Of a stretch of 64,000 nt of DNA, positions 1-64,000 are shown piece by piece (the stretch's first letter is position 1; each line of letters begins with the position of its first letter). Origin of the DNA: Lysinibacillus agricola. GTDB lineage: Bacteria > Bacillota > Bacilli > Bacillales_A > Planococcaceae. Location of the stretch: contig NZ_CP067341.1 in assembly GCF_016638705.1 (NCBI RefSeq), positions 4,839,501-4,903,500 of the forward strand, read 5' to 3'. The notes beneath the pieces were generated by a model. It saw only the letters and a program-made list of their open reading frames with translations, had not been told where the DNA came from and ran no database searches. A program made the position numbers and the translations under genes.

Positions 1-352
1 AAACATGACAAAATTCATTGTCGATCATGTTTTCCGAAACAATGCTACAAGATGTCATGCCCATTTTAACAACTTCGTTTACATTAACATCGAGTCCTAG
101 CTCTTCCTTCACTTCACGAATTCCTGATTCTACTGTCTCTACAGCTAATAGATGCCCTGCCGCTGTAATATCAAGCAAGCCAGGGTAGTCCTTTTTTTGT
201 GAACTACGGATTTGGAAATAGATATAGTCCTCATTGACAAGCCAACAGTGGAATGTTTCATGCCATAGTCCTTTTTCATGTACCTCTGCTCTCGTTGCTG
301 TCCCAATCTGTTCATGCTGTTCATTAAAAACTTTCACAATTTCTTGTTCCAT
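1..352 (-). CDS. NUDIX hydrolase, partial (C-terminus beyond left edge)
   Basis: The reading frame starts at ATG 352 behind GGAGTCGG and runs off the left edge, so only the first 117 residues are visible. A Nudix-like box is seen around residues 67-88: GHLLAVE, then REVKEELG, with the REVxEELG core intact. The spacing before it is one residue shorter than the textbook pattern, as in IPP-isomerase-like members. The family hydrolyses nucleoside diphosphates linked to another moiety; the substrate cannot be told. It lies 12 bases after the start of no other gene and is probably transcribed after the AI-2E gene on the same strand. Confidence 0.8.
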   Translation of the reverse strand, partial: MEQEIVKVFNEQHEQIGTATRAEVHEKGLWHETFHCWLVNEDYIYFQIRSSQKKDYPGLLDITAAGHLLAVETVESGIREVKEELGLDVNVNEVVKMGMTSCSIVSENMIDNEFCHV

Positions 353-364
353 TTTTTCCGACTC

Positions 365-1444
365 CTATACCGACTTCGTAGCCTTTTTCTTAATCACGTT
401 CCGTTCATCATAAATATTAGATGCGATTACTTTTAATACTGCATAAAACGGTACAGCAATGATAATACCGATAAAGCCTGCAATATTACCTGCTGCTAAA
501 ATAACTGTAATAACGGTTAACGGATGAATATCGAGTGTTTTCCCCATTACATTAGGTGTTATAAAGTTACTATCAATTTGCTGCGCCACGAGTGTGACAA
601 CAGACACCCATATGACTAACACTGGATCCTGAACAACAGCCACGATCAGCGCTGGTGTAAAGGCAATCCATGGTCCTATAAACGGAATCATATTCATAAA
701 GAACGCGAATATAACAAGTAGCAACGAATATTCTAGACCTATAATTAAATACCCGACATACATAATGAGTGCTAGTAAAAAACTAATTTGCAGCTGTCCT
801 TGAATATAGCTACGTAAAACATCGTCAATTTCACTTAACGTCTTTTTCACCCATTCTCGACGTTCACCACTGAAATATTTATAAACTGACGGCGCAAATT
901 TTTCATGATCCTTCAACATAAAAATAAAGAAAAATGGAATTAAAATAGCTAATAAAGAAACTGATACAACTGATTGTAAAAACGAAACTAGCCCCTTACT
1001 TGCCACAACGGCAAAATGCTGTGCAGAATTTGCCATATTGTCGATAAAATCTTTCAACTGTGGTGGGAAGTTATCCTTGTTTTTAAACACATAATCAGCT
1101 GCCTCTTGAATACTAGCACTAATCTGCGGTACATTTTTCACTAAATTATTTACCTGTACTGCAATCGGATTACCAACGATCCACCCAAAGCCACCAACAA
1201 GCGCTATTAATCCAATGACTATCGTTAATATACTTGCCCATCTCGGCCATTTACGCTTCTCTAAAAACCTCTGAATCGGCTCCGTAACATAATACAAAAC
1301 ACCGCCAAGCAATAAAGGTATAAAAATAACCTTTAAGATAATTACAAACGGCGAAAAAATCCAATGAATCTCTATAAAATATTTAATGATTAGTAGAGCA
1401 AGAAAAAACCCTACTCCTACTTGAAACCAAACTTTCCTCGTCAC
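365..1444 (-). CDS. AI-2E family transporter (YtvI/YueF-like permease)
   Basis: A membrane protein of about 359 residues with roughly eight hydrophobic segments. The family layout is two N-terminal helices, a soluble middle stretch (about residues 100-150), then a C-terminal helix bundle with 'MIPFIGPWIAF' and 'DIHPLTVI'. The family (PF01594) exports diverse small solutes; most members have nothing to do with AI-2. GTG at 1444 is chosen because AAAGGGAAG lies 8 bases upstream, while the longer GTG at 1453 overlaps that site. The NUDIX gene follows 12 bases downstream, suggesting an operon. Confidence 0.88.
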   Translation of the reverse strand: MTRKVWFQVGVGFFLALLIIKYFIEIHWIFSPFVIILKVIFIPLLLGGVLYYVTEPIQRFLEKRKWPRWASILTIVIGLIALVGGFGWIVGNPIAVQVNNLVKNVPQISASIQEAADYVFKNKDNFPPQLKDFIDNMANSAQHFAVVASKGLVSFLQSVVSVSLLAILIPFFFIFMLKDHEKFAPSVYKYFSGERREWVKKTLSEIDDVLRSYIQGQLQISFLLALIMYVGYLIIGLEYSLLLVIFAFFMNMIPFIGPWIAFTPALIVAVVQDPVLVIWVSVVTLVAQQIDSNFITPNVMGKTLDIHPLTVITVILAAGNIAGFIGIIIAVPFYAVLKVIASNIYDERNVIKKKATKSV

Positions 1445-1680
1445 TTTATTCACTTCCCTTTATCACAGTTACTGAAAATACTACTTATATATTACCCATT
1501 TCGCAAGTATTCTATCATGTATTGTCAAGTTAAAAGAGTTTTTGAAACTAAAAAATTCGCAACCCTCCAACAGGCAATCCCGCAAGCCCCTCAAATGCTA
1601 AAAGCATATGAGGAGGCTTATACAGCTTGCCTTCCACAGGAGTGTCGCAAATTTTCACTAATGATGCATAATGCAGCAGT

Positions 1681-3378
1681 TTATAATTTTGTATCGTCTA
1701 CTGAATTTAAGTAATCTTCAATATCTCCAATAACCGATTCAACACAACCGTCCTCAAATGGTGAAATTAAGCCTGCTTCTTTTACAAGCTTCGTAAAGGA
1801 CATGGAGCCACCTAAACCACATAAATGGATATAGTCCTTCCAAGCAGCTTCAAATTCTTCACGTGAACGTTTCCAGAATTGGAATGCGCAAATTTGTGCT
1901 AGCGTGTAATCAATGTAATAGAATGGGCTCGAATAAATATGTCCCTGACGTTGCCATATACCGCCCGCTTCTAAATAGCTGTTATGATCATAGTCACGGT
2001 GTGGTAAATATGTTTCCTCAATTTTTTTCCATGCAGCCTTACGTTCCGCTGGTGTCATATTCGGATTTTCGTAGATAACATGCTGGAACTCATCAACTGC
2101 AACACCGTAAGGAAGGAATAATAAGCCACTACTTAAGTGTGTGAACTTATATTTTTCTGTGTCTTCCTTAAAGAATAGCTCCATCCATGGCCATGTGAAA
2201 AATTCCATACTCATCGAGTGAATTTCGCAAGATTCATATGTTGGCCATAAATATTCTGGAATACCAATGTTACGACTTGAATAAACTTGGAAAGCATGTC
2301 CAGCCTCATGTGTTAACACATCGATATCGCCTGAAGTACCATTAAAGTTCGAGAAGATAAATGGTGAGTGATAGTTTTCGATAAATGTACAATAACCGCC
2401 ACTCTCTTTTCCTTTCTTCGCCACTAAATCCATTAAATCATGGTCAATCATGAAGTTGAAGAATTCACCTGTTTCAGGCGATAGCTCTTCATACATTTTT
2501 TTGCCGTTCGCAACAATCCACTCCGGATCGCCTTTTGGTGTAGCGTTTCCTGATAAAAAGTTTAATGCTTCATCATAGAACTTAAAGTCAGAAATACCAA
2601 TACGTTTTGCCTGACGTTCATATAATTTTGTTGCAACTGGTACGATTAAATCACGAACTTGGTCACGGAATTTCTTTACCATATCAGCGTTATAATCAAT
2701 ACGATTCATTCGAATATAGCCTAGCTCTACATAGTTTTTATAGCCTAATTTAACAGCAATTTCATGACGTACCTTTACAAGCTCGTCATATAGTCGATCA
2801 AATTCCTCTTCATGCTCAGCAAAAAAGCCAAAGCGTGCATCCGTTGCCGCCTTACGCATTGCACGATCAGTAGACTCTGCATATGGTCCAAGCTGAGCAA
2901 GCGTTAATGTTTCACCATTAAAGTCAATTTGCGCAGAGGCAACTAGTTTATTGTATTCTGAAACAAGCTTATTCTCCTTTTGCATTAAATCAATGACTAT
3001 TGGTGAAAAGCCTTTAATTTGATAAGTTGCTAGATCAAATAACTGCTGTCCCCATTTTTCCTCTAACTGCTCACGGAATGGTGAAGCGTTTAGTGCTTTA
3101 TAATATTCTGTTGTTACCTCTTCCAACTCAGGTCCAACCTCGTCGAAATAATCGCGCTCTGCATGATAAAATTCATCATTCGTATCAATCGAAGCACGAA
3201 TGTACATTAAGTTCGCCATCGTAGCATAGTCATTACTTAATGCGTTTAACTTTTCAATTATCCCACTTTGTTCATCCATCGTTTGAGCATTTTTAAATAG
3301 GTCAATTAAGGATAATTGTTGCTCTTTCATTGCCTCGATGTTCGGACGGCTGTATTCATAGTCTTTAAACGTTTTCAT
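1681..3378 (-). CDS. M3 family oligoendopeptidase
   Basis: A 565-residue cytoplasmic zinc metallopeptidase of the PepF/thimet oligopeptidase superfamily, which cuts short peptides. The zinc motif HEAGH sits near residue 355 in 'THEAGHAFQVYSS', with a downstream 'YESCEIHSMSMEFF' that supplies the third ligand Glu. Length fits the 560-600 residue family. The start at ATG 3378 (MKTFKDYEYSRP) follows a good AGAGGGGACTTT site; an in-frame extension upstream to 3462 overlaps the YdcF gene and has no ribosome site. It stands alone, with a small unassigned gap after it. Confidence 0.93.
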   Translation of the reverse strand: MKTFKDYEYSRPNIEAMKEQQLSLIDLFKNAQTMDEQSGIIEKLNALSNDYATMANLMYIRASIDTNDEFYHAERDYFDEVGPELEEVTTEYYKALNASPFREQLEEKWGQQLFDLATYQIKGFSPIVIDLMQKENKLVSEYNKLVASAQIDFNGETLTLAQLGPYAESTDRAMRKAATDARFGFFAEHEEEFDRLYDELVKVRHEIAVKLGYKNYVELGYIRMNRIDYNADMVKKFRDQVRDLIVPVATKLYERQAKRIGISDFKFYDEALNFLSGNATPKGDPEWIVANGKKMYEELSPETGEFFNFMIDHDLMDLVAKKGKESGGYCTFIENYHSPFIFSNFNGTSGDIDVLTHEAGHAFQVYSSRNIGIPEYLWPTYESCEIHSMSMEFFTWPWMELFFKEDTEKYKFTHLSSGLLFLPYGVAVDEFQHVIYENPNMTPAERKAAWKKIEETYLPHRDYDHNSYLEAGGIWQRQGHIYSSPFYYIDYTLAQICAFQFWKRSREEFEAAWKDYIHLCGLGGSMSFTKLVKEAGLISPFEDGCVESVIGDIEDYLNSVDDTKL

Positions 3379-3451
3379 AAAGTCCCCTCTTTCTGTCATA
3401 TACCCCATTATATTTCTATTATATGCCAAATCTATCTTATTAAGAAACAAT

Positions 3452-4027
3452 TTAATAGCCAATTATATATGTTTTTAATAATGCTGCCCTTTCACGTAGC
3501 TTTAACTTTGCTTCCACTGATTTTGGTGTTTTTGCCGCGACGACATCTACTTCAAAATCCAAAGACTCAGCCAGATATCTTGCACGCTTTAAATGAAAAT
3601 CATTAGAGACAATCGTGATTTGCTTTGTTCCTTTAGGCAATAGTTCTTTAGAAAATAATAAATTCTCATAAGTTGATGTAGATTGGTCTTCCACTAATAT
3701 TCTGTTCGTTTCAATGCCCTTGTCCTGTAAGTACTTAAGCATTACAGAAGCCTCTGTCCGATCTTCATCTCCCCCTTTTCCACCTGACACAATTACTTTT
3801 ACATGAGGATACTTGTTTAAATACTTCACAGCCTCTTCCAATCTATTTTTCAAAGAAAGCGATGGGACTCCACCCGCTTTTACCTTCGCTCCTAGAACAA
3901 TCATGTATGCAGCTGTTCCGTTTGCGGCAGGCTGAACCCCTTGTTTCATCTCTTCGCCAAGCCAAATATAAACAACACTACTCACAGCAAGTAGTAAAAC
4001 TCCTACTCTTATCACCCATTTTTTCAC
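3452..4027 (-). CDS. YdcF/SanA family DUF218 protein
   Basis: A 191-residue protein with one N-terminal membrane anchor (residues 5-22) and a DUF218 domain, seen in 'MIVLGAKVKAGGVPS', 'VIVSGGKGGDEDRTEA' and 'ILVEDQSTSTYENL'. Relatives (YdcF, SanA/ElyC) act at the envelope and are tied to cell-wall integrity, but the reaction is not known. It starts with GTG 4027, eight bases after a strong AAAGGAGGGAT. The peptidase gene begins 73 bases further on the same strand. An intergenic repeat lies upstream. Confidence 0.88.
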   Translation of the reverse strand: MKKWVIRVGVLLLAVSSVVYIWLGEEMKQGVQPAANGTAAYMIVLGAKVKAGGVPSLSLKNRLEEAVKYLNKYPHVKVIVSGGKGGDEDRTEASVMLKYLQDKGIETNRILVEDQSTSTYENLLFSKELLPKGTKQITIVSNDFHLKRARYLAESLDFEVDVVAAKTPKSVEAKLKLRERAALLKTYIIGY

Positions 4028-4106
4028 GATTTATCCCTCCTTTACCTTTTATTAGATCATCATCAACAATTGGGAACATATGTTAAAACGTATACCATGT
4101 ATATAA

Positions 4107-4255
4107 GTTGATTGGAGTGGAGGCTGGGCGACTCCTCGGGAATCAGCGTCACAGATGAGACGCTACAGCGAAGCGGATGTTATCTGTGCGAAAGCGTAGC
4201 GGCAGCAACAAAGCGCCCAGTTGGAACGGAAATCAACCTCACACGATGGTGTTAA
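4107..4255. repeat. Intergenic repeat, long form (copy 1)
   Basis: GC-richer block starting 'gttgattggagtggaggc' and ending near 'ggaacggaaatcaac', so its ends are inverted (GTTGATT/AATCAAC). It shares 'tgggcgactcctcgggga' and 'gcgtcacagatgaga' with the copies at 7410, 34170 and 39358. No coding capacity. Confidence 0.85.
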
Positions 4256-4280
4256 GTCCTTTTATTAACGTTAAGGTAGA

Positions 4281-4321
4281 GAAAAAGGATGCTTGTACTA
4301 GAATTACTGTACAAACATCCT
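4281..4321 (-). terminator. Rho-independent terminator of the chemoreceptor gene
   Basis: AGGATG-TTGTAC stem (4286-4321, one bulge) followed on the minus strand by a T-rich run, 13 bases after the stop codon. Confidence 0.85.
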
Positions 4322-4333
4322 GGTTGATTATCT

Positions 4334-6076
4334 TTATCTTAATATAAAGCGCTTAATAGATTCCTGTAACGCCGTTATTTCATCTGTTAAATCATTGGAA
4401 GATTCACTAACAAGCTGAATGGCGTGCTGTTGTTCATCAACGGATGCCGTTACTTCCTCTGAAGCAGCAGCATTTTTCTCACTAATCATCGCAATACTTT
4501 CAATAGATTGCATAATGTTATCCTTTGAGCTATTTAAATATTCTACTCCCGCAGTCATCTCCCCAATGACGGAAATAATTTTCTCTACAGCCAATTCGAT
4601 TTCCTTAAAGGATGACTCCGTTATGGCAACCGAATCATTTTGCTGACGAACAATGACGTCTGTTTTCTTCATCTCATCGTTCACTAAATTAGTTTCACTT
4701 TCAATCCCCTTTAAGGTTGTACGCACTAGTTCAGTTGCACCAGATGTTTGATCCGCAAGCTTACGTACCTCCTCAGCAACAACTGCAAACCCCTTGCCAT
4801 GCTCACCGGCTCTTGCTGCTTCTATTGATGCATTCAATGCAAGTAGATTCGTCTGATCAGAAATCTCGGTTATAGTACCGACAATGCCTTCAATTTCCCT
4901 GACTTTCACAATTAAGCTAGTAAATACAGCCTGAACATTATTAATCAATTCAGAAGACTCATGTGATTTCTCTTTTAAGCTGTTTAAATTCACAAGACCC
5001 TCTTGATTGGATTGCTTCATATGCTGTGATGCGCCTAGCATTACTTCATTTTTGTCATGTAAAACTTCAATTTGTTGGGCAAACTCAATGGCAGTTTTAT
5101 TTGTATCCTCAGCATCTGAAGCTTGCTTTACCGCACCGCTTGAGACCTCATTAATCGCTTTTACTATTTCATCTCCATAAGCGTTTGTTTCCTCTGCCAC
5201 AGATGTTAAATTTGACGATGTTGATTGAATTTCTACAATAGCTTCCTCTACATCTGTAATTAACGTTTTCAGTTGATCAACCATTTCATTAAAGCCTTCA
5301 TTTAGCTGACCAATTTCATCTGAGCGTTGAAGATCTTCAATTTCTACAGTTAGATTCCCCTTTGCTACTTCACGTACACGTTTAGATAGTTTTTGAACGG
5401 GTAAAGCCAAATGTCTAGAAACCATTATGACAACTGCTGTACCAATAATAATGGCACCAACTAATGTAATACCGATAACAAGTAATAATGAATTAGCTCC
5501 TTCATTAAAGTCTTGCATATATGTACCTGATGCTATGATCCATCCCCAATGAGGATCCTTTGCAGAATAAATTATTTTATCGGCTATTACATCTTGACCC
5601 GGTAGCTCAAATTCATATTGTGTAAAACCCCCACCAACAAGTGCTTTGTCGGTTACTTCCCGGATAAAATAATTGCCGCTACTATCTTGATCGTTCCATA
5701 GGTTGTCCCCTTCTCGAGTCGGATGGGTTGTTAACGTTCCTTTATCATCTAGAACATATATATAACCATACTCTCCTAAGTCTCCAGGATAATTAATTGG
5801 TCTCTTTCCTTCACTATCCTTCGGTCCGAGTAATGCCTCCCGCACTCGCTCCTGTGCAACATTCAAAGGGATATCGCCCTTTTCAACGCTTTCATTTGCA
5901 AGCTCGATTAATTGCAAAGTAGATTCAACACTATTTTTAATAACTTGTTCGCCAATATCCTCCATACCATTTTTTGCTTTACCGTAGCTAACTAGACCGA
6001 TAATTAAGCTAGGGAATATTAATAATGCTAATGAAATGATAATTAGTTTCCCCTGTATCGAACGTAAAAACTTCAT
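4334..6076 (-). CDS. Methyl-accepting chemotaxis protein, Cache sensor
   Basis: A 580-residue transmembrane chemoreceptor. A first helix at residues 11-30 is followed by an extracellular single-Cache-type domain (about 35-190; '[18 protein letters not shown]', '[10 protein letters not shown]'). Then come a second helix (195-220), a HAMP linker ('[22 protein letters not shown]') and the methyl-accepting signalling domain. Its hairpin tip '[20 protein letters not shown]' is the CheA/CheW-binding signature. Cache domains bind small organic ligands; this one is unknown. Monocistronic, with its own terminator. A start at ATG 6076 follows a GGGGG-rich site. Confidence 0.93.
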
Positions 6077-6216
6077 GCTTTAGCCCCCTTTTTCTCCTCG
6101 TTTACCATGACTATTAATCTATATTATGTTATGATTTGAAATTTTTCACAATGGGTAAAACACAATTTAAGTACGAATTATTCGCTTTTTTACCCAAATA
6201 TGCTCATTCATCATAG

Positions 6217-6318
6217 CGTGAGGTTGATTTTCCGTTCCGACTGAGCACTTTCCTGGGGGCGTCCGGTCGGAACGGAAATCAACTTATATATGACATACGT
6301 TATAACAAATGTCATCCC
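6217..6318. repeat. Intergenic repeat, short deletion form (copy 2)
   Basis: 'gcgtgaggttgattttccg' ... 'gtcggaacggaaatcaac' with only about 25 bases between inverted ends, so the inner part of the long form is missing. It is followed by 'atgacatacgttataacaaa', a tail shared with copies 1, 3 and 7. Confidence 0.75.
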
Positions 6319-6372
6319 TAGCTTTTGATAACGAGACCCAAATATGCTATTACTCATATTTTTACAGTTAAG

Positions 6373-6422
6373 AAAAAAACTATCTTTCTACAGGCATATG
6401 CCTTTTAGAAAAATAGTTTTTT
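6373..6422 (-). terminator. Terminator of yeeI (bidirectional shape)
   Basis: A stem of AAAAAACTAT-TTTCTAA with its complement 6405-6422 and A/T runs on both sides, 36 bases after the yeeI stop. Confidence 0.85.
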
Positions 6423-6457
6423 AATTTTTATCGTAATTTAAATTTAAACGCTACTGA

Positions 6458-7177
6458 TTATTCACCGAAATCTGCATTATGGTAAACATTTTGTACATCT
6501 TCTAAATCTTCTAAGACATCAATTAATTTTTCAAATTTCGCCACATCGTCACCAGTTAATGCTACTTCTGTTTGTGGAAGCATTGAAAGCTCTGCTACTG
6601 TAAATTCTTGAACACCGGCCGCTTTTAATGCTTCTTGTGTAGCAAAGAATTGATCTGGCTCTGCATAAATAATTACAGTCTCTTCTTCTTCTAGAATATC
6701 ACGAGCATCAATATCTGCTTCCATTAAAATTTCTAGAACTTCATCTGCTGATTTACCTTCTAAACCGATAACTGCTGTTGAATCAAACATGTAGGCAACA
6801 GATCCACTGACACCCATATTCCCATTATTTTTACCAAATGCTGCACGTACATCAGAAGCTGTACGATTAACATTATTTGTTAAAGCATCAACAATTATCA
6901 TAGTACCAGCTGGTCCGAAACCTTCATAACGTAATTCGTCGAAGCTTTCATCGCCGCCACCCTTCGCTTTATCAATTGCTTTTTCAATAATATGTTTAGG
7001 AACACTGTATGTTTTTGCTCGTTCAAGAACCACTTTAAGGGCACGGTTTGACTCAGGATCTGGTTCGCCTGATTTAGCTGCCACATAAATTTCACGTCCG
7101 AATTTTGCATTGATACGGCTTGTGCTTTGGTCTTTAGACGCTTTCTTTTCTTTAATATTGTTCCACTTACGACCCAT
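6458..7177 (-). CDS. yeeI: YebC/PmpR family regulator YeeI
   Basis: A 239-residue protein matching the YebC family from the start: '[19 protein letters not shown]', '[19 protein letters not shown]', 'RYEGFGPAG'. These are hallmarks of the B. subtilis YeeI branch, which has the same length. The family consists of DNA- or ribosome-associated regulators; recent work on YebC implicates translation of polyproline stretches. ATG 7177 is chosen by homology; a GTG three codons upstream is also open. It stands alone, with a terminator downstream and a repeat upstream. Confidence 0.93.
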
Positions 7178-7409
7178 AGTTTCCACTCTCTTTCAAATGT
7201 AAGTTTATCAAAATCATAGATGCGCAGATGCGCAGTTGCACATCTGTAAATGGTGATTAAATACTTCTCGTTTACTCTGCAAATAATAACACAAATGATG
7301 CTTACAAAGCTAGATATACCAATGTTTAAGGTGACTTTATTAAGCATTAATTGTAAAAAATTGTTTCATCACCAAAAGTTGTGGATGACATTTATTAAAA
7401 CGTATGCCA

Positions 7410-7592
7410 TATTATAGTTGATTGGAGTGGAGGCTGGGCGACTCCTCGGGGATTAGCGTCACAGATGAGACCCTGGAGCGCAAGCGAAGCGGCTCATCGG
7501 ACGCCCCCAGGAAGCTTTGCTCTGTGCGAAAGCGAAGCGACAGCAACAACAAAGCGCCCAGTCGGAACGGAAATCAACCACATGTTATGGTG
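7410..7592. repeat. Intergenic repeat, long form (copy 3)
   Basis: The longest direct match to copy 1, same orientation, adding an inner block 'gaagcggctcatcggacgcc'. Ends are 'gttgattggagtggaggc' and 'ggaacggaaatcaac'. It fills most of the 448-base gap between yeeI and yfkJ. Confidence 0.85.
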
Positions 7593-7625
7593 ATAATCCA
7601 AAAAATTGTTTCACTTAGAGCCGCT

Positions 7626-8090
7626 TTACAATTGGTTTTCTACTTTGATTTTTTCTAATAATGCATGACAACCCTCTAAGACTAAATCATAGGTTTCTTG
7701 AAAATCACCCGTATAGTATGGATCAGGTACATCTTTTTGATGGTCGGTTAAATCTAAAAAGCGGAAAATCTTTGGAGAATCAGGATTGCCAAACATCGTT
7801 AGGATGTTACGTATATTGCTGTCATCCATGCCAATAATGTAATCAAAATTTTCAAAGTCAACCTTTTGTAATTGTCGGCCCTGCATCCCTTTCGTCGAGA
7901 TGCTATATTCTTTCAGCTTATCTTGTGTTCCTCTATGAGGAGGTTCACCAATATGCCAAGAGCTTGTTGCAGCCGAATCTACTTCGACTTTATGACTCAA
8001 ATGCTCTTTTTCTACTAAATCACGCATGACCGCTTCAGCCATTGGCGAGCGACAAATATTTCCCAAACATACAAAAAGTACTCGAATCAT
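7626..8090 (-). CDS. yfkJ: Low-molecular-weight protein-tyrosine phosphatase
   Basis: A 154-residue cytoplasmic phosphatase. The P-loop CLGNICRS (nucleophile Cys8, Arg14) lies at the N-terminus and the general-acid loop DPYYTGDF near residue 125. This is the complete low-Mr PTP fold, closest in my memory to B. subtilis YfkJ (156 residues). The start at ATG 8090 follows TAGGAGGAC. It lies 58 bases after plsC on the same strand, so the two are probably co-transcribed. In Bacillus such enzymes are linked to stress resistance; the substrate here is unknown. Confidence 0.93.
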   Translation of the reverse strand: MIRVLFVCLGNICRSPMAEAVMRDLVEKEHLSHKVEVDSAATSSWHIGEPPHRGTQDKLKEYSISTKGMQGRQLQKVDFENFDYIIGMDDSNIRNILTMFGNPDSPKIFRFLDLTDHQKDVPDPYYTGDFQETYDLVLEGCHALLEKIKVENQL

Positions 8091-8148
8091 TTTTTGTCCT
8101 CCTACAACAAAGCACTCAAAATCAACTTGATCCTGAGTGCCTTCTAAG

Positions 8149-8757
8149 TCATTTCTTTTCTGTTGCAATTCGCTTTTCTAATTCCTCTGTTAAAGCCACC
8201 AGATCATGCTCAAGACGATGTGTAAATTCCTCGCGCCCTTCTTTACCCTTGCCTGTCACATAAAATGGTTCACCATAAATTAGATAACCTTTACCACGCT
8301 TAAAAACATCACCGACATTACGCGCACCAACATAAGCGGCTGGTACGATTGGGGATTTTGACAGCTGTGCTATTGTAATCGCACCTTGCTTTAAATCCGA
8401 ACCTTCAGCATTTCGTGTACCAGATGGGAAAATCCCTACGATTTTACCCTCTTTCAATAACTGTGAAGGGATTTTAATAACACTTGGTCCTGGATTGTCA
8501 CGATCAACCGGAAAAGCATTTAATCGTTCAATTAGCCAGCCAAGACCTTTTATATCAAACAACTGCTTTTTAGCCATAAAGTGAATTTCTCGAGGAGACA
8601 TTGAAACTCCAAGATTTAAAATATCAACATAACCCGTATGTGTACACGCAATGATAAACCCACCTTCCTTCGGTAAGTTTTGCTCCTCATATACACGCGC
8701 CTTTGAGCCCGTTAATTTTAATATAACTTTGACAAGATTTGCTATAAATTTATACAC
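8149..8757 (-). CDS. plsC: 1-acyl-glycerol-3-phosphate acyltransferase (PlsC family)
   Basis: A 202-residue acyltransferase with the HX4D catalytic motif 'HTGYVD' (about residue 41) and the second block 'FPSGTRNAEG' near residue 110. The enzyme adds the second acyl chain to lysophosphatidic acid at the membrane. The usual phosphate-binding block is FPEGTR; here Ser replaces Glu. A hydrophobic N-terminus (1-15) suits membrane attachment. Starts with GTG 8757 behind GGTAGGAATGA. Co-directional with the downstream phosphatase. Confidence 0.9.
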   Translation of the reverse strand: MYKFIANLVKVILKLTGSKARVYEEQNLPKEGGFIIACTHTGYVDILNLGVSMSPREIHFMAKKQLFDIKGLGWLIERLNAFPVDRDNPGPSVIKIPSQLLKEGKIVGIFPSGTRNAEGSDLKQGAITIAQLSKSPIVPAAYVGARNVGDVFKRGKGYLIYGEPFYVTGKGKEGREEFTHRLEHDLVALTEELEKRIATEKK

Positions 8758-8837
8758 TGTCTCATTCCTACCTTATTCAATAGTTATTCCCATTGTAATC
8801 GAAAAGACCAGTATACTGCAATTGCATGTGAAATAAT

Positions 8838-8907
8838 AAATCAATTATGCCTCGGCATAGAGGTTGGAGCCTTCTGTACCTGTCGCTACGCTTTCGGTAC
8901 AGAAAAT
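8838..8907. repeat. Intergenic repeat fragment (copy 4)
   Basis: 'caattatgcctcggcata' followed by 'gtcgctacgctttcggtac'. The first half belongs to the 22-bp palindrome family and the second to the inner 'cgcttcgctttcgctac' block of the long repeat. Confidence 0.6.
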
Positions 8908-8923
8908 AATTGTTGAAAGCAAG

Positions 8924-9754
8924 TTAGACCTTTCCCACTAAAATATCAACATCAATCGTAATTTCATTTAATTGAATATTTGCTCCCTCTTTTTTATGCC
9001 AGCCCATCGGTGTCATTTCAAGCAGTGCTGGTACAAGCTCTGTAGCTAGCGGTACTGTATAAGTAATACGCTCCACACTAACATCGGCAAAGCTTTCTTT
9101 AAAACGAGCAACTATTTGTTCATTTGAATACGACTCTTTGGAAGAATCCGCATATAATTGCGCTCGAAGCTCATGTAGGTACCCACTTTGAGGTACAACT
9201 TTTACAACACAACCATTCTTAGTTAAAAGACGTTTAAATTCTTCGTAATTGGCAGGAGATAAAATATTTAAAATTGCGTCGAAGCTTGATCTTGCAAATG
9301 GACTTTTCGCTAAATCACCCACACACCAAATTTGCTCTGGATAATGTCGAGATGCAGCAAGAATGCCCTCTTTCGCTATATCTATACCAATGCCAATCCC
9401 TTGTTCCTTCGCCATAATACGGGCTAAATGTGAACCTTCACCACACCCTGTATCAAGCACGGTTTCTGCAGTAGCAATTAGCTCTCTAATTTTATCTTCT
9501 ACTACATCATAAATACCACTATCAATAACCGCTTTTCGAGATTCAAAGAGGTCTTTACTGTACTTAGAAATAGCACCATGTGTCAGCATATTGATGTAGC
9601 CCTGCTTGGCAATATCAAAAGAATGATTTGATGAACATATAAGTCTACCCTGCTCAAAAACACCCATTGACTCCTGACAAATCGGACAAGCAAAAAGCAT
9701 TATATTTTTATCCATTAAAGCTGCCCCTGCAGCTCTTTTAGAAATTGCCCCCAT
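8924..9754 (-). CDS. rlmA: 23S rRNA (guanine-N1)-methyltransferase, RlmA family
   Basis: A 276-residue enzyme with an N-terminal zinc finger typical of RlmA (CPIC near residue 20, a following Cys, then H in 'CSSNHSFD' and 'AKQGYINML'). A SAM-binding Rossmann domain follows, with motif I 'VLDTGCGEGSHL'. RlmA-type enzymes methylate G745 or G748 of 23S rRNA; the Gram-positive branch (TlrB) targets G748 and can affect tylosin sensitivity. I cannot tell the target base. ATG 9754 sits behind AAGGAGG and overlaps the MATE stop codon by one base (TAATG), so translation is probably coupled. Confidence 0.9.
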   Translation of the reverse strand: MGAISKRAAGAALMDKNIMLFACPICQESMGVFEQGRLICSSNHSFDIAKQGYINMLTHGAISKYSKDLFESRKAVIDSGIYDVVEDKIRELIATAETVLDTGCGEGSHLARIMAKEQGIGIGIDIAKEGILAASRHYPEQIWCVGDLAKSPFARSSFDAILNILSPANYEEFKRLLTKNGCVVKVVPQSGYLHELRAQLYADSSKESYSNEQIVARFKESFADVSVERITYTVPLATELVPALLEMTPMGWHKKEGANIQLNEITIDVDILVGKV

Positions 9755-11139
9755 TAATTTACCTCCTTCTGTTCTGTAGGTGAAACAAGTGCGAAACGCT
9801 CCCACTTACGACTTTTCCATCTAAAGTATACGATAATGGCTCGCATCCATTCATCTGCCGAAATCGCTAGCCAAATACCTACTAAGCCCCAATCTAAAAC
9901 GAATACGAACAAGTAGCCGAGTGGAAGGCTCATACAAACCATCGATAAAAATCCAATTTTGACCGGAAATCTCGCATCCCCTGAGGCACGCAATGAATTA
10001 ATAACCACGATATTCATCGTACGGCCTGTTTCAAGCAGAATACTTAATGCTAAAACAGATGCTCCGATGGCAATTACCTCTGGATTATCAGTAAAAACAC
10101 GCATTAGTTGCTGACGGAATATCGTCACAACTGCAACCATTATTATCGTAAAGATAAAAGCCGCCCTCACACTTAACCAAAGCTGATGGTAAGCTTCAGC
10201 CTTTTTACCAGCACCGACAAAACGTCCAATAATAATAGCTGTCCCTGTACCGATTGCAATCGCAAACAAATACGTAAACATCGAAATATTCATCGCATAT
10301 TGTCTTGCTGCAAGTGTCTCTGATCCTAAATACGTTGCATAGTAGAGGAAGACAATCTGACAGAACTGATAAAGCACCTGCTCAAACGCGGACGGCAAAC
10401 CTATGTTTAATATTTTTCGAATATATTCCTTTGAATATTCAAAATAATATTCCAGCTTTATCCTTACTTCCATGACTTGGTACAACAACCAGAAAAACAC
10501 AATAACTGCTAATCCACGACTTATTACGGAAGAAATAGCCGCTCCTTTTACACCTAGCTCTGGTAATCCAAAGTTACCAAAGATTAAACCGTAATTTAAT
10601 ACAACGTGTAGCACATTCATACCTAGTGATACATACATCGTTTGCTTTGTCCAACCATGTACACGAATAATCGCTGCTAACGCATTTATAATTGCCTGTA
10701 AAAAAATAAAGCTTCCTATGATCACTAAATAGCTTTGTGCGTATTGAAGCACTTCCCCCTGCAAGTTCATCATGGTCATTAAATGACTTGAAAAGAAGAA
10801 GAATAAGACACTCATCATTAGTCCAACGACCAAATTCATCGTTACTGCTAAAGCGGAAATCTTCGCAGCTTCAAAAATGCGCCTTGAATCTAAATATTGA
10901 GATACAACAATGGAAGCACCATTACCAACTACTTCAAGTATTAAAATTGCAATATGAATATATTGATTGGCTGCACCAACTCCTGATACAGCATTGTCTG
11001 ATAAAGCACTGAGCATAAATGTATCGGCTAGTCCCATTAACATAAATAAAAATACTTCTAAGAAAATCGGCCATGTTAAATGGAATAAACTTAACTTGTT
11101 AGTCTCTTTTATATCACTTTCTTTTCCTGTATCCGCCAA
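9754..11139 (-). CDS. MATE family multidrug efflux transporter
   Basis: A 461-residue protein with about twelve membrane helices in two related halves, as in MATE (NorM/DinF-like) antiporters that use Na+ or H+ gradients to expel cationic compounds. Family patterns include 'WPIFLEVFLFMLMGLADTF' at the N-terminus and 'NIGLPSAFEQVLYQ' at the start of the second half. The start is TTG 11139, after GGAGAAGTG. It shares an overlapping junction with the rRNA methyltransferase, so a combined role in antibiotic tolerance is a reasonable inference only. Confidence 0.92.
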   Translation of the reverse strand: MADTGKESDIKETNKLSLFHLTWPIFLEVFLFMLMGLADTFMLSALSDNAVSGVGAANQYIHIAILILEVVGNGASIVVSQYLDSRRIFEAAKISALAVTMNLVVGLMMSVLFFFFSSHLMTMMNLQGEVLQYAQSYLVIIGSFIFLQAIINALAAIIRVHGWTKQTMYVSLGMNVLHVVLNYGLIFGNFGLPELGVKGAAISSVISRGLAVIVFFWLLYQVMEVRIKLEYYFEYSKEYIRKILNIGLPSAFEQVLYQFCQIVFLYYATYLGSETLAARQYAMNISMFTYLFAIAIGTGTAIIIGRFVGAGKKAEAYHQLWLSVRAAFIFTIIMVAVVTIFRQQLMRVFTDNPEVIAIGASVLALSILLETGRTMNIVVINSLRASGDARFPVKIGFLSMVCMSLPLGYLFVFVLDWGLVGIWLAISADEWMRAIIVYFRWKSRKWERFALVSPTEQKEVN

Positions 11140-11257
11140 TACTTTTCACTTCTCCTATACATTTCATAAAATATATAGTATCTTATCATAGATTTTTAGG
11201 CTGTAAAGAGTTTATGTATCAAACATCAAAAGAATATGCAAAGCTAGTATTACACAT

Positions 11258-11297
11258 AAAAAAAATCCCTTTCACAGGACCGTGTGAAAGGGTTTCT
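11258..11297 (-). terminator. Terminator of the tyrosine phosphatase gene
   Basis: CCCTTTCACA stem with its complement, loop GGTCC, and eight T on the minus strand, just after the stop at 11300. Confidence 0.92.
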
Positions 11298-11299
11298 TA

Positions 11300-12067
11300 T
11301 CATGTTAAGCAAAGAGTCTGTAATTGCTCACGCTTTTCTTTTGTTAGATCAAATTCTTGCTCTAAAAATGCTGACTTAGAGCCATATCGGTTATCCATTG
11401 CATCAAATGCTGCCTGTAAATACTCCTCACGGGCAGACATTAGTGCATAAAATTGCTGTAATTCTCGATCGCTATAATCTTGCTGAATTGCCTGAGCCAT
11501 TCGTTCTACTAAGGGACTTAGATGTACATTTGTATCTAAATAATCCTCCATTATCGTTTCCTCAGGTACATCTAAAGCGAGTAAAATAAGTGCACCACCA
11601 ATACCTGTACGATCCTTCCCTACCGCACAATGATGAACAAGCCCTAAATTTTCAGGGTGTTGAATCGTTATCATTAACTCCTTAAACGAAGCATTATTAA
11701 AAGGCATTTGGGCGTAAAATTCTTGGAACATCTCTGGACTTACGACTTTATAAAAATCTTTTCCTCCTGTGTTTGTAGGCATCTCGAAGGCATGATTTCC
11801 CTTTGCTGGTATTTGAATATAATTAGCATAAGGGAATATCGGATTAGGATTATTTTGCGCTTCATGGTTATCACGATAATCAAAAATTGTTTTCACACCT
11901 AGCGTTTCAAAAAGTTTCTTATCCGCCATCGTCATTTTGCCAAGTGCCGCTGAACGATAAATTAAGCCATTCTTTACAGAACGCCCATCTCTCGTCTTAT
12001 ACCCACCCATATCACGAAAATTGTAAACAGCCTCAAACGGAATAATCTTCATATCAAACTGTTTCAT
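11300..12067 (-). CDS. Tyrosine-protein phosphatase, Y_phosphatase3 family
   Basis: A 255-residue phosphatase with N-terminal 'NFRDMGGY' and 'LIYRSAAL', and the P-loop HCAVGKDRTG near residue 148, where Cys and Arg are catalytic. The KDR inside the loop marks the LipA/Y_phosphatase3 group (PF13350), which acts on phosphotyrosine and in some members on phosphoinositides. No signal peptide is seen, so it is likely cytoplasmic. The start at ATG 12067 follows GGGAGGTG. Monocistronic, ended by a strong terminator. Confidence 0.92.
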   Translation of the reverse strand: MKQFDMKIIPFEAVYNFRDMGGYKTRDGRSVKNGLIYRSAALGKMTMADKKLFETLGVKTIFDYRDNHEAQNNPNPIFPYANYIQIPAKGNHAFEMPTNTGGKDFYKVVSPEMFQEFYAQMPFNNASFKELMITIQHPENLGLVHHCAVGKDRTGIGGALILLALDVPEETIMEDYLDTNVHLSPLVERMAQAIQQDYSDRELQQFYALMSAREEYLQAAFDAMDNRYGSKSAFLEQEFDLTKEKREQLQTLCLT

Positions 12068-12344
12068 TCACTGCACCTCCCTCAGTTAGCAAGCATCCTT
12101 ATTTCTATTCTATAGAACAATTCGATATAATACCAATTTTCACACTAGGAAATCATACAATACTTATACTAGACTGATATGGAACTTTATTTGATCTTTT
12201 CTTTATCGAAGCAGAGTGATTTTCGGTATTACCTGATCACTTTTTCTGCAAAGCGGACCGGATTTCAGCATTACCCGATCGCACAAGCACCCCTCCATCA
12301 GAACAAGTTGAGGGAAGTCTTCACTGCCAGAGTAATTATCCATC
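12068..12344. other. Intergenic region, no gene seen
   Basis: Upstream region of the tyrosine phosphatase. It contains a loose internal repeat ('gattttcggtattacctgat' near 12220 and 'ggatttcagcattacccgat' near 12262), but no credible frame with a ribosome site. Confidence 0.5.
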
Positions 12345-12374
12345 AAAAAAGCTGCCCTCGATAAAGGACAGCTC
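12345..12374 (-). terminator. Terminator of the btuF operon
   Basis: AGCTGTCC / GGGCAGCT stem followed by six T on the minus strand, 22 bases after the btuF stop. Confidence 0.88.
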
Positions 12375-12396
12375 TAAAATGCTATTTTCAATTAGA

Positions 12397-13356
12397 TTAT
12401 TTGAATAACTCAGGATATACCGCCTTGGCTATTAACTCAACAGCTTCGCCAATACGTGGACCTGGACGGTTTGAGATATCAGTATCGATATAATAAATCG
12501 CTTTATTTTGAATGGCAGCGATTGAATTCCATCCATCACGAGAAAGAATTTCTGCCGCTGGGTTATCCACATAGTTTACTGTTGTTAAAATGACTTCTGG
12601 ATTTTTCGCAATGACATCTTCCTCAGATATCTCTTTCCAGCCTTTTAGCTCAGCAAATACGTTGTTAACATTTGCAGCATTTAAAATCTCTTGTTGGAAT
12701 GTACCAGAAGCAGCTGTAAATATTTGTGGCTTCGGACTAATTTCTAAGAAGATATTTTTTGGTTCTTTTACTTCTTTGACTTTCGCTTGGACTTCAGCGA
12801 TCTTAGCTTTAATATCTTCATTTAACTTTTCGCCTTTATCTTCAATTCCCATAACGGTTGCGATTTGTTGGATGTCACCGTAAACATCATCAAATGACTT
12901 AGCTGATTGAATGGCAAACACTTTAATCCCCGCATCTTCAAGACCTTTTAATGCATTTAAAGTTTCATCATTTCCCGTTGTATAGGCAATAACTATATCT
13001 GGCTTTAACGCTAAAATTCGCTCACTATTGAATGTTACAGAATCAGAAACACGCTCAATTTTTTGTGCTTCTTCTGGATACGTATCATACTCCGTTGCAC
13101 CGACGATTTTATCACCAACGCCTAGAGCATATAAAATTTCTGTATTACTCGGTTGTAAAGAAACAACAGTTTTAGGTACTGCAGCAAACTCTACTTCTAC
13201 ACCACGGTCATCCTTAACTTTATAGCTAGTTTTCTCAACTTGTTGATCTTCCTTAGAAACAGTATCTTTATTAGTATCCTCTTTCGTACCGCAGCCTACT
13301 AATACAAGTGCCAGCATCAACACAAACAGCCATTGTAGCTTAAACAATTTCTTCAT
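12397..13356 (-). CDS. btuF: Cobalamin-type ABC transporter substrate-binding lipoprotein
   Basis: A 319-residue lipoprotein. It has a signal peptide with lipobox LVGC (Cys22), a Lys/Asp-rich linker, then a Peripla_BP_2 domain: 'VVSLQPSNTEILYALG', 'LKPDIVIAYT', 'NRPGPRIGEAVELIA'. Class III binding proteins capture vitamin B12 or ferric siderophores for import. B12 is favoured because the operon is led by a cobalamin riboswitch. The start ATG lies one base after the stop of the upstream PduO-like gene, whose last codons supply AAGGAG. No permease or ATPase gene is present here, so these must be encoded elsewhere. Confidence 0.9.
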   Translation of the reverse strand: MKKLFKLQWLFVLMLALVLVGCGTKEDTNKDTVSKEDQQVEKTSYKVKDDRGVEVEFAAVPKTVVSLQPSNTEILYALGVGDKIVGATEYDTYPEEAQKIERVSDSVTFNSERILALKPDIVIAYTTGNDETLNALKGLEDAGIKVFAIQSAKSFDDVYGDIQQIATVMGIEDKGEKLNEDIKAKIAEVQAKVKEVKEPKNIFLEISPKPQIFTAASGTFQQEILNAANVNNVFAELKGWKEISEEDVIAKNPEVILTTVNYVDNPAAEILSRDGWNSIAAIQNKAIYYIDTDISNRPGPRIGEAVELIAKAVYPELFK

Positions 13357-13357
13357 T

Positions 13358-13924
13358 TCATTTATTCTCCTTTTTCTTTTTCATTGGGTATGACTTACTA
13401 AGAAACGGTATTTCAGCAATACCAGCGTGTTGATTCATATAAACTGCCATTACAAAAAATACATTGGCTAGTAATCCTAAATAATCAAAGAGAATAGTTG
13501 GTACTTCTCGTTCTTCAGATACTTTGTGCAAAGCGCGATATGATTTTTTCGCCTCACTACGGCATAAATGTAATGTAGCAGCAGCCTCCGTTCCTTGAGG
13601 TAATACAAAGTTTTGTATTTCCTCCTTCACATAACTAACATAAAAATCATAGCGATCACTTAGCCAAGTCAAATCATCTTCAGTTACCGCTAACTTACCT
13701 CGGACTGAGCCATTTACATGGTAAGCCATTGGCAAAATAACTAGTAAATCATCCGCTACTAACTCTACCGTCTCTTTTTTCACTGCTGCCAAAGCGACGC
13801 CAATATGTGTTGTAAGGCTATCAGTTCGAATTTCAAAATCAACTGTTGATGCCTTTTCACGCATAAATGGATAACAAGAATAACGTGCATCTTTTTTCAA
13901 ATCTAAGTCCCCGCTTTCCTTCAT
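13358..13924 (-). CDS. Divergent PduO-type cobalamin adenosyltransferase-like protein
   Basis: A 188-residue protein. The C-terminal half resembles PduO-type ATP:cob(I)alamin adenosyltransferases: 'LPQGTEAAATLHLCRSEAK' matches the usual LPGG...AAxLHxART helix and is followed by 'FDYLGLLANVFFVMAVYMN'. The N-terminal ATP-binding loop (TRTGDKG) is not seen, so catalysis is doubtful. It is the first gene after a cobalamin riboswitch and is coupled to btuF, supporting a role in B12 handling, perhaps binding or escort. Start uncertain: ATG 13924 has a weak site; TTG 13900 lies after GGAAAGCGGGG. Confidence 0.7.
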   Translation of the reverse strand: MKESGDLDLKKDARYSCYPFMREKASTVDFEIRTDSLTTHIGVALAAVKKETVELVADDLLVILPMAYHVNGSVRGKLAVTEDDLTWLSDRYDFYVSYVKEEIQNFVLPQGTEAAATLHLCRSEAKKSYRALHKVSEEREVPTILFDYLGLLANVFFVMAVYMNQHAGIAEIPFLSKSYPMKKKKENK

Positions 13925-13936
13925 GAAAAACTCTTA

Positions 13937-13998
13937 CTTTATCAATTGCGCCTTGGCGTAATTGTAGCTGTCGCTTCGCTTTCGCTACAGATAAATAC
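13937..13998. repeat. Intergenic repeat fragment (copy 5)
   Basis: 'caattgcgccttggcgtaat' palindrome followed by 'gtcgcttcgctttcgctaca'. It lies between the riboswitch terminator and the start of the PduO-like gene. Confidence 0.65.
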
Positions 13999-14035
13999 CC
14001 TTCTTAGACTTGTCCTAAAATTTCAATAAGTGTGC

Positions 14036-14080
14036 ATAAAAAAACGTCGTTCCTACCCCTAGGAAACGACGAAAATAACA
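14036..14080 (-). terminator. Expression-platform terminator of the cobalamin riboswitch
   Basis: CGTCGTTTCC / GGAACGACG stem around 'TAGGGGTA', followed by seven T on the minus strand. It lies about 80 bases after the aptamer and 110 bases before the first gene, consistent with transcription termination when B12 is bound. Confidence 0.88.
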
Positions 14081-14159
14081 TAAATAATGTCTATTATATA
14101 GCACAACATAGCCTATGTATTTGCCGCATATTCTCCTAGCTTCCGAAGAGTATTTATAC

Positions 14160-14346
14160 GTTCAAATAAAGGTCGGTCTCCTGGCTTGTACAGTTCACTA
14201 CATTCAAACTTGTTGTGGATTATAAAAACCTTCCCATCTGATATTCGACAGTGGTTTATCATATGATTCCTGTACTTACAGTTGCGGAAACAGCTTTGGT
14301 TTTTCACCGAATTCCCGATTATGCTATAGTTCAGCACCTTTATTCT
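14160..14346 (-). ncRNA. Cobalamin (B12) riboswitch aptamer
   Basis: Read on the minus strand, the RNA contains the conserved cobalamin-riboswitch blocks in order. These are AAAGGTGC (14340-14333), 'AATCGGGAATTCGGTG' then 'AGCTGTTTCCGCAACTGTAA' (14318-14276), 'ACCACTGTCG' (about 14254), 'GATGGGAAGG', and the B12 box 'AAGCCAGGAGACCGACC' (14187-14171). A terminator follows at 14036-14080. It controls the PduO-like gene and btuF on the same strand. An open frame of 82 codons across it is spurious. Confidence 0.96.
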
Positions 14347-14361
14347 GCAAGAATTATTCAC

Positions 14362-14579
14362 TTATAAAGCAGTTTATCATAGATTGATAGGAAAAAATAG
14401 CTGTGGAGTTTGGAATAAACAAATACGATGGATAAAAATCATGTAGGTATTTTCCCTTACGCATGCGGGTATTTTCACTGCCCCTGAGGGTATTCCTTCT
14501 ACTCGCACATGAATCTGTCATTCTTCATAGATCAAATCGTTTTATTTTTTCATACTCTATTACCGAAAAAATTTGCACA
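14362..14579. other. Intergenic region upstream of the riboswitch
   Basis: No gene seen. It holds the likely riboswitch promoter on the minus strand (TATGATAAACT near 14375). It also holds three spaced copies of a GGTATTTTC-like word (near 14448, 14467 and 14489) of unknown meaning. Confidence 0.4.
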
Positions 14580-14615
14580 AAAAAATAGCCATTCCATGAC
14601 CTTTAATGGATGGCT
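14580..14615 (-). terminator. Terminator of the HEAT-like gene, overlapping its stop codon
   Basis: AGCCATCCA / TGGAATGGCT stem followed by a T run on the minus strand; the last codons and the stop lie inside the stem. Confidence 0.85.
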
Positions 14616-15151
14616 TTCTTATATTTCTTTTTGTATTTAACATCTTGTTCTTCTTCAATTAAACGCTCCGCAATTTCTAGTAGTTTCGGGTCATTGGTTT
14701 CATCGAATAGCTTTTTAAAGGATACAATAATATCATAGCGTATTAATGTCGGATGCTTTTCGTCTAAGCATGTTTGGAACCTTTTTGCCAAATATGAAAC
14801 GACTAAATCTCTTTGTACCTGCCCCGCTATACCTATTTTCCAAATTGCCTGCAAAGTATGCCTTGAAGTTACTGTTTTTTCATCATACGTCACTACCCAA
14901 ATCTTTAAGAAGTCCTCTAATACTCTTTCTTCTGGATCACTTTTTGCTGCGAGCGCGCATAAAAATTGCGCAGCACTTGCACGCACATGTCCATTTTTGT
15001 ATGTAAGAGCTTGAACAAGCTGTTCCCAAACTGCATATGTCCAATCAACTGGTTCCTGCATAATCTTCATCAATTCTTCGTAAGATTCGTATTGAATATC
15101 GCGGTCACGCTCTGTTAAATTACTAAAAAGTTGCATAATCTCTTTTTCCAT
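14603..15151 (-). CDS. HEAT-like alpha-helical repeat protein, unknown function
   Basis: A 182-residue, wholly helical, soluble protein. Regular helix pairs such as 'WEQLVQALTYKNGHVRASAA', then 'AAKSDPEE' and 'TSRHTLQAIWKIG', resemble HEAT/armadillo repeats, which usually bind other proteins. I do not recognise a named family. The start at ATG 15151 follows GGTAGGGATG. It is divergent from ytvI, with about 90 bases between them carrying both promoters. Confidence 0.75.
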   Translation of the reverse strand: MEKEIMQLFSNLTERDRDIQYESYEELMKIMQEPVDWTYAVWEQLVQALTYKNGHVRASAAQFLCALAAKSDPEERVLEDFLKIWVVTYDEKTVTSRHTLQAIWKIGIAGQVQRDLVVSYLAKRFQTCLDEKHPTLIRYDIIVSFKKLFDETNDPKLLEIAERLIEEEQDVKYKKKYKKAIH

Positions 15152-15242
15152 GATTCATCCCTACCTTTATTGTTTCAGAACGTAATATTATTATAATTTT
15201 TTATGGTACACTTAATTTAATTTGCGTAAAGAAGGAGAGTCT

Positions 15243-16301
15243 ATGAATAAATTTAATACTAGGAGACTGATTTTTAGATTAATTATGATTATTTCTTTAA
15301 TCGTAGTTGCATATTTTATTATCCCGGTTTCCGTTCCCATAATATTAGCAGGTGTTAGTGCATTTTTTTTAGAGCCCATTGTTAATTTCTTTAAACGGCG
15401 ATGGAAAATGTCTCGTAAAGTTGCAGTCGCTTTTATTTACATAGTGAGCGTTATCTTAATTTCAATTATTTGTTACTTCACTATTACACAACTTATGTCG
15501 CAAATAATTTTAATTTCAAAGCAAGCTCCCTATTATATTTCAAAACTATCAGAAATGTGGCTTAGTATGCAAGAAAACATTTCCAAATACACTGAAGACT
15601 TTCCACCTGAAGTAAGTACCTCGCTTCAAAATACAACAATGGATTTCATAAAGAAAATTGAAGAATCCTTTTTAAACATTTTCAATTATACCAAAGTTAC
15701 AGCCTTCTTTTCAGAAATTCCAAGGCTATTTATCAGTCTTCTCGTTTATATGATTGCTCTATTTTTATTTATGCTAGATTTGCCCAAATTAAAACAAATT
15801 ACTTATAAATATTTAAAGCCTAGCACTGCCAACAAATTAAAGATTGTCTTAAATCGTTTAAAAGGTGCTATTTTCGGCTATATGAAGGCACATTTACTCG
15901 TTAGCTTTATAATTGGAGGCGTCACACTTATTGGCCTTCTATTAATCCAGCCAAAATACGCAATAACGATGACAATCATTATATGGTTAATTGATGTTAT
16001 TCCTTTCCTCGGTTCCATTATCATTTTGGCGCCATGGGGTCTTTATTACCTATTGGTTGGAAATATATCTATTGCTGTAAAATTATTCATCCTAGCTGCT
16101 ATTTTACTCATTATTCGTCGAGTAGTCGAGCCTAAATTAATGGGGGAGCATATCGGTTTATCAACTTTACCTACATTAATTGCAATGTTTATTGGTCTTC
16201 AGCTATTTGGTGTGATCGGTTTACTTGCAGGACCTTTTGTCATTATTTTCTTTATTGCATTAAAAGAAACAGGTATTATCAAGCTGAATTTTAAAATATA
16301 G
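15243..16301 (+). CDS. ytvI: Sporulation integral membrane protein YtvI (AI-2E family)
   Basis: A 352-residue permease-like protein with about eight helices and the AI-2E family order. 'VPIILAGVSAFFLEPIVNF' is N-terminal, and 'DVIPFLGSIIILAPWG' and 'EPKLMGEHIGLSTLPTLIA' are C-terminal. The last block and the short length fit YtvI, a mother-cell sporulation membrane protein, better than the paralogue at 365-1444. The start is ATG 15243 behind AAGGAGAG; an in-frame ATG at 15222 sits before that site. Monocistronic, with a bidirectional terminator after it. Confidence 0.87.
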   Translation: MNKFNTRRLIFRLIMIISLIVVAYFIIPVSVPIILAGVSAFFLEPIVNFFKRRWKMSRKVAVAFIYIVSVILISIICYFTITQLMSQIILISKQAPYYISKLSEMWLSMQENISKYTEDFPPEVSTSLQNTTMDFIKKIEESFLNIFNYTKVTAFFSEIPRLFISLLVYMIALFLFMLDLPKLKQITYKYLKPSTANKLKIVLNRLKGAIFGYMKAHLLVSFIIGGVTLIGLLLIQPKYAITMTIIIWLIDVIPFLGSIIILAPWGLYYLLVGNISIAVKLFILAAILLIIRRVVEPKLMGEHIGLSTLPTLIAMFIGLQLFGVIGLLAGPFVIIFFIALKETGIIKLNFKI

Positions 16302-16325
16302 CACTATGTTTGGCTTCCAATAATA

Positions 16326-16368
16326 AAAAGGTCATCTTTGTATTTTTTCTTTACAAAGATGACCTTTT
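16326..16368. terminator. Bidirectional terminator between ytvI and the NlpC/P60 gene
   Basis: A 16-bp stem starting AAAAGGTCATCTTTGT with a T-rich loop and A/T runs on both sides, between convergent genes. Confidence 0.9.
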
Positions 16369-16400
16369 CGTTATTTAAATCGTCTATATAATAGTAAGAC

Positions 16401-17618
16401 TTATTGAATACGACCGAAGCCTACTAAATATTGGTTCCACCAATCAAGTGATTCAATAACAACACCATTATTTTGAGCATCGATCATCGTGTTGTTACCT
16501 AAGTAAATACCTACATGCGCTACGCCTGAACCATAGCTGAAGAATACTAAGTCACCTACACGTGCTTCGCTTGCTGAAATACGTTGTGTTGCTAAATATT
16601 GTTGTGATGCTGTACGTGGTAAAGATACACCTGCTTGGCTGTAAGACCATTGTACAAGACCCGAGCAGTCAAATCCTGTTGATGGGTTACTGCCGCCCCA
16701 AACATAGCTACGGCCTAGGAATTGCTTAGCCGTTGAAATAGCATCACCTGAAGATGCAGTGCCTGTGCCTGATCCAACAACGATTTTTTGTGATTTCACA
16801 TTGTTAGCATCATTACCATTGTTACTAGCATTATTTGTATTATTTGTATTATTTGTATTATTTGTATTATTTGTATTACCATTGTCACCATTGTTGTTTG
16901 TTGCTTGTACAACTGGAGTAGCTGCTTGAAGTGCACGTAAACGAGCTGCTTCTTCCTCTGCTGCTTTACGTTCTGCTTCTAAACGTTCTTCTTCTTGTTT
17001 CGTTGCAATTTGTGCTTTTAATGCAAGCGATTTTGCTTCGTTTTCAGCTTTTTTCACTTCCATTTCGCTTTCCTTTTGTTGAAGCTCTTGGAATTGCTTT
17101 TGAAGCTCTTTTTGTTTTTCATCTAATATTGCTTTTTGTTTCTCTAAGTTAGCCTTATCTGCTTCTTGCTGATCTACTAATTCTTGGTCAGCATCCATTA
17201 ATGTTTTTACCGCTACGACACGATCCATTAAATCTGCAAAGCTTTTCGATTCAAGAACAGCACTTAAATAAATACCTACAGTGTTATCTTGCGCTTGGTA
17301 TGCAGCCATACGTTCACTTAAAATTGTTGAACGTTGCTCAATACGTTTTTTAGTATCTACAATATTTGTATCAACTTCTTTAATATCTGCTTGTACTTTG
17401 TTAAATACTTTTACTTTTTCATCGATTTCTTTTTGTAAATTAGTTAATTCTTCTTGTAGCTTTTTAACCTCTGTATCTATTTTAGCTTTCTTATCTATCA
17501 TTTGTTGAGATGTTTCTTCTGCGTGCACTTCTGTTGGTTGAACTGTATTAAATAATAAGCCGCCAGCTAGTGCTAATGCTAGCACCATCGACTTACGCCA
17601 TTTATTGCGTTTACCCAC
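16401..17618 (-). CDS. Secreted NlpC/P60 peptidoglycan hydrolase with coiled coil
   Basis: A 405-residue exported endopeptidase. A signal peptide ends near 'EVHAEE', followed by a long coiled coil of the PcsB/CwlO type (about residues 35-220). A low-complexity Asn/Thr linker comes next, then a C-terminal NlpC/P60 domain with Cys in 'GFDCSGLVQWSY' and His in 'VAHVGIYLG'. Such enzymes cut D-glutamyl-diaminopimelate bonds during growth or separation and are held inactive through the coiled coil. GTG 17618 is preferred because it gives a compact signal peptide; TTG 17645 is possible. The linker is encoded by a 9-bp microsatellite. Confidence 0.92.
   Translation of the reverse strand: MGKRNKWRKSMVLALALAGGLLFNTVQPTEVHAEETSQQMIDKKAKIDTEVKKLQEELTNLQKEIDEKVKVFNKVQADIKEVDTNIVDTKKRIEQRSTILSERMAAYQAQDNTVGIYLSAVLESKSFADLMDRVVAVKTLMDADQELVDQQEADKANLEKQKAILDEKQKELQKQFQELQQKESEMEVKKAENEAKSLALKAQIATKQEEERLEAERKAAEEEAARLRALQAATPVVQATNNNGDNGNTNNTNNTNNTNNTNNASNNGNDANNVKSQKIVVGSGTGTASSGDAISTAKQFLGRSYVWGGSNPSTGFDCSGLVQWSYSQAGVSLPRTASQQYLATQRISASEARVGDLVFFSYGSGVAHVGIYLGNNTMIDAQNNGVVIESLDWWNQYLVGFGRIQ
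16828..16880. repeat. 9-bp microsatellite inside the NlpC/P60 linker
   Basis: Tandem 'attatttgt' units (about five perfect copies plus degenerate edges) encode Asn-Thr-Asn repeats on the minus strand. Unit length is a multiple of three, so copy changes keep the frame. Confidence 0.9.
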
Positions 17619-17932
17619 GTTAACTTCTTTCCCTTCATTAGTCAATTTCGCTCTTGGTTTTTTAATGTAATCACTTGAACGATTCTTTTGTATTTTCTTA
17701 TATCTGTATCAGCCTTTTAAAGTTTAGCATTATTAGCATAACTTTTATACTATTTCACAACTTTTTAATCGTTTAGTAAAACTCGAAATATTCTTGTAAC
17801 ATTCACGTAATTTCTGAATTATTCTCTAAAATACTATTCTTTTCTACAAAATAACTACTTTCACTATTTTCCCGTTAGACCCATTCTCTAATTTGTAATG
17901 TTTTTGTAATATTTCTCGAGAAGGTTTTGAAA
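17619..17932. other. AT-rich intergenic region upstream of the NlpC/P60 gene
   Basis: Very AT-rich, no coding frame. It probably holds the promoter of the hydrolase gene. I saw no c-di-AMP riboswitch, which often precedes such genes. Confidence 0.5.
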
Positions 17933-17966
17933 ATAAAAAAAAGGTAAGGGAACATTTCCCCTACCT
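17933..17966 (-). terminator. Terminator of the ABC1 kinase gene
   Basis: AGGTAGGGG / CCCTTACCT stem followed by eight T on the minus strand, starting directly after the stop codon. Confidence 0.9.
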
Positions 17967-17967
17967 A

Positions 17968-19953
17968 TTACTTCATAGAACGTAACGCTTGAATAGAAAG
18001 CCGCACTAAAAGAATGGCGCATAAAAATAATCCTAAGTATGCAGCTGTATTTAAGTAAACAGCATACGAGTCATGAATAAACTGTGAGATTGCTAAAAGT
18101 GCTACAGAAATAATGCCAAAGGTAATACCAACGAGAAGCAAAACAAAACGGGAAAACAGATTTGTAATAAAACGAGCATTATGCTCATCCGAAAAAACAT
18201 CGTGATGTAAAATAATTTTTCCGCTCTCCACCCGTTGAATAAGCTGGTCAACTCGTCTTGGCATTTTGCGTAATGTCGGAATAAGCATCGATAATTCTTC
18301 TTGCAAGCGTTCCTTTGTTGCCATCGGTTCTTTAAATGGCTTCAGGAAGGATGCTCGCATATACGTGGATGAAAAATCTTTCGCTTCCATAAAAATATCA
18401 AAACGTGGATCGATTACCCGTAATGTCCCATCCAATGTTACTAATGAACGTAGCGCTAAACCTACTGCAGGATAGAATGCAAGACCAAAATCACGAACAA
18501 CCGTAAATAACGCATGTATTAATTCTTCTGTTGGAATTCGATCCACGTAAGAAATTTTCAACAGAATTTGATCAATTGCTTGCTCCATCCTTGCACGTTC
18601 TGCATGATCAGCATTTTCAACCAATAGCGTTAAGCCATCATATAAAATACTTGAATCATTTAGCTGAATCCCCATTAAAAATAACTTCAAGCCCTCTTGT
18701 TGCGTAGCTCCCAAACGGCCAACAGCCCCAAAATCAAGCAGTATCGGTGTGCCATCCGTCTCATCAATATGAATATTTCCCGGATGTGGATCTGCATGAA
18801 ATATACCTGAAAAAAGCATTTGCTCGAAGAAGGAATATAAAACAGTCCGTGCAAACTGCCTACGATCAATTTCTAAACGATTAAATTCAGCCGCAGCATT
18901 TGCAACGCTTTTTCCCCGTACATATTCCATGACAATAATATTTTCATCACAATATTCTGTATAGATTTTAGGAATCCGTACTTTATAGTCGCTTTTGGCA
19001 AGGGCATTTGTCACCTGCAATGTATTCCGAACCTCAATATCTAAATGAATTTCCTCGCGTAATCCATCTGCAAATCCTCTAGCAAGCTCTCGAAAGCCCA
19101 GTGACTCAGCCCATGTAGACTTGCTCGTAAGCCAATTGGCAAATTCCTCTAAAATATCGAGATCGTCGCGCATTATCCCCTTTACTTCTGGACGCAGTAG
19201 CTTCACCACGGCTTCATCATAATTCTTTAATCGCGCCTTATGTACTTGTCCAATAGATGCTGCCGCAATAGGCTCCATTTGAAAACTTGCAAATAGTTCA
19301 TTCATAGGCTTTGGTAGTGAACTTTCTAAAATTTGAGTTACTTGCTCTGACGCTAAAGGCTTCACATTATGCTGTAGCCTCTCTAACTCCTCAATAAAGA
19401 TGGGTGAAAACAGTTCTTTACGTGTAGAAAGTACCTGCCCAAATTTAATGAAAATCCCACCACATTGCTCCAAAGTAGCCCTTAAAGCAATAGCAAGCTC
19501 CTTTTCATTTTCTCGTTGTCTTGCGTATTTAATTGTTTGAACAACACCATTTGTCACAGCTATTTTTAACACCTGACGCAAGCGCTTTTGCTGCCGCCAG
19601 TAGCTACGAAGGCGCAACAATAAATTTTTTTGGCCATTACGACGATCTCCAGCTGCAATACCACTCGGATCGAAAAGCTCAAAAACAAGATAAAGCAGCA
19701 TAGAAATTAGCAGCATGCTTCCAATCCAAATAAGTGTACTGACCTCTGTCACTGTTTGCATCACCGTTTCAGATAAATAATCTGTATGGCGCAAATATGA
19801 ATACCAGTAAACAAAGGACGTCAGCGTCACACTAATGACGACAGAAAGTACCCTACGAACAAAATTAATGCTTGAGCCAATTAATCGACCACTTACAAAA
19901 TAAATAATCCCTGATACGACAATGATTTGGATTAAAAATTTCAAAAAAATCAA
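17968..19953 (-). CDS. ABC1/UbiB-family atypical protein kinase (AarF-like)
   Basis: A 661-residue membrane protein. Three N-terminal helices lie within the first 100 residues, then the UbiB/ADCK core: KxGQ motif in 'FIKFGQVLSTRKELF', Ala-rich loop 'AAASIGQVHKA', 'DLDILEEF', catalytic 'FHADPHPGNIHI' and 'LLDFGAVGRLG'. Two C-terminal helices close it. The family are ATPase-like kinases tied to isoprenoid-quinone biosynthesis. TTG 19953 is chosen because GGGGGTGA lies five bases before it; the longer GTG 19962 is inside that site. Confidence 0.92.
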   Translation of the reverse strand: MIFLKFLIQIIVVSGIIYFVSGRLIGSSINFVRRVLSVVISVTLTSFVYWYSYLRHTDYLSETVMQTVTEVSTLIWIGSMLLISMLLYLVFELFDPSGIAAGDRRNGQKNLLLRLRSYWRQQKRLRQVLKIAVTNGVVQTIKYARQRENEKELAIALRATLEQCGGIFIKFGQVLSTRKELFSPIFIEELERLQHNVKPLASEQVTQILESSLPKPMNELFASFQMEPIAAASIGQVHKARLKNYDEAVVKLLRPEVKGIMRDDLDILEEFANWLTSKSTWAESLGFRELARGFADGLREEIHLDIEVRNTLQVTNALAKSDYKVRIPKIYTEYCDENIIVMEYVRGKSVANAAAEFNRLEIDRRQFARTVLYSFFEQMLFSGIFHADPHPGNIHIDETDGTPILLDFGAVGRLGATQQEGLKLFLMGIQLNDSSILYDGLTLLVENADHAERARMEQAIDQILLKISYVDRIPTEELIHALFTVVRDFGLAFYPAVGLALRSLVTLDGTLRVIDPRFDIFMEAKDFSSTYMRASFLKPFKEPMATKERLQEELSMLIPTLRKMPRRVDQLIQRVESGKIILHHDVFSDEHNARFITNLFSRFVLLLVGITFGIISVALLAISQFIHDSYAVYLNTAAYLGLFLCAILLVRLSIQALRSMK

Positions 19954-20011
19954 CAGCGTCACCCCCGATGCTACTTCCTAATACTGCTAGTATAACAAAT
20001 CTAAGGCTCAT

Positions 20012-20045
20012 CACCATAACGTGGGGGTGATTTTCGTTCCGACTG
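20012..20045. repeat. Intergenic repeat fragment (copy 6)
   Basis: 'catcaccataacgtgggggt' and 'gattttcgttccgact' only; the terminal piece of the long repeat with the rest absent. Confidence 0.6.
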
Positions 20046-20131
20046 TTATCCCCAAAATATTGTCTATTTGTTTACTTTTTTCGTATTTATCCACTTAAAA
20101 TGATTTTTACTCAGTAATTTCTGTTGATAAA

Positions 20132-20147
20132 ATACCTTTAGGGGTAT
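20132..20147. promoter_or_regulatory. Putative CstR operator 1, before cdr
   Basis: ATACCTTTAGGGGTAT, reverse complement ATACCCCTAAAGGTAT; exact fit to ATACCCCnnnAGGTAT. Confidence 0.75.
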
Positions 20148-20223
20148 ATTATCTATTTAAAGCAATAATTATCCACAATCCCATTCATTATTAACACTAG
20201 AAAGCTGTTGTTTTATCCACAAC

Positions 20224-20239
20224 ATACCCCTGTATGTAT
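20224..20239. promoter_or_regulatory. Putative CstR operator 2, before cdr
   Basis: ATACCCCTGTATGTAT, 26 bases before the start codon; two mismatches to ATACCCCnnnAGGTAT. Confidence 0.6.
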
Positions 20240-20265
20240 ATAACTAGAAAAGGATGTGCTTACAC

Positions 20266-21960
20266 ATGAGTAAAAAATTTTTAGTAGTTGGTGGTGTCGC
20301 GGGCGGCGCCTCGACCGCTGCACGTATTCGTCGTCTCGATGAACAAGCTGAGATTATAATGTTTGAAAAAGGACCGAACGTTTCATTTTCAAATTGTTCT
20401 TTACCATTTCATCTAAGTGGAATTGTTGATAACAGCGATAAGTTAATCTTAATGACACCACAAACCTTTCAAACAAAATACAATATTGAAGCTCGTGTTA
20501 ATCAAGAAGTTTTACATATTAACCGAAAAGGAAAAACCATTACTGTAAAGGATTTAACCACTGACACTGCGTATGAAGAAAGCTACGATGCGTTAGTGTT
20601 ATCTCCTGGTGCAAGTCCAATTGTTCCAAACTTGGATGGCGTTCATTCTTCACACGTTTTTACCGTTCGTAATGTCGTGGATATTGACCGCTTAAATCGT
20701 TATATACAGAGTGATGACATACAGGATATCGCTGTTATCGGTGGCGGATTTATAGGTGTAGAGGTTGCAGAAAATTTACAGCTTGCCGGCTTTAATGTCT
20801 CACTCGTTGAATTCAGTCAACAAATCATGATGCCATTTGATTATGATATGGCCCAAATATTACACAAAGAAATGATGGATAAAGGAGTTAATGTCATTGT
20901 CAATGACGGTCTAGCTAAGGTTGCAGCTGATTATGTAGAATTGAATTCTGGTAAAAAATTAAAGGCACAGGCAGTCGTATTAGCAATCGGCGTTCGTCCT
21001 GAAACCTCTTTAGCGAAAGAAGCTGGATTGGCAATAGGTGAACTTGGTGGCATTCAAGTTGATGCTAATTATGTAACATCAGATCCTTCTATTTACGCTG
21101 TGGGCGATGCCATCGAAGTATTTCATCAGCTAACCCATAAACAAACGCGCCTGGCACTAGCAGGTCCAGCGCAGCGGCAAGCACGAGCAGCAGCTAATCA
21201 TATGTACAATATACCTCAACAAAATAAAGGAGTTATCGGCTCTTCAAGCGTGCAAATTTTTGATTTCACGTGTGCCACAACGGGTTTAAATGAAAAAACA
21301 GCACTTGCACATGGATTGCAAGCAAAAAGCGTGTATTTGATCGCACCAGACAAGGTTGGTTTAATGCCAAATAGTAATCCACTTCATTTTAAGCTTGTTT
21401 TCGAAGTGCCAACCGGAAAGATTCTTGGAGCGCAGGCAATTGGAAAAGGTAATGCCGACAAGCGCATCGATGTTATTGCAACTATGATAACAATGGGTGG
21501 CACATTAGAAGACTTAAAAGAGCTAGAGCTATCGTATTCTCCAATGTTTAGCACCGCTCGTGACATAGTTAATTTAGCTGCACTCGTTGCTCAAAACCAA
21601 TTATATGGTCATTACAAACAGGTAAAGGTTGACGAGGTGAGAGGTCTCGTTGAAAATAACGCCTATTTCTTAGATGTGCGAGAAAGAAATGAATTCGAGG
21701 CTGGTCATCTCATCCATGCGCATAATATTCCGTTAAGTGAGCTCCGTGAACGTTTGGACGAGATTCCACAAGATAGACCAGTTTATGTACATTGCCGTTC
21801 GGGTCAGCGAAGCTACAATGCTGTAATTGCCCTTCAGAATAACGGTTTCTCTAATGTCTTTAATGTTGCCGGCTCCTTCCTCGGTATTTGCTTATATGAA
21901 TATTTCACAGATGCAACAACTAATAGAGATAAAATTGTCACGGCCTACAATTTTAAATAA
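20266..21960 (+). CDS. cdr: CoA-disulfide reductase with C-terminal rhodanese domain
   Basis: A 564-residue flavoprotein. FAD and NAD(P)H Rossmann motifs ('VVGGVAGGASTAAR', 'VIGGGFIGVEVAENL') flank a pyridine-nucleotide disulfide reductase core with the single redox cysteine in 'SFSNCSLPFHLSG' (Cys44). A C-terminal rhodanese domain (about 465-560) has the active loop CRSGQRS. Such CoADR-RHD fusions reduce CoA persulfides or polysulfides. ATG 20266 is preferred over ATG 20254, which abuts the AAAAGG site. Two candidate CstR operators upstream tie it to the sulfur genes that face it. Confidence 0.92.
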   Translation: MSKKFLVVGGVAGGASTAARIRRLDEQAEIIMFEKGPNVSFSNCSLPFHLSGIVDNSDKLILMTPQTFQTKYNIEARVNQEVLHINRKGKTITVKDLTTDTAYEESYDALVLSPGASPIVPNLDGVHSSHVFTVRNVVDIDRLNRYIQSDDIQDIAVIGGGFIGVEVAENLQLAGFNVSLVEFSQQIMMPFDYDMAQILHKEMMDKGVNVIVNDGLAKVAADYVELNSGKKLKAQAVVLAIGVRPETSLAKEAGLAIGELGGIQVDANYVTSDPSIYAVGDAIEVFHQLTHKQTRLALAGPAQRQARAAANHMYNIPQQNKGVIGSSSVQIFDFTCATTGLNEKTALAHGLQAKSVYLIAPDKVGLMPNSNPLHFKLVFEVPTGKILGAQAIGKGNADKRIDVIATMITMGGTLEDLKELELSYSPMFSTARDIVNLAALVAQNQLYGHYKQVKVDEVRGLVENNAYFLDVRERNEFEAGHLIHAHNIPLSELRERLDEIPQDRPVYVHCRSGQRSYNAVIALQNNGFSNVFNVAGSFLGICLYEYFTDATTNRDKIVTAYNFK

Positions 21961-21966
21961 CACGAA

Positions 21967-21994
21967 AGGGATGCCGTTATTTTGCAGCATCCCT
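21967..21994 (+). terminator. Terminator between cdr and the cytochrome gene
   Basis: AGGGATGC / GCATCCCT stem followed by a T-rich stretch on the plus strand, between convergent genes. Confidence 0.8.
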
Positions 21995-22001
21995 CTTCAT
22001 T

Positions 22002-22952
22002 TTAATTCGTGGAAAGCACTTTCTCCCAATCTATTGTGCCATTTTTAACTTGTTCACGTTTTTCTTTATTCATAATATCATTTGGACGTCCACCTTTTGG
22101 CCAATCTTTATCATGATTTGCCCACTCAGGTCGATCCTGCGATAAAATAAAGGCTGCTAAATCAGCGGCATCTTGATCAGTCAAAGTACCAGCTGCACCG
22201 ATTGGCATGTTGTTTTTAATGTAGCCAGCCATTTTTGACATACGTGCCATACCCGCTCCATCATTAAATGATTTTTCACCCCATAATGCTGGACCTGTAT
22301 TAGCACCCATACCAGAGCCATCAACTGCGTGACAAGTGATACAAGACTGTGCATATAATTCTTCACCGTTCGTAACATCTGGTATAGGGACATTTTTCAT
22401 AGTACTTGTACCTACCCATTCACGTTCTGCCCCAATAGGTACACCTTCTGAAATATAGGCGAAGTATGAGACCATCGCCTCTAACTCTTCGCTACTCATG
22501 TCAAATTTTTTACCGTTCATACTGCGAACCATACAACCATTAATACGCTCTTCAATAGTTACAATATCACCTGAGCGCGCAATATATTGCGGATAATTCG
22601 CCATAACACCAACTAATGACGAAACTTGCTCATCATAGCCTGCCCCAGCATGACAGCTTGTGCAAGACAATTGATTCCCAACATATTCTTCTGCAGCAAC
22701 ATGTGTATTATTTACAAGCTCATAGCCGTATAATATCGCTTCCTTCATAGGTCCATCCGGTACTTCTTCAATACTTGGCGGTGCATAGACAACTGACTGA
22801 GCAGCTGCTGTTGTTGGTATTTTCGTCTGTACTGCGGTCTCTTTGCTTTCTCCGTTAGCATCACCTAAAATTTTGTCGCTAATAACTGCCCCCACAAAAA
22901 GTGTGCCTACTAACAGTACTGTCCCCGCTACTCCTGCTACTATAGGTTTCAT
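22002..22952 (-). CDS. tsdA: Dihaem cytochrome c, thiosulfate dehydrogenase (TsdA)-like
   Basis: A 316-residue c-type cytochrome anchored by an N-terminal helix (residues 5-26) and facing outward. Two haem sites are seen: CTSCH (97-101) and CITCH (204-208). Between them 'ERINGCMVRSMNG' carries Cys140, the position that ligates haem 1 in TsdA. 'NNMPIG' (Met249) is the candidate haem 2 ligand. TsdA oxidises thiosulfate to tetrathionate, or the reverse. Its place in a sulfur island fits. The start is ATG 22952 behind AAAGGGGGG, a site that overlaps a CstR-like palindrome. Confidence 0.87.
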   Translation of the reverse strand: MKPIVAGVAGTVLLVGTLFVGAVISDKILGDANGESKETAVQTKIPTTAAAQSVVYAPPSIEEVPDGPMKEAILYGYELVNNTHVAAEEYVGNQLSCTSCHAGAGYDEQVSSLVGVMANYPQYIARSGDIVTIEERINGCMVRSMNGKKFDMSSEELEAMVSYFAYISEGVPIGAEREWVGTSTMKNVPIPDVTNGEELYAQSCITCHAVDGSGMGANTGPALWGEKSFNDGAGMARMSKMAGYIKNNMPIGAAGTLTDQDAADLAAFILSQDRPEWANHDKDWPKGGRPNDIMNKEKREQVKNGTIDWEKVLSTN

Positions 22953-22957
22953 CTATA

Positions 22958-22973
22958 ATACCCCCCTTTGTAT
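22958..22973. promoter_or_regulatory. Possible CstR operator before tsdA
   Basis: ATACCCCCCTTTGTAT, two mismatches to ATACCCCnnnAGGTAT. It also contains the ribosome site, so the match could be partly chance. Confidence 0.4.
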
Positions 22974-23141
22974 AATCACCTATATTTTAGCAAAATATCA
23001 TATTTTTCGATGTGATTTTTCTCACAACTCGCGCAAACAGAACCCTTCAGATGATAAAAATGGATAAATTATGTAATAACTATTGTTCTACAACACAATA
23101 AACACTACTTAATACCTGTTGTAGTATGTATAACTTCCTAA

Positions 23142-23175
23142 AAAATGCCGAGTACAGTACTGTACTCGGCATTTT
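23142..23175 (-). terminator. Terminator of the tauE-dsbA operon
   Basis: A near-perfect palindrome (AAAATGCCGAGTACAG and complement), ten bases after the stop. Confidence 0.9.
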
Positions 23176-23184
23176 AGCGTTCTC

Positions 23185-23886
23185 TTATAATTTACATTCA
23201 CCATCAGCACAAGTAGCTTCACCATTCCCCTCCAACTTCAATGGTTGAATGCCTGCTATCTCTGCAGCTTGATGTAAAGTTCGTACGAAAACCTCATTTG
23301 GCTCTGCCCCTTTAATACCGTAACGATTTTCAAAAACAAAGAACGGAACACTTTGTACACCTAGCTGTTGGGCATCATATCGATCTTTGTTCAAAACTTC
23401 ACTGAAGTCCTTTGATGCAATAACACCCTTTGCTATTTCAACATCTAAGTCCAGATTTCCAATGACTTTCAATAAAAATTCCTCATCATTTAAGTCTTTT
23501 CCTTCTGTAAAATAGCCACTCATAAGTGCTTCCGTATAGGCTGACTCTTTACCAAACAACTTTGTCCATTTTGCCAATCGATGAGCTTTTTCAGTATGAG
23601 CTGTTTTCATGTCTTCAAAATTGTAATGCAAGCCAACCTCTTCGGCCCGCATTGCTATACCTTTAGTCATTTCCTTTACTTCTTCTATCGTGGAGTCAAA
23701 TTTCGCGGCCATACCCTCATATAAAGTTGGTGCATCTTTCTTTGGCGTATCTGGACCAATTTGATATGCTTTGAATTCAATCTCTACCTGCCCTGAATAG
23801 CCTGCCAAGTCAATGGCACGTTCCAATTCTCTTTTGCCAATGTAGCAAAACGGACATGTAAAATCTGAGAAGATCTCTATTTTCAT
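23185..23886 (-). CDS. DsbA-family (FrnE-like) oxidoreductase
   Basis: A 233-residue cytoplasmic protein of the FrnE/YwbO group. It has a thioredoxin fold with CPFC in 'FSDFTCPFCYIGK' (residues 10-13), an inserted helical domain, and cis-Pro loop 'VQSVPFFVF'. The C-terminus adds 'CADGEC', a second Cys pair that could take part in thiol exchange or bind metal. The family makes or isomerises disulfides; in this sulfur context a persulfide-linked thiol role is an inference. It starts 13 bases after the TauE gene behind AGGAGG. Confidence 0.88.
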   Translation of the reverse strand: MKIEIFSDFTCPFCYIGKRELERAIDLAGYSGQVEIEFKAYQIGPDTPKKDAPTLYEGMAAKFDSTIEEVKEMTKGIAMRAEEVGLHYNFEDMKTAHTEKAHRLAKWTKLFGKESAYTEALMSGYFTEGKDLNDEEFLLKVIGNLDLDVEIAKGVIASKDFSEVLNKDRYDAQQLGVQSVPFFVFENRYGIKGAEPNEVFVRTLHQAAEIAGIQPLKLEGNGEATCADGECKL

Positions 23887-23899
23887 TTTCTACTGCCTC

Positions 23900-24676
23900 C
23901 TACAATATATCCATCCAAATTTTAATGGCAGTTGCTAAAATGAGCACTGCTAAAATAGCTTGTAAAACTTTTGTATTTAATTTTTTTCCTGCTTTTGCAC
24001 CTAGTGGAGCTGCTATTAAGCTAGCTACAATCATAATTAATGCAGGATAATAATCAACTTGTCCCGTCATCAATTTTCCAATTGTCCCACCTATCGAGGA
24101 TATAAAGGTAATAGCAAGGCTTGTAGCAATTGTCATACGTGTAGGTATACCTAATACTACTAGCATTATAGGCACTAACAAGAAACCACCAGCTGCCCCA
24201 ACAATCCCCGACCCAATACCAACAATGAACGCTAATATAGCCGCTAGCGGTTTATTGAACGTTACCTCATCCAACGGCTTGTCGTCAATTTGCTTCTTAG
24301 GAATAAACATCATCACTGCGGCAATCAACGCCAATACACCATAAACGATGTTAACTCCCTCTTCAGATAAAAATTTGGAGCCATAACTACCGACGAAGCT
24401 TCCTACTAATATGGCACCACCCATATAAATAATCAGTGATTTATTTAAATAACCACCTTTACGATATGCCCATACCCCTGCAATTGAGGCAAAAAACACT
24501 TGTACTGCACTAATACCCGACACTTCATGTGCTGAAAATGCTGCAAAACCAAGTAAAGGCGGGATATATAATAACATTGGATATTTTATAATCGATCCGC
24601 CGATTCCTAGCATTCCCGATACATACGAACCTACAAAGCCAATCAAAAATATTGTAATGATCCATGCTAAATCCAT
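23900..24676 (-). CDS. TauE/SafE family sulfite/organosulfur exporter
   Basis: A 258-residue membrane protein with about eight helices in two similar halves. The TauE/SafE signatures are '[20 protein letters not shown]' near the N-terminus and '[20 protein letters not shown]' in the middle. The family moves sulfite, sulfonates or related anions across the membrane. Its neighbours are TusA, rhodanese and MBL proteins, so export of sulfite or thiosulfate made from persulfides is likely. ATG 24676 follows AGAAGGA. Confidence 0.9.
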
Positions 24677-24744
24677 CTTTTTTCCTTCTTTCCGGTCACT
24701 TACGCCTTAAGGGCATTGTCATTTCCACTAATCACAAATGAAAG

Positions 24745-24783
24745 GAGGGTTGTTCATAACTTCAAATAGAAGAGACAACCCTC
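24745..24783 (-). terminator. Possible terminator after the TusA gene
   Basis: GAGGGTTGT / ACAACCCTC stem with a long loop and only a weak T run on the minus strand; may be leaky. Confidence 0.5.
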
Positions 24784-24790
24784 ACCTGCC

Positions 24791-25018
24791 TTAAGCTTTT
24801 TGAATAAAGAATGTAATGACACCAGCGTCTTCAGATTTGTCTAAAATTGTATGACCACCAGCTTTTGCCCAAGCAGGGATATCTGCAAGAGCTCCCTTAT
24901 CTGTTACTTGAACCTCTAAAATTTCACCTGAAATTAATGTATCTATAGCTTTTTTTGTCTTCACTATAGGCATTGGGCAAGACAAGCCCTTTGCATCTAG
25001 TTGTAAGTTTGATTTCAT
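24791..25018 (-). CDS. TusA-family sulfur carrier protein
   Basis: A 75-residue protein with the TusA/SirA signature 'LDAKGLSCPMPIVKTKKAI': the Cys of CPMP accepts persulfide sulfur. The start is ATG 25018 behind AAAGGAG. An in-frame extension upstream to 25162 lacks family similarity. It is nearly identical in its first 20 residues to the N-terminal domain of the TusA-rhodanese fusion at 26863, indicating a recent duplication. It lies 225 bases after the MBL-rhodanese gene. Confidence 0.93.
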   Translation of the reverse strand: MKSNLQLDAKGLSCPMPIVKTKKAIDTLISGEILEVQVTDKGALADIPAWAKAGGHTILDKSEDAGVITFFIQKA

Positions 25019-25243
25019 ATTTTTCTCCTTTGAAACAGCAAACGTTGTAAGCGATTTTGCCGGTTCTATTTGTTTTTTCATGACTCTGCGAAGAATGAGC
25101 GCCTTCGCTTCGCGGTATTTACACGCTACAAGCATGCATGCGTACTCATTGCATTTCAGCATCTTATTAATGGGTTTTCCTTCATCCCTTACTAATTATA
25201 AATTTTCACCAATCGGACTTTTACGGATGCGGGATAAAACAAA
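25019..25243. other. Non-coding gap inside the sulfur operon
   Basis: The only long gap in an otherwise tight operon. On the minus strand it includes 'gtccgattggtgaaaattta' and 'agtaagggatgaaggaaaac', and a GC-richer palindromic patch 'ccgcgaagcgaaggcgctca'. No gene. It may be the scar of an inserted element or hold a promoter for tusA. Confidence 0.4.
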
Positions 25244-26371
25244 CTATCGAACTGCACAACGGTTCGGACCAATTTCCATCTCTGTTTGCTCATCTTGCGC
25301 AGGTGTAATCTTACCCATATTTACTTGACGAATTTCTTGATATGCATTTGGCTGCGGAGGTAAATTATCTGTTACAATGCTACGGAAATTAACTTCATCC
25401 TCAATATTTAAGCCGTGATTTTCCGCAAACAATTGTCCAAGACGTTTGGCAACAGTTCCATCTTCATTTAGTTCATCAATAATCATAAAATGAGCTGGCA
25501 AAACAATTAGTTCATCCGATAACTCTCTGTATCGTTTGTAAAGTGTTTCGCGTAAATCACCAACCCAATCTTCTGCAAGACCAGCTAAATCCGGGCGCCC
25601 AATTGAATCAATAAATAAAATATCTCCAGTTAACAAATACTTGTTGTCCACAACGAATGACGTTGAACCAATTGTATGACCAGGTGAATAAATCGCTCCT
25701 ACGTCAATTTTCGAGGCACCAATTTGTACAGTTGTTCCATCAATTAAAGGTGTATAGTCAAACACAACCTCTTCCGCATCTTTTGGTGGTAAATAATACG
25801 TTGCACCAGCTGCAGCTGCGATATGGCGTCCACCAGATATATGATCAGCGTGCAAATGTGTATCGAAAACATATTTAATTTTCACGTTTTTATCTTCGGC
25901 AAAGCTTGTGAATGCGTCTGTAAAACGCACAGCATCGATAATAGCGGCTTCACCCTCAGAGATGACCATATAAGAAAGGCAGCCCTTTCCTAAACGTACA
26001 AATTGATAAAGCTCACCACCACCTGCTAAATCTCCTACTTTAATCGGTTCTAAATATTCACTCCACGTTTTCATTCCACCTTCTAAATAAGCCACCGTAC
26101 GTCCTGTTTCCGATAACATCTCAGCTACCATCATCGATGATCCTTCTTTTGCACAAACAACTAAGACATCTTTATCAGCTGGAATCTTCGGTAAAATGTC
26201 TTCGACACCATCTAAAAGCTCAAAATACGGAATATTAAGGTACTCAAATTTGTGCCCATCAATTTTCCAATCTTCGAAAGCATCTGCATTTCGAACATCT
26301 AAAATAAATAATTCTTCATTATTAATTACTTTTTTCGCTACTTGTGCTGCGCTCCATTTTAGGATTGACAA
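25244..26371 (-). CDS. Rhodanese-MBL fusion, persulfide dioxygenase-like
   Basis: A 375-residue protein. An N-terminal rhodanese domain (about 1-107) has catalytic Cys73 in '[11 protein letters not shown]'. A metallo-beta-lactamase domain follows, with metal motif 'THLHADH' (171-177), 'SPGHTIGS' and '[15 protein letters not shown]', as in ETHE1-type persulfide dioxygenases. Those oxidise glutathione, CoA or bacillithiol persulfides to sulfite. The domain order is the reverse of classical CstB. The start is TTG 26371, eight bases after GAGGGGG, a site that overlaps a CstR-like palindrome. Confidence 0.91.
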
Positions 26372-26376
26372 TCCGA

Positions 26377-26392
26377 TTACCCCCTCAGGTAT
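26377..26392. promoter_or_regulatory. Putative CstR operator before the rhodanese-MBL gene
   Basis: TTACCCCCTCAGGTAT, one mismatch to ATACCCCnnnAGGTAT; it overlaps the ribosome-binding site. Confidence 0.55.
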
Positions 26393-26453
26393 TATTTCGT
26401 TTATTTTTTTAGCGGAAAGGACTGCCCTCTCCGCTTGTATAGTTACAAATTAG

Positions 26454-26849
26454 TTAGAATGTTAATGACGGTGCTGCATCTTTAGCAAACTCTAAAAACG
26501 TCACAGCTCCCCCAACCTCGATACCTTCAATAAAATCATCTGTCGTTAAACCCATTACATCCATCGTCATTTGACACGCGATAAATTTCACACCTAATTC
26601 CTGTGCCATTTCCACTAATTGCGGAATTGCAGGTACATTGGCTTTGGCAAAGCCTTCTGCAAAATGCTCTGCTCCAGCAGGCATAGGTAATGCATGCATC
26701 CCTTGTTTATGAATTAAATTCAACCCCTCGAATGTGAAGAAGATGGCTACCTCCTTCTCAGAAGCTGCCGCTGCTGTTGCAATGTTGAACACCTTATACG
26801 CATCGAAAAGACCACCGTTACTTGCGATTATCGCTACTTTATTTGACAT
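26454..26849 (-). CDS. DsrE/DsrF-like (DrsE family) sulfur relay protein
   Basis: A 131-residue soluble protein of the DsrE/TusD fold: 'KVAIIASNGGLFDAYKVFNI' and a conserved Cys in 'FIACQMTMDVMG' near residue 91. Family members pass persulfide sulfur between TusA and other carriers or to membrane enzymes. ATG 26849 follows AGGAGG. It lies 13 bases after the TusA-rhodanese fusion, an association typical of sulfide-oxidation operons. Confidence 0.9.
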   Translation of the reverse strand: MSNKVAIIASNGGLFDAYKVFNIATAAAASEKEVAIFFTFEGLNLIHKQGMHALPMPAGAEHFAEGFAKANVPAIPQLVEMAQELGVKFIACQMTMDVMGLTTDDFIEGIEVGGAVTFLEFAKDAAPSLTF

Positions 26850-26862
26850 AAATTAATTCCTC

Positions 26863-27417
26863 CTAAATGTTTTTTGTTAAATCTCCTGTCCAGGATGTCA
26901 TACCTGGCAGAACGTTAAGTACCTTTGTAAAACCATGTGCTGCAAGCTTCTGTGCAGCTAAATCACTACGCTTCCCTGTTCGGCAAATAACATAAATCTC
27001 TTGCTCTTTATCAAGCTCAGAAAGACGTGATTCTAGCTCACCCATCGGTATGGACTTTGCTCCCTCGATATGACCGAAAGCAAACTCTGCCTCCTCACGC
27101 ACATCGAGAATAAGACCTTCTCTTTCTGCGACTTCCTCTAACTCGATTGTTTGTTCAAACGTTTTTTCATCCAACATTTCGTTTGAACATTTACGAATAT
27201 AATGCTTAAGCACACTTTCTTCTTCCACTGTCCCAATGTATTGGTGCCCGACAGTTTCAGCCCATGCAGCAATATCCGCCTTTGAACCCTTATCTGTCGC
27301 TGATACTTCTAAAATTTGACCATCTACCAACTCCGCCATCGCCTTTTTCGTTTTCACAATCGGCATAGGACAAGAAAGCCCCTTGGCATCTAGCTGAAAA
27401 TCTACCTTCATACTCAT
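26863..27417 (-). CDS. TusA-rhodanese fusion sulfurtransferase (CstA-like)
   Basis: A 184-residue two-domain carrier. The TusA domain is residues 1-75 (CPMP Cys17) and the rhodanese domain about 85-180, with active loop CRTGKRS. The architecture recalls staphylococcal CstA, which shuttles persulfide sulfur from low-molecular-weight thiols. A further Cys in 'RKCSNEM' sits in the linker. The start ATG follows AAGGAGG. A 16-bp operator palindrome lies 13 bases upstream of the start. Confidence 0.92.
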   Translation of the reverse strand: MSMKVDFQLDAKGLSCPMPIVKTKKAMAELVDGQILEVSATDKGSKADIAAWAETVGHQYIGTVEEESVLKHYIRKCSNEMLDEKTFEQTIELEEVAEREGLILDVREEAEFAFGHIEGAKSIPMGELESRLSELDKEQEIYVICRTGKRSDLAAQKLAAHGFTKVLNVLPGMTSWTGDLTKNI

Positions 27418-27429
27418 AACTCCCTCCTT

Positions 27430-27445
27430 ATACCTATATGGGTAT
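27430..27445. promoter_or_regulatory. Putative CstR operator before the TusA-rhodanese gene
   Basis: ATACCTATATGGGTAT, reverse complement ATACCCATATAGGTAT; a perfect inverted repeat, one mismatch to the consensus. Confidence 0.7.
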
Positions 27446-27493
27446 TATTTTTACTAAAAAATATAGTAAGCTGTACAGGCCCCCTACATTTTC

Positions 27494-27790
27494 TTACTTT
27501 ACTTCACCTTCCCAAGCGAGCATGCCACCGACCATATTGGATACATCGAAGCCTTGGCTTTCTAAAAATTGAGTAGCACTACCACTGCGACCACCTGATC
27601 GACAGACCATTACATATGGTTCATTTTTATTTAGCTCATGCATACGAAATTCAAGTAAGCCTAGTGGAATATGAATAATACCCGGAATATGTCCAGACTC
27701 CACTTCGTCTACTTCGCGTACGTCGATTAAATTTAATGCCTGGCCTTGCTCTAAAGCCTGTTGTACTTCCTTTGCTGAAATTGCCTTCAT
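27494..27790 (-). CDS. Single-domain rhodanese
   Basis: A 98-residue cytoplasmic sulfurtransferase. The rhodanese fold shows 'NLIDVREVDEVESGHIPG' and the active-site loop CRSGGRS (Cys67) with the neutral/basic loop expected for persulfide transfer. Starts at ATG 27790 behind GGAGGAAA, 12 bases after the membrane-anchored rhodanese. The second of three consecutive rhodanese genes of the CstR operon. Confidence 0.93.
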   Translation of the reverse strand: MKAISAKEVQQALEQGQALNLIDVREVDEVESGHIPGIIHIPLGLLEFRMHELNKNEPYVMVCRSGGRSGSATQFLESQGFDVSNMVGGMLAWEGEVK

Positions 27791-27802
27791 TCTATTTTCC
27801 TC

Positions 27803-28144
27803 CTAATATGCGCTCATACCACCACGGACATTTGTTACACGCTCAAATCCTTGTTTTTTTAATTGCTTACAAGCCTGACTACTGCGCATTCCACTTTGAC
27901 AAATGACCACTATCTCTTTATCTTTCGGTAATTTATCAAAACTTGAACCAAGCGGAATGTTTTTAAATTGCGGGATATTACGACCCTTGTACTCTGCTGG
28001 TGTCCGCACATCGATAAAAACTTTATCCTTATCATTCAAAATATTTTTCAATTGTGCCGCCGATATTGACTGCACCCCTTTCGTTGGCTTCATTCGCCAA
28101 ACGAAAAATGCTATCACAACAGCAAGTATAATCCACGTTCCCAA
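27803..28144 (-). CDS. Membrane-anchored rhodanese
   Basis: A 113-residue protein with one N-terminal helix (residues 2-17) and a rhodanese domain: 'VFIDVRTPAEYKGRNIPQFK' and the loop CQSGMRS (Cys83). The helix would hold the domain on the inner face of the membrane, perhaps near TauE or YeeE. The start is TTG 28144 after GGAGGAGG. It follows cstR by 43 bases, a gap containing a degenerate copy of the operator palindrome. Confidence 0.9.
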   Translation of the reverse strand: MGTWIILAVVIAFFVWRMKPTKGVQSISAAQLKNILNDKDKVFIDVRTPAEYKGRNIPQFKNIPLGSSFDKLPKDKEIVVICQSGMRSSQACKQLKKQGFERVTNVRGGMSAY

Positions 28145-28164
28145 GTAACACCGCCTCCTCCCAC

Positions 28165-28180
28165 ATACTATTCAGGGTAT
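28165..28180. promoter_or_regulatory. Degenerate CstR-like palindrome after cstR
   Basis: ATACTATTCAGGGTAT, reverse complement ATACCCTGAATAGTAT; outer halves conserved, three mismatches. Confidence 0.4.
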
Positions 28181-28187
28181 ATAAAAT

Positions 28188-28448
28188 TTATCTGCTTTTC
28201 ACGACTAAATCCATCGCATCTTGGATGGCCGTATTCATTTTTTCAGCATCCCCTTCAGCTGTCGTTACACAATCCAATAAATTTTCACTAACGATCACTC
28301 CAATAGTTCGATCAACCGCAGAACGCACGGCAGATAGCTGTGTAATCACATCTTTACAGTTTTTTTCTTCTTCCATCATGCGCAAAACACCACGTAATTG
28401 ACCTTCTATCCGCTTCACTCGATTAGCTGTTTTTGTACCGTAAGCCAT
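28188..28448 (-). CDS. cstR: Persulfide-sensing repressor CstR (CsoR family)
   Basis: An 86-residue all-helical repressor: 'RIEGQLRGVLRMMEE', 'CKDVITQLSAVRSAVDR', 'SENLLDCV'. The two Cys are at 31 and 60, the spacing of staphylococcal CstR. The His that completes the copper site of true CsoR (four residues before the second Cys) is Asn, so it is a persulfide rather than a copper sensor. ATG 28448 is chosen for its 10-base distance from AAAGGAGG; an ATG 9 bases upstream is too close. It is the first gene of the sulfur operon and has an operator upstream. Confidence 0.93.
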   Translation of the reverse strand: MAYGTKTANRVKRIEGQLRGVLRMMEEEKNCKDVITQLSAVRSAVDRTIGVIVSENLLDCVTTAEGDAEKMNTAIQDAMDLVVKSR

Positions 28449-28504
28449 ACTGTTCATGCCTCCTTTCAAAACGATCGATTGAACTTGCTTACGTGATTCA
28501 TAAT

Positions 28505-28520
28505 ATACCCCATTAGGTAT
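28505..28520. promoter_or_regulatory. Putative CstR operator at the cstR promoter
   Basis: ATACCCCATTAGGTAT, a consensus copy 57 bases before the cstR start, the expected autoregulation site. Confidence 0.8.
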
Positions 28521-28640
28521 GTTGTCAACATGAAAGCTCGAATTTTTCTTAAACGTCGTTACAATGTTATTTCCCTCTTGTAACTACGTTTTATCCGTCA
28601 CTTTCAAGTTGTTATCCTCATCTTCTTATCTTTCAGTTAC

Positions 28641-28686
28641 AAAAAAAGCGAGAAATTCGACGATTCTATCATCGAATTTCTCGCTT
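28641..28686 (-). terminator. Terminator of the yeeE-tusA operon
   Basis: A 15-bp perfect stem (AAGCGAGAAATTCGA) followed by seven T on the minus strand. Confidence 0.92.
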
Positions 28687-28718
28687 AAATATACTTTATA
28701 GCACATTGCTATGAAGGC

Positions 28719-28943
28719 TTATTTCTTTTTAATAGTAATTGTCCAAGCGGCTTCACCAACTTGTTCATACTCTGTTACCTCGTGCCCTTCTTCAGCAGCC
28801 CAACGAGGAATGGATTCTGTACCTTGTGTGCAATCAAATTGCACTTCTAATTCATCGCCTGAATGTAAGTCTTTTATAGCTTCTTTTGCTTCTACTAAAG
28901 GAAATGGACAAACCATCCCCATTACTTCTAATATTTTTTTCAT
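28719..28943 (-). CDS. TusA-family protein, YeeE partner (TsuB/YedF-like)
   Basis: A 74-residue TusA-fold protein with 'LEVMGMVCPFPLVEAKEAI' (Cys12 in CPFP). It is more diverged from the two other TusA domains of the island than they are from each other. It lies 17 bases after a YeeE transporter gene, the usual YeeE-YeeD (TsuA-TsuB) pairing, in which the TusA partner takes sulfur from imported thiosulfate. ATG 28943 follows AAAGGAGTG. Confidence 0.92.
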   Translation of the reverse strand: MKKILEVMGMVCPFPLVEAKEAIKDLHSGDELEVQFDCTQGTESIPRWAAEEGHEVTEYEQVGEAAWTITIKKK

Positions 28944-28960
28944 ATGAAAACACTCCTTTT

Positions 28961-30022
28961 TTACGCTGTTATTACTTGTGCAGCTTGCTTAGCTTTTTTA
29001 CTTGGCCGAACGAATACAAAGTAAGATGCTGTCCATGTACCTAAAATCATAAACCCTAATGAAATCCAACCTTGCCAAGTCATCATTGCTGTCATCACCA
29101 ATCCATTACCAATTGAGCAACCCCCTGCTAAACCTGCGCCGAACCCCATCATAAGTCCACCATAAAAGCTGTTAATCGCCGTTTTTGTATCAGGGATACG
29201 GAATCTAAATTCGCCACTCATTTTTGCTGCGAATAATGACCCTAAGAAAATTCCTAGTACTAGGAAAACACCCCAGTTGATAAAGCTAATTTCTCCTGTC
29301 ACCAAAAATTGCAAAATATTAGCAGAAGGTGTTGTAATTCCTAACCCACCTATACGACCAGTAGCAACACTTAATGGCCATGCTAAAGTTGCAATCACAC
29401 CAATAATTGTTGCAGTTATAAATGGATTCCAACGTTTTTCAAATAAAATATGTGCTAATCCCGTTTTTTTCGGCTTTAACCCCGGGATTTTCAATCGTGG
29501 CTTCTTTAGCTCACGGTAAACGATAAATGCAACAGCTACTACAAAAATCGTTATAATCAACCAGTTGTTTACGCCAATTGTCTCGGCAATAGAATTAGTT
29601 TCAATGCTCGTTTCTTTAATAGCCATATCCAATGGCAACAATACGCCTGATTTCATCATTGCTGCTACAAGCATATAACCAGCTAATGCAATCCAACTGC
29701 CAATTAAACCTTCTCCTGCCCGATACCAAGTACCTGTTGCACAACCACCAGCTAAAATAATGCCAATTCCAAAAATAAATGAACCAACGATAACAGCTAC
29801 GATTGGTAAAGAACCAGCATTGAATTCAAATACCTTTAAACTAATTAACGTATATACACCAACACTTTGAATTGCTATCGCAATCAGTAATGCGTAAAAC
29901 ATACGGTTATCTTTTGTCAAATACATATCGCGGAATCCGCCAGTTAAGCAAAAACGACCACGTTGCATAACAAATCCAAGTAAAGCTCCACAAATAAGTC
30001 CCGTAATAACCATTTGACCCAT
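28961..30022 (-). CDS. YeeE/YedE family thiosulfate transporter (TsuA-like)
   Basis: A 353-residue membrane protein with about ten helices and the Sulf_transp repeats: 'GFVMQRGRFCLTGGFRDM', 'GGCATGTWYRAGEG' and 'AGGCSIGNG'. The conserved Cys in each of these blocks relay thiosulfate through the pore in TsuA. Start ATG 30022 behind GAAGGGGA. With the following TusA gene it forms a two-gene import unit next to, but separately terminated from, the CstR operon. Confidence 0.92.
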   Translation of the reverse strand: MGQMVITGLICGALLGFVMQRGRFCLTGGFRDMYLTKDNRMFYALLIAIAIQSVGVYTLISLKVFEFNAGSLPIVAVIVGSFIFGIGIILAGGCATGTWYRAGEGLIGSWIALAGYMLVAAMMKSGVLLPLDMAIKETSIETNSIAETIGVNNWLIITIFVVAVAFIVYRELKKPRLKIPGLKPKKTGLAHILFEKRWNPFITATIIGVIATLAWPLSVATGRIGGLGITTPSANILQFLVTGEISFINWGVFLVLGIFLGSLFAAKMSGEFRFRIPDTKTAINSFYGGLMMGFGAGLAGGCSIGNGLVMTAMMTWQGWISLGFMILGTWTASYFVFVRPSKKAKQAAQVITA

Positions 30023-30149
30023 CCATCATTCCCCTTCCGATACCATAGTATTCTTATAGGATATATTACCACTAATTTTACTATGAATTCAATTACTTTT
30101 TTTTAACTATTTAAAATCTAATGACTTTTTCATACCAATGCACACAAAA

Positions 30150-30194
30150 ACCCCCTGCTACAAGTGCAGAAAGCTGCTTCTTATAACAAGGGGT
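30150..30194 (-). terminator. Terminator of hmp
   Basis: ACCCCTTG...CAGGGGGT stem with an inner AGCAGC/GCTTTCTGC arm, then TTTTTG on the minus strand. Confidence 0.8.
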
Positions 30195-30205
30195 CATATA
30201 TTTAT

Positions 30206-31372
30206 TTATTTTGTTAATTGCATTGCTGGTCCAAAGAATTCATAATGAATTTTTTCGTCTTTTACGCCAATTTCATGTAAATTTTCAATGACCGCTTCCA
30301 TAAAGCCAACAGGTCCACATACGTAAACATCTGCATCATTGGCAACTTTTTCAGCTAATAATTCTTTTGTAATTAGCTTGTCTTCATCTGAATATAACGC
30401 TGTGTAAGATGCATTTGGAAGTGCATTCACTTTCTCTTGAATATCATCGCTAAATGTTACAACTTTTTCATTGCGCGCACACTGGATAAAGCTCACTTCA
30501 TTTGCCGCATTAGCTTCTAGTGATTGTAGCATACTGTTTAATGGCGTTACACCAATACCACCGCTTACAAACGTAATTGGAGCAGAAGCTTCTTCTAAAA
30601 CAAATAGCCCTGCTGGTACACTTACATCCACTAAATCTCCAACTTGTAATACGTCGTGAACAAAGTTCGAAACTTTACCATTCGGTGTATGATCGCTTTC
30701 ACGTTTTACTGAAATGCGATAGCCGTCTTCTGCACTTGCTTGTGAAAGTGTATATTGACGGTTCATTAAATACTCTTCGCCTGGTACTTTCACACGGATA
30801 CTGATATATTGACCTGGCTCATATGCTGGTAGAGGGGAACCATCTTCATTTTCAAAGTAAATAGATGTAACAAGATCACTTTCTACTACTTTTTTCGCCA
30901 CTTTCAATGGTTTAAATAAGCGCCATCCGCCACTACCCTCTGCTTTTTGATATAGCTCTTCTTCTACTTGAATAAAGATATCTGCAATTACGCCATATGT
31001 TTCAGCCCAAGCATTAATGATGTCATCTGTTGCTGCATCACCAAGCACTTCTTTAATTGCTTTTAATAAGTATTCTCCAACAATTGGATAGTGCTCAGGT
31101 AAAATACCTAAACTACGGTGTTTATGAGCAATTAACATCACCGCCGGTAAAATAGCTTCTAAATTTTCAATATGAACTGCAGCAGCATAAACTGTGTTTG
31201 CTAACGCTGTTTGCTGACGACCTTTTTCTTGGTTTGTATGGTTAAAAATATTCAATAATTCTGGATGAGCTTGAAACATATTTTTGTAAAACGTTTTAGT
31301 AATCTCTACACCATGAACTTCTAATACTGGAACTGTCGCTTTAATAATTTGTACTGTTTCTTGTTTTAACAT
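30206..31372 (-). CDS. hmp: Flavohaemoglobin, nitric oxide dioxygenase
   Basis: A 388-residue enzyme. The N-terminal globin domain (1-140) has proximal His in '[10 protein letters not shown]' (His85). The FAD domain has '[11 protein letters not shown]' and 'RQYTLS', and the NAD domain '[15 protein letters not shown]' and '[10 protein letters not shown]'. It oxidises NO to nitrate with NADH and O2. The start is ATG 31372 after AAAGGGTGG; an upstream in-frame stretch to 31459 overlaps the regulatory palindromes. It is divergent from nsrR, with which it shares a 190-base control region. Confidence 0.96.
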
Positions 31373-31426
31373 ATCGCTTACCACCCTTTCGTGATTACAA
31401 TATAACGCTTTCAATTTTTTAAAGCA

Positions 31427-31444
31427 ATATATAAAATACATCTT
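31427..31444. promoter_or_regulatory. Possible second NsrR half-site before hmp
   Basis: On the minus strand AAGATGTATTTTATATAT; the left half matches the NsrR word AAGATGTATTT, the right half is degenerate. Confidence 0.45.
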
Positions 31445-31464
31445 TAACAAAATGGACATAATTA

Positions 31465-31481
31465 ATGTATTTCAAATACAT
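31465..31481. promoter_or_regulatory. NsrR operator, perfect 17-bp palindrome
   Basis: ATGTATTTCAAATACAT, matching the known NsrR motif (ATGTATTTnAAATACAT). It lies between hmp and nsrR. Confidence 0.85.
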
Positions 31482-31489
31482 CTTTAAAA

Positions 31490-31511
31490 AAGTATTGAAT
31501 TTTTAATACTT
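31490..31511. promoter_or_regulatory. Inverted repeat before nsrR
   Basis: AAGTATT, 8 bases, AATACTT. Related to the NsrR half-site; may mediate autoregulation or be a promoter element. Confidence 0.5.
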
Positions 31512-31562
31512 CAAAGTAAAAATGCTATACTTATTTTGAACTATAGAAAGTAGGGTGTTCTT

Positions 31563-32000
31563 ATGCGCTTAACTTTATACACAGATTATTCTCTTCGAAC
31601 ACTCATATATTTGGGTGCGAAGGAAGACGGCCAATTATCAACTATCCAAGAAATTTCAGATGCGTATAATATATCGAAAAATCATTTAATGAAGGTGACT
31701 CATCAGCTCGGACTACTTGGTTACATCGAAACCATTCGTGGTCGAGGTGGCGGTATACGTTTAGCAATTGATCCAAAAACTATTACAATTGGTGAAATAG
31801 TACGTCATACAGAAGAGGATTTTCATCTTGTCGAATGCTTTGATAAAGAAAATAATCTATGTAAAATTGCACCAGAATGCCAGCTGAAAGGCGTATTATA
31901 CGAAGCACTACAAGCCTATTTAGCCGTCCTAGATCGCTATACTCTAGATGATTTTTTACATTCGAAAGAAAAGTTGATGGCATTGTTGCTTGGCGAATAA
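31563..32000 (+). CDS. nsrR: Nitric-oxide-sensing repressor NsrR (Rrf2 family)
   Basis: A 145-residue Rrf2 regulator. The winged helix-turn-helix is at residues 25-70 ('ISDAYNISKNHLMKVTHQLG', 'TIRGRGGGIRLA') and the Fe-S ligands are Cys92, Cys100 and Cys106, spaced exactly as in B. subtilis NsrR. NO destroys the [4Fe-4S] cluster and lifts repression of hmp. It is transcribed divergently from hmp; palindromes between the two genes are the obvious targets. Confidence 0.95.
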   Translation: MRLTLYTDYSLRTLIYLGAKEDGQLSTIQEISDAYNISKNHLMKVTHQLGLLGYIETIRGRGGGIRLAIDPKTITIGEIVRHTEEDFHLVECFDKENNLCKIAPECQLKGVLYEALQAYLAVLDRYTLDDFLHSKEKLMALLLGE

Positions 32001-32036
32001 AAATACCCGCACAACTCAAAGTTGGACGGGTATTTC
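32001..32036. terminator. Terminator between nsrR and the GNAT gene
   Basis: AAATACCCG ... CGGGTATTT outer stem with inner CAAC/GTTG, between convergent genes. Confidence 0.88.
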
Positions 32037-32053
32037 TTTATGTCTATATTATT

Positions 32054-33034
32054 TTACAATGCCTTTGAAAAGAAAATCATATCTAGTGCACGAATTCCAT
32101 TTTCATAGATTGGCTCTGGGTAATTACTGAAAAAATCTTTTTCAATTGCTTCCATACGAAAACCTGCTTTTTGATAGAAAGCAATATTATCAATACTAGA
32201 ATTTGCAGTTCCAACTATTATCGTTTTATAACCTTGAGATAGACAAATTGTTGTTATTTGATTTATTGCTTCCTTCCCCAGCCCTTTGCCTTGATACTTC
32301 GGTACAATCGCAATATTTTTTAACTCTACTGTCGTATCAGACTGTGCAAGAAGTAACGCTACACCTGCTAACTGCTCACCACATTTTATCTCGTATAATT
32401 CACCGTCATTTAAATATTTTCGAACAGCTTCTTCACTTTCATCAGCTAATAATAGTTGTGGTAAATAGTCTTCCCTCACACCTTCTACTTTTTTTAAGGC
32501 TGTACGGTATCGAACAAAATCTTCGCGCTCAAAAACATTTAAAACACATGGCTGCTTTTCTTTAACCTCTAACCATGAATGCTCCTGCGGAAAATCATTT
32601 TCTACTCCTAATTGAATAAAAGACAACTTCTCCTGAGCCTTTTGTGAACGGATATTAACCTTTCTAGCTCCTGCAAAAACACGCTCTAACCCTAACTCAA
32701 AAAATGCTATATCTAAAATTGCAATTTTTGATTCAAGATTATAGCCTTTTCCCCAAAATTCATATCCTAGCCACGAGCCAACATGACAGCTCTTTTTATT
32801 GTGATCTATAAACATTAATGCTGTCACACCAATAAATTGTCCTTCCTCATCTAAGACAACACGAGGAACTGTCTTTCCAGCTTCTTCATCCACACATTCA
32901 CGTTTAATAAAGTTAATCGTATCTTCCACTTTGCCAGCAGGTAACCCTAGTGCATCTCGAACCTGTGGGACGGAAGACAGCGCATGCATGGCTTCAGCAT
33001 ATTTTATTTCGTGTCTCACTAAAGTAACTGCCAT
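32054..33034 (-). CDS. Tandem double-GNAT N-acetyltransferase
   Basis: A 326-residue protein with two GNAT folds. The first (about 1-165) is of the RimJ/RimL type ('GSWLGYEFWGKGYNLESK', 'VNIRSQKAQEKLSF'). The second (170-326) has 'IAIVPKYQGKGLGKEAI' and 'NSSIDNIAFYQKAGFR'. Both keep the acetyl-CoA pyrophosphate loop pattern, although the first is weaker (WGKGYN). Acceptors are unknown. Start at ATG 33034 behind AAAAGGAG. Monocistronic. Confidence 0.88.
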   Translation of the reverse strand: MAVTLVRHEIKYAEAMHALSSVPQVRDALGLPAGKVEDTINFIKRECVDEEAGKTVPRVVLDEEGQFIGVTALMFIDHNKKSCHVGSWLGYEFWGKGYNLESKIAILDIAFFELGLERVFAGARKVNIRSQKAQEKLSFIQLGVENDFPQEHSWLEVKEKQPCVLNVFEREDFVRYRTALKKVEGVREDYLPQLLLADESEEAVRKYLNDGELYEIKCGEQLAGVALLLAQSDTTVELKNIAIVPKYQGKGLGKEAINQITTICLSQGYKTIIVGTANSSIDNIAFYQKAGFRMEAIEKDFFSNYPEPIYENGIRALDMIFFSKAL

Positions 33035-33134
33035 ATGCTATTCTCCTTTTAACATGATCAAGCCTTATTGCATCGGATTTTTGTATCATCCTCTAGTGGC
33101 ATAAGAGCTTATTCCATCCGTTTATTCATGTCAA

Positions 33135-33262
33135 TGGCTCATCTCCATAACGTGAGGTTGATTTCCATTCCGACTGGGCGCTTTCCTGGGGCGTCCAGCC
33201 TTCACTCCAATCAACTTATATACATGGCATATGTTTTAACAAATGTCATCCCTTACTTTTGG
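33135..33262. repeat. Intergenic repeat, reverse orientation, short form (copy 7)
   Basis: 'aggttgatttccattccgac' ... 'cttcactccaatcaac', then 'atatgttttaacaaatgtca'. It is the reverse complement of copies 1 and 3 with most of the inner part missing. Confidence 0.8.
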
Positions 33263-33291
33263 CGATGAGGCATATTCATTTATCCCTAAAT

Positions 33292-33669
33292 TTAATTATA
33301 CGTTAGTTGCCATGACACACCGAAACGATCCTGGATCCAGGCAAATTTCTTAGAAAATCCATAATTATCAAGTGGCATTAACGCCTGTCCGCCCTCTAAA
33401 ATTTGAGCAACTAGACTGTCGATTTCTTCTTCAGACTCACATTCCACAAAAATAGAAGTTGATGGTGTAAACGTAAAGTTATGCTGTATTACACTATCAT
33501 TCACCATCATTTTCAAACCCTTTAAATGAAGAACAGCCATCGCAACTTGTTGTGAGTTTTCCATATAAGTTAAGCTTTCCACCTGTAATTCTGAAAACCA
33601 TTGTTGATATTGCTGAATAGCTTCATTAGCTTGTCCCTGAAACATTAAAAATGTAGTGGCACTTTTCAT
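33292..33669 (-). CDS. VOC family protein (PhnB/YjdN-like)
   Basis: A 125-residue glyoxalase/bleomycin-resistance fold protein of the PhnB-like group: 'TTFLMFQGQANEAIQQYQQW' at the N-terminus and 'DRFGVSWQLTYN' at the C-terminus. The usual metal-binding pattern is not obvious. Function unknown. Its ATG overlaps the stop of the DUF1801 gene (ATGA), so the two are translationally coupled. Confidence 0.85.
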   Translation of the reverse strand: MKSATTFLMFQGQANEAIQQYQQWFSELQVESLTYMENSQQVAMAVLHLKGLKMMVNDSVIQHNFTFTPSTSIFVECESEEEIDSLVAQILEGGQALMPLDNYGFSKKFAWIQDRFGVSWQLTYN

Positions 33670-34103
33670 TTATTTAACTCCCCTTCATATTTTGTAATCC
33701 ATTGTGCTGGCGTCATCTTCGAAACAAGCTCTCCAATTAACTCATACGGAATATTTTTAGTGCTTGTAAAACGAATACAGCTTTTCCCCATATTAAGCTT
33801 TGTCGGTACTCGCTTCGCATATTCCTCTTGGAACCATGAGAGTAACGCTTGATCTGCGTAAATACCCATATGGTACACTGCAATATGACGTTTTTGTGCA
33901 GCAAGACTTATAAAGGGCAAGGGAGTATTTGGTGTGACATGATAGCCCTTCGGATAAGTTGAGAACGGTACAACATAGCTTATCATGTCATAATACATGC
34001 TTTGTTCAAAACCCTCTGGTAAGTTACTTTCTACCACATCCACAAGTTTGGCAAAACCCTCCCGCCATTTTTCATCCACTTGTTCAATATATGTGTTTTT
34101 CAT
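33666..34103 (-). CDS. DUF1801 domain protein (YdhG-like)
   Basis: A 145-residue soluble protein of the DUF1801 family, with 'SNLPEGFEQSMYYDMISYV' and 'KLNMGKSCIRFTSTKNIPYE', features of YdhG/YjhG-like proteins whose structure resembles frataxin. No reaction is established. The start is ATG 34103 behind AGAGGGTGGAG. First gene of a two-gene unit with the VOC protein, a pairing also common elsewhere. Confidence 0.85.
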   Translation of the reverse strand: MKNTYIEQVDEKWREGFAKLVDVVESNLPEGFEQSMYYDMISYVVPFSTYPKGYHVTPNTPLPFISLAAQKRHIAVYHMGIYADQALLSWFQEEYAKRVPTKLNMGKSCIRFTSTKNIPYELIGELVSKMTPAQWITKYEGELNK

Positions 34104-34169
34104 ACTCCACCCTCTTTTCAACAAAGAATTATTACTTGATGTGTTGATCTATTTATATTAATTAGAAGA

Positions 34170-34305
34170 CTCATTCCATAACGTGTGGCTGATTTCCGTT
34201 CTGATGTTGCTCGCCCCATGGTTCATCTGTGACACTGATCCCCAGCCTCCACTCCAATCAACTGAAATGTCATGCGTTTTAATAAATATCATACCCAATT
34301 TTCGG
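34170..34305. repeat. Intergenic repeat, reverse orientation (copy 8)
   Basis: 'cataacgtgtggctgatttc' ... 'cagcctccactccaatcaac', with 'catctgtgacactgatcccc' inside; reverse complement of copy 1, shortened. It ends in 'gcgttttaataaatatcata'. Confidence 0.8.
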
Positions 34306-34409
34306 CAATGAACCAAATTAGAAGAAACTGATTTCCGTTCTACTAGCTCAATGAATATAGCATCATCCATATGACATCTGCAAAAGGAATCAATATGCCT
34401 CTTTGTCAT

Positions 34410-35066
34410 TTATGCTTGACCCTCGGCCTTTGCCTTTCGGTATAATTCCTTTGTTTTGTAGCCTAATCTAATAATTTCACGCATCTCCTCTAAACGTGCT
34501 ATTTGCGTCTCTTCCTTCTTCGCACTATAGATATAACGAGCCCAATCCTTTTGATACCCCGGTGTTAATCCATCATAAAGTGTTAAATCATCTGGATTTT
34601 CTGCAAGTGAATCACGCAATTGAGGAACCATTCCTTCATAGTCACTAACGCACTGACTACTCGCTGTCTTCTTCTTGCCGCGTCCCTTACCATCTCTCTT
34701 GATGCTTACTATAGAAAATGTCTCATCTAGCGACATAAGACTTGCAAATTTATAATCACTGCCAACAATGTATTTTTCCTCGTCCACTTGAATAGCTGGG
34801 AAAATTTCATCGCGATGGATAAACTGTTCATACTTCTTATTATCCTTTTTCGGATAAACAAAAAATAAATAGCCCTGTTCCACGAGATTGTTTGACTTTA
34901 GTGCATTTTGTAAAAACGTTACCATTTCATCAATATGAAACACAAAGACAATAATACGATCATATGGTGCATCTCCTGAATGGGAAATCCCCTCTAGTAT
35001 CAAATCCTGCGGTTGATTCTGAATTGCAATGGATAGTCCATCCTTAAGTTTAAATTTCTTTTGCAT
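34410..35066 (-). CDS. YdeI/OmpD-associated-like family protein
   Basis: A 218-residue protein. The N-terminal half (1-130) has 'RIIVFVFHIDEMVTFLQNAL' and resembles a DUF3052-like fold, unassigned by me. The C-terminal part, 'LYDGLTPGYQKDWARYIYSA' and 'RLEEMREIIRLGYK', is the YdeI/OmpD-associated helical domain (PF13376). A basic Gly-Lys linker joins them. Function unknown; relatives have been linked to peptide-antibiotic tolerance. ATG 35066 follows AAAAGAGGTG. Confidence 0.75.
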   Translation of the reverse strand: MQKKFKLKDGLSIAIQNQPQDLILEGISHSGDAPYDRIIVFVFHIDEMVTFLQNALKSNNLVEQGYLFFVYPKKDNKKYEQFIHRDEIFPAIQVDEEKYIVGSDYKFASLMSLDETFSIVSIKRDGKGRGKKKTASSQCVSDYEGMVPQLRDSLAENPDDLTLYDGLTPGYQKDWARYIYSAKKEETQIARLEEMREIIRLGYKTKELYRKAKAEGQA

Positions 35067-35145
35067 AGCTTTGACACCTCTTTTAATTATTAATACAATT
35101 TTCTCTTGGTTTTGATAGTATAGCTGATTTAGTGAAATTTTCGTA

Positions 35146-35178
35146 CAAAAAAACGCTCGAACATTTTCTCAAGCGTTT
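35146..35178 (-). terminator. Terminator of the DUF1648 gene
   Basis: AAACGCTTGA / TCGAGCGTTT stem and seven T on the minus strand, 15 bases after the stop. Confidence 0.88.
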
Positions 35179-35192
35179 AAGAACTTATTAAG

Positions 35193-35687
35193 CTACTTTA
35201 TTTTTGAAGTCGCCACTATACCTTTAATAATCGGAATGGCTGTTCCAATTAGCACTATTGGCAGGAACCACCAACCAAGAGTCTCTGCCTCTCCAAGAGC
35301 AATACGTACCACTTGGAATGATATAGCTGCAAATAAAATTAGGCAGCAGTTTTTTACTTCATTTAATATTTTTCGGCTATTTAAATAAAATGCTTCTACA
35401 TTACTTTCGTTTAAGCGTGCTGGGTAATTATGCATATGGGGAGCTTTTTCAAGTAATCCTAGCAAAATCCATAGAAAGATTCCGATAAACGGAAGAATGA
35501 ATAATTCCATTTTTGAACCCCAACGATCAACTTCTCCTGCACCATTAAAATGGCCTGGAATCTCCTCTGGTAGTTTGCCCCACATTACAAAAATATAAAG
35601 GATGGATAGCACAAAAATCCCGGCACCAATATAGTCCCATATCTTTTCATATTTCGTTTTTGGCAATTTCAAAATCGGTCTATACAT
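35193..35687 (-). CDS. DUF1648 domain membrane protein
   Basis: A 164-residue protein with four predicted helices and the DUF1648 motif 'LPEEIPGHFNGAGEVDRWGS' between helices 1 and 2. The family is found in SdpI-like immunity proteins and uncharacterised membrane proteins. No adjacent toxin gene is visible, so no immunity role is claimed. Start ATG 35687 behind AAGGATGTGGG. Monocistronic. Confidence 0.87.
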   Translation of the reverse strand: MYRPILKLPKTKYEKIWDYIGAGIFVLSILYIFVMWGKLPEEIPGHFNGAGEVDRWGSKMELFILPFIGIFLWILLGLLEKAPHMHNYPARLNESNVEAFYLNSRKILNEVKNCCLILFAAISFQVVRIALGEAETLGWWFLPIVLIGTAIPIIKGIVATSKIK

Positions 35688-35998
35688 CTTCCCACATCCT
35701 TGCTCGTTTCTTCATTAATTCTACGTTACTACAATTCATTAAGTTTCAAATTTGTGAAAATTGTCATAATTGTGTGTGTTATATCGTTAACTATCCACCT
35801 TCGTTAACCGTAAAATGGCAATTTATTCTGCTTTTTTTATCATTTTATCTACAACTTACTTCCTTCTTAATTCCATTTGTTATAGTGAAAATACTCATAA
35901 TACTTTGTAAAATTCATATAATCTGATATAAATGGTATATACATATTTCATTTTTTTGTAACATTTCTACTAAATTACTGAGAAAGGAAACTACAACT
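35688..35998. other. AT-rich intergenic region before the second chemoreceptor
   Basis: Two divergent promoters are expected here. One short inverted repeat (GTTAAC...GTTAAC, about 35786-35807) is visible; no gene. Confidence 0.4.
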
Positions 35999-37693
35999 AT
36001 GCGATTTACTATCTACAAGAAGTTAATACTCGGTTTTTTTATTGTTATTTTAGTGTTAGTTGGCACAATCGGATTAAATTTTAAACAGCTTAATTCTGTA
36101 AACAAGACATATCGTGTGTTACTTGAAGAACAAACAACTAAATCTATTAGTATTCAAGAACTACGCGTGATTGCAAAACAAGAAATTGTAAGTATGAGAG
36201 GCTATCTATTACTTGGTGACAAACATAATCTTCAAAGTAATTCGGCTTCACGTGAAGAATTTAAACAGAAATATGATGAATTAATAGCATCATTCGATTC
36301 TAAAAAATCTATCGAATTATTTGAGGCTATTAATAAAAGTGAGAAAGATGTCCAACAGTTTGCAGATCGCATGTTTTCATTAAAAGCTGCTGGAGAAACT
36401 GAGCAATATGAAAAGCTTGATAGCACACAAGGCCGCCTTATTATTAAACAATTTGATGAACGCGTAGAAAACCTCGCCAACTACCAGGATGAGTATATAG
36501 AAGGAAAAATCGCTGCTACAGCAAAAGAGATTCAAGCTATTAAATTCCAAATGATTATTCTTGGAGTGTTTGCTGTCGTCGTTAGTCTGATAATTGCTAT
36601 TGTGATGGGAAGCATTATTTCTCGTCCTATCAAAGGTATGGCAAAGGCTGCAAAGAAGATTGCTGAGGGCGATTTAACGGCTGAACAAATTCACATTAAA
36701 AATCGTGATGAGGTGGGTGATTTAGGACTTGCCTTTAATCAAATGGCGCTAAATTTAAAGGATCTTATTACAAATGTACGTCATAACACCGTACAGGTAA
36801 GTGGCTCCGCTGCTGAGTTAACCGCAAGTGCTGAACAAACTATCCAAGCGACAGAGCAAATTACTTCCTCCATACAAGAAGTAGCAAGCGGTTCCGAAGC
36901 TCAAGGCAAAAATGCTACTGAAAGCTCAGACGCTATGAAAAATATGACAAACGGCATTCAACAATTAGCTACAACTACAGCTGCCGTTTCTGAGCTTGCT
37001 ATAGAGACAAATACTGAAGCTAATAAAGGAAATGAATCACTACACCGCGTTATTGCACAGATGGACACAATTAATACAGCAGTTTTAGAGTCTGCTAGCG
37101 TTGTAAAAAACTTAGAAAGCCATTCCGTTGAAATCGGTAATATTATTGGCCTCATTACGGATATCGCAGAGCAAACAAATTTACTAGCATTGAATGCTGC
37201 AATTGAGGCAGCACGTGCAGGGGATCATGGCCGTGGCTTTGCAGTAGTTGCAAACGAAGTGAAAAAATTAGCGGAGCAATCCAAGAAATCAGCGGAACAA
37301 ATTGCAACTTTGATTTCAGAAATCCAACAAGATACAAACCGTGCCGTAACTGTCATGGATACTGGTACACAAGAGGTACAGGTGGGTATGCAAGTTGTAA
37401 AAGTAGCTGAGGAAGGCTTCTCAAAAATCGTTGAACTGATTGAACAAGTATCCAAGCAAATTCAAGAAGCAACGACAGTTTCTGAAGAAATGTCATCAAA
37501 TGCTGAGCAAATTTACGCATCCTTCGATGAAATAGCAACGATCGCACAAACGTCTTCTGCTAATTTGCAAAATGTAGCTTCTGCATCTGAGGAACAACTA
37601 GCAACTATTGAAGAAGTTGCCGCTTCTGCTGCTACGCTATCAAATATGGCCGAGGAATTACAAACACAGGTTTCTCGTTTTAAAGTGGAGTGA
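35999..37693 (+). CDS. Methyl-accepting chemotaxis protein, four-helix-bundle sensor
   Basis: A 564-residue chemoreceptor. Helix 1 (residues 8-27) and helix 2 (183-207) enclose an all-helical 4HB_MCP domain of about 150 residues. HAMP ('[19 protein letters not shown]') and the signalling hairpin follow; the tip reads '[20 protein letters not shown]'. 4HB domains bind small ligands at the dimer interface; the ligand is unknown. The ORF starts at ATG 35999 after GAAAGGAA. Stands alone. Confidence 0.94.
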
Positions 37694-37853
37694 AAATGAT
37701 AAGAGTAGGCGTTCAGTATTGATTAACATTACAACCCTTAACCCAGATTTATTAACAAAATAATAGCACTAATTTCAAGGTTACCAAAATCAAGATTTGT
37801 TGATTATCAAACATATTTTGATAATCTATTTCATTGACAAATTAACTTTTTAT

Positions 37854-37896
37854 AAAAAAATCCTCCCAACTTGTAATTAAATATAAGTTGGGAGGA
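37854..37896 (-). terminator. Terminator of the HAD-HD unit
   Basis: CCTCCCAACTT / AAGTTGGGAGG stem followed on the minus strand by seven T; it ends the unit containing the HD pseudogene. Confidence 0.85.
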
Positions 37897-37929
37897 AACT
37901 TCGAATCTAGTATATGTCATTCAATGATT

Positions 37930-38517
37930 TCATTTATTAAAACCTACCTGCCTTAATTTCTCAGCACCTTCCGCTTCAATAAGATCCTTGAGCTCAGTTA
38001 ACACTACGTCAAATTCAGTATGTTTTCCGAGCAAAAATGTCGTTTCATGCTCAATCGGTACCCATGTTTCAATGGCAGCTTCATTGTCTGTATTTGTACT
38101 TCAAGTTTATCTAATGCATTTGCCACTTTCGCTTCATATGTATCTTTATACTCAAATTCAAACCACAAATCATAAAACTGATGCCAGTGTCATTGCCTAG
38201 CATATCTCTTATTTTCTAAATCGCTAGAATTTCATTTTGTCTCTTTTCTGCTTTTAGCGTAGCATTATTCATCGTATCAAATGCTGGAATATCAGTTGCA
38301 TAAACCTCTACTAAATCATGTATAATAATTATTTTTAATAGACGTTCACTATTAATTTTTTTGCGGTAAATGTTCATCTATAACCATCGCCATTAATGCA
38401 ACTCGCTATGTATTCTCGGCTACACTTTCCTGTCTTCTTTCTGAAAGCCACTATGTCATAGCCCATGTTTCAAGCCTTCCGACTCATGCAAAAGTTTTTC
38501 ACGTTACGTAAATCCAT
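37930..38517 (-). pseudogene. HD-domain phosphohydrolase pseudogene (YfbR-like)
   Basis: Fragments of one HD_3 protein appear in shifting frames on the minus strand. First 'MDLRNVKNF', then in another frame 'HSGFQKEDRK' and 'RVALMAMVIDEHLP'. Next come 'IIIIHDLVEVYATDIPAFDT' (the HD motif), an in-frame TAG after 'QNEILAI', 'DLWFEFEYKDTYEAKVANA', and finally 'FDVVLTELKDLIEAEGAEKL'. At least three frameshifts and one stop are needed. It follows the HAD gene by 12 bases, so it was probably its operon partner. Intact relatives are 5'-nucleotidase-like. Confidence 0.9.
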
Positions 38518-38529
38518 GGTCGGTACCCC

Positions 38530-39279
38530 TTATTTGTACTTTTCATTTAACGTATTTAGCATGTCAATTACTGCTACCTCGTCACTTGGTACTTGTAAGG
38601 ACGCAAGCTCACGTACCTTATGCTCACCTACACAAATGCTTTCTTTCGCCTTTACAAACATGGATGCATCGTTCGCATCATTCCCAAACGCGATAAATCC
38701 ACCTTCAGCGACACCTAATTTCATTAAGCCATTCCATTTATCAATGCCATTAGGACTCATATCTACAATATTTTCTGCACTATGCTCGTATAATGAAATA
38801 GGCAACTGCTGTAATTCAGCTAATATTTCTTTATGTTGCTCTCCAGGAAATAAAACAATTTTTACGATATCTTTTAGTTCATGTAATGACACGTTTTTCG
38901 CAAGTTTTAGTGGATCTAAATTTTGATGAATTGGATGTGCCTCACTACCTGTATACGCATAATCCCAATCACCATCAACTAAATATGGCAGTTGAAATGC
39001 CAACATAATGTTTTGAATCGCTTCTACAATTTCCCCTGTAAATGCAGTTACCTCAACAGTTTCTCCGTTCTGTGCAACAAATGCACCATTTCCCCCTACC
39101 ATTGGGAACTTCCGCATGGTTTCCGGTAATACAGGTAATAAATCACGAATCGGACGAGCTGATGCAAAAATGATTTCATGGCCATTCTCGATGCAAGCTT
39201 CTAGAGCATTAGTAATTCCCTTACTTAATGGTTGACCCTTAAAACAAATCGTACCGTCTAAATCAAATACAAATTTCAT
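38530..39279 (-). CDS. HAD-superfamily hydrolase, Cof subfamily
   Basis: A 249-residue type IIB HAD phosphatase. Motif I is 'FVFDLDGTICF' (nucleophile Asp), motif II lies around 'IIFASARP', and the C-terminal motif IV is 'IAFGNDANDASMF'. The capping domain sits between. Substrates are small phosphorylated metabolites, often sugar phosphates or FMN. ATG 39279 is chosen, eight bases after AAGG; a GTG two codons earlier overlaps it. The HD gene downstream is broken. Confidence 0.92.
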   Translation of the reverse strand: MKFVFDLDGTICFKGQPLSKGITNALEACIENGHEIIFASARPIRDLLPVLPETMRKFPMVGGNGAFVAQNGETVEVTAFTGEIVEAIQNIMLAFQLPYLVDGDWDYAYTGSEAHPIHQNLDPLKLAKNVSLHELKDIVKIVLFPGEQHKEILAELQQLPISLYEHSAENIVDMSPNGIDKWNGLMKLGVAEGGFIAFGNDANDASMFVKAKESICVGEHKVRELASLQVPSDEVAVIDMLNTLNEKYK

Positions 39280-39357
39280 AGTCACGCCTTCTTTCTAAAC
39301 TGTTAATTCCCCTTTTATTATCCCATAAAAATTTACATTCATTGTGAAAATAATGAT

Positions 39358-39636
39358 TATTATCATAACGTGGGGCTGATTTCCGTTCCAACTGGGCGCT
39401 TTGTAGCTGTCGCTTCACTTTCGCTACAGAAAACAGTTGTTGCTGACGCTTCGCTTTCGCGCAGAGCAAAGCTTCCTGGGGGGCATCCGATGAACTACTT
39501 CGCTTCCCGCTCCAGGGTCTAATCTGTGACGCTGATTCACAAGGAGTCACCCAGCCTCCACTTCATCAACTTATATCAATTTCGCCTTGGCGTAATTGCG
39601 TCCGGAGGCTTTATCAAATACCATCCCAGCTATTGT
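39358..39636. repeat. Intergenic repeat, longest copy, reverse orientation (copy 9)
   Basis: 'cataacgtggggctgatttc' ... 'cccagcctccacttcatcaac', with inner blocks 'gtagctgtcgcttcactttc', 'ccgatgaactacttcgcttc' and 'aatctgtgacgctgattcac'. It is followed directly by the 22-bp palindrome type 'caatttcgccttggcgtaat' and 'tgcgtccggaggct'. It shows that both repeat types travel together. Confidence 0.88.
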
Positions 39637-39731
39637 TTATGAGCCAAAATTAAGGGGTTTTTTTGGTTATCAGACGATTGATAATTATCGCCCCTATACA
39701 AGACAGAAAAGAAATAATTTTTAGAATATTA

Positions 39732-39760
39732 TTGACATTCAGGTGATATCCAAGTATTAT
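39732..39760 (+). promoter_or_regulatory. Sigma-A promoter of the leuA T-box leader
   Basis: TTGACA (39732-39737), a 17-base spacer and TATTAT (39755-39760). Transcription should begin near 39767, just before stem I. Confidence 0.85.
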
Positions 39761-39766
39761 TGCTTT

Positions 39767-40036
39767 CAACAACACATTGTAGGCCAAGATTGGAAAAAGT
39801 AGAAATGCAAGTGTACTTGTAGAGAGTCGGTGGTTGGTGCAAACCGATAGGCACACATTTTGAACTCGTCCATGAGCTACTCCCTGAACCTTGAGTAAGG
39901 GATGTCGGTTTCCTCCGTTAACAGGATAGACAGTGATAGCTGTCGATAAGGGGACTTTTTCTGTAAAGAGAAGGTCAATTAGAGTGGTACCGCGAGCATA
40001 AACTCGTCTCTATATTTTTATATAGAGGCGGGTTTT
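39767..40036 (+). ncRNA. T-box riboswitch, leucine-specific, leader of leuA
   Basis: Stem I elements are 'AGAGAGTCGGTGGTTGG' and 'GCAAACCGAT'. The specifier loop 'TTGAACTCGTCC' has CTC (39865-39867), a leucine codon. The T-box core AGAGTGGTACCGCG is at 39981-39994, and a terminator stem CGTCTCTATAT / ATATAGAGGCGGG with eight T follows at 40004-40036. Uncharged tRNA-Leu binding would open the terminator. This fits the downstream gene, the first committed enzyme of leucine synthesis. Confidence 0.95.
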
Positions 40037-40141
40037 TTTTATTTATTGGCCTAAGTGTAGGTTTCATCTCTAGCAGAGCAAATAATGCAATGCAGAGTCA
40101 ACATTAATAAAAAGTCAACTACTAAAAAGGAGTGTTTGAAA

Positions 40142-41713
40142 ATGGGAAGAAAAATTTGGGTGTTTGATACAACTTTACGTGATGGCGAGCAAGTGCCTGG
40201 TGCAAAACTGAATTTATACGAAAAAGTAGAGATTGCACAGCAACTCAAAAAATTAGGCGTCGATATTATCGAAGCTGGTTTCCCTGCTTCATCACAAGGT
40301 GATTTTGATGCAGTTAAAGCTGTCGCACAAAAAGTTGGTCATACAAGTGACATTATGATTACTGCTTTAGCACGTGCTGTACAGGCAGATATTGATGCTG
40401 TTTATAACGCTGTAAAATACGCTGAAAATCCTATGATTCATATGGTGCTTGGTACTTCTGATATTCATGTTGAGAAAAAATTTAGCAAATCTAAGGATCA
40501 AATTCTACAAATTGGCGTTGATGCAGTAAAATATGCGAAAACTCTTCTACCACAAGTCCAATACTCAACAGAAGACGCATCTCGTTCAGATTTCGAGTAT
40601 CTTTGGAAAACAATTGAAGCCGTAATGAAGGCTGGTGCAACAATGATTAATGTACCTGACACAGTCGGCTTTGCAGAGCCAGAAGAATTTGGAGCGATGA
40701 TTTATAAACTAAATGACCGCATGAAAAACTTAAACGATAGCGTTTTACTAAGTGTTCATTGCCACAATGATCTTGGTATGGCAACTGCTAACACGCTTGC
40801 TGCGATTAAAAATGGCGCTGATAAAGTAGAATGTACCATTAACGGCATTGGTGAACGCGCAGGTAATGCAGCATTAGAAGAAGTCGTAATGGCGTTGAAA
40901 ACACGTAGCTCTGTATACAATGCTGCGACACGTATCAACACAAGAGAAATTATGAATACGTCTCGTCTTGTTTCTAGCTTTATGGGCTTAGACGTACAAG
41001 TAAACAAAGCCATTACTGGAGATAATGCTTTTGCCCATTCCTCGGGTATTCATCAAGATGGCCTTCTGAAATCTCGTGATGCCTATGAAATTGTGCATCC
41101 AGAAGATGTAGGTCTTGATGATATGGAGCTAGTTCTTACAGCTCGCTCTGGGCGTCACGCCGTGAAAAATGCCCTTGAAAAACTTGGCTTTTCAAATCTT
41201 TCTACAGATGAATTTGAAGGAATCTTCGAAGGCTTCTTGAGGCTTGCCGATGCGAAGAAAGAAGTATACGATCACGATTTATACGTTATTGTTGAAAGCT
41301 ATTATGAAAAACATGACGCCAACAATGCGAATGCCACTCATTATAGTGATCAATTCTTTGATTTCGATGATTTACAAGTCGTCAGCAACGCAAGCTTCCC
41401 TTCAGCAAGTGTAAAAGTTCGTAAAGGTGACGAGGTTTTTAAAGCAAGTGCAGTTGGATCAGGTCCAATTGATGCCCTGTATTCAGCCATCGCAGAAATT
41501 ACAAACATTGATGTGAAACTTGTGGAATATAATATCAATAGTGTTTCTCGTGGTAAAGAAGCGCTTGGTAAAGTAAAAATAACAATCGAGCATGAAGGTG
41601 AAAAGTATATCGCAAAAGCTGCGGATACAGATATATTAAAAGCGAGTGCGCTAGCTTATATTAATGCCATCAATAGTATTGTGGTTGCTAAATTAACGCC
41701 TGTTATGAACTAA
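40142..41713 (+). CDS. leuA: 2-isopropylmalate synthase
   Basis: A 523-residue enzyme that condenses acetyl-CoA with 2-oxoisovalerate. The HMGL-like TIM barrel starts with '[14 protein letters not shown]' and has metal-site '[17 protein letters not shown]' and '[19 protein letters not shown]'; 'HSSGIHQDG' follows. The C-terminal LeuA dimer regulatory domain (about 390-515) includes '[16 protein letters not shown]' and a GSGPIDA motif, giving leucine feedback. ATG 40142 is set by AAAGGAG nine bases before it. No leuBCD follows; the terminator comes right after. Confidence 0.95.
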
Positions 41714-41718
41714 ATAGT

Positions 41719-41756
41719 CGAAAGCAGTATGACAATATTAAGTCATACTGCTTTCG
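41719..41756. terminator. Terminator between leuA and metG2
   Basis: A 15-bp perfect stem CGAAAGCAGTATGAC with loop AATATTAA, then a T-rich stretch; between convergent genes. Confidence 0.93.
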
Positions 41757-41763
41757 TATTTTC

Positions 41764-43398
41764 CTATCGACTGTCCTTCACTAACTTTTGATACTCCTCT
41801 TCAATCAATTCAACATCAAGACGTTCAAACAGTGGTGTCACTTCGCTAATGCTTTCTGGTAAGTCCACTTGCTCATGCCACATCACTTCATTGATCCCTA
41901 ACATTTTTCTCACCTTCTCAGCTGAGAACGGTAAAAATGGATGTAATAGCTGTCCAAGATTTGCAATAATATAAACACATGTTGCTAATGTTCGATTTCC
42001 AGCTTCCACATTCTCTTTCACCTGTAGCCATGGCTGTTGCTCATCAAAATAACGATTTGCTGCACGAATATATTCAAAAATGGCCTCTAAAGCTTGTTTG
42101 AAATGACCTGCTTCTATATGAATTCCAACCTCATTAAAGAGCTGAATCGTTTGTTTTCGAATAGTCCCATCTACCTTAGCATGGGGCACTTGACGATCAA
42201 ACGATTTCTCTAAAAACTTCAATGTACGATTGACAAAATTACCATAAGCGCCAAGTAATTCGCCATTATGACTATAAATAAATTCTCGCCAAGAGAAATC
42301 AGTATCACGATTTTCTGGTGCATTCATTGTTAAAAAATAACGAATAGAATCTGCATCGTATCGACTCAAAATATAAGGCACCCACACCGCCCAATTTTGG
42401 CTCGTCGATAATTTTCGTTTTTCTAATGTTAAATATTCGTTTGATACAATATGTGTAGGTAAGGCCTTTGCTCCTATCCCGATTAGAATGGCTGGCCATA
42501 TAACTGTATGGAATGGAATATTATCCTTACCATGCACATAATACGAAGTCGTTTCTTCATTCCACAAATCTTCAATAGCTATTTGATGCTGCTTTGCCCA
42601 TTCAATACTCGCTGTTAAGTAACCTGCTACTGCTTCAATCCACACATATATTTTTTTGCCTTCAAAGCCTGGGACTGGCACATCTATTCCATTTGGTAAA
42701 TCCCTTGTTACAGCGCGGTCTGGAACCCCTTCTGCCAAGTAACGCTCTGTTAAACCTAAAGCATTGTCACGCCAGCGTTTTTCTGCCTTTGCCTCTGCTA
42801 AATAAGTCTCCAGCCTCCCTTGAAACTGACTAAATGCAAAATAAAAATGCTCTGTCTCCTTGATAATTGGCTCATTCCCACAAATTTTACAGCGTTTATC
42901 GATTAAATCGAGTGGGTCTAAAATTGTTGAGCAATTATCACATTGGTCACCACGTGCCTTCGCACCACAGTTTGGACAAATCCCCTCTACAAATCGGTCA
43001 GGCAAAAACTGCTTGTCCGTTTCACAATAAGCTTGTTCAATTTTCTTTTTGTATAAAAAATTATTCGCTAGTAGCTGTAAAAAAATCGTCTGAACCGATT
43101 CATGATGGTGCTGCGCATCTGTTCTCGTATACAAATCATAGGTAAATCCTAAATCATTAAAGCATCCTGTAAACTCCTCGTGATAATGATTAGCAATTGC
43201 TTCCGTTGTCGTATTTTCCTGTGCAGCCCGAATAGAAATCGGTGTACCATTACAGTCACTACCCGACACATATAATACCTTCTCGCCCTTTTGTCGGTAA
43301 TATCTAGCCAAAATATCACCTGGTAATAATGCGGCGACATGCCCTAAATGCAAAGAACCATTTGCATATGGCCACGCGCCTCCAATAACAATCGTCAT
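41764..43398 (-). CDS. metG: Methionyl-tRNA synthetase, second type
   Basis: A 544-residue class I synthetase. '[20 protein letters not shown]' carries HLGH. A double zinc knuckle has CPNC, CDNC and CKIC. The KMSKS loop reads KRKLSTS, and a C-terminal anticodon-binding helical domain includes '[20 protein letters not shown]'. It lacks the C-terminal tRNA-binding (EMAP-like) domain of the ordinary Bacillus enzyme (about 650 residues), so it looks like the MetRS2-type paralogue. A Met-specific T-box leader precedes it. The main metS gene would be elsewhere. Confidence 0.92.
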
Positions 43399-43542
43399 CC
43401 TAAGTTGCTCCCCTCAAAAAAATTGTAAAAAGTGTAAGGTGTGTTAATTAACCATTTTTATTCATCCCAATTAATCAGAATCTTTTTACCGATCAATAAT
43501 AAATCTATATTTCCCTAATCAACACACCTGAAAAAAGTGTAT

Positions 43543-43930
43543 AAAAAAACGCCCTAATCAAAATTGATTAGGACGAGTATACCCGTGTTACCACCTATAT
43601 TTACAAATAGCTCACACTATTTGCCTCCATCAGTACGTCTCATTTCATTTTATCAATTATGCCTCGGCATAATTGCGTCCGGAATCGGCTTTGTGCTCGC
43701 ACAAAGAACTCCTTTCCGATTCTGTGACATCCGCCGGAGGCTTACTTCTTTGAGCAGGTGTTTAAACACCTGCTCAAAGAAGTGAGAGATACTGTCGCTG
43801 TTGTAACGAGTGCCCATCTCGTCGTAATCTACTCGCAAACTTGCTTTCGGTACGAAGCTCAAAGGTCATTTTCCAAAGGGGGCATTTACCTCATTTCCAC
43901 CAACAGAGGCTCTCTATATAATACTTACCC
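43543..43930 (-). ncRNA. T-box riboswitch, methionine-specific, leader of metG
   Basis: On the minus strand: stem I begins 'AGAGAGCCTCTGTTGGTGG' (from 43915). The specifier loop 'GGAAAATGACC' has ATG (43869-43867). A stem 'GCAAATAG'/'CTATTTGT' follows, then the T-box core AGGTGGTAACACGG (43596-43583) and a terminator CGCCCTAATCA / TGATTAGGACG with seven T (43573-43543). Between stem I and the T-box core, 43650-43790 is filled by repeat sequence, so this leader is unusually long. Confidence 0.93.
43652..43787. repeat. Repeat insertion inside the Met T-box leader (copy 10)
   Basis: A 22-bp palindrome 'caattatgcctcggcataat' plus 'tgcgtccgga' (43655-43682), then 'tccgccggaggctta'. A perfect 40-bp palindrome (43744-43783, centre 'gtttaaac') follows. 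Matches copies 5 and 9. Confidence 0.8.
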
Positions 43931-43994
43931 AATTTACTTTTCCTTATCAATGCTTTTACTATAGATTTCCACCATTTTACTCTTTCTTCTCTTG

Positions 43995-44100
43995 AATTGC
44001 AATGTATGTCGATAAATGACTGAAAGTTCTCGATAAAATGAAAAAGTTAGGCGATAAATCAAAAAAGTTGGGTGATAAATCAGAAAATGTAGTCGATAAA
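43995..44100. repeat. Degenerate tandem repeat, about 21 bp
   Basis: Five units beginning (t)cgataaa: at about 44010, 44034, 44053, 44074 and 44094. The units in between read like 'tgaaaaagttaggcgataaa' and 'tcaaaaaagttgggtgataa'. It lies just after the HAD gene, on its downstream side, up to its stop codon. Confidence 0.7.
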
Positions 44101-44106
44101 AAAATT

Positions 44107-44754
44107 TTATCCTAGTTTTATATAAAGTAGCTCTTTCAAATCATCTATGACTATGTCTGCTTTTTGTAATTCCGTCTCCTGCGCAAAGTCAAAGCGTACG
44201 CCCACTGAGAGCAACTGATTGTCTTGAGCTGCCTGAATATCAGAAGAACGATCACCAACAACTGCCCCGCGTTGAATGGCATTTTCCTCGATTACCTTTT
44301 TCACTAAATCAGATTTATGACCGCTCGAAATGGACTGAATACTATATGTACCTTTAATAAAGCGCTGTAATTGATAGGTTTCTACTATTGCTTGTAAATA
44401 TTCAGTTTGTCCATTACTGGCTATGAATAAATCATAGTTTTCTGCCAAAGTAGCAAGTGTTTGCTCTGCATTTGGATACAATGCGCCCTGGCGATTACGT
44501 ACTTGCTCAATAAGTTTAACATGGAATAATGCATTGCTTTCTTCGCGTGTCTCTAATGTGTGCATTGGGCATAACGTTTCCCAGACAACAGGTAATGGAA
44601 CACCCATAATTTCTCGGTATTTCTCTATCGGTGTTTCTCCCTGCCACATGCCCTTTGCACGTAACACATCGAACGTTGCCGATAGTGCTGGCTCTAATAT
44701 TAGGTTTGTTTGAAATAAAGTACCATCCATATCAAAAATAATAGCTTTTTTCAT
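44107..44754 (-). CDS. HAD-family phosphatase (beta-phosphoglucomutase-like)
   Basis: A 215-residue HAD hydrolase with motif I 'IIFDMDGTLFQTN', motif II 'FIASNGQTEYLQ' and motif IV 'GAVVGDRSSDIQAA'. A helical type I cap lies between motifs I and II. The substrate is not evident. ATG 44754 follows AGAAGGGGTGA. It is the last gene of the rsgA-fosB-HAD series, 52 bases after fosB. The last bases abut a degenerate tandem repeat. Confidence 0.9.
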   Translation of the reverse strand: MKKAIIFDMDGTLFQTNLILEPALSATFDVLRAKGMWQGETPIEKYREIMGVPLPVVWETLCPMHTLETREESNALFHVKLIEQVRNRQGALYPNAEQTLATLAENYDLFIASNGQTEYLQAIVETYQLQRFIKGTYSIQSISSGHKSDLVKKVIEENAIQRGAVVGDRSSDIQAAQDNQLLSVGVRFDFAQETELQKADIVIDDLKELLYIKLG

Positions 44755-44806
44755 AAAATCACCCCTTCTACTATTATCAACGTTTTCATTAGAAGGAGTG
44801 TTGCAA

Positions 44807-45235
44807 CTATAAGACATCAAAAAACTCCATATGCATTTTTTCCTTCTTATAATAATCCAATCGATCCTGTAAGGTCCCTGTATGAAATTCGAATTTATGA
44901 CCGTCTGGATCCGTGAAGTAAATCGATTTTTTATCCCGCACATCTCTTTGTCTGCCTTCTAGAATATTGACATTAAGTTGGATTAGCTTTTCATACATTT
45001 TGTCATAATCGTCCTCCTGGATAGAAAACGCTATATGTGTATAGGATTGATGTATTTCATTGCGTGGAATATCCTGTTCTACATTCAGGGCAAGCCACAG
45101 CCCATTTACATCAAAATAGGCTGTACTTTTCCCCTTCACTAGTAATTTTGCGTCAAAAACCTTTTCATAGAATGCAATGGATTTTTCAAGATTTGAAACT
45201 GAAAATAATAAATGATTTATGTTTTGGATTGTCAT
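44807..45235 (-). CDS. fosB: Fosfomycin resistance thiol transferase FosB
   Basis: A 142-residue VOC-fold enzyme. It aligns along its whole length with Bacillus FosB, which adds bacillithiol or cysteine to fosfomycin. Metal ligands are His8 ('INHLLF'), His67 ('YTHIAF') and Glu116 ('FEFHTG'). The signature '[20 protein letters not shown]' and the tail '[14 protein letters not shown]' are typical. It lies 79 bases after the rsgA-like gene on the same strand and may be co-transcribed from the attenuated promoter. Confidence 0.95.
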
Positions 45236-45314
45236 GCGTGTGCCTCCAACTTTGAAATCGCTGATAAAAGTGTGATTCTCGCCGATAACCTTTAACCCTC
45301 ATATCAAGTTTCGT

Positions 45315-46385
45315 TTAATTTGATTTTTTTCCTTTCTTCCCCTTCGCAATTTGCTTTGATTTGCGTTGCTCATTTAGTTTTGCCTGTGCATTTGCTTTTC
45401 GTTCAATAAAAGCAAGCTCTCTTTGCAATTTAAAGTAGCTTTGGAGACGTGATTGTTCAAGCACACCATCTGTAATGGCTTGCTGTACAGCACAATGTGG
45501 CTCCTTCTTATGTGTGCAATCCCTGTAATGACAGGCTGTAGAAAGTTCCTCAATATCCTTAAAACTAGAGGATAAGCTGTCACTCTCCCATAATTGTAAC
45601 TCTCGCATTCCGGGTGTATCAATTAAACAACCACCACCTGGCAATAAAACTAATTCACGATGTGTTGTTGTATGGCGCCCCTTCGCATCATCTTCACGAA
45701 TACCCGAAACCTTCATAAGCTCCTCGCCACTTATTGCATTAGTCAATGTGGATTTCCCTGCGCCAGAAGAGCCAAGTAATGCTCCTGTCACACCTTCCGT
45801 AAATAACACACGAATATCTTCTAAGCCCTCACCTGACAGAGCACTAGTCACAAAAATATCCACACCAAACGCTACAGATTCAACCTCACGTATTTTACTA
45901 GAAACATCTTCACAGAGATCAGCCTTCGTCAATACAATGATTGGCTTTGCTCCTGAATCCCACGCTGCAACTAAATAGCGTTCTAAACGGCGAATATTAA
46001 AGTCGGCATTTAAGCTCATCACTAGAAGCACGATATCAACATTCGATGCTACAATCTGCTCTTGTACTTCCCCCCCGGCGGCCTTGCGGGAAAAGACTGA
46101 TTTTCGTGTAAACAATTTATGAATAATGGCCTTTTCCTCACCAGGCATTTTCTCAACTAGCACCCAATCCCCAACCGCTGGGTAATCCTCACGTGCTAAT
46201 GATGTATACGCATAATGTCCAGCAATCGTTGCCAGCCACTCTCCTTCTTCAGCCAATACACGATAGGAATGCTTATGTTCTAATGTCACCCTAGCCGGTA
46301 CACAATTCGCTAGCTTAGCCTCCTGTTTAAATCCAGTCATTTGCTCTTCAAAATATGTTGAAAATCCTAAAGTTGTTAAATTCAA
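45315..46385 (-). CDS. rsgA: RsgA-type ribosome-associated GTPase (second paralogue type)
   Basis: A 356-residue circularly permuted GTPase with an N-terminal OB domain (30-110). G4 is 'VLTKADL', then G1 'LLGSSGAGKSTLTN' (about 206), G2 'GRHTTTHRELV' and G3 'DTPGMREL'. A C-terminal zinc site 'ACHYRDCTHKKEPHC' and a basic tail follow. RsgA checks late 30S maturation. The N-terminus is longer than that of standard Bacillus RsgA (about 298 residues), so this is probably a second copy. It starts with TTG 46385 behind AGGAGG. A leader-peptide attenuator precedes it. Confidence 0.92.
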   Translation of the reverse strand: MNLTTLGFSTYFEEQMTGFKQEAKLANCVPARVTLEHKHSYRVLAEEGEWLATIAGHYAYTSLAREDYPAVGDWVLVEKMPGEEKAIIHKLFTRKSVFSRKAAGGEVQEQIVASNVDIVLLVMSLNADFNIRRLERYLVAAWDSGAKPIIVLTKADLCEDVSSKIREVESVAFGVDIFVTSALSGEGLEDIRVLFTEGVTGALLGSSGAGKSTLTNAISGEELMKVSGIREDDAKGRHTTTHRELVLLPGGGCLIDTPGMRELQLWESDSLSSSFKDIEELSTACHYRDCTHKKEPHCAVQQAITDGVLEQSRLQSYFKLQRELAFIERKANAQAKLNEQRKSKQIAKGKKGKKSN

Positions 46386-46440
46386 TTTGTTTTCCTCCTA
46401 AATATGCATATCATTTGTAATCAATTTTGAAAATAAACAC

Positions 46441-46479
46441 AAAAAAACCATGTCTCTGCGCAATTCGGCAGTTACAAGG
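46441..46479 (-). terminator. Attenuator terminator before rsgA
   Basis: On the minus strand, CCTTGT-CTGC stem with loop around CGAATTGC and returning GCAG-ACATGG, then seven T. It lies about 55 bases before the rsgA start, so it must be read through or prevented. Confidence 0.8.
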
Positions 46480-46542
46480 TTCACAGGCACATTTAAGAGA
46501 ATATACAAATCACCACAATTGTGATTTAAATACAATGCGTGG

Positions 46543-46614
46543 TCAATTTATATAATTTAGGCGTGTGAAATTGAACAAACCGAATTGCAGTTCGTTAAAA
46601 GCGGCTCTATTCAT
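46543..46614 (-). CDS. Leader peptide upstream of rsgA (predicted)
   Basis: A 23-codon frame (or 24 from the ATG at 46617) that reads MNRAAFNELQFGLFNF then TRLNYIN and stops. The ATG at 46617 lies six bases after AGGTGA. Codons for Glu-Leu-Gln-Phe-Gly contain GCAATTCGG (46588-46580). This is the exact complement of CCGAATTGC (46468-46460) in the terminator loop downstream, so ribosome position on the leader could choose between a long-range pairing and termination. No homologue is known to me. Confidence 0.65.
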   Translation of the reverse strand: MNRAAFNELQFGLFNFTRLNYIN

Positions 46615-46696
46615 CATGTCACATCACCTACTTCCGATTTATTTATTCTAATGTAGCAAAATATTCTGAAATTGTCAATTATAAGATTTCTTTTCA

Positions 46697-46905
46697 AAAG
46701 TTCCATCACCATAACGTCTGGGTTATTCTGTTCCGACCGTCGCTTATCTGAGAGCGGCCGATTTGCCTCTTCTGTAATAGGAGTTAGCCGCAAAGGCGTC
46801 AATCGATACAGGACACTATATGCTTTTAGCCTTCTTCCCTCTATTGTCTCACTCTGGGTGATTCCAAAGGAGTTGCCAATCCTCCACGCCAATCATATTC
46901 TTTTG
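46697..46905. repeat. Diverged intergenic repeat (copy 11)
   Basis: 'catcaccataacgtctgggt' ... 'gttccgaccgtcgct' at one end and 'ttgccaatcctccacgccaa' at the other recall the repeat ends, but the inner part is unlike the other copies. Confidence 0.5.
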
Positions 46906-47345
46906 ATGATGAAACTTTAAAAATAGAAATCCTTTTTTCAAAAATCTAAAAAGAGATTACTTAATAAAAAGACAAGTTGACTTTTAACAGGGCATCCCTT
47001 TAGAGGACTTTGTACATAATAGATTACTAATACGTTGAACATCTTTCAACAATATACTCGACAAAAGTCTTTCAAATAATAAAAAACTCATAAATTAAAA
47101 ATGTCCAATAAAGAGATTATCAAAATATGATCCAACAAAAGTTGATTTGGGCACCATTATAAAATGTGTTATCGTAAAAAAACAATTATTAAAGAGGCTT
47201 TATAAAGAACTATCTACTAAATATTTAAAACATCTTAACCATTTATAAACAACCATGTTATACTGTAATATACTTACATAATTACTAATATTGTAAAAAA
47301 TACACTCCCTTACTTACAGACATTTTATAAAGAAAGGAGAAAAAT
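46906..47345. other. AT-rich region upstream of comQ
   Basis: No gene seen. A hairpin GTTGAACATCTTTCAAC is at about 47034-47050. A likely comQ promoter (-10 TATACT at about 47259) is followed by AAAGGAG before the start. I found no TTGCGG-type ComA half-sites. Confidence 0.45.
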
Positions 47346-48275
47346 ATGAACACTACTTCCCAAAAAGAAATTATGGATTGTGCATCTAATTGGATTATTG
47401 AGTCTTTTTTCAATCAGCAATTACAAGATACTGCCATTGAATACATACAATATAAATTCAATCAACCTTTAAGTTTCTCAAAACTAACTGAAATACACTA
47501 CAACGTTTTTAGAAATGTACATAATAAAAAAGAATTAATAGAAATTCAAACCATTGTAGAACTTATTCTTTTATCAGCTGATATATTGGATGATATTCAA
47601 GATAATGATGCTTCGTGTAATCCTTGGAGTAATAAAACCCTTAGTTGTAATTTAAATATTCTACTTGGGTATTTGTTTATAGCTTTCCAAAGAATACACT
47701 CTATTGATTGTTCTGATGATGTAAAAATTTTCTTACATAACATTATATACCCATCACTACTTGATGCAATTAATGGGCAACACGCTGATTTAATTAATGA
47801 CCTTACTACTGAACAAGAGTATTTTGACATGACAGCATTAAAATCAGGGTCTCTCATTTTATTGGCAAATTTACTTGGTGCCGGAAATGTATGCCCAACA
47901 ACATTTGAAAAAATAAAAGAATACTCATATTATCTCGGCATTATTGCACAAGTAAGAAACGATGTGAATGATGTATTATACACGAAACATAAAAATGATA
48001 TGAAAGGTAAAAAGAAGACACTTCCTATTTTATATTATCTACACATACAAGATCCGAGGTTTGCATCAATAAAGGAATATTATAATAAAAATGTCTCCTT
48101 TGAAGAATTGCTTGATAGTGAACGTCAAACATTACAGCTTTGTATCGATAATGGTGGTGCAATAACATACTGTAAAGTTGTTGAGCAAATATATCTTAAG
48201 AAGTTTAAGGATTGTATATATTCTTTAGATATCCCTACTAAGCATAAACATTTACTTCTTACTATCAACGTTTAG
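47346..48275 (+). CDS. comQ: ComQ, isoprenyl transferase for the ComX pheromone
   Basis: A 309-residue all-helical protein of the polyprenyl synthase fold. The first Asp-rich motif is DDIQD (82-86) within 'SADILDDIQDND' and the second is 'QVRNDVNDV' (202-210). Both match the ComQ branch, which attaches a farnesyl or geranyl group to a Trp of ComX. ATG 47346 follows AAGAAAGGAG. The stop is three bases from the stop of comX on the other strand, so the two genes converge. In B. subtilis they are co-directional. Confidence 0.93.
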   Translation: MNTTSQKEIMDCASNWIIESFFNQQLQDTAIEYIQYKFNQPLSFSKLTEIHYNVFRNVHNKKELIEIQTIVELILLSADILDDIQDNDASCNPWSNKTLSCNLNILLGYLFIAFQRIHSIDCSDDVKIFLHNIIYPSLLDAINGQHADLINDLTTEQEYFDMTALKSGSLILLANLLGAGNVCPTTFEKIKEYSYYLGIIAQVRNDVNDVLYTKHKNDMKGKKKTLPILYYLHIQDPRFASIKEYYNKNVSFEELLDSERQTLQLCIDNGGAITYCKVVEQIYLKKFKDCIYSLDIPTKHKHLLLTINV

Positions 48276-48278
48276 AAG

Positions 48279-48452
48279 TTATTTTGAAGTCCAAGAGATT
48301 GAAGCTGGTAGAATAGAAGTATTTGCGCTTTCAAGCGATTTCAGAGTATCCGTAATTATTTTAATTTCATCTGCGGATACCATATTCACCAATTTTTCTT
48401 GCCCGACATTACTCGAATTATTTAATAAAAAATGAACTAAATCCATTAACAT
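48279..48452 (-). CDS. comX: ComX-like pheromone precursor, encoded opposite comQ
   Basis: A 57-codon frame: MLMDLVHFLLNNSSNVGQ at the N-terminus, a middle with SADEIKIITDTLKSLES, and C-terminal PASISWTSK. The start resembles B. subtilis ComX (M..L..FLL). The single Trp, four residues from the end, is in the position of the isoprenylated Trp. AAAGGATG lies 10 bases before ATG 48452. Its location between comQ and comP supports the call; its orientation (minus) is opposite to both. ComX sequences are too variable for more certainty. Confidence 0.85.
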   Translation of the reverse strand: MLMDLVHFLLNNSSNVGQEKLVNMVSADEIKIITDTLKSLESANTSILPASISWTSK

Positions 48453-48593
48453 TTACATTACATCCTTTCAACTATATGTTATTTGTTCTTAAAAACACTA
48501 TTAATGACAGGAAGCGAAATTATGGTTTTTTAAAAAGTCTTTTTAGTCTTATGTGGTCTATTTATAATTTTACATTTTTATTTATTTTCATTA

Positions 48594-50801
48594 ATGCTCA
48601 ACCCATATATGGGTATAAATATTTCTAGTAATTCATCTGGTGACTATATAATAACCCAGATTAATAAAAACGATGGATGGGTACGTCATACAGCCGTTTC
48701 ACCCGGTGATATTATTACAAAGGTTGACGGACAGGCAATCTCTGATGTCTCTATAAACAGTGGCAGCGAAGTAGAAATTACAGATGGTAAATTCACGCAA
48801 ATATTTGCTATTCCAAAGTTTGAAACAAGACAAACTATTGAAGAACTAATTATTACAAGTATTTTTTCTATACTAGCACTAGTTTTATCAATATTAATGG
48901 TTAAATCTCCGAATGCAGTAAATCGATATTTCATTGGATTCTTGTTATCAGCTGCTTTGAGTTTATTTGCTTCGACCGAGTCTGGAAGGGGAGATATTAT
49001 TGCTAATATCATCATCGCTACTTTTCTGCCACTTGGATCATTGTTTTTAGTTTTATTTATCTTTGCTCTTCTTCATGACAAAGGAATTATTCAGCAACAA
49101 TCATCTATGTGGTTTAAATTTAATAAAGTTTTATGCACAATTGTCATATTAATCAGAATATCAAATTTATTATATCAAGGACCTATTTCAGCAATTAGTG
49201 CAAATTTAATTTTATTTTACTTCTGCGCAAACGTTTTTTTTGTGATTAGCTTATTATGCTATTACTACATAAAAAACACATCTCACGATGGCAAGATTAT
49301 CCTAAAATGGTTAGTATGGATTAATGTCCTTGCATTCACACCATTTATATTGCTGCATGCATTACCTTTTATACTAAATTTACCTTACTTGGATGACTAT
49401 GCTGTTGTAATTTCTTTATTTATCATCCCTATTGGCTATTTCTACTTAGCTGTTTCTAAACAATTAATTGATTTAGATTTCATTTCACATCAAATTCCTT
49501 ATTACTTTTTACTTTCACTTTTACCTGCAAGTACCCTTGCTATAATTATTGTTTATGGCAACTTAAATCTTAATTCTAATATTTTATATTTTTTCTTATT
49601 AATTTTTGTAACTGCAAGTATTATTGTTATTTTACTTTTTATCAAAGAGAAAGTGGACTTCATCCTTCGACACCGACTTTGGATGCGGAATGATAGTTTG
49701 TCTCAGCAACTTGAATTTTTTATTGAAAAATTATCATCAAGTATGAAAGAAAATGATTTAAAAAATTTGTTTATCAGCCAACTTCAAGAATCATTAGGGC
49801 CAAGCATTATTGCTTTTATAACATTTGACTATCTTAAAGACGATTTTCAGTTAGAAGAAATTTCAAGAAACAAACAAGCCATTCACCTTTCTGAAAAATT
49901 TAAAGATCTGATGCGTAATCATAAAAATATAGATTTGCTTGAATATCAGGGTTTGTTAGGTATGAGAATTTATACTATCGAATCTACCCATACATATATA
50001 TGGATTGGCTATAAAAAGAATCAAACCATTTTTAACCTTCATGAAAAAGTATGGTTTATTAATATTGTCAAATATTTAAGGCTCGTATATGAAAACATTT
50101 TTGCCGTTGAAAATCTAATTCATTCTATTGAACAAACCAAGCTTCAACAGACACAATCTTCTTCTACGCTATCTCGTTTTTTGTTTCAGCTATCCGAGCA
50201 AGAAAGAAAACGTTTAGCAGCTGATCTTCATGATTCTGCTTTACAAGATCAAATTATTTGTTATCGTACACTTGAAAACTTAATAGTTACGAATTTCAAT
50301 CTTCCGATAGAAACATTGAAGCAATTGAATCAAATAAAGAACGGAATGCAAGATGTCATTCAACAAATTCGAACTACTTGCAATGAGTTACGACCAAATC
50401 TAATAGCGGAGGTTGGATTAGCTCTAGCATTAGAAGAATTATGTGCTAAGATGCAGGCGAAAGTTAACTATGAAATAAAATATGATCTTCCTACTAAAAT
50501 TGAACATTACGATTACAATCTAGAGATTTGCATTTACCGCGTTATTCAAGAGCTTCTCAACAACGCCAATAAACATGCTAAAGCGTCTATCATCTCCCTA
50601 AGTTTATGGGAAGATGAAAAAAATATTTATCTTGACTATCGAGACAACGGTAAGGGGTTTACCCCAACTACTACAGCAGCCAATACTACACATACGGGAC
50701 TAAATGGTATAAAAGAAAGAGTTCATAGTTTTAAAGGAACTATCGTCTTTCTTACAGAAATTGACCATGGTGTAGAAATTCATATAACAATTCCGAGGTG
50801 A
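48594..50801 (+). CDS. comP: ComP-type sensor histidine kinase (start disrupted)
   Basis: A 735-residue kinase counted from ATG 48594. An N-terminal extracytoplasmic PDZ-like segment ('VSPGDIITKVDGQAIS') is followed by about eight helices (90-345), a GAF-like stretch, HisKA_3 'RKRLAADLHDSALQDQ' (His546), and HATPase_c with 'NNANKHAKAS' and 'DNGKGF'. Order and sequence match ComP. No ribosome site precedes 48594. The natural start seems to be ATG 48522 (AGGAAG seven bases before), which adds the missing first helix but is cut by an in-frame TAA at 48531. Overlaps comA by four bases. Confidence 0.88.
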   Translation: MLNPYMGINISSNSSGDYIITQINKNDGWVRHTAVSPGDIITKVDGQAISDVSINSGSEVEITDGKFTQIFAIPKFETRQTIEELIITSIFSILALVLSILMVKSPNAVNRYFIGFLLSAALSLFASTESGRGDIIANIIIATFLPLGSLFLVLFIFALLHDKGIIQQQSSMWFKFNKVLCTIVILIRISNLLYQGPISAISANLILFYFCANVFFVISLLCYYYIKNTSHDGKIILKWLVWINVLAFTPFILLHALPFILNLPYLDDYAVVISLFIIPIGYFYLAVSKQLIDLDFISHQIPYYFLLSLLPASTLAIIIVYGNLNLNSNILYFFLLIFVTASIIVILLFIKEKVDFILRHRLWMRNDSLSQQLEFFIEKLSSSMKENDLKNLFISQLQESLGPSIIAFITFDYLKDDFQLEEISRNKQAIHLSEKFKDLMRNHKNIDLLEYQGLLGMRIYTIESTHTYIWIGYKKNQTIFNLHEKVWFINIVKYLRLVYENIFAVENLIHSIEQTKLQQTQSSSTLSRFLFQLSEQERKRLAADLHDSALQDQIICYRTLENLIVTNFNLPIETLKQLNQIKNGMQDVIQQIRTTCNELRPNLIAEVGLALALEELCAKMQAKVNYEIKYDLPTKIEHYDYNLEICIYRVIQELLNNANKHAKASIISLSLWEDEKNIYLDYRDNGKGFTPTTTAANTTHTGLNGIKERVHSFKGTIVFLTEIDHGVEIHITIPR

Positions 50802-51433
50802 AAAAATTGATTCACATCCTTTTGGTAGACGATCACCAAATGGTCGGTCTAGGTACTAAAGCTATATTAGAAAATGAACAGGATTTTAAAGTTACCTATC
50901 TACACGAATTAGAAGAAGTTTATAACGAATTTGAAACTCGAAATTACGATGTTTACTTATTCGATATTCAAATGCCTAAGTGCTCTGGTATGGATTTAAC
51001 TAAAAAACTATTAGAAATACAACCTCAAGCTAAAGTCATTTTATATACAGGATTTGATTACTATTCACAATTTAACTCTCTTATGAATTTGAATATTTGT
51101 GGGATAGTCAGTAAGACCGTCCCCTATCAAGATTTAATAATGACAATACGTGCAACTTTAAGAGGGTATGTGTTATTACCTTTAGACTTAGTAAAACAAT
51201 ATAAACTATCTTCTCACTCGAACGAGGATTTAAATGCATTACTCACTCAGAAAGAATTATTAATTCTTCAAGATTTGGTAAAGGGATATAGTAATCAAGA
51301 AATTGCTGATCAATTGTATATGAGTACACGTGCAATTGAATATAACTTAACTAAAATTTATAAAAAATTAGACGTCACTTCACGTACAGAAGCTGTATCA
51401 GAGGTACTACGTTTAAAAATTTTGAAACAGTAA
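50798..51433 (+). CDS. comA: ComA-type response regulator
   Basis: A 211-residue NarL/LuxR-type regulator. The receiver domain is 1-120, with acidic 'LLVDDHQ', phospho-acceptor Asp56 in 'YLFDIQMP' and 'IVSKTVP'. The C-terminal helix-turn-helix is 'LTQKELLILQDLVKGYSNQE' then 'RAIEYNLTKIYKKLDVTSR', close to ComA. The GTG at 50798 overlaps the comP stop; TTG 50807, five bases after GAGGTGA, is perhaps the real start. It would be phosphorylated by ComP and is the likely activator of the neighbouring peptide operon. Confidence 0.92.
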   Translation: MKKLIHILLVDDHQMVGLGTKAILENEQDFKVTYLHELEEVYNEFETRNYDVYLFDIQMPKCSGMDLTKKLLEIQPQAKVILYTGFDYYSQFNSLMNLNICGIVSKTVPYQDLIMTIRATLRGYVLLPLDLVKQYKLSSHSNEDLNALLTQKELLILQDLVKGYSNQEIADQLYMSTRAIEYNLTKIYKKLDVTSRTEAVSEVLRLKILKQ

Positions 51434-51469
51434 ATTTCCAAAATATTTTCTAACCTGATTCATAAAGGT

Positions 51470-51907
51470 TTACATCCTAATGGGTTGGCTCTGTTTTAAA
51501 ATCGCTTTTTTTACAGTAATAGACTGTAAAATAGTAAAAAATGATATTAAAAGAAAAGCAATAAAAGCTAAAAAAGGAATTGTTACAAAGCCCAGCCAAT
51601 TTATATATGTTCCAGTACATTCAGATTCTAAAGAACAAAACGATGTAATAGAAGTTTTTTGTATTAAATAATGATAGAAGGAAAGGCAAGCTCCTGGGAT
51701 GGAAAACATTAAAATATATTTTTTTGAAATTCTATCTCGCTCATTTAAACTTAAACCTAAAATAATGACTAATGGATACATTAATATTCTTTGATACCAA
51801 CATAATTCACAGGGGATGAAATTTTTCACTTCACTAAAATACAGACTTGACAGTGTAGCGGTAAGCGATACTAACCAAGTAATTAAAATTAGGCTCTTTT
51901 CTTTCAT
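51470..51907 (-). CDS. bdbC: DsbB/BdbC-type disulfide oxidoreductase
   Basis: A 145-residue membrane protein with four to five helices. The first periplasmic pair is 'CELCWYQR' (Cys33, Cys36) and a second pair lies in 'FCSLESECTG' (about 91-98). This is the BdbB/BdbC signature; such proteins re-oxidise thioredoxin-like partners with quinone. It follows the thioredoxin-like gene by 20 bases and ends the bacteriocin-like operon. This recalls sublancin and its BdbA/BdbB pair, though no glycosyltransferase is present here. Confidence 0.9.
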   Translation of the reverse strand: MKEKSLILITWLVSLTATLSSLYFSEVKNFIPCELCWYQRILMYPLVIILGLSLNERDRISKKYILMFSIPGACLSFYHYLIQKTSITSFCSLESECTGTYINWLGFVTIPFLAFIAFLLISFFTILQSITVKKAILKQSQPIRM

Positions 51908-51927
51908 AGGATTCTATACCTCAATAT

Positions 51928-52338
51928 TTAATATTTAGTGGATAATATTTCAATTGTTTTATCTAACTTCTGTAAACCAATATATTTATCAATCTCTTTC
52001 CCGTTTTCTGTTATTAAAAGAGTCGGCGTTTCTTTTACATTAAATTTTTTAGCAATATCCCTTATCGTCATTTGATCACAATCTAAATAATAAACTTGAG
52101 CATTAGTTTTACCTATTGCTTCGTTTAATATTGGATTAAACTCTCTACAAGCTTGACAGGTAGCTCTTCCAAAGAAAAACGTAGCTGTACCTTGCTTTTG
52201 GATTATTTCTTCAAACTGTTCGGCATTCAGTTCTTCGTATAAAACGGTAGCTTTAGTAGTATTAAAGTTTTTAAAAAAGAATACGCATGAGCCAACTAAA
52301 ATTAACAAAGTAATTATCAATGTTAGTCTACTTTTCAA
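51928..52338 (-). CDS. Membrane-anchored thioredoxin-like protein (BdbA-like)
   Basis: A 136-residue protein with one N-terminal helix (5-24) and an outward thioredoxin fold. Active site CQAC in 'FGRATCQACREFNP' (about 59-62), cis-Pro loop 'VKETPTLLI'. It fits a thiol oxidase partner for the adjacent DsbB-like protein, together able to form the disulfide of the 12-residue peptide. It lies four bases after the permease gene. Confidence 0.88.
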   Translation of the reverse strand: MKSRLTLIITLLILVGSCVFFFKNFNTTKATVLYEELNAEQFEEIIQKQGTATFFFGRATCQACREFNPILNEAIGKTNAQVYYLDCDQMTIRDIAKKFNVKETPTLLITENGKEIDKYIGLQKLDKTIEILSTKY

Positions 52339-52342
52339 TATT

Positions 52343-53020
52343 CTATACCTCCATCTTTTTCATTTTATTCAATCCTATAAATTGAATAATTACACTGCAG
52401 CATATTAATAAGATAAAAGGATATAATAACTCACTAAGTGAAAGCATTAACAAGTTCTTAGGCTCTAAATATAAAAATGGAAGTTTCTTATATAAATTAT
52501 TCTCATTAAAGAATGAATTAAAAATCGGAACTAGGATAAATAAAGATACTATACATGTCATTAATGTTTCCACGGTTTTTTTAAAGAAAACACTTAAGCA
52601 CTGAGAGAAAGAACTGTAAAAAATCAGGATTACTAAATATATGATAAATCTCTCAACTATCCAATTAACATCTATTAACTTTGGAAATGCTATGAAAAAT
52701 GATACCATTCCAAAAAAAAAGGATACGAAAAATATTCCAATATATTTTACGAATTGAAATACATAGAAACTCTCTCGTGAAATATTGCTTAAAAGAATGG
52801 AACGTATAATACCTGATTCAATTAATCTAGGCATTTCTGTAGCTGCTAATACTACAGTCGTCAAAGTAATTATGACTAATAAAATAGCCTCATCAATAAT
52901 TTCAGCATTTATAGTCCTTGTCACAAATGGAGCAGTAATAACTGCTAAAAAAAAGAGATAGAAAAAAAAACTAACTTTATATCTCCCCCATTCACTGCCA
53001 ATTAATCTGGATCCGTTCAT
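52343..53020 (-). CDS. ABC-2 type permease, immunity-like
   Basis: A 225-residue protein with six hydrophobic segments and no clear enzymatic motif. Its position directly after an ABC ATPase (ATG overlaps that stop by four bases) marks it as the permease subunit. The pairing resembles LanFEG or BcrAB exporters, which protect producers of peptide antibiotics. Immunity is therefore inferred from context, not sequence. ATG 53020 is preceded by AAAGGGGAA within the ATPase gene. Confidence 0.82.
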   Translation of the reverse strand: MNGSRLIGSEWGRYKVSFFFYLFFLAVITAPFVTRTINAEIIDEAILLVIITLTTVVLAATEMPRLIESGIIRSILLSNISRESFYVFQFVKYIGIFFVSFFFGMVSFFIAFPKLIDVNWIVERFIIYLVILIFYSSFSQCLSVFFKKTVETLMTCIVSLFILVPIFNSFFNENNLYKKLPFLYLEPKNLLMLSLSELLYPFILLICCSVIIQFIGLNKMKKMEV

Positions 53021-53910
53021 GCTATTTCCCCTTTTTTAATGAAGAATTGTTTCAATTGTCTTGAAACATTGTTAACCTCATAAAATTCTATTTTTCTGTC
53101 TACTAATATTTTTAGAAATTCTGGTAATGCTGATCGTTCGATATCAACTATTATTTTGTCAGGCTCTAACGTAATGTTATATCTCGTTATATCTCCTAAC
53201 TTATTCTCAATAAATATCTTTTGATTCTCTTTGATTGAAATTTCAAAGGTTGATATACTTTGCACGTTCCAATTAATATCCTTAATAATAGAACCATTTT
53301 CTAAAACAATAATTCTATCTGACAGTTCTTCTAACTCTTCCAACAGATGGCTTGATACAAGCAATGTCTTGCCCTGTGAAGAAAGATCTTGAAGAAGTTC
53401 TTTTATTTCTTCTTTTGCTACAGGGTCTAATCCATTAAAAGGTTCATCTAAGATTAATAATGAAGCATCTGTTATTAACACACGAGCAATAGCCAGTTTC
53501 TGTTTCATCCCTAAAGAGTAATTACGAAACTTTTTCCCCCTGGCATCAAACAATTGAACAAATTTTAAAGCCTCATGAATTTTTTCCTTATTATTAATAC
53601 CATCTAATTTTGCAAAATAACTTAAATTTCCCTCCCCAGATAAATGCGGAAAAAAGCTCGGAGTTTCAATAATGGCTTTTGTTTCATTTAAAAGTTCAAT
53701 TCTATTTTTGTTTGTCATTAGTTGTCCTCGCCAAAAAACCTCCCCTTCATAATTAGGTATTAATCCTAAAATAACTTTCATGAAGGTGCTTTTTCCTGCA
53801 CCATTTGATCCTATTAACCCAATAAATTCTGAAGAATGTAACGTAATATTAATATTCGACAGAGCTGCTTTATTCGAATAGTTTTTGGACACGTTTTTAA
53901 GTTCTAACAT
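53017..53910 (-). CDS. ABC transporter ATPase, immunity-like
   Basis: A 297-residue ATPase: Walker A 'GLIGSNGAGKST' (residues 32-43), signature 'NYSLGMKQKLAIARVL', Walker B 'LLILDEPFNGLDP' and the switch His in 'SSHLLEELEE'. The single ABC domain with a C-terminal extension (about 215-297) is of the BcrA/LanF class. With the overlapping permease gene it probably clears the peptide from the membrane. It follows the small anchored protein gene by 12 bases. Confidence 0.92.
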   Translation of the reverse strand: MLELKNVSKNYSNKAALSNINITLHSSEFIGLIGSNGAGKSTFMKVILGLIPNYEGEVFWRGQLMTNKNRIELLNETKAIIETPSFFPHLSGEGNLSYFAKLDGINNKEKIHEALKFVQLFDARGKKFRNYSLGMKQKLAIARVLITDASLLILDEPFNGLDPVAKEEIKELLQDLSSQGKTLLVSSHLLEELEELSDRIIVLENGSIIKDINWNVQSISTFEISIKENQKIFIENKLGDITRYNITLEPDKIIVDIERSALPEFLKILVDRKIEFYEVNNVSRQLKQFFIKKGEIA

Positions 53911-53922
53911 TAAGACCCCTCC

Positions 53923-54336
53923 CTATCTTTTAATTAGTTTAATTTTAAAAAGGTCGTCTCCCTGAACTCTTATACTTTTTACTGATTTCTCTATATTTAC
54001 TTTTGTACCTTCTTCATAAATAATATGATTTTCCATATGCTTCGGTGCTCGTTTTTGAATATCTTTATATAGTTCATCATTGAATGTTTCTTTTGACAAT
54101 TCTTTACTTTCTCCAGTAAGCTGAGAAACATCTCCATTGCCTGCAATAGCTACTACAGCATATGTCCCATTTAACTTTAGTTCTTCAACAGAATAGGTTC
54201 CATTTTGAAGTACTACCTCTTCATCAGTCTCGAATCCAACCCTTACGTTATCTTTATTTATTAAAAACACCCCAACCGTTACAAAAGCAATAATAATAAA
54301 TACAACTAAAAAAATTTTAGAGAAATTGTTCTTCAC
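53923..54336 (-). CDS. Small anchored protein of the peptide operon, unknown
   Basis: A 137-residue protein with one N-terminal helix ('IFLVVFIIIAFVTVGVFLI') and an outward hydrophilic domain of about 105 residues lacking Cys. I recognise no family. It sits between the exporter and the ABC pair in a tight operon, so it could be an exporter accessory (HlyD-like in position but far too short) or an immunity protein. GTG 54336 is chosen, nine bases after AAAGGG. The gene overlaps the exporter by 20 bases. Confidence 0.75.
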   Translation of the reverse strand: MKNNFSKIFLVVFIIIAFVTVGVFLINKDNVRVGFETDEEVVLQNGTYSVEELKLNGTYAVVAIAGNGDVSQLTGESKELSKETFNDELYKDIQKRAPKHMENHIIYEEGTKVNIEKSVKSIRVQGDDLFKIKLIKR

Positions 54337-56425
54337 TAATTCCAACCCTTTCTAATTTTTGTTCATCCAAATCGATGATCTCATCACAAATATCTAGCAA
54401 CAGTGGATCATGGGTTGCAATAAGTACTATTTTGTTATTCTTCTTCGCTAACTGTTTAATGCTTTCTATTAAAGAAATAGTAGATTTAATATCTAAACCA
54501 GTAGAAGGTTCATCTAATAAATATATATCTCTCTCCACTTTCATAGAGCGTAGTAATAATATCTTATTTTTTTGGCCAAAAGATATATTTTTTCCATCTA
54601 ACTCAACAACAAAATTATCTGGATAATCCAGCTTAAAATCTACTGTTTCTTCTGAAACAATACTTTGAGATTTTTCACTGAATACATTAAAATCATAATT
54701 ATTTTTGACTGTATTGTTGTAAATGTAATATTCAGGCGTATATAGCATGACTCTATTAATCATCCAATTACTTTCTACCGTTTCAAACTCATCATGATTA
54801 TTGATTATTATTTTTCCAGAAGTAGGTTCAACAATTCCCGTAATTATTTTCATCAGAGACGTCTTACCACTTCCGTTATTACCCTTTAATCCAACAATAT
54901 TGCCAGCTTTTAGATTGACACTAATTCTTTCTAAAACTACCTTTTCTTCATACTTTAAAGAAATGTCTTTTAACTGAAGATCCCTAATTGGTTCATCCAG
55001 TAGGTAATTTGCTAATTCAGATTTTTCTTTAGAAACCTCATTTGAATTTACTCTATACTGTAAATATTCAATAGCCACTTTACTTTTTTGATATTCCCAA
55101 AACGCATTGAAAATATTTTTTGATTCATTAGCTAGAATAAACACCAAAAATAATCCAAATAAAAATAACGGTGCTGTTACATTTAGATTTAACATAAAGG
55201 ATAAAATATAAAATGAGAAACCGCCGATTATTATCAAATATACAAATATATCTTGCCAAAGCATTAATTTTGATTCAGCAACTTTTAAGTCATTTTTCAC
55301 ATTAGAATATCTATTTATTCCACTCCCTAAATAATCAATAGCATCTGGTTGCTTTTGGAATATTTTTATATCTAACAAGGAGTTTAGTAATTGTGTCACT
55401 GTGTTACTAAATTGATTTACTTCCATTACAAAATGTTTTTGGAACAAGTAATTTTTTTTATAAGCTATTAAAATGGCAATACTAAAACATGTAAATGCTA
55501 TTAAAGAAAATACTGCCATATATAAATTAATGAATGTTAATGAGACAAAAAAACAGACTAACACAATGAATTGAATTTTAAAGTAAAATTTTTGTATGAT
55601 TCCTGGAACTGACATTATAATATTCCAAAAGTAACCTAGTAAGTAACTGTTGCTTTTTACTGAGAAATCATTATCTTTTAGTATTCCTTGGAAATAATCT
55701 GTTACCATTTTTTCCTGCATACTATGTTCTATTTTATTTCTTATTTTCAGATTTCCGATATTAATGATGAAATATAGTATTAACAATGAGATGGAAATAA
55801 TCAACATTAGCCCTAAATCAAGATTTGATATTTTCTCTATTTGAAATACCATTATGTATTGGAAACCTAAAATGATTAAGATAGGTATAAATAGCTTTAA
55901 AACAGTAAATACAATAACTTTAAGTTTATCAACGATTGGTATTTCCTTGATAATTTCATCAGAAAATTGTTTTAAGTTAGATTTATTTTCTTGAATATTT
56001 GGTACTTCTAAGTTTCTTATCTTTTCAATCAGTACAACGTAACCGCTAAAAGTCTCTTTAAATTGCTCTATTTTTATATTTTCTATTCCTGATTTAGCAG
56101 GATTAGAAATAATAATATTTTCATTAGATATTTGGTGTACCACTATATAATGTGGTAAGCCGTTGTTTGAAATTGTAGCTATAAAGGGAGTAGAAATTGT
56201 CAAGATCTCATCTAGATCGAGTACTTCATAAGCTTCAGTTATGACTGAAAATTTTTCAAATACATTAATTAGATCTAATAATGATAACCCTTGATTAATT
56301 TCTTCTGTTATACAGCTCCGAATGTTAGTAGTTGTAACTTTTTTTAGCCCGAGCTGCTGTAATATAGTTCTCATTACCGCTATTCCACAATCATTTTGTT
56401 GATTTTGCATAGTATGGTAATACAT
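54317..56425 (-). CDS. C39-peptidase ABC exporter of the peptide operon
   Basis: A 702-residue bacteriocin-type exporter. The N-terminal C39 domain has Cys13 in 'QNQQNDCGIAVMR' and His92 in 'LPHYIVVH'. The third catalytic position is Asn108 ('SNPA') instead of the usual Asp. A six-helix membrane domain (about 170-455) follows, then an ATPase with Walker A 'GLKGNNGSGKTS', signature-like 'NISFGQKNK' and Walker B 'IYLLDEPSTG'. It would cut the double-glycine leader and export the core. The start at ATG 56425 follows AAAGGATGTGATG. Confidence 0.92.
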   Translation of the reverse strand: MYYHTMQNQQNDCGIAVMRTILQQLGLKKVTTTNIRSCITEEINQGLSLLDLINVFEKFSVITEAYEVLDLDEILTISTPFIATISNNGLPHYIVVHQISNENIIISNPAKSGIENIKIEQFKETFSGYVVLIEKIRNLEVPNIQENKSNLKQFSDEIIKEIPIVDKLKVIVFTVLKLFIPILIILGFQYIMVFQIEKISNLDLGLMLIISISLLILYFIINIGNLKIRNKIEHSMQEKMVTDYFQGILKDNDFSVKSNSYLLGYFWNIIMSVPGIIQKFYFKIQFIVLVCFFVSLTFINLYMAVFSLIAFTCFSIAILIAYKKNYLFQKHFVMEVNQFSNTVTQLLNSLLDIKIFQKQPDAIDYLGSGINRYSNVKNDLKVAESKLMLWQDIFVYLIIIGGFSFYILSFMLNLNVTAPLFLFGLFLVFILANESKNIFNAFWEYQKSKVAIEYLQYRVNSNEVSKEKSELANYLLDEPIRDLQLKDISLKYEEKVVLERISVNLKAGNIVGLKGNNGSGKTSLMKIITGIVEPTSGKIIINNHDEFETVESNWMINRVMLYTPEYYIYNNTVKNNYDFNVFSEKSQSIVSEETVDFKLDYPDNFVVELDGKNISFGQKNKILLLRSMKVERDIYLLDEPSTGLDIKSTISLIESIKQLAKKNNKIVLIATHDPLLLDICDEIIDLDEQKLERVGISEEQFL

Positions 56426-56460
56426 TTTCACATCACATCCTTTATAATCAATCTCTAAAG

Positions 56461-56503
56461 AAAAGCTATTGGCCATATTGCAAGAATATAACCAATAGCT
56501 TTT
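56461..56503 (-). terminator. Partial terminator between precursor peptide and exporter
   Basis: A perfect 12-bp stem AAAAGCTATTGG / CCAATAGCTTTT, loop of 19, then CTTTAG. It lies eight bases after the peptide stop. A leaky stop would give more peptide than exporter mRNA, as in many bacteriocin operons. Confidence 0.7.
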
Positions 56504-56510
56504 GCTCATA

Positions 56511-56594
56511 TTAACCCCAACAAATTAATCCCCAACCTACACATACCCATCCAGCTTTTACTTTTTTAGCTTCTGTTTTTGAAAGTTTGTTCAT
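56511..56594 (-). CDS. Double-glycine-type precursor of a 12-residue Trp/Cys peptide
   Basis: A 27-codon gene. Leader: MNKLSKTEAKKVKAG, core: WVCVGWGLICWG. The leader fits the double-glycine rule with Leu at -12, Ser -11, Glu -8, Val -4, Ala -2 and Gly -1. The core has three Trp and two Cys, seven apart, suited to one disulfide ring. A strong AAAGGAGGCGTG lies seven bases before ATG 56594. It heads an operon with a C39 exporter, ABC pair, thioredoxin-like and DsbB-like proteins. No relative is known to me. Bacteriocin or signalling peptide are both possible. Confidence 0.85.
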   Translation of the reverse strand: MNKLSKTEAKKVKAGWVCVGWGLICWG

Positions 56595-56815
56595 TTGACA
56601 CGCCTCCTTTCTACTAGAAAAAATTAATCACTAGCTACTAAATATGTACTATTCATTTGTAGTTAATGACTATATACAAAATATACCATCATCTATCTAA
56701 CCTGACACCGAAGATTCCTCACAAATAAACCGCATACTAATTTAGTAATTCCCGCAATCCCCACAATATTTACTAGACTAGAAAATACAGAGACATCGTA
56801 AACCTCCATAAAATA
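56595..56815. other. Promoter region of the peptide operon
   Basis: On the minus strand: two direct TGCGG words 22 bases apart (56757-56752, 56734-56730) flank TACTAAATTAGTA. About 50 bases on is a -10-like TATATTTTG (about 56685). The words resemble the ComA half-site TTGCGG, but the arrangement is direct rather than inverted. Confidence 0.45.
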
Positions 56816-56850
56816 TATCAATTTTCACCTTGGAGTAATTGCTTCCGATC
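56816..56850. repeat. Diverged 22-bp palindrome element (copy 12)
   Basis: 'atcaattttcaccttggagt' 'aattgcttccga', a decayed version of the element at 39577 and 43655. Confidence 0.55.
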
Positions 56851-56933
56851 TTCAATTACAATTTTTGAATCATGTATCCCCTCCCTCCCTGCATACAATG
56901 AACAAGACCACTATTTGCAAAGGAGATGTCAAA

Positions 56934-58016
56934 TTGTCAAAGATCACTTCTATCAGTACATACCAACCACCGTACACATTACAACAGACAAATGCGGAGG
57001 AGCTAACGAAGGAGCTTTTTCATGCAAAAATCCCTAAATTAGAGCGCTACTTAAAAGTTTTTGAGAATGGTGGTATTGAAACACGCCATTTTTGTGTGCC
57101 ACCAGAATGGCACCGTACGAATCATTCCTTTGAAGAGCGCAACGATTTATATATTGAGCTAGCTACACAATACAGTGTTGAGGTCATCCAAGCCTGTTTA
57201 CAAAATGAAGCATTTTTACACTCACCGATTTCTCCTAAAGATATTGATGCCATTATTTTTGTGAGTAGCACAGGCATTTCCACACCAAGTATTGATGCAC
57301 GGGTTATGAATCAACTTCCTTTTTCAGACAGACTTAAGCGGATTCCACTTTGGGGACTTGGCTGCGCTGGTGGTGCAGCTGGTGTTAGTAGAGCCTATGA
57401 TTTTTGTCGTGCTCATCCGGAAGCAAAAGTTCTTGTTGTTTGTGTCGAGCTTTGTAGTCTAACCTTTCAGCCAAATGACTTTTCAAAAAGTAATTTAATT
57501 GGTGCCTCTCTTTTTGCGGATGGCGCAGCATGTATACTCGTCTGTGGAGATGAGGTGAATATCGCAGTCAAAAAATCAACACCTACTATTATAGGAACTG
57601 GCTCTAAGTGGATGCCAGATTCTGAAAATGTTATGGGCTGGAATATTAAAAATAATGGCCTACATGTCGTTTTTCAGAAAAGTATTCCTGCCATCATCAC
57701 CAATTGGCTCGGCCCATTCATTGAACAATTTTTATTGGAACATGAACTGTACAGTGAACAGCTTAACCATTTTATTGCACATCCTGGCGGTAAAAAAGTA
57801 TTAACAGCCTATGAAGATACGCTTTATTTAGCTTCCCAAAAAACCGACATTTCTCGGGAAATATTAAAATATCATGGAAATATGTCGTCTCCTACGGTGC
57901 TATATGTATTGGAGCAATTTATGTTAAACGAAGGACAAGTAGAGGATACTGGTTTGCTCGTCGCTCTCGGCCCTGGCTTCTGTGCTGAAGCTGTATTACT
58001 TAAATGGAGGGAGTAG
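56934..58016 (+). CDS. bpsA: Type III polyketide synthase (BpsA/BcsA)
   Basis: A 360-residue chalcone/stilbene synthase-like enzyme. The catalytic Cys lies in 'LWGLGCAGGAAGVSRAYDF' (about residue 143), His in 'NHFIAHPGGKKVL' and Asn in 'KYHGNMSSPTVLYVLEQ'. In B. subtilis BpsA makes alkylpyrones from long-chain acyl-CoA and malonyl-CoA. TTG 56934 is chosen because AAAGGAG lies eight bases before it and the protein then has the family length. The methyltransferase gene follows after one base. Confidence 0.93.
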   Translation: MSKITSISTYQPPYTLQQTNAEELTKELFHAKIPKLERYLKVFENGGIETRHFCVPPEWHRTNHSFEERNDLYIELATQYSVEVIQACLQNEAFLHSPISPKDIDAIIFVSSTGISTPSIDARVMNQLPFSDRLKRIPLWGLGCAGGAAGVSRAYDFCRAHPEAKVLVVCVELCSLTFQPNDFSKSNLIGASLFADGAACILVCGDEVNIAVKKSTPTIIGTGSKWMPDSENVMGWNIKNNGLHVVFQKSIPAIITNWLGPFIEQFLLEHELYSEQLNHFIAHPGGKKVLTAYEDTLYLASQKTDISREILKYHGNMSSPTVLYVLEQFMLNEGQVEDTGLLVALGPGFCAEAVLLKWRE

Positions 58017-58017
58017 C

Positions 58018-58560
58018 ATGATGATTTACATTATTTTGATCCTCGTCATTCTACAAAGATTGACAGAAGTTTTCATTGCAAAACGCAATGAAAAATGGAT
58101 GCTCTCACAAGGGGCATATGAAGTTGGTTCTTCTCATTATCCATATATGGTTACTTTGCACGCCGCTTTTTTCTTGTTTTTAATCATTGAAGTAGTCACT
58201 AACCATAAAAGTGTATCGCCTTTATTTCCGTTATTATTCTTATTATTTATTGCCGTTCAAGCATTACGCATTTGGTGTATTCGTTCATTAGGGTCTTTTT
58301 GGAATACGAAAATACTCATATTGCCTGATGCAGAAGTTGTACGGAAAGGCCCTTATACATTTATGCGTCACCCAAATTACGCAGTTGTTTGCTTAGAAAT
58401 TATTCTTCTGCCTATAATGTTTCAAGCATATTTTACAGCATTCTGCTTTACACTTTTAAATGTAACAATGCTATCTGTACGCATTCCAATTGAAGAAAAA
58501 GCTTTACGAGATGCGACAAATTATAATCATGTATTTCACAAGAAGATTTCGGAATCCTAG
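58018..58560 (+). CDS. bpsB: Alkylpyrone O-methyltransferase (isoprenylcysteine methyltransferase-like)
   Basis: A 180-residue membrane protein with about five helices and the ICMT-type SAM-binding C-terminus: 'GPYTFMRHPNYAVVCLEIIL' and 'RIPIEEKALRDAT'. In B. subtilis the equivalent YpbQ (BpsB) methylates the alkylpyrones made by BpsA. ATG 58018 follows GGAGGGAG inside the bpsA end. A terminator hairpin lies right at its stop codon. Confidence 0.92.
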   Translation: MMIYIILILVILQRLTEVFIAKRNEKWMLSQGAYEVGSSHYPYMVTLHAAFFLFLIIEVVTNHKSVSPLFPLLFLLFIAVQALRIWCIRSLGSFWNTKILILPDAEVVRKGPYTFMRHPNYAVVCLEIILLPIMFQAYFTAFCFTLLNVTMLSVRIPIEEKALRDATNYNHVFHKKISES

Positions 58561-58577
58561 CCGAAATCTTCTTTGTT
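58540..58577. terminator. Terminator between bpsB and zagA
   Basis: AAGAAGATTTCGG / CCGAAATCTTCTT, a perfect 13-bp stem that includes the bpsB stop codon; between convergent genes. Confidence 0.92.
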
Positions 58578-58580
58578 ATA

Positions 58581-59774
58581 TTAATGCCATTCCCAATTGA
58601 ACGGATCTTGTAAACCTTCCCATGAGTTATTAAACTCATCTTCCGTTAATAAACATTTATCCAATTCTTTTATAATCGTCTCTCTATCTAAATCAACACC
58701 AATAATAACGAGCTGTGTCATGCGATCTCCAAATTCCTCATCCCAATCCTCTACTACCTCAGGGCTTTGCAAGAAAACATCTTGCTGCTGTTCTTTTAGC
58801 AAAGCGGCTACCCAATAAGAAACCGGTTCTATTTTTGCCGATGAACCTGCCTGTGATAGTAATAATGCAACATCCTGATGTTTCGCACTCCAAATAATAC
58901 CCTTTGCTCGGACAATCGATTCGGGCATATGATCACACCATTCTACAAATCGCATTGGATGGAATGGTCTTCTACGCTTATATACGAAAGAAGAAATGCC
59001 GTACTCCTCCGTTTCAGGTGTATGATTTTCATGACCAAGCTCTAATTCCTTTAACCAGCCAGCAGATTCTGATACCCGTTCAAAATCAAAGCGTCCAGTA
59101 TTTAAAATCTCAGCCGGCTCTATTACACCGTCAACTGTACGAATTAGCTTGGCTTCAGGCTGTAAGGCACGTAAAATGCGCTCTAATCTTTCAAGCTCTT
59201 CATCTGATACTAAATCACATTTGTTTAATACAAGGACATCACAAAACTCGATTTGGTCAATGAGTAAGTCAGCAACATCCCGTTCATCTAATTCGCCAAC
59301 TGCCTCCTTACGCTCTAAAAGGCTTTCACCTGACTGAAAATCATGCCAAAAACGATTCGCATCTACAACAGTCACCATCGTATCAAGCTGACAAAACTTT
59401 GTTAAATCAATACCAAGCTCCTCGTCTAAATAGCTAAATGTTTGGGCAACAGGTATTGGCTCGCTAATCCCTGTCGACTCAATTAAAATATAATCAATAG
59501 TACCTAGCCTCGCGAGACGCTCCACCTCCTGCAATAAATCCTCGCGTAACGTGCAGCAAATGCAACCATTCGATAACTCCACAAATTTTTCCTCTGTTCG
59601 TGAAATGCCGCTTCCATTTGCAATTAGTTCTGCATCGATATTAATTTCACTCATATCATTGACGATTACAGCAACACGCATATCTTTTTCATTTTGTAAA
59701 ACGTGATTCATCATTGTTGTCTTACCAGAACCTAAATAACCACTTAACACTGTAACGGGAATTTTCTTTGTCAT
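58581..59774 (-). CDS. zagA: Zinc metallochaperone GTPase, COG0523/CobW family
   Basis: A 397-residue GTPase. Walker A 'GYLGSGKTT' (12-20), the metal motif CICC (71-74) in 'LSNGCICCTLREDL', 'ESTGISEP' and G4 'NKCDL'. A C-terminal CobW_C domain with 'RRRPFHPMRF' follows. ZagA (YciC) hands zinc to enzymes such as FolE under zinc limitation. ATG 59774 with AAGGAG before it. A Zur box stands 15 bases upstream of the start, and the divergent neighbour is the zinc-free L33. Confidence 0.93.
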   Translation of the reverse strand: MTKKIPVTVLSGYLGSGKTTMMNHVLQNEKDMRVAVIVNDMSEINIDAELIANGSGISRTEEKFVELSNGCICCTLREDLLQEVERLARLGTIDYILIESTGISEPIPVAQTFSYLDEELGIDLTKFCQLDTMVTVVDANRFWHDFQSGESLLERKEAVGELDERDVADLLIDQIEFCDVLVLNKCDLVSDEELERLERILRALQPEAKLIRTVDGVIEPAEILNTGRFDFERVSESAGWLKELELGHENHTPETEEYGISSFVYKRRRPFHPMRFVEWCDHMPESIVRAKGIIWSAKHQDVALLLSQAGSSAKIEPVSYWVAALLKEQQQDVFLQSPEVVEDWDEEFGDRMTQLVIIGVDLDRETIIKELDKCLLTEDEFNNSWEGLQDPFNWEWH

Positions 59775-59788
59775 TTTTACAACTCCTT

Positions 59789-59809
59789 AAATCGTAATAA
59801 TTACTATTT
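59789..59809. promoter_or_regulatory. Zur box of zagA
   Basis: AAATCGTAATAATTACTATTT, close to the Zur consensus TCGTAATnATTACGA. Confidence 0.85.
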
Positions 59810-59906
59810 ACAGTTTGTAATTAAAACATAGTATCCTGCAAAATGCAACGTTGAACATTTTGTAGAAATACGATATTGACATATTTCATTAAAAATAATA
59901 ACATTT

Positions 59907-59927
59907 AAAGCGTAATTATTACGATTT
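59907..59927. promoter_or_regulatory. Zur box of rpmG
   Basis: AAAGCGTAATTATTACGATTT, with the perfect inner palindrome CGTAATTATTACG, 17 bases before the rpmG start. Confidence 0.9.
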
Positions 59928-59943
59928 AAAAGGAGGGCATTTT

Positions 59944-60093
59944 ATGCGTGTACAAGTGACTTTAGCCTGTACAGAAACAGGTGATAAAAACTATATTACG
60001 ACGAAAAATAAACGAAATAATCCTGAGAGGTTGGAGCTAAAAAAATATTCCCCACGTTTGAAAAGAGTTACATTGCACAGAGAAACGAAGTAA
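59944..60093 (+). CDS. rpmG: 50S ribosomal protein L33, zinc-independent form
   Basis: A 49-residue L33: '[20 protein letters not shown]' and '[20 protein letters not shown]'. Only one Cys (Cys9) remains, so the CxxC pairs that bind zinc in the C+ form are absent. Under zinc shortage this form replaces the zinc-bearing protein. ATG follows AAGGAGGGC. A Zur box lies upstream and the divergent gene is zagA, the usual zinc-limitation pairing. Confidence 0.95.
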
Positions 60094-60146
60094 CAAATTA
60101 CATCTAGTTACGGTCTTATATAGAACCCCTAATAACATAAAAATGA

Positions 60147-60182
60147 CTGTTTCAAAAGTGACTTTACTGACTTTTGAAACAG
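60147..60182 (+). terminator. Hairpin after rpmG
   Basis: CTGTTTCAAAAGT / ACTTTTGAAACAG, a perfect 13-bp stem; only a short T-poor tail follows, so strength is unsure. Confidence 0.65.
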
Positions 60183-60233
60183 CCTATTTAACACGGGATA
60201 AAAAATTGTTATATCTCCTTTCAACAACCTACT

Positions 60234-61037
60234 TTAGACAGTTTTATTAGTATTTATTTCTATAGTCAGCTCGTTCAATTTGTGCTCCATGTCATCAAGC
60301 ACACGTAATTTATGATTTAACTGCTCTTCAAAATCCATTGATTGAGTCAAAACCTTATTTACTTGAACATCTAAGTGTGAAAGAACCTCTGGATTCATCA
60401 TCGTTTTTTCACTTAAAGAAGAGCTTTGTTTTTTTACATCCGCTAATTCTTGCAATAACTTTTCTATCGTACTGCTTTTTTCCTCTATTTCTTTAGCTAA
60501 ACGCTTATTAAGATTGTCTGAGTTTGCTTGTTCTAAACGAGATCTTTCAAGTGCTTCAATTATAGTCTCCATTTGTTGGTTTATGTCCCTTGTGAAATCA
60601 CTCAGCTTATTTTCAAGAACATCAATCGTAGTCTTATAATTAGTGTCTGAATTAACGGAAAGTAATTCATCTTTAGTAACTATTAATGTTTCCTTTAATA
60701 GCTTATTTTCTGCACGCAGTTCTTCTAATTCTTTTAATAATGCCTCTATCGACGAAATTTGTTTTTTCTTTTGAATTTCCCTTGCTTTTATATCATCATA
60801 GTAAATTTGTGTTTTTTTTTCGAAGTCTCTCTTCAGTTTTAAAAGCTCCATCGAAAGCTCTTTTTTTTGATTTGTTAGTTGGACGTTTTCTCGTTCTAGT
60901 CTTAGTACTAGTGAATAATAATCACTCTCTCTGAGCCTGTTAACTTCATTTTTATATTTAGCTAATTCGGCTCTTAAAAAAATGATCATCTGCTGAAGCT
61001 GAATAGGATCATTGTTTTTAACAATATCATTATCCAC
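60234..61037 (-). CDS. Long coiled-coil protein, unknown
   Basis: A 267-residue protein that is almost all coiled coil (about 15-265), rich in Leu, Glu and Lys, without Cys or signal peptide: for example 'LEELRAENKLLKETLIVTKD' and 'LAKEIEEKSSTIEKLLQELA'. GTG 61037 is chosen, seven bases after ATAGGAGG; a GTG six codons earlier is open. It is the last gene of a series running from the coat-like protein, so a structural role at the spore surface is a guess from context. Confidence 0.75.
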   Translation of the reverse strand: MDNDIVKNNDPIQLQQMIIFLRAELAKYKNEVNRLRESDYYSLVLRLERENVQLTNQKKELSMELLKLKRDFEKKTQIYYDDIKAREIQKKKQISSIEALLKELEELRAENKLLKETLIVTKDELLSVNSDTNYKTTIDVLENKLSDFTRDINQQMETIIEALERSRLEQANSDNLNKRLAKEIEEKSSTIEKLLQELADVKKQSSSLSEKTMMNPEVLSHLDVQVNKVLTQSMDFEEQLNHKLRVLDDMEHKLNELTIEINTNKTV

Positions 61038-61051
61038 ACTTGCACCTCCTA

Positions 61052-61348
61052 TCACGAAAATTTTTTAAGTAAACTAATCACTTCTTCAAATTGCTCCTTA
61101 CTCTCCTCTAGCATCTCATCTAGCTGCTTAATAATATTCAATTCTAATTCTTCATCGCCAATTTCTTCAGCTTTTCTCTTTTCCCCTGATATTAAATAGG
61201 CAATAAGTAGATTCAATGTACTTTTTTCGAGATAGGCAAAGCTATTATTTTCCTCAGTACTATAGTCAGGTAGATTCGTGAGCTGTTCCTTCATAAGTTT
61301 ATGGATAACACTATCTATTTTTTGATTCATTTTTTCATATTCACTCAT
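61052..61348 (-). CDS. Small helical acidic protein, unknown
   Basis: A 98-residue acidic, helical protein ('NLLIAYLISGEKRKAEEIGD', 'QLDEMLEESKEQFEEVISLL'). No family recognised. ATG 61348 lies behind AGGAGGATGAAA, inside the end of the previous gene, with which it overlaps by eight bases; tight coupling suggests joint function. It is 14 bases from the coiled-coil gene. Confidence 0.78.
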   Translation of the reverse strand: MSEYEKMNQKIDSVIHKLMKEQLTNLPDYSTEENNSFAYLEKSTLNLLIAYLISGEKRKAEEIGDEELELNIIKQLDEMLEESKEQFEEVISLLKKFS

Positions 61349-61913
61349 TTTCATCCTCCTGTGTTTGACTAATTCCATTAAGATCAATAGGGTTTAAGAC
61401 AACGACGCCCTCTTCTAGCTGATCACAATATGTAAAACCTATGATACTTCCTGAATAAGATAAATTATGTGACCATTTAATCTGAAAGTTAGAAAATGAT
61501 AGTGTTTCATTAGGCTCTAACGTTGTTATTCCTATAGGCCTAAGCCAAAATTCTTCCTTGCTTGATTGATCATTGATTCGCTCCCAGCTACTGTTTCCTT
61601 TTAAATTTGGTGCAAAATGTTCATAGACATACCTTCCAGAGAAGGAGAATGGAGAGTCTTCAGGTAGTTTTATGCACAGATACGGATTTGTTATAGGTTG
61701 ATTACCTATATTGCGAATATGATAAGAGCCCAAACATAAGCTCTCCTGATCAGGATCATAAGAGATACTGAACGAGGATGTGAAATAACTAATGACGTTA
61801 ACACTGTCAGGAATAGTGAGTCCCTCAACCACTTTTTTAATTTCATGAACATAAAAATCAGTTTGCTTTTTTAGTTCATTTATCTTTTCTTCCACACGAT
61901 CGACGTGAGTCAT
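61341..61913 (-). CDS. Coiled-coil plus beta-sandwich protein, unknown
   Basis: A 190-residue protein. A short helical N-terminus (1-35, 'VEEKINELKKQTDFYVHEIK') is followed by an apparent beta-sandwich with aromatic and Asn-rich strands: 'FSISYDPDQESLCLGSYHIR', 'FLLRPIGITTLEPNE'-like spacing and 'WSHNLSYSGSIIGFTYCDQL'. No family is recognised. ATG 61913 behind AAGGGGGT. It follows a terminator after the coat-like gene, so it may have its own promoter. Confidence 0.78.
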   Translation of the reverse strand: MTHVDRVEEKINELKKQTDFYVHEIKKVVEGLTIPDSVNVISYFTSSFSISYDPDQESLCLGSYHIRNIGNQPITNPYLCIKLPEDSPFSFSGRYVYEHFAPNLKGNSSWERINDQSSKEEFWLRPIGITTLEPNETLSFSNFQIKWSHNLSYSGSIIGFTYCDQLEEGVVVLNPIDLNGISQTQEDENE

Positions 61914-61973
61914 AATTAGTACCCCCTTGCCAATAGTATTTAATTAAAGCGAATTTACACTAGTTTATATTCA

Positions 61974-62003
61974 TAAAAAAAAAGAGAGGATTACCCTCTC
62001 TTT
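61974..62003 (-). terminator. Terminator of the coat-like gene
   Basis: AAAGAGAGG / CCTCTCTTT stem with loop GTAA and nine T on the minus strand, 33 bases after the stop. Confidence 0.93.
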
Positions 62004-62035
62004 ACAATATGATTCTCTTCTATGTGTTAGTACCA

Positions 62036-62674
62036 TTAACCGACAGCTGGGAAAATAGCTGGGCACTGCTGTGGCCGTACTACACCCGGACATGCGAACG
62101 GTAATTCTGCTCTTGGCTCGCAGAAAGTTGCTAAGAATTCGACAGTAACTGGGAATGTAGATTGAATACTTTGGCAAACAGATACAGTAATTGTTAATGC
62201 AGAAAACGTAATTGTACCTGCTCCAGCTGTTAATGTTCCTGTTGTACACACGAAACAATCTAAATCTGTGAATAAAATTTCTACATCTGTCCCTTTCGGT
62301 GCACATAATGTAACTTGTTCACAACGGGAAACTGGAATATTACTGCTTGTGAACATAGTACCATTTGGTAAACAAACAACTATCGTAAGAATAAAATTCT
62401 TTTGAATAGTTAGATTTTGAAGACATACAGTTGAACCATCAATGGAGAATTGGCGATTCTCACGGTTCAAGATAACAATAGGATTCGTTGTTGCTGGAAC
62501 TACTTTACATGTAACTACTGCACCCGTTAAATCAGTAGTTGCTGTTACGCCGGGGAAAGCAATTGGTCCAGTAGGAGAAATATCAAATGACATTTCTTTT
62601 ACAATCCAGTCAAATACCTTATCGACATTTATACAAATCAATTCCTGCGCCTGGGATGGCATATTCTCTTGCAT
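62036..62674 (-). CDS. Cys-rich spore-coat/exosporium-type protein
   Basis: A 212-residue beta-rich protein with 'QELICINVDKVFDWIVKEMS' at the N-terminus. This ICxxVxKVxDWV word I associate with Bacillales spore coat proteins of the CotE-dependent/BMQ_0737 type. Ten Cys are spread along Thr/Val-rich strands ('TVCLQNLTIQ', 'VSRCEQVTLCAPKG', 'DCFVCTTGTL', 'VSVCQSIQ') and the tail is 'CPGVVRPQQCPAIFPAVG'. Disulfide cross-linking on the spore surface is likely. ATG 62674 sits after GGAGGTG. Divergent from the Glu/Pro repeat gene. Confidence 0.78.
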   Translation of the reverse strand: MQENMPSQAQELICINVDKVFDWIVKEMSFDISPTGPIAFPGVTATTDLTGAVVTCKVVPATTNPIVILNRENRQFSIDGSTVCLQNLTIQKNFILTIVVCLPNGTMFTSSNIPVSRCEQVTLCAPKGTDVEILFTDLDCFVCTTGTLTAGAGTITFSALTITVSVCQSIQSTFPVTVEFLATFCEPRAELPFACPGVVRPQQCPAIFPAVG

Positions 62675-62900
62675 CCTTTTGACACCTCCATAAATATTTT
62701 ATCTTTCGTTTGTATCATATGTTTTCCAGCTTTAAGTGCATGGGCTAAAAATTAATTCGTCATGATATTTATTAAAATCAATATGTATGATTTTTGCTTA
62801 CCTTTAGAAAGAAGTAAAATGTTTATAAGGATCGGTATATTTGTAACAGAAAGTAATTATTTTTAATAAAATATTAATGGACTGAAAGGGGTGAAATCCA

Positions 62901-64000
62901 ATGGAAGATTCAAAATTGTACTCTAATCAAGACATTGAAAAATTAAAGCAAAAAATCGAAGCCTATAGGTCAACGTTGACTTCATTAAAAATGGGGACTT
63001 CAATGGGAGATTACCTATTTATGAAAAAGGATTTTGATGGGATTAAAACGCAAATCGCACATTTAGAAGGGCTAACCGAAACAATAGATGATAAGCAAAG
63101 CTCACAAATTAAAGGCTACGAGGAGCAGATAAAGTTTCTATCGATGCAAATTGAATCTTTGAATCAAACGATTGAGGAAACGAATCAAGAAATATTAATG
63201 GTTTTAAATAAATTACTTACGATTGAAGATGCTGAAGCTCCAACTACTACACCTAATACTGAAAACACTTCTAATTTTATGGGTAACAGTGCACAAAGAC
63301 ATCCGAGAATCGAACCGACAACGAACAAATCGGTGACTACATCAAAACAGCCATCTTATAAAATGCTACAAAATCTAGCAGGTAAAGCAACAAATATGCA
63401 ATTAGATATACACAATGGCATACCTTCTGATCGCAATGAAAATCAGAGAAATAAGCCCGAAGAACGCCACTTTAATCAACAATACTTTCAATCTGTAAAT
63501 ACACATCCAAGCCAAATATATAATGGTTTATACAGAAATACAACCACAGAATCCACCTTCCATTTTAAAAACGCTACGAACGCACAAGAAATTCCAATTA
63601 GTGTTTATGAACCTCATACATTACCGCCTGCCGAAATCCATAATTCCACTGTTATCGACCTTAATGCAGAAAATCCAGCTAATTACGGAGAACCCAATAA
63701 CACTGTCACTATAGATGAAATGAACTCTGTATTAACAAATGAGCCTGCCTATTTTGAAGCATCTGAAACGGTTAATGAGCCCGTCATTCCTGAAGCATCT
63801 GAAGTAGTTAATGAACCTGTCATTCCTGAAGCATCTGAAGTAGTTAATGAACCTGTCATTCCTGAAACACCTGAAGTAGTTAATGAACCTGTTTTTCTTG
63901 AAGCACCTGAAATGGTTAATGAGCCTGTTATTCCTGAAGCACCTGAAGTGGTTAATGAACCCGTTTTTCTTGAAGCATCTAAAGTAGTTAATGCACAAGT
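62901..64000 (+). CDS. Coiled-coil protein with Glu/Pro/Val tandem repeats, partial
   Basis: The frame opens at ATG 62901 (AAAGGGG upstream) and is still open at the right edge, giving 366 codons. Residues 1-110 are coiled coil ('EDSKLYSNQDIEKLKQKIEA', 'IKFLSMQIESLNQTIEETNQ'). Then comes a polar Asn/Thr/Pro-rich region, and from residue 285 a 12-residue tandem repeat near PEASEVVNEPVI, at least seven units. It is divergent from the coat-like gene and probably belongs to the same surface cluster. Function unknown. Confidence 0.85.
   Translation, partial: MEDSKLYSNQDIEKLKQKIEAYRSTLTSLKMGTSMGDYLFMKKDFDGIKTQIAHLEGLTETIDDKQSSQIKGYEEQIKFLSMQIESLNQTIEETNQEILMVLNKLLTIEDAEAPTTTPNTENTSNFMGNSAQRHPRIEPTTNKSVTTSKQPSYKMLQNLAGKATNMQLDIHNGIPSDRNENQRNKPEERHFNQQYFQSVNTHPSQIYNGLYRNTTTESTFHFKNATNAQEIPISVYEPHTLPPAEIHNSTVIDLNAENPANYGEPNNTVTIDEMNSVLTNEPAYFEASETVNEPVIPEASEVVNEPVIPEASEVVNEPVIPETPEVVNEPVFLEAPEMVNEPVIPEAPEVVNEPVFLEASKVVNAQ
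63753..64000. repeat. 36-bp in-frame tandem repeat
   Basis: About seven copies of a unit like 'cctgaagcatctgaagtagt' + 'taatgaacctgtcatt', encoding PEASEVVNEPVI. Units 2 and 3 are nearly identical; later ones alternate VIP and VFL. It continues past the window. Confidence 0.92.

Follow-up and report, generated by a model that had tools for sequence, protein, structure and literature searches.

A 27-codon gene of Lysinibacillus agricola as a candidate precursor of a very small bacteriocin processed by a C39 exporter

Gene organization of the operon

The window analyzed here, the whole stretch of 64,000 nucleotides from Lysinibacillus agricola, carries an operon that begins with a very short precursor gene and continues with an exporter, an anchored protein, an ABC pair and two thiol-oxidoreductase genes (Table 1). 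The initial annotation had placed these genes on a single strand with overlaps or close spacing, which was confirmed, as were by Pfam the C39 exporter, ABC ATPase, thioredoxin-like, and DsbB domains, and with them the proposed thiol-oxidase pair. The anchored protein is present as described, but its length of 137 residues did not hold: the listed ORF has 140 residues, read from TTG.

Table 1. Features of the operon and of related loci (positions in the window unless a locus is named)
Feature	Position	Strand	Remarks
Precursor gene	56594-56511	minus	27 codons; 15-residue leader MNKLSKTEAKKVKAG, 12-residue core WVCVGWGLICWG
Stem-loop ending in TTTTCTTT	56458..56507	minus	between precursor and exporter
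C39-peptidase ABC exporter	54317..56425	minus	702 aa; longest ORF starts at 56509
Membrane-anchored protein	53923..54345	minus	one predicted helix, then a small beta-strand domain
ABC ATPase	53017..53910	minus	ABC_tran; best NCBIfam TIGR03740 (lantibiotic-protection ATPase), below cut-off
Hydrophobic protein, presumed permease partner of the ATPase	52343..53020	minus	225 aa
Thioredoxin-like protein, CQAC	51928..52338	minus	N-terminal anchor; PF00085, 1e-13
DsbB/BdbB-like disulfide oxidoreductase, CELC	51470..51907	minus	PF02600, 1.5e-13
comQ-(comX candidate)-comP-comA locus	47346..51433	plus	adjacent and convergent to the operon; outside the biosynthetic set
comX candidate	48279-48452	minus	between comQ and comP, on the opposite strand
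Six near-identical Sporosarcina precursor genes	L009 8029-8735	minus	MKPLTQ[AT]KAQEVNAG, then core FCIFKIGIVGIFCW

Direct translation of the reverse strand of the precursor gene gives MNKLSKTEAKKVKAGWVCVGWGLICWG, exactly as had been claimed, and the boundary first read between leader and core stands. A GGAGG ribosome site lies 8 bases 5' of the ATG. The core is uncharged, with Trp at positions 1, 6, and 11 and Cys at 3 and 10. The statement that it falls outside known families was borne out by the precursor models: the precursor matched 0 Pfam families, its best NCBIfam model (leader_Chryseo, E = 0.11) was under cut-off, and the PDB gave no meaningful match (best E = 0.26). The six core strings were absent from the open-access papers searched, a coverage that leaves most subscription papers outside, and combined-term literature searches (listings) returned no entry naming the 12-mer peptide.

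The exporter matches Peptidase_C39 (PF03412, 1.5e-25) and ABC_tran (PF00005). Judged by alignment with relatives, its translation begins 28 residues into the longest ORF, at residue 29, and this leaves an 85-base gap 3' of the peptide gene that contains the strong hairpin. A profile built from the 13-sequence alignment A4, which contains the window exporter, matched PCAT1 (4ry2) over the full length (E = 3.2e-60) and ComA at E = 2.4e-46; ABCB-type transporters ranked above PCAT1 but were matched in the ABC part only. The exporter scored 126 bits with the bacteriocin_ABC model, far under the 524-bit cut-off. No Pfam family matched the anchored protein or the presumed permease. A structural model of the former, from 3 sequences, had a mean pLDDT of 74, and its structure matches were generic and indicated no function. 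Upstream of the operon and divergent from it, a chalcone/stilbene synthase-like type III PKS gene and a small methyltransferase-like gene were seen by eye at 56865-58560 on the plus strand.

Recurrence in other bacteria

The initial annotation would have been refuted if relatives with this exporter operon lacked the small ORF; this was tested directly and was not the case, the ORF recurring in six other loci. The W-core peptide and the gene order were found in Bacillaceae bacterium SAS-127 (L006), Cerasibacillus terrae (L007), three Streptococcus loci (L029, L030, and L031, one of them decayed), and a proviral contig (L014), which share a common gene order with the window. Directly 5' of the exporter, SAS-127 encodes leader MEKLSTSKAKKIKAG with core WVCVGWGFVCWG, and C. 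terrae leader MKKLTNNKAKSVKAG with core WVCIGWGFICWG; in the draft of the former, the anchored gene, the permease gene, and comP are each split between frames. The proviral precursor consists of MIIMKKLTLEESRSIRAG and WMCVVWGFICWG, with an inner ATG giving a 15-residue leader, and its operon has two thioredoxin-like genes. The GC content of this operon is 31.5% compared with 48.6% for the flanking tRNA-methyltransferase-like gene.

These loci were reached by several routes. A protein search with the exporter, in which scoring was restricted to about 8000 candidates sharing most words, returned relatives at 50%, 46%, and 28% identity, the remainder being at E = 1e-22 or weaker; L006 carries the 50% exporter and L007 a near-identical relative of the 46% one. 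Among 247 Streptococcus-like genomes (the genus of G530, recognized through ComC matches), eight have a related exporter (E ≤ 1e-60), four of them with the W-core. Its sequence is WICIGWGFICWG in L029, WVCIGWGFICWG in L030 (S. sciuri), and WVCVGWGFVCWG in L031, whose exporter and ATPase are decayed; L036 is a short-leader copy ending in CWC on a small contig with a broken exporter. Among 32 genomes of the genus, the peptide was found at E ≤ 0.1 in its own alone, and the exporter in 2 of 261 genomes of the family, its own and Sporosarcina ureilytica (G232), the same two recovered from 398 evenly drawn Bacilli (E ≤ 1e-90). A degenerate core pattern hit its own genome alone among 358 Bacilli genomes, and the reversed control hit 0. 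Single-protein exporter scans of genome contigs and of viral contigs gave none, as did plasmid scans with the window, S. sciuri (P0062), and P0053 exporters. The A2 alignment retrieved three loci from genome contigs, the two true relatives and L008, which was rejected as matching in the ABC part only. With A4, four loci were retrieved from viral contigs, one of which (L014) has the W-core; L015-L017 were rejected as ABC-part matches in which the leader regex found no precursor.

Two further W-core copies are damaged. One is L036; the other, L018, is a second contig and repeats the L014 peptide beside an exporter with an internal deletion. The exporter is broken or deleted and the peptide ORF open in L018 (496-797), L031 (5683-7684), and L036, which are possibly non-producing remnants. 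Directly after the S. sciuri operon we noted a phospholipase A2-like protein (L030 11401-11958; weak PF00068, below cut-off), and at the same position in L014 a different-looking 187-aa ORF with no Pfam match. Another C39 exporter cluster of the same genus (G005, L010 5215-15233) contains, by eye, HlyD-like and TolC-like genes, double-glycine precursor-like ORFs at 10657-10908 and 11107-11349, and a ComP/ComA-like pair.

The same leader also occurs in a sister group with longer FC...FCW cores. Sporosarcina (L009) carries six such precursor genes in tandem 3' of an exporter with 29% identity; an Rgg-like regulator gene adjoins the array, and a second similar one was seen by eye. Two Streptococcus loci, L033 and L035, have FC...FCW cores, no precursor was found in the sister loci L032 and L034, and a ComR-type regulator gene adjoins L032 and L035. 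A Weissella hellenica plasmid (L011 4807-4932) encodes the precursor MKKLTDTAAQQISAG, with the same kind of leader and a 26-residue core containing two Cys, KKWHWPHFVNVCSKSPFVHRCTWTLQ, and also carries a thioredoxin-like gene; this precursor is absent from the gene table of the plasmid record.

In double-glycine leaders, positions −12 and −4 are hydrophobic, and a small residue at −2 precedes Gly at −1. When the last 15 leader residues of 12 precursors were compared (L036, with its shorter leader, was left out), the pattern was M-15, L/M-12, V/I-4, A-2, and G-1; all 12 satisfy the rule, and the cleavage-site dipeptide is Ala-Gly in 12/12.

Gene content was compared by tblastn with the window, SAS-127, and S. 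sciuri proteins; the sequence covered was 9.7-19 kb for each fetched locus and 12 kb of the window. A thioredoxin-like gene, an ABC ATPase, and a permease of one or other type are present in 7/7 W-core loci. DsbB, comQ, comP, and comA were found only in the window and L006, and no DsbB relative was found in the fetched stretch of L007. These results bear on the possibility of a secreted factor with metal or redox activity and with Cys free or metal-binding, the ABC pair serving re-uptake or detoxification. Such a role would suit the invariant Cys pair and Trp and the uncharged core, but the thioredoxin-like gene in every locus argues for an oxidized disulfide, and the Pfam matches of the operon include no metal-uptake family; we regard it as improbable.

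Conservation of the core and the exporter tree

Seven loci were compared, L018 being dropped as a copy of L014 and L036, found later, being left out. Pairwise, 9-12 of 12 core residues and 6-13 of 15 leader residues are identical. The core consensus is W[VIM]C[VI][GV]WG[FL][IV]CWG, in which W1, C3, W6, G7, C10, W11, and G12 are invariant. Identities of the operon proteins, taken from unbroken genes only (5 to 7 loci per gene), are 23-57% for the exporters, 27-53% for the anchored proteins, 33-69% for the ATPases, 18-57% for the permeases, and 17-65% for Trx1. The core exceeds every compared operon protein in conservation, while the leader is ahead in one pair only.

Variable core sites fall mostly on third codon positions (third 9, first 3, second 1). 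The seven cores differ from the consensus at 9 amino acids, against a mean of 22.4 in a neutral simulation (star tree, observed numbers of base changes), and 0 of 5000 runs were as low as 9. A length of just 27 codons might by itself suggest a chance ORF rather than a real gene. However, this simulation, together with the conservation in relatives and the strong ribosome sites, opposes that explanation, which was rejected and to which we give practically no credence.

The W-core exporters fall into two clades of the exporter tree, one with the three from Bacillales (100/100) and one with those from Streptococcus and L014 (100/99). The latter also includes two metagenome exporters, placed by exporter with precursors not seen. 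The tree does not settle whether the two clades are sisters. L014 falls inside the Streptococcus exporters, with support of 100/99 relative to S. troglodytae and a less sure 88/68 relative to S. sciuri, a position as might be expected after transfer.

Folding places a hairpin in the stretch that separates the peptide gene from the exporter gene in 7/7 W-core loci. That of the window has −23.8 kcal/mol, and shuffle tests in four loci gave z = −5.9 for the window, −5.6 for L006, and −6.1 for L007; the first 84 nt of L014 gave z = +0.4, and its hairpin sits nearer the exporter. We infer that the window stem-loop acts as an attenuator or partial terminator, such hairpins being expected if the precursor is needed in excess over the exporter.

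The adjacent comQXPA locus

The comQXPA locus is possibly a regulator of the operon, to judge from its position. A ComA-box scan of the window found 13 boxes against 14.3 expected, a number at chance level that leaves ComA control of this operon hypothetical. SAS-127 has a 2-mismatch ComA box 145-160 bases upstream of the peptide, and its whole locus has 6 boxes against 2.9 expected, a weak count reached in 18 of 200 shuffles. Elsewhere in L006 (19099-19135), a perfect and a 1-mismatch ComA box stand in tandem, in a stretch that also contains ORFs resembling transposases and one of 252 aa that looks secreted.

ComQ prenylates a Trp of ComX, and comQ adjoins the operon in both the window and SAS-127. 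One of the core Trp residues might on these grounds be prenylated by the neighboring ComQ to yield a ComX-like peptide. Against this, tblastn with both ComQ proteins gave no hit in the stretches fetched for the other five loci, whose cores are of the same kind, and each comQ comes with a separate comX candidate, so that we consider such a modification very improbable. The identity of the 12-mer itself with ComX was rejected, as a different ORF holds the comX place and comQ is lacking from the fetched stretches of 5/7 loci. An opposite-strand comX is described, as an unusual arrangement, for Lysinibacillus fusiformis ZC1 and three B. cereus strains (PMC4008528).

Proposed function

From the sequence comparisons, the product of the 27-codon gene is most likely a very small, undescribed bacteriocin. 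More specifically, it would belong to a family, so far undescribed, of very short peptides of the double-glycine type (here Ala-Gly) that are C39-processed, oxidized, and accompanied by ABC self-protection, a proposal that we regard as reasonably probable. The hairpin would damp downstream transcription, so that the 27-mer is made in excess, and the C39 domain of the exporter would cut after Ala-Gly and export the 12-mer. This cleavage is very likely given the residues at the key positions of the leader, the presence of a C39 exporter, and its relation to PCAT1/ComA. A Cys3-Cys10 disulfide would then be formed on the outer side of the membrane by the anchored thioredoxin-like protein, which in the window the DsbB-like protein would recycle. 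That the core is closed by this one bond is likely, and the case is strengthened by the invariance of both Cys and by at least one thioredoxin-like gene in each of the seven loci. The resulting 8-residue loop, uncharged and with its three Trp, may act on competitors, either at the membrane or on a conserved target in the envelope. Protection of the producer would fall to the ABC ATPase-permease pair, to which the anchored protein may contribute; with an ATPase matching the lantibiotic-protection model below cut-off, this pair is the best candidate for immunity. In the window and SAS-127, where comQXPA lies alongside, the operon may be induced at high cell density.

The main rival explanation is that the 12-mer is a secreted signal, an autoinducer or interspecies pheromone fixed by receptor recognition, and that the ABC pair imports or clears it. 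It is kept alive by the near-invariance of the core and gains from the comP/comA genes that adjoin 2/7 W-core loci and from the ComR-type and Rgg-type regulators beside the sister loci L032, L035, and L009. However, in a receptor search using comP, comA, Rgg, and ComR proteins only as queries, tblastn found comP/comA in no W-core locus beyond those two and no Rgg/ComR relatives in the fetched stretches of the other six loci or the 12-kb window piece. The comQXPA locus also owns a separate comX candidate, and a signal would hardly repay the cost of thiol oxidases and of precursor genes in six copies. A bacteriocin is favored because an ABC pair of the lantibiotic-protection kind is constant in 7/7 loci, whereas regulators vary by host and no receptor gene recurs; a signal is unlikely, although more credible than the other alternatives. 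The broken exporters with open peptide ORFs in L018, L031, and L036 show a pattern as for immune non-producers, and the six tandem Sporosarcina precursors show a dose pattern suited to a product.

A wider interpretation, which we put forward tentatively and with less confidence than the bacteriocin proposal, is that the 12-residue, three-Trp, single-disulfide loop represents a new class of mini-peptide. It would be encoded by one transferable cassette shared among Bacillales, Streptococcus, and a host with a much GC-richer flanking gene, and its sequence would be kept near-fixed by binding to a single invariant target in the envelope (or by serving as a signal between species). We know of no smaller C39-exported bacteriocin, and the 12-mer would, if such a class exists, be the smallest known. 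The size limit of C39-processed peptides would be lowered, and the leader and core signature could be used for mining genomes in which the usual ORF length cut-offs would miss such genes. It also raises the question of why the core of a bacteriocin is better conserved than its own exporter. Since a 12-residue loop is easily synthesized and near-invariant across distant bacteria, its target, activity, and resistance are directly testable.

Comparison with known systems

Several established classes were considered and rejected. The operon genes and Pfam matches include no glycosyltransferase, as a glycocin would need; the core is without Ser/Thr, and the operon has no Lan dehydratase or cyclase match, as a lanthipeptide would; and the YGNGV box that is the hallmark of pediocin-like class IIa bacteriocins is absent from the core. 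Bactenecin dodecapeptide and the tigerinins, cationic animal host-defence peptides of about 12 residues with one disulfide, are alike in size and in the single bond, but no relation is claimed.

ComX of ComQXPA systems is likewise a short, Trp-bearing secreted peptide, and its locus adjoins the operon; however, it has its own precursor, with no Ala-Gly leader and no C39 exporter. The likeness to double-glycine peptides with PCAT1/ComA-type exporters includes the 15-residue leader with L-12, V/I-4, a small residue at −2, and G-1, as well as the adjacent ABC exporter with N-terminal C39 whose profile aligns over the full length. The differences are the Ala-Gly site in all 12 precursors and a core of just 12 residues.

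The nearest described arrangement that we found is the sublancin 168 operon, sunA-sunT-bdbA-sunS-bdbB (PMC6391423, PMC6405829); the first of these papers also mentions that ComA influences sunA. In contrast to the 12-mer proposed here, sublancin has 37 residues, is S-glucosylated, and comprises two helices and two disulfides, and its operon contains a glycosyltransferase, which is lacking here, and SunI where the present operon has the ABC pair. Nevertheless, in both, the precursor comes first and is followed by a C39 exporter and by thioredoxin-like and DsbB-like oxidases (PMC6391423), and the sublancin system is a close functional parallel.
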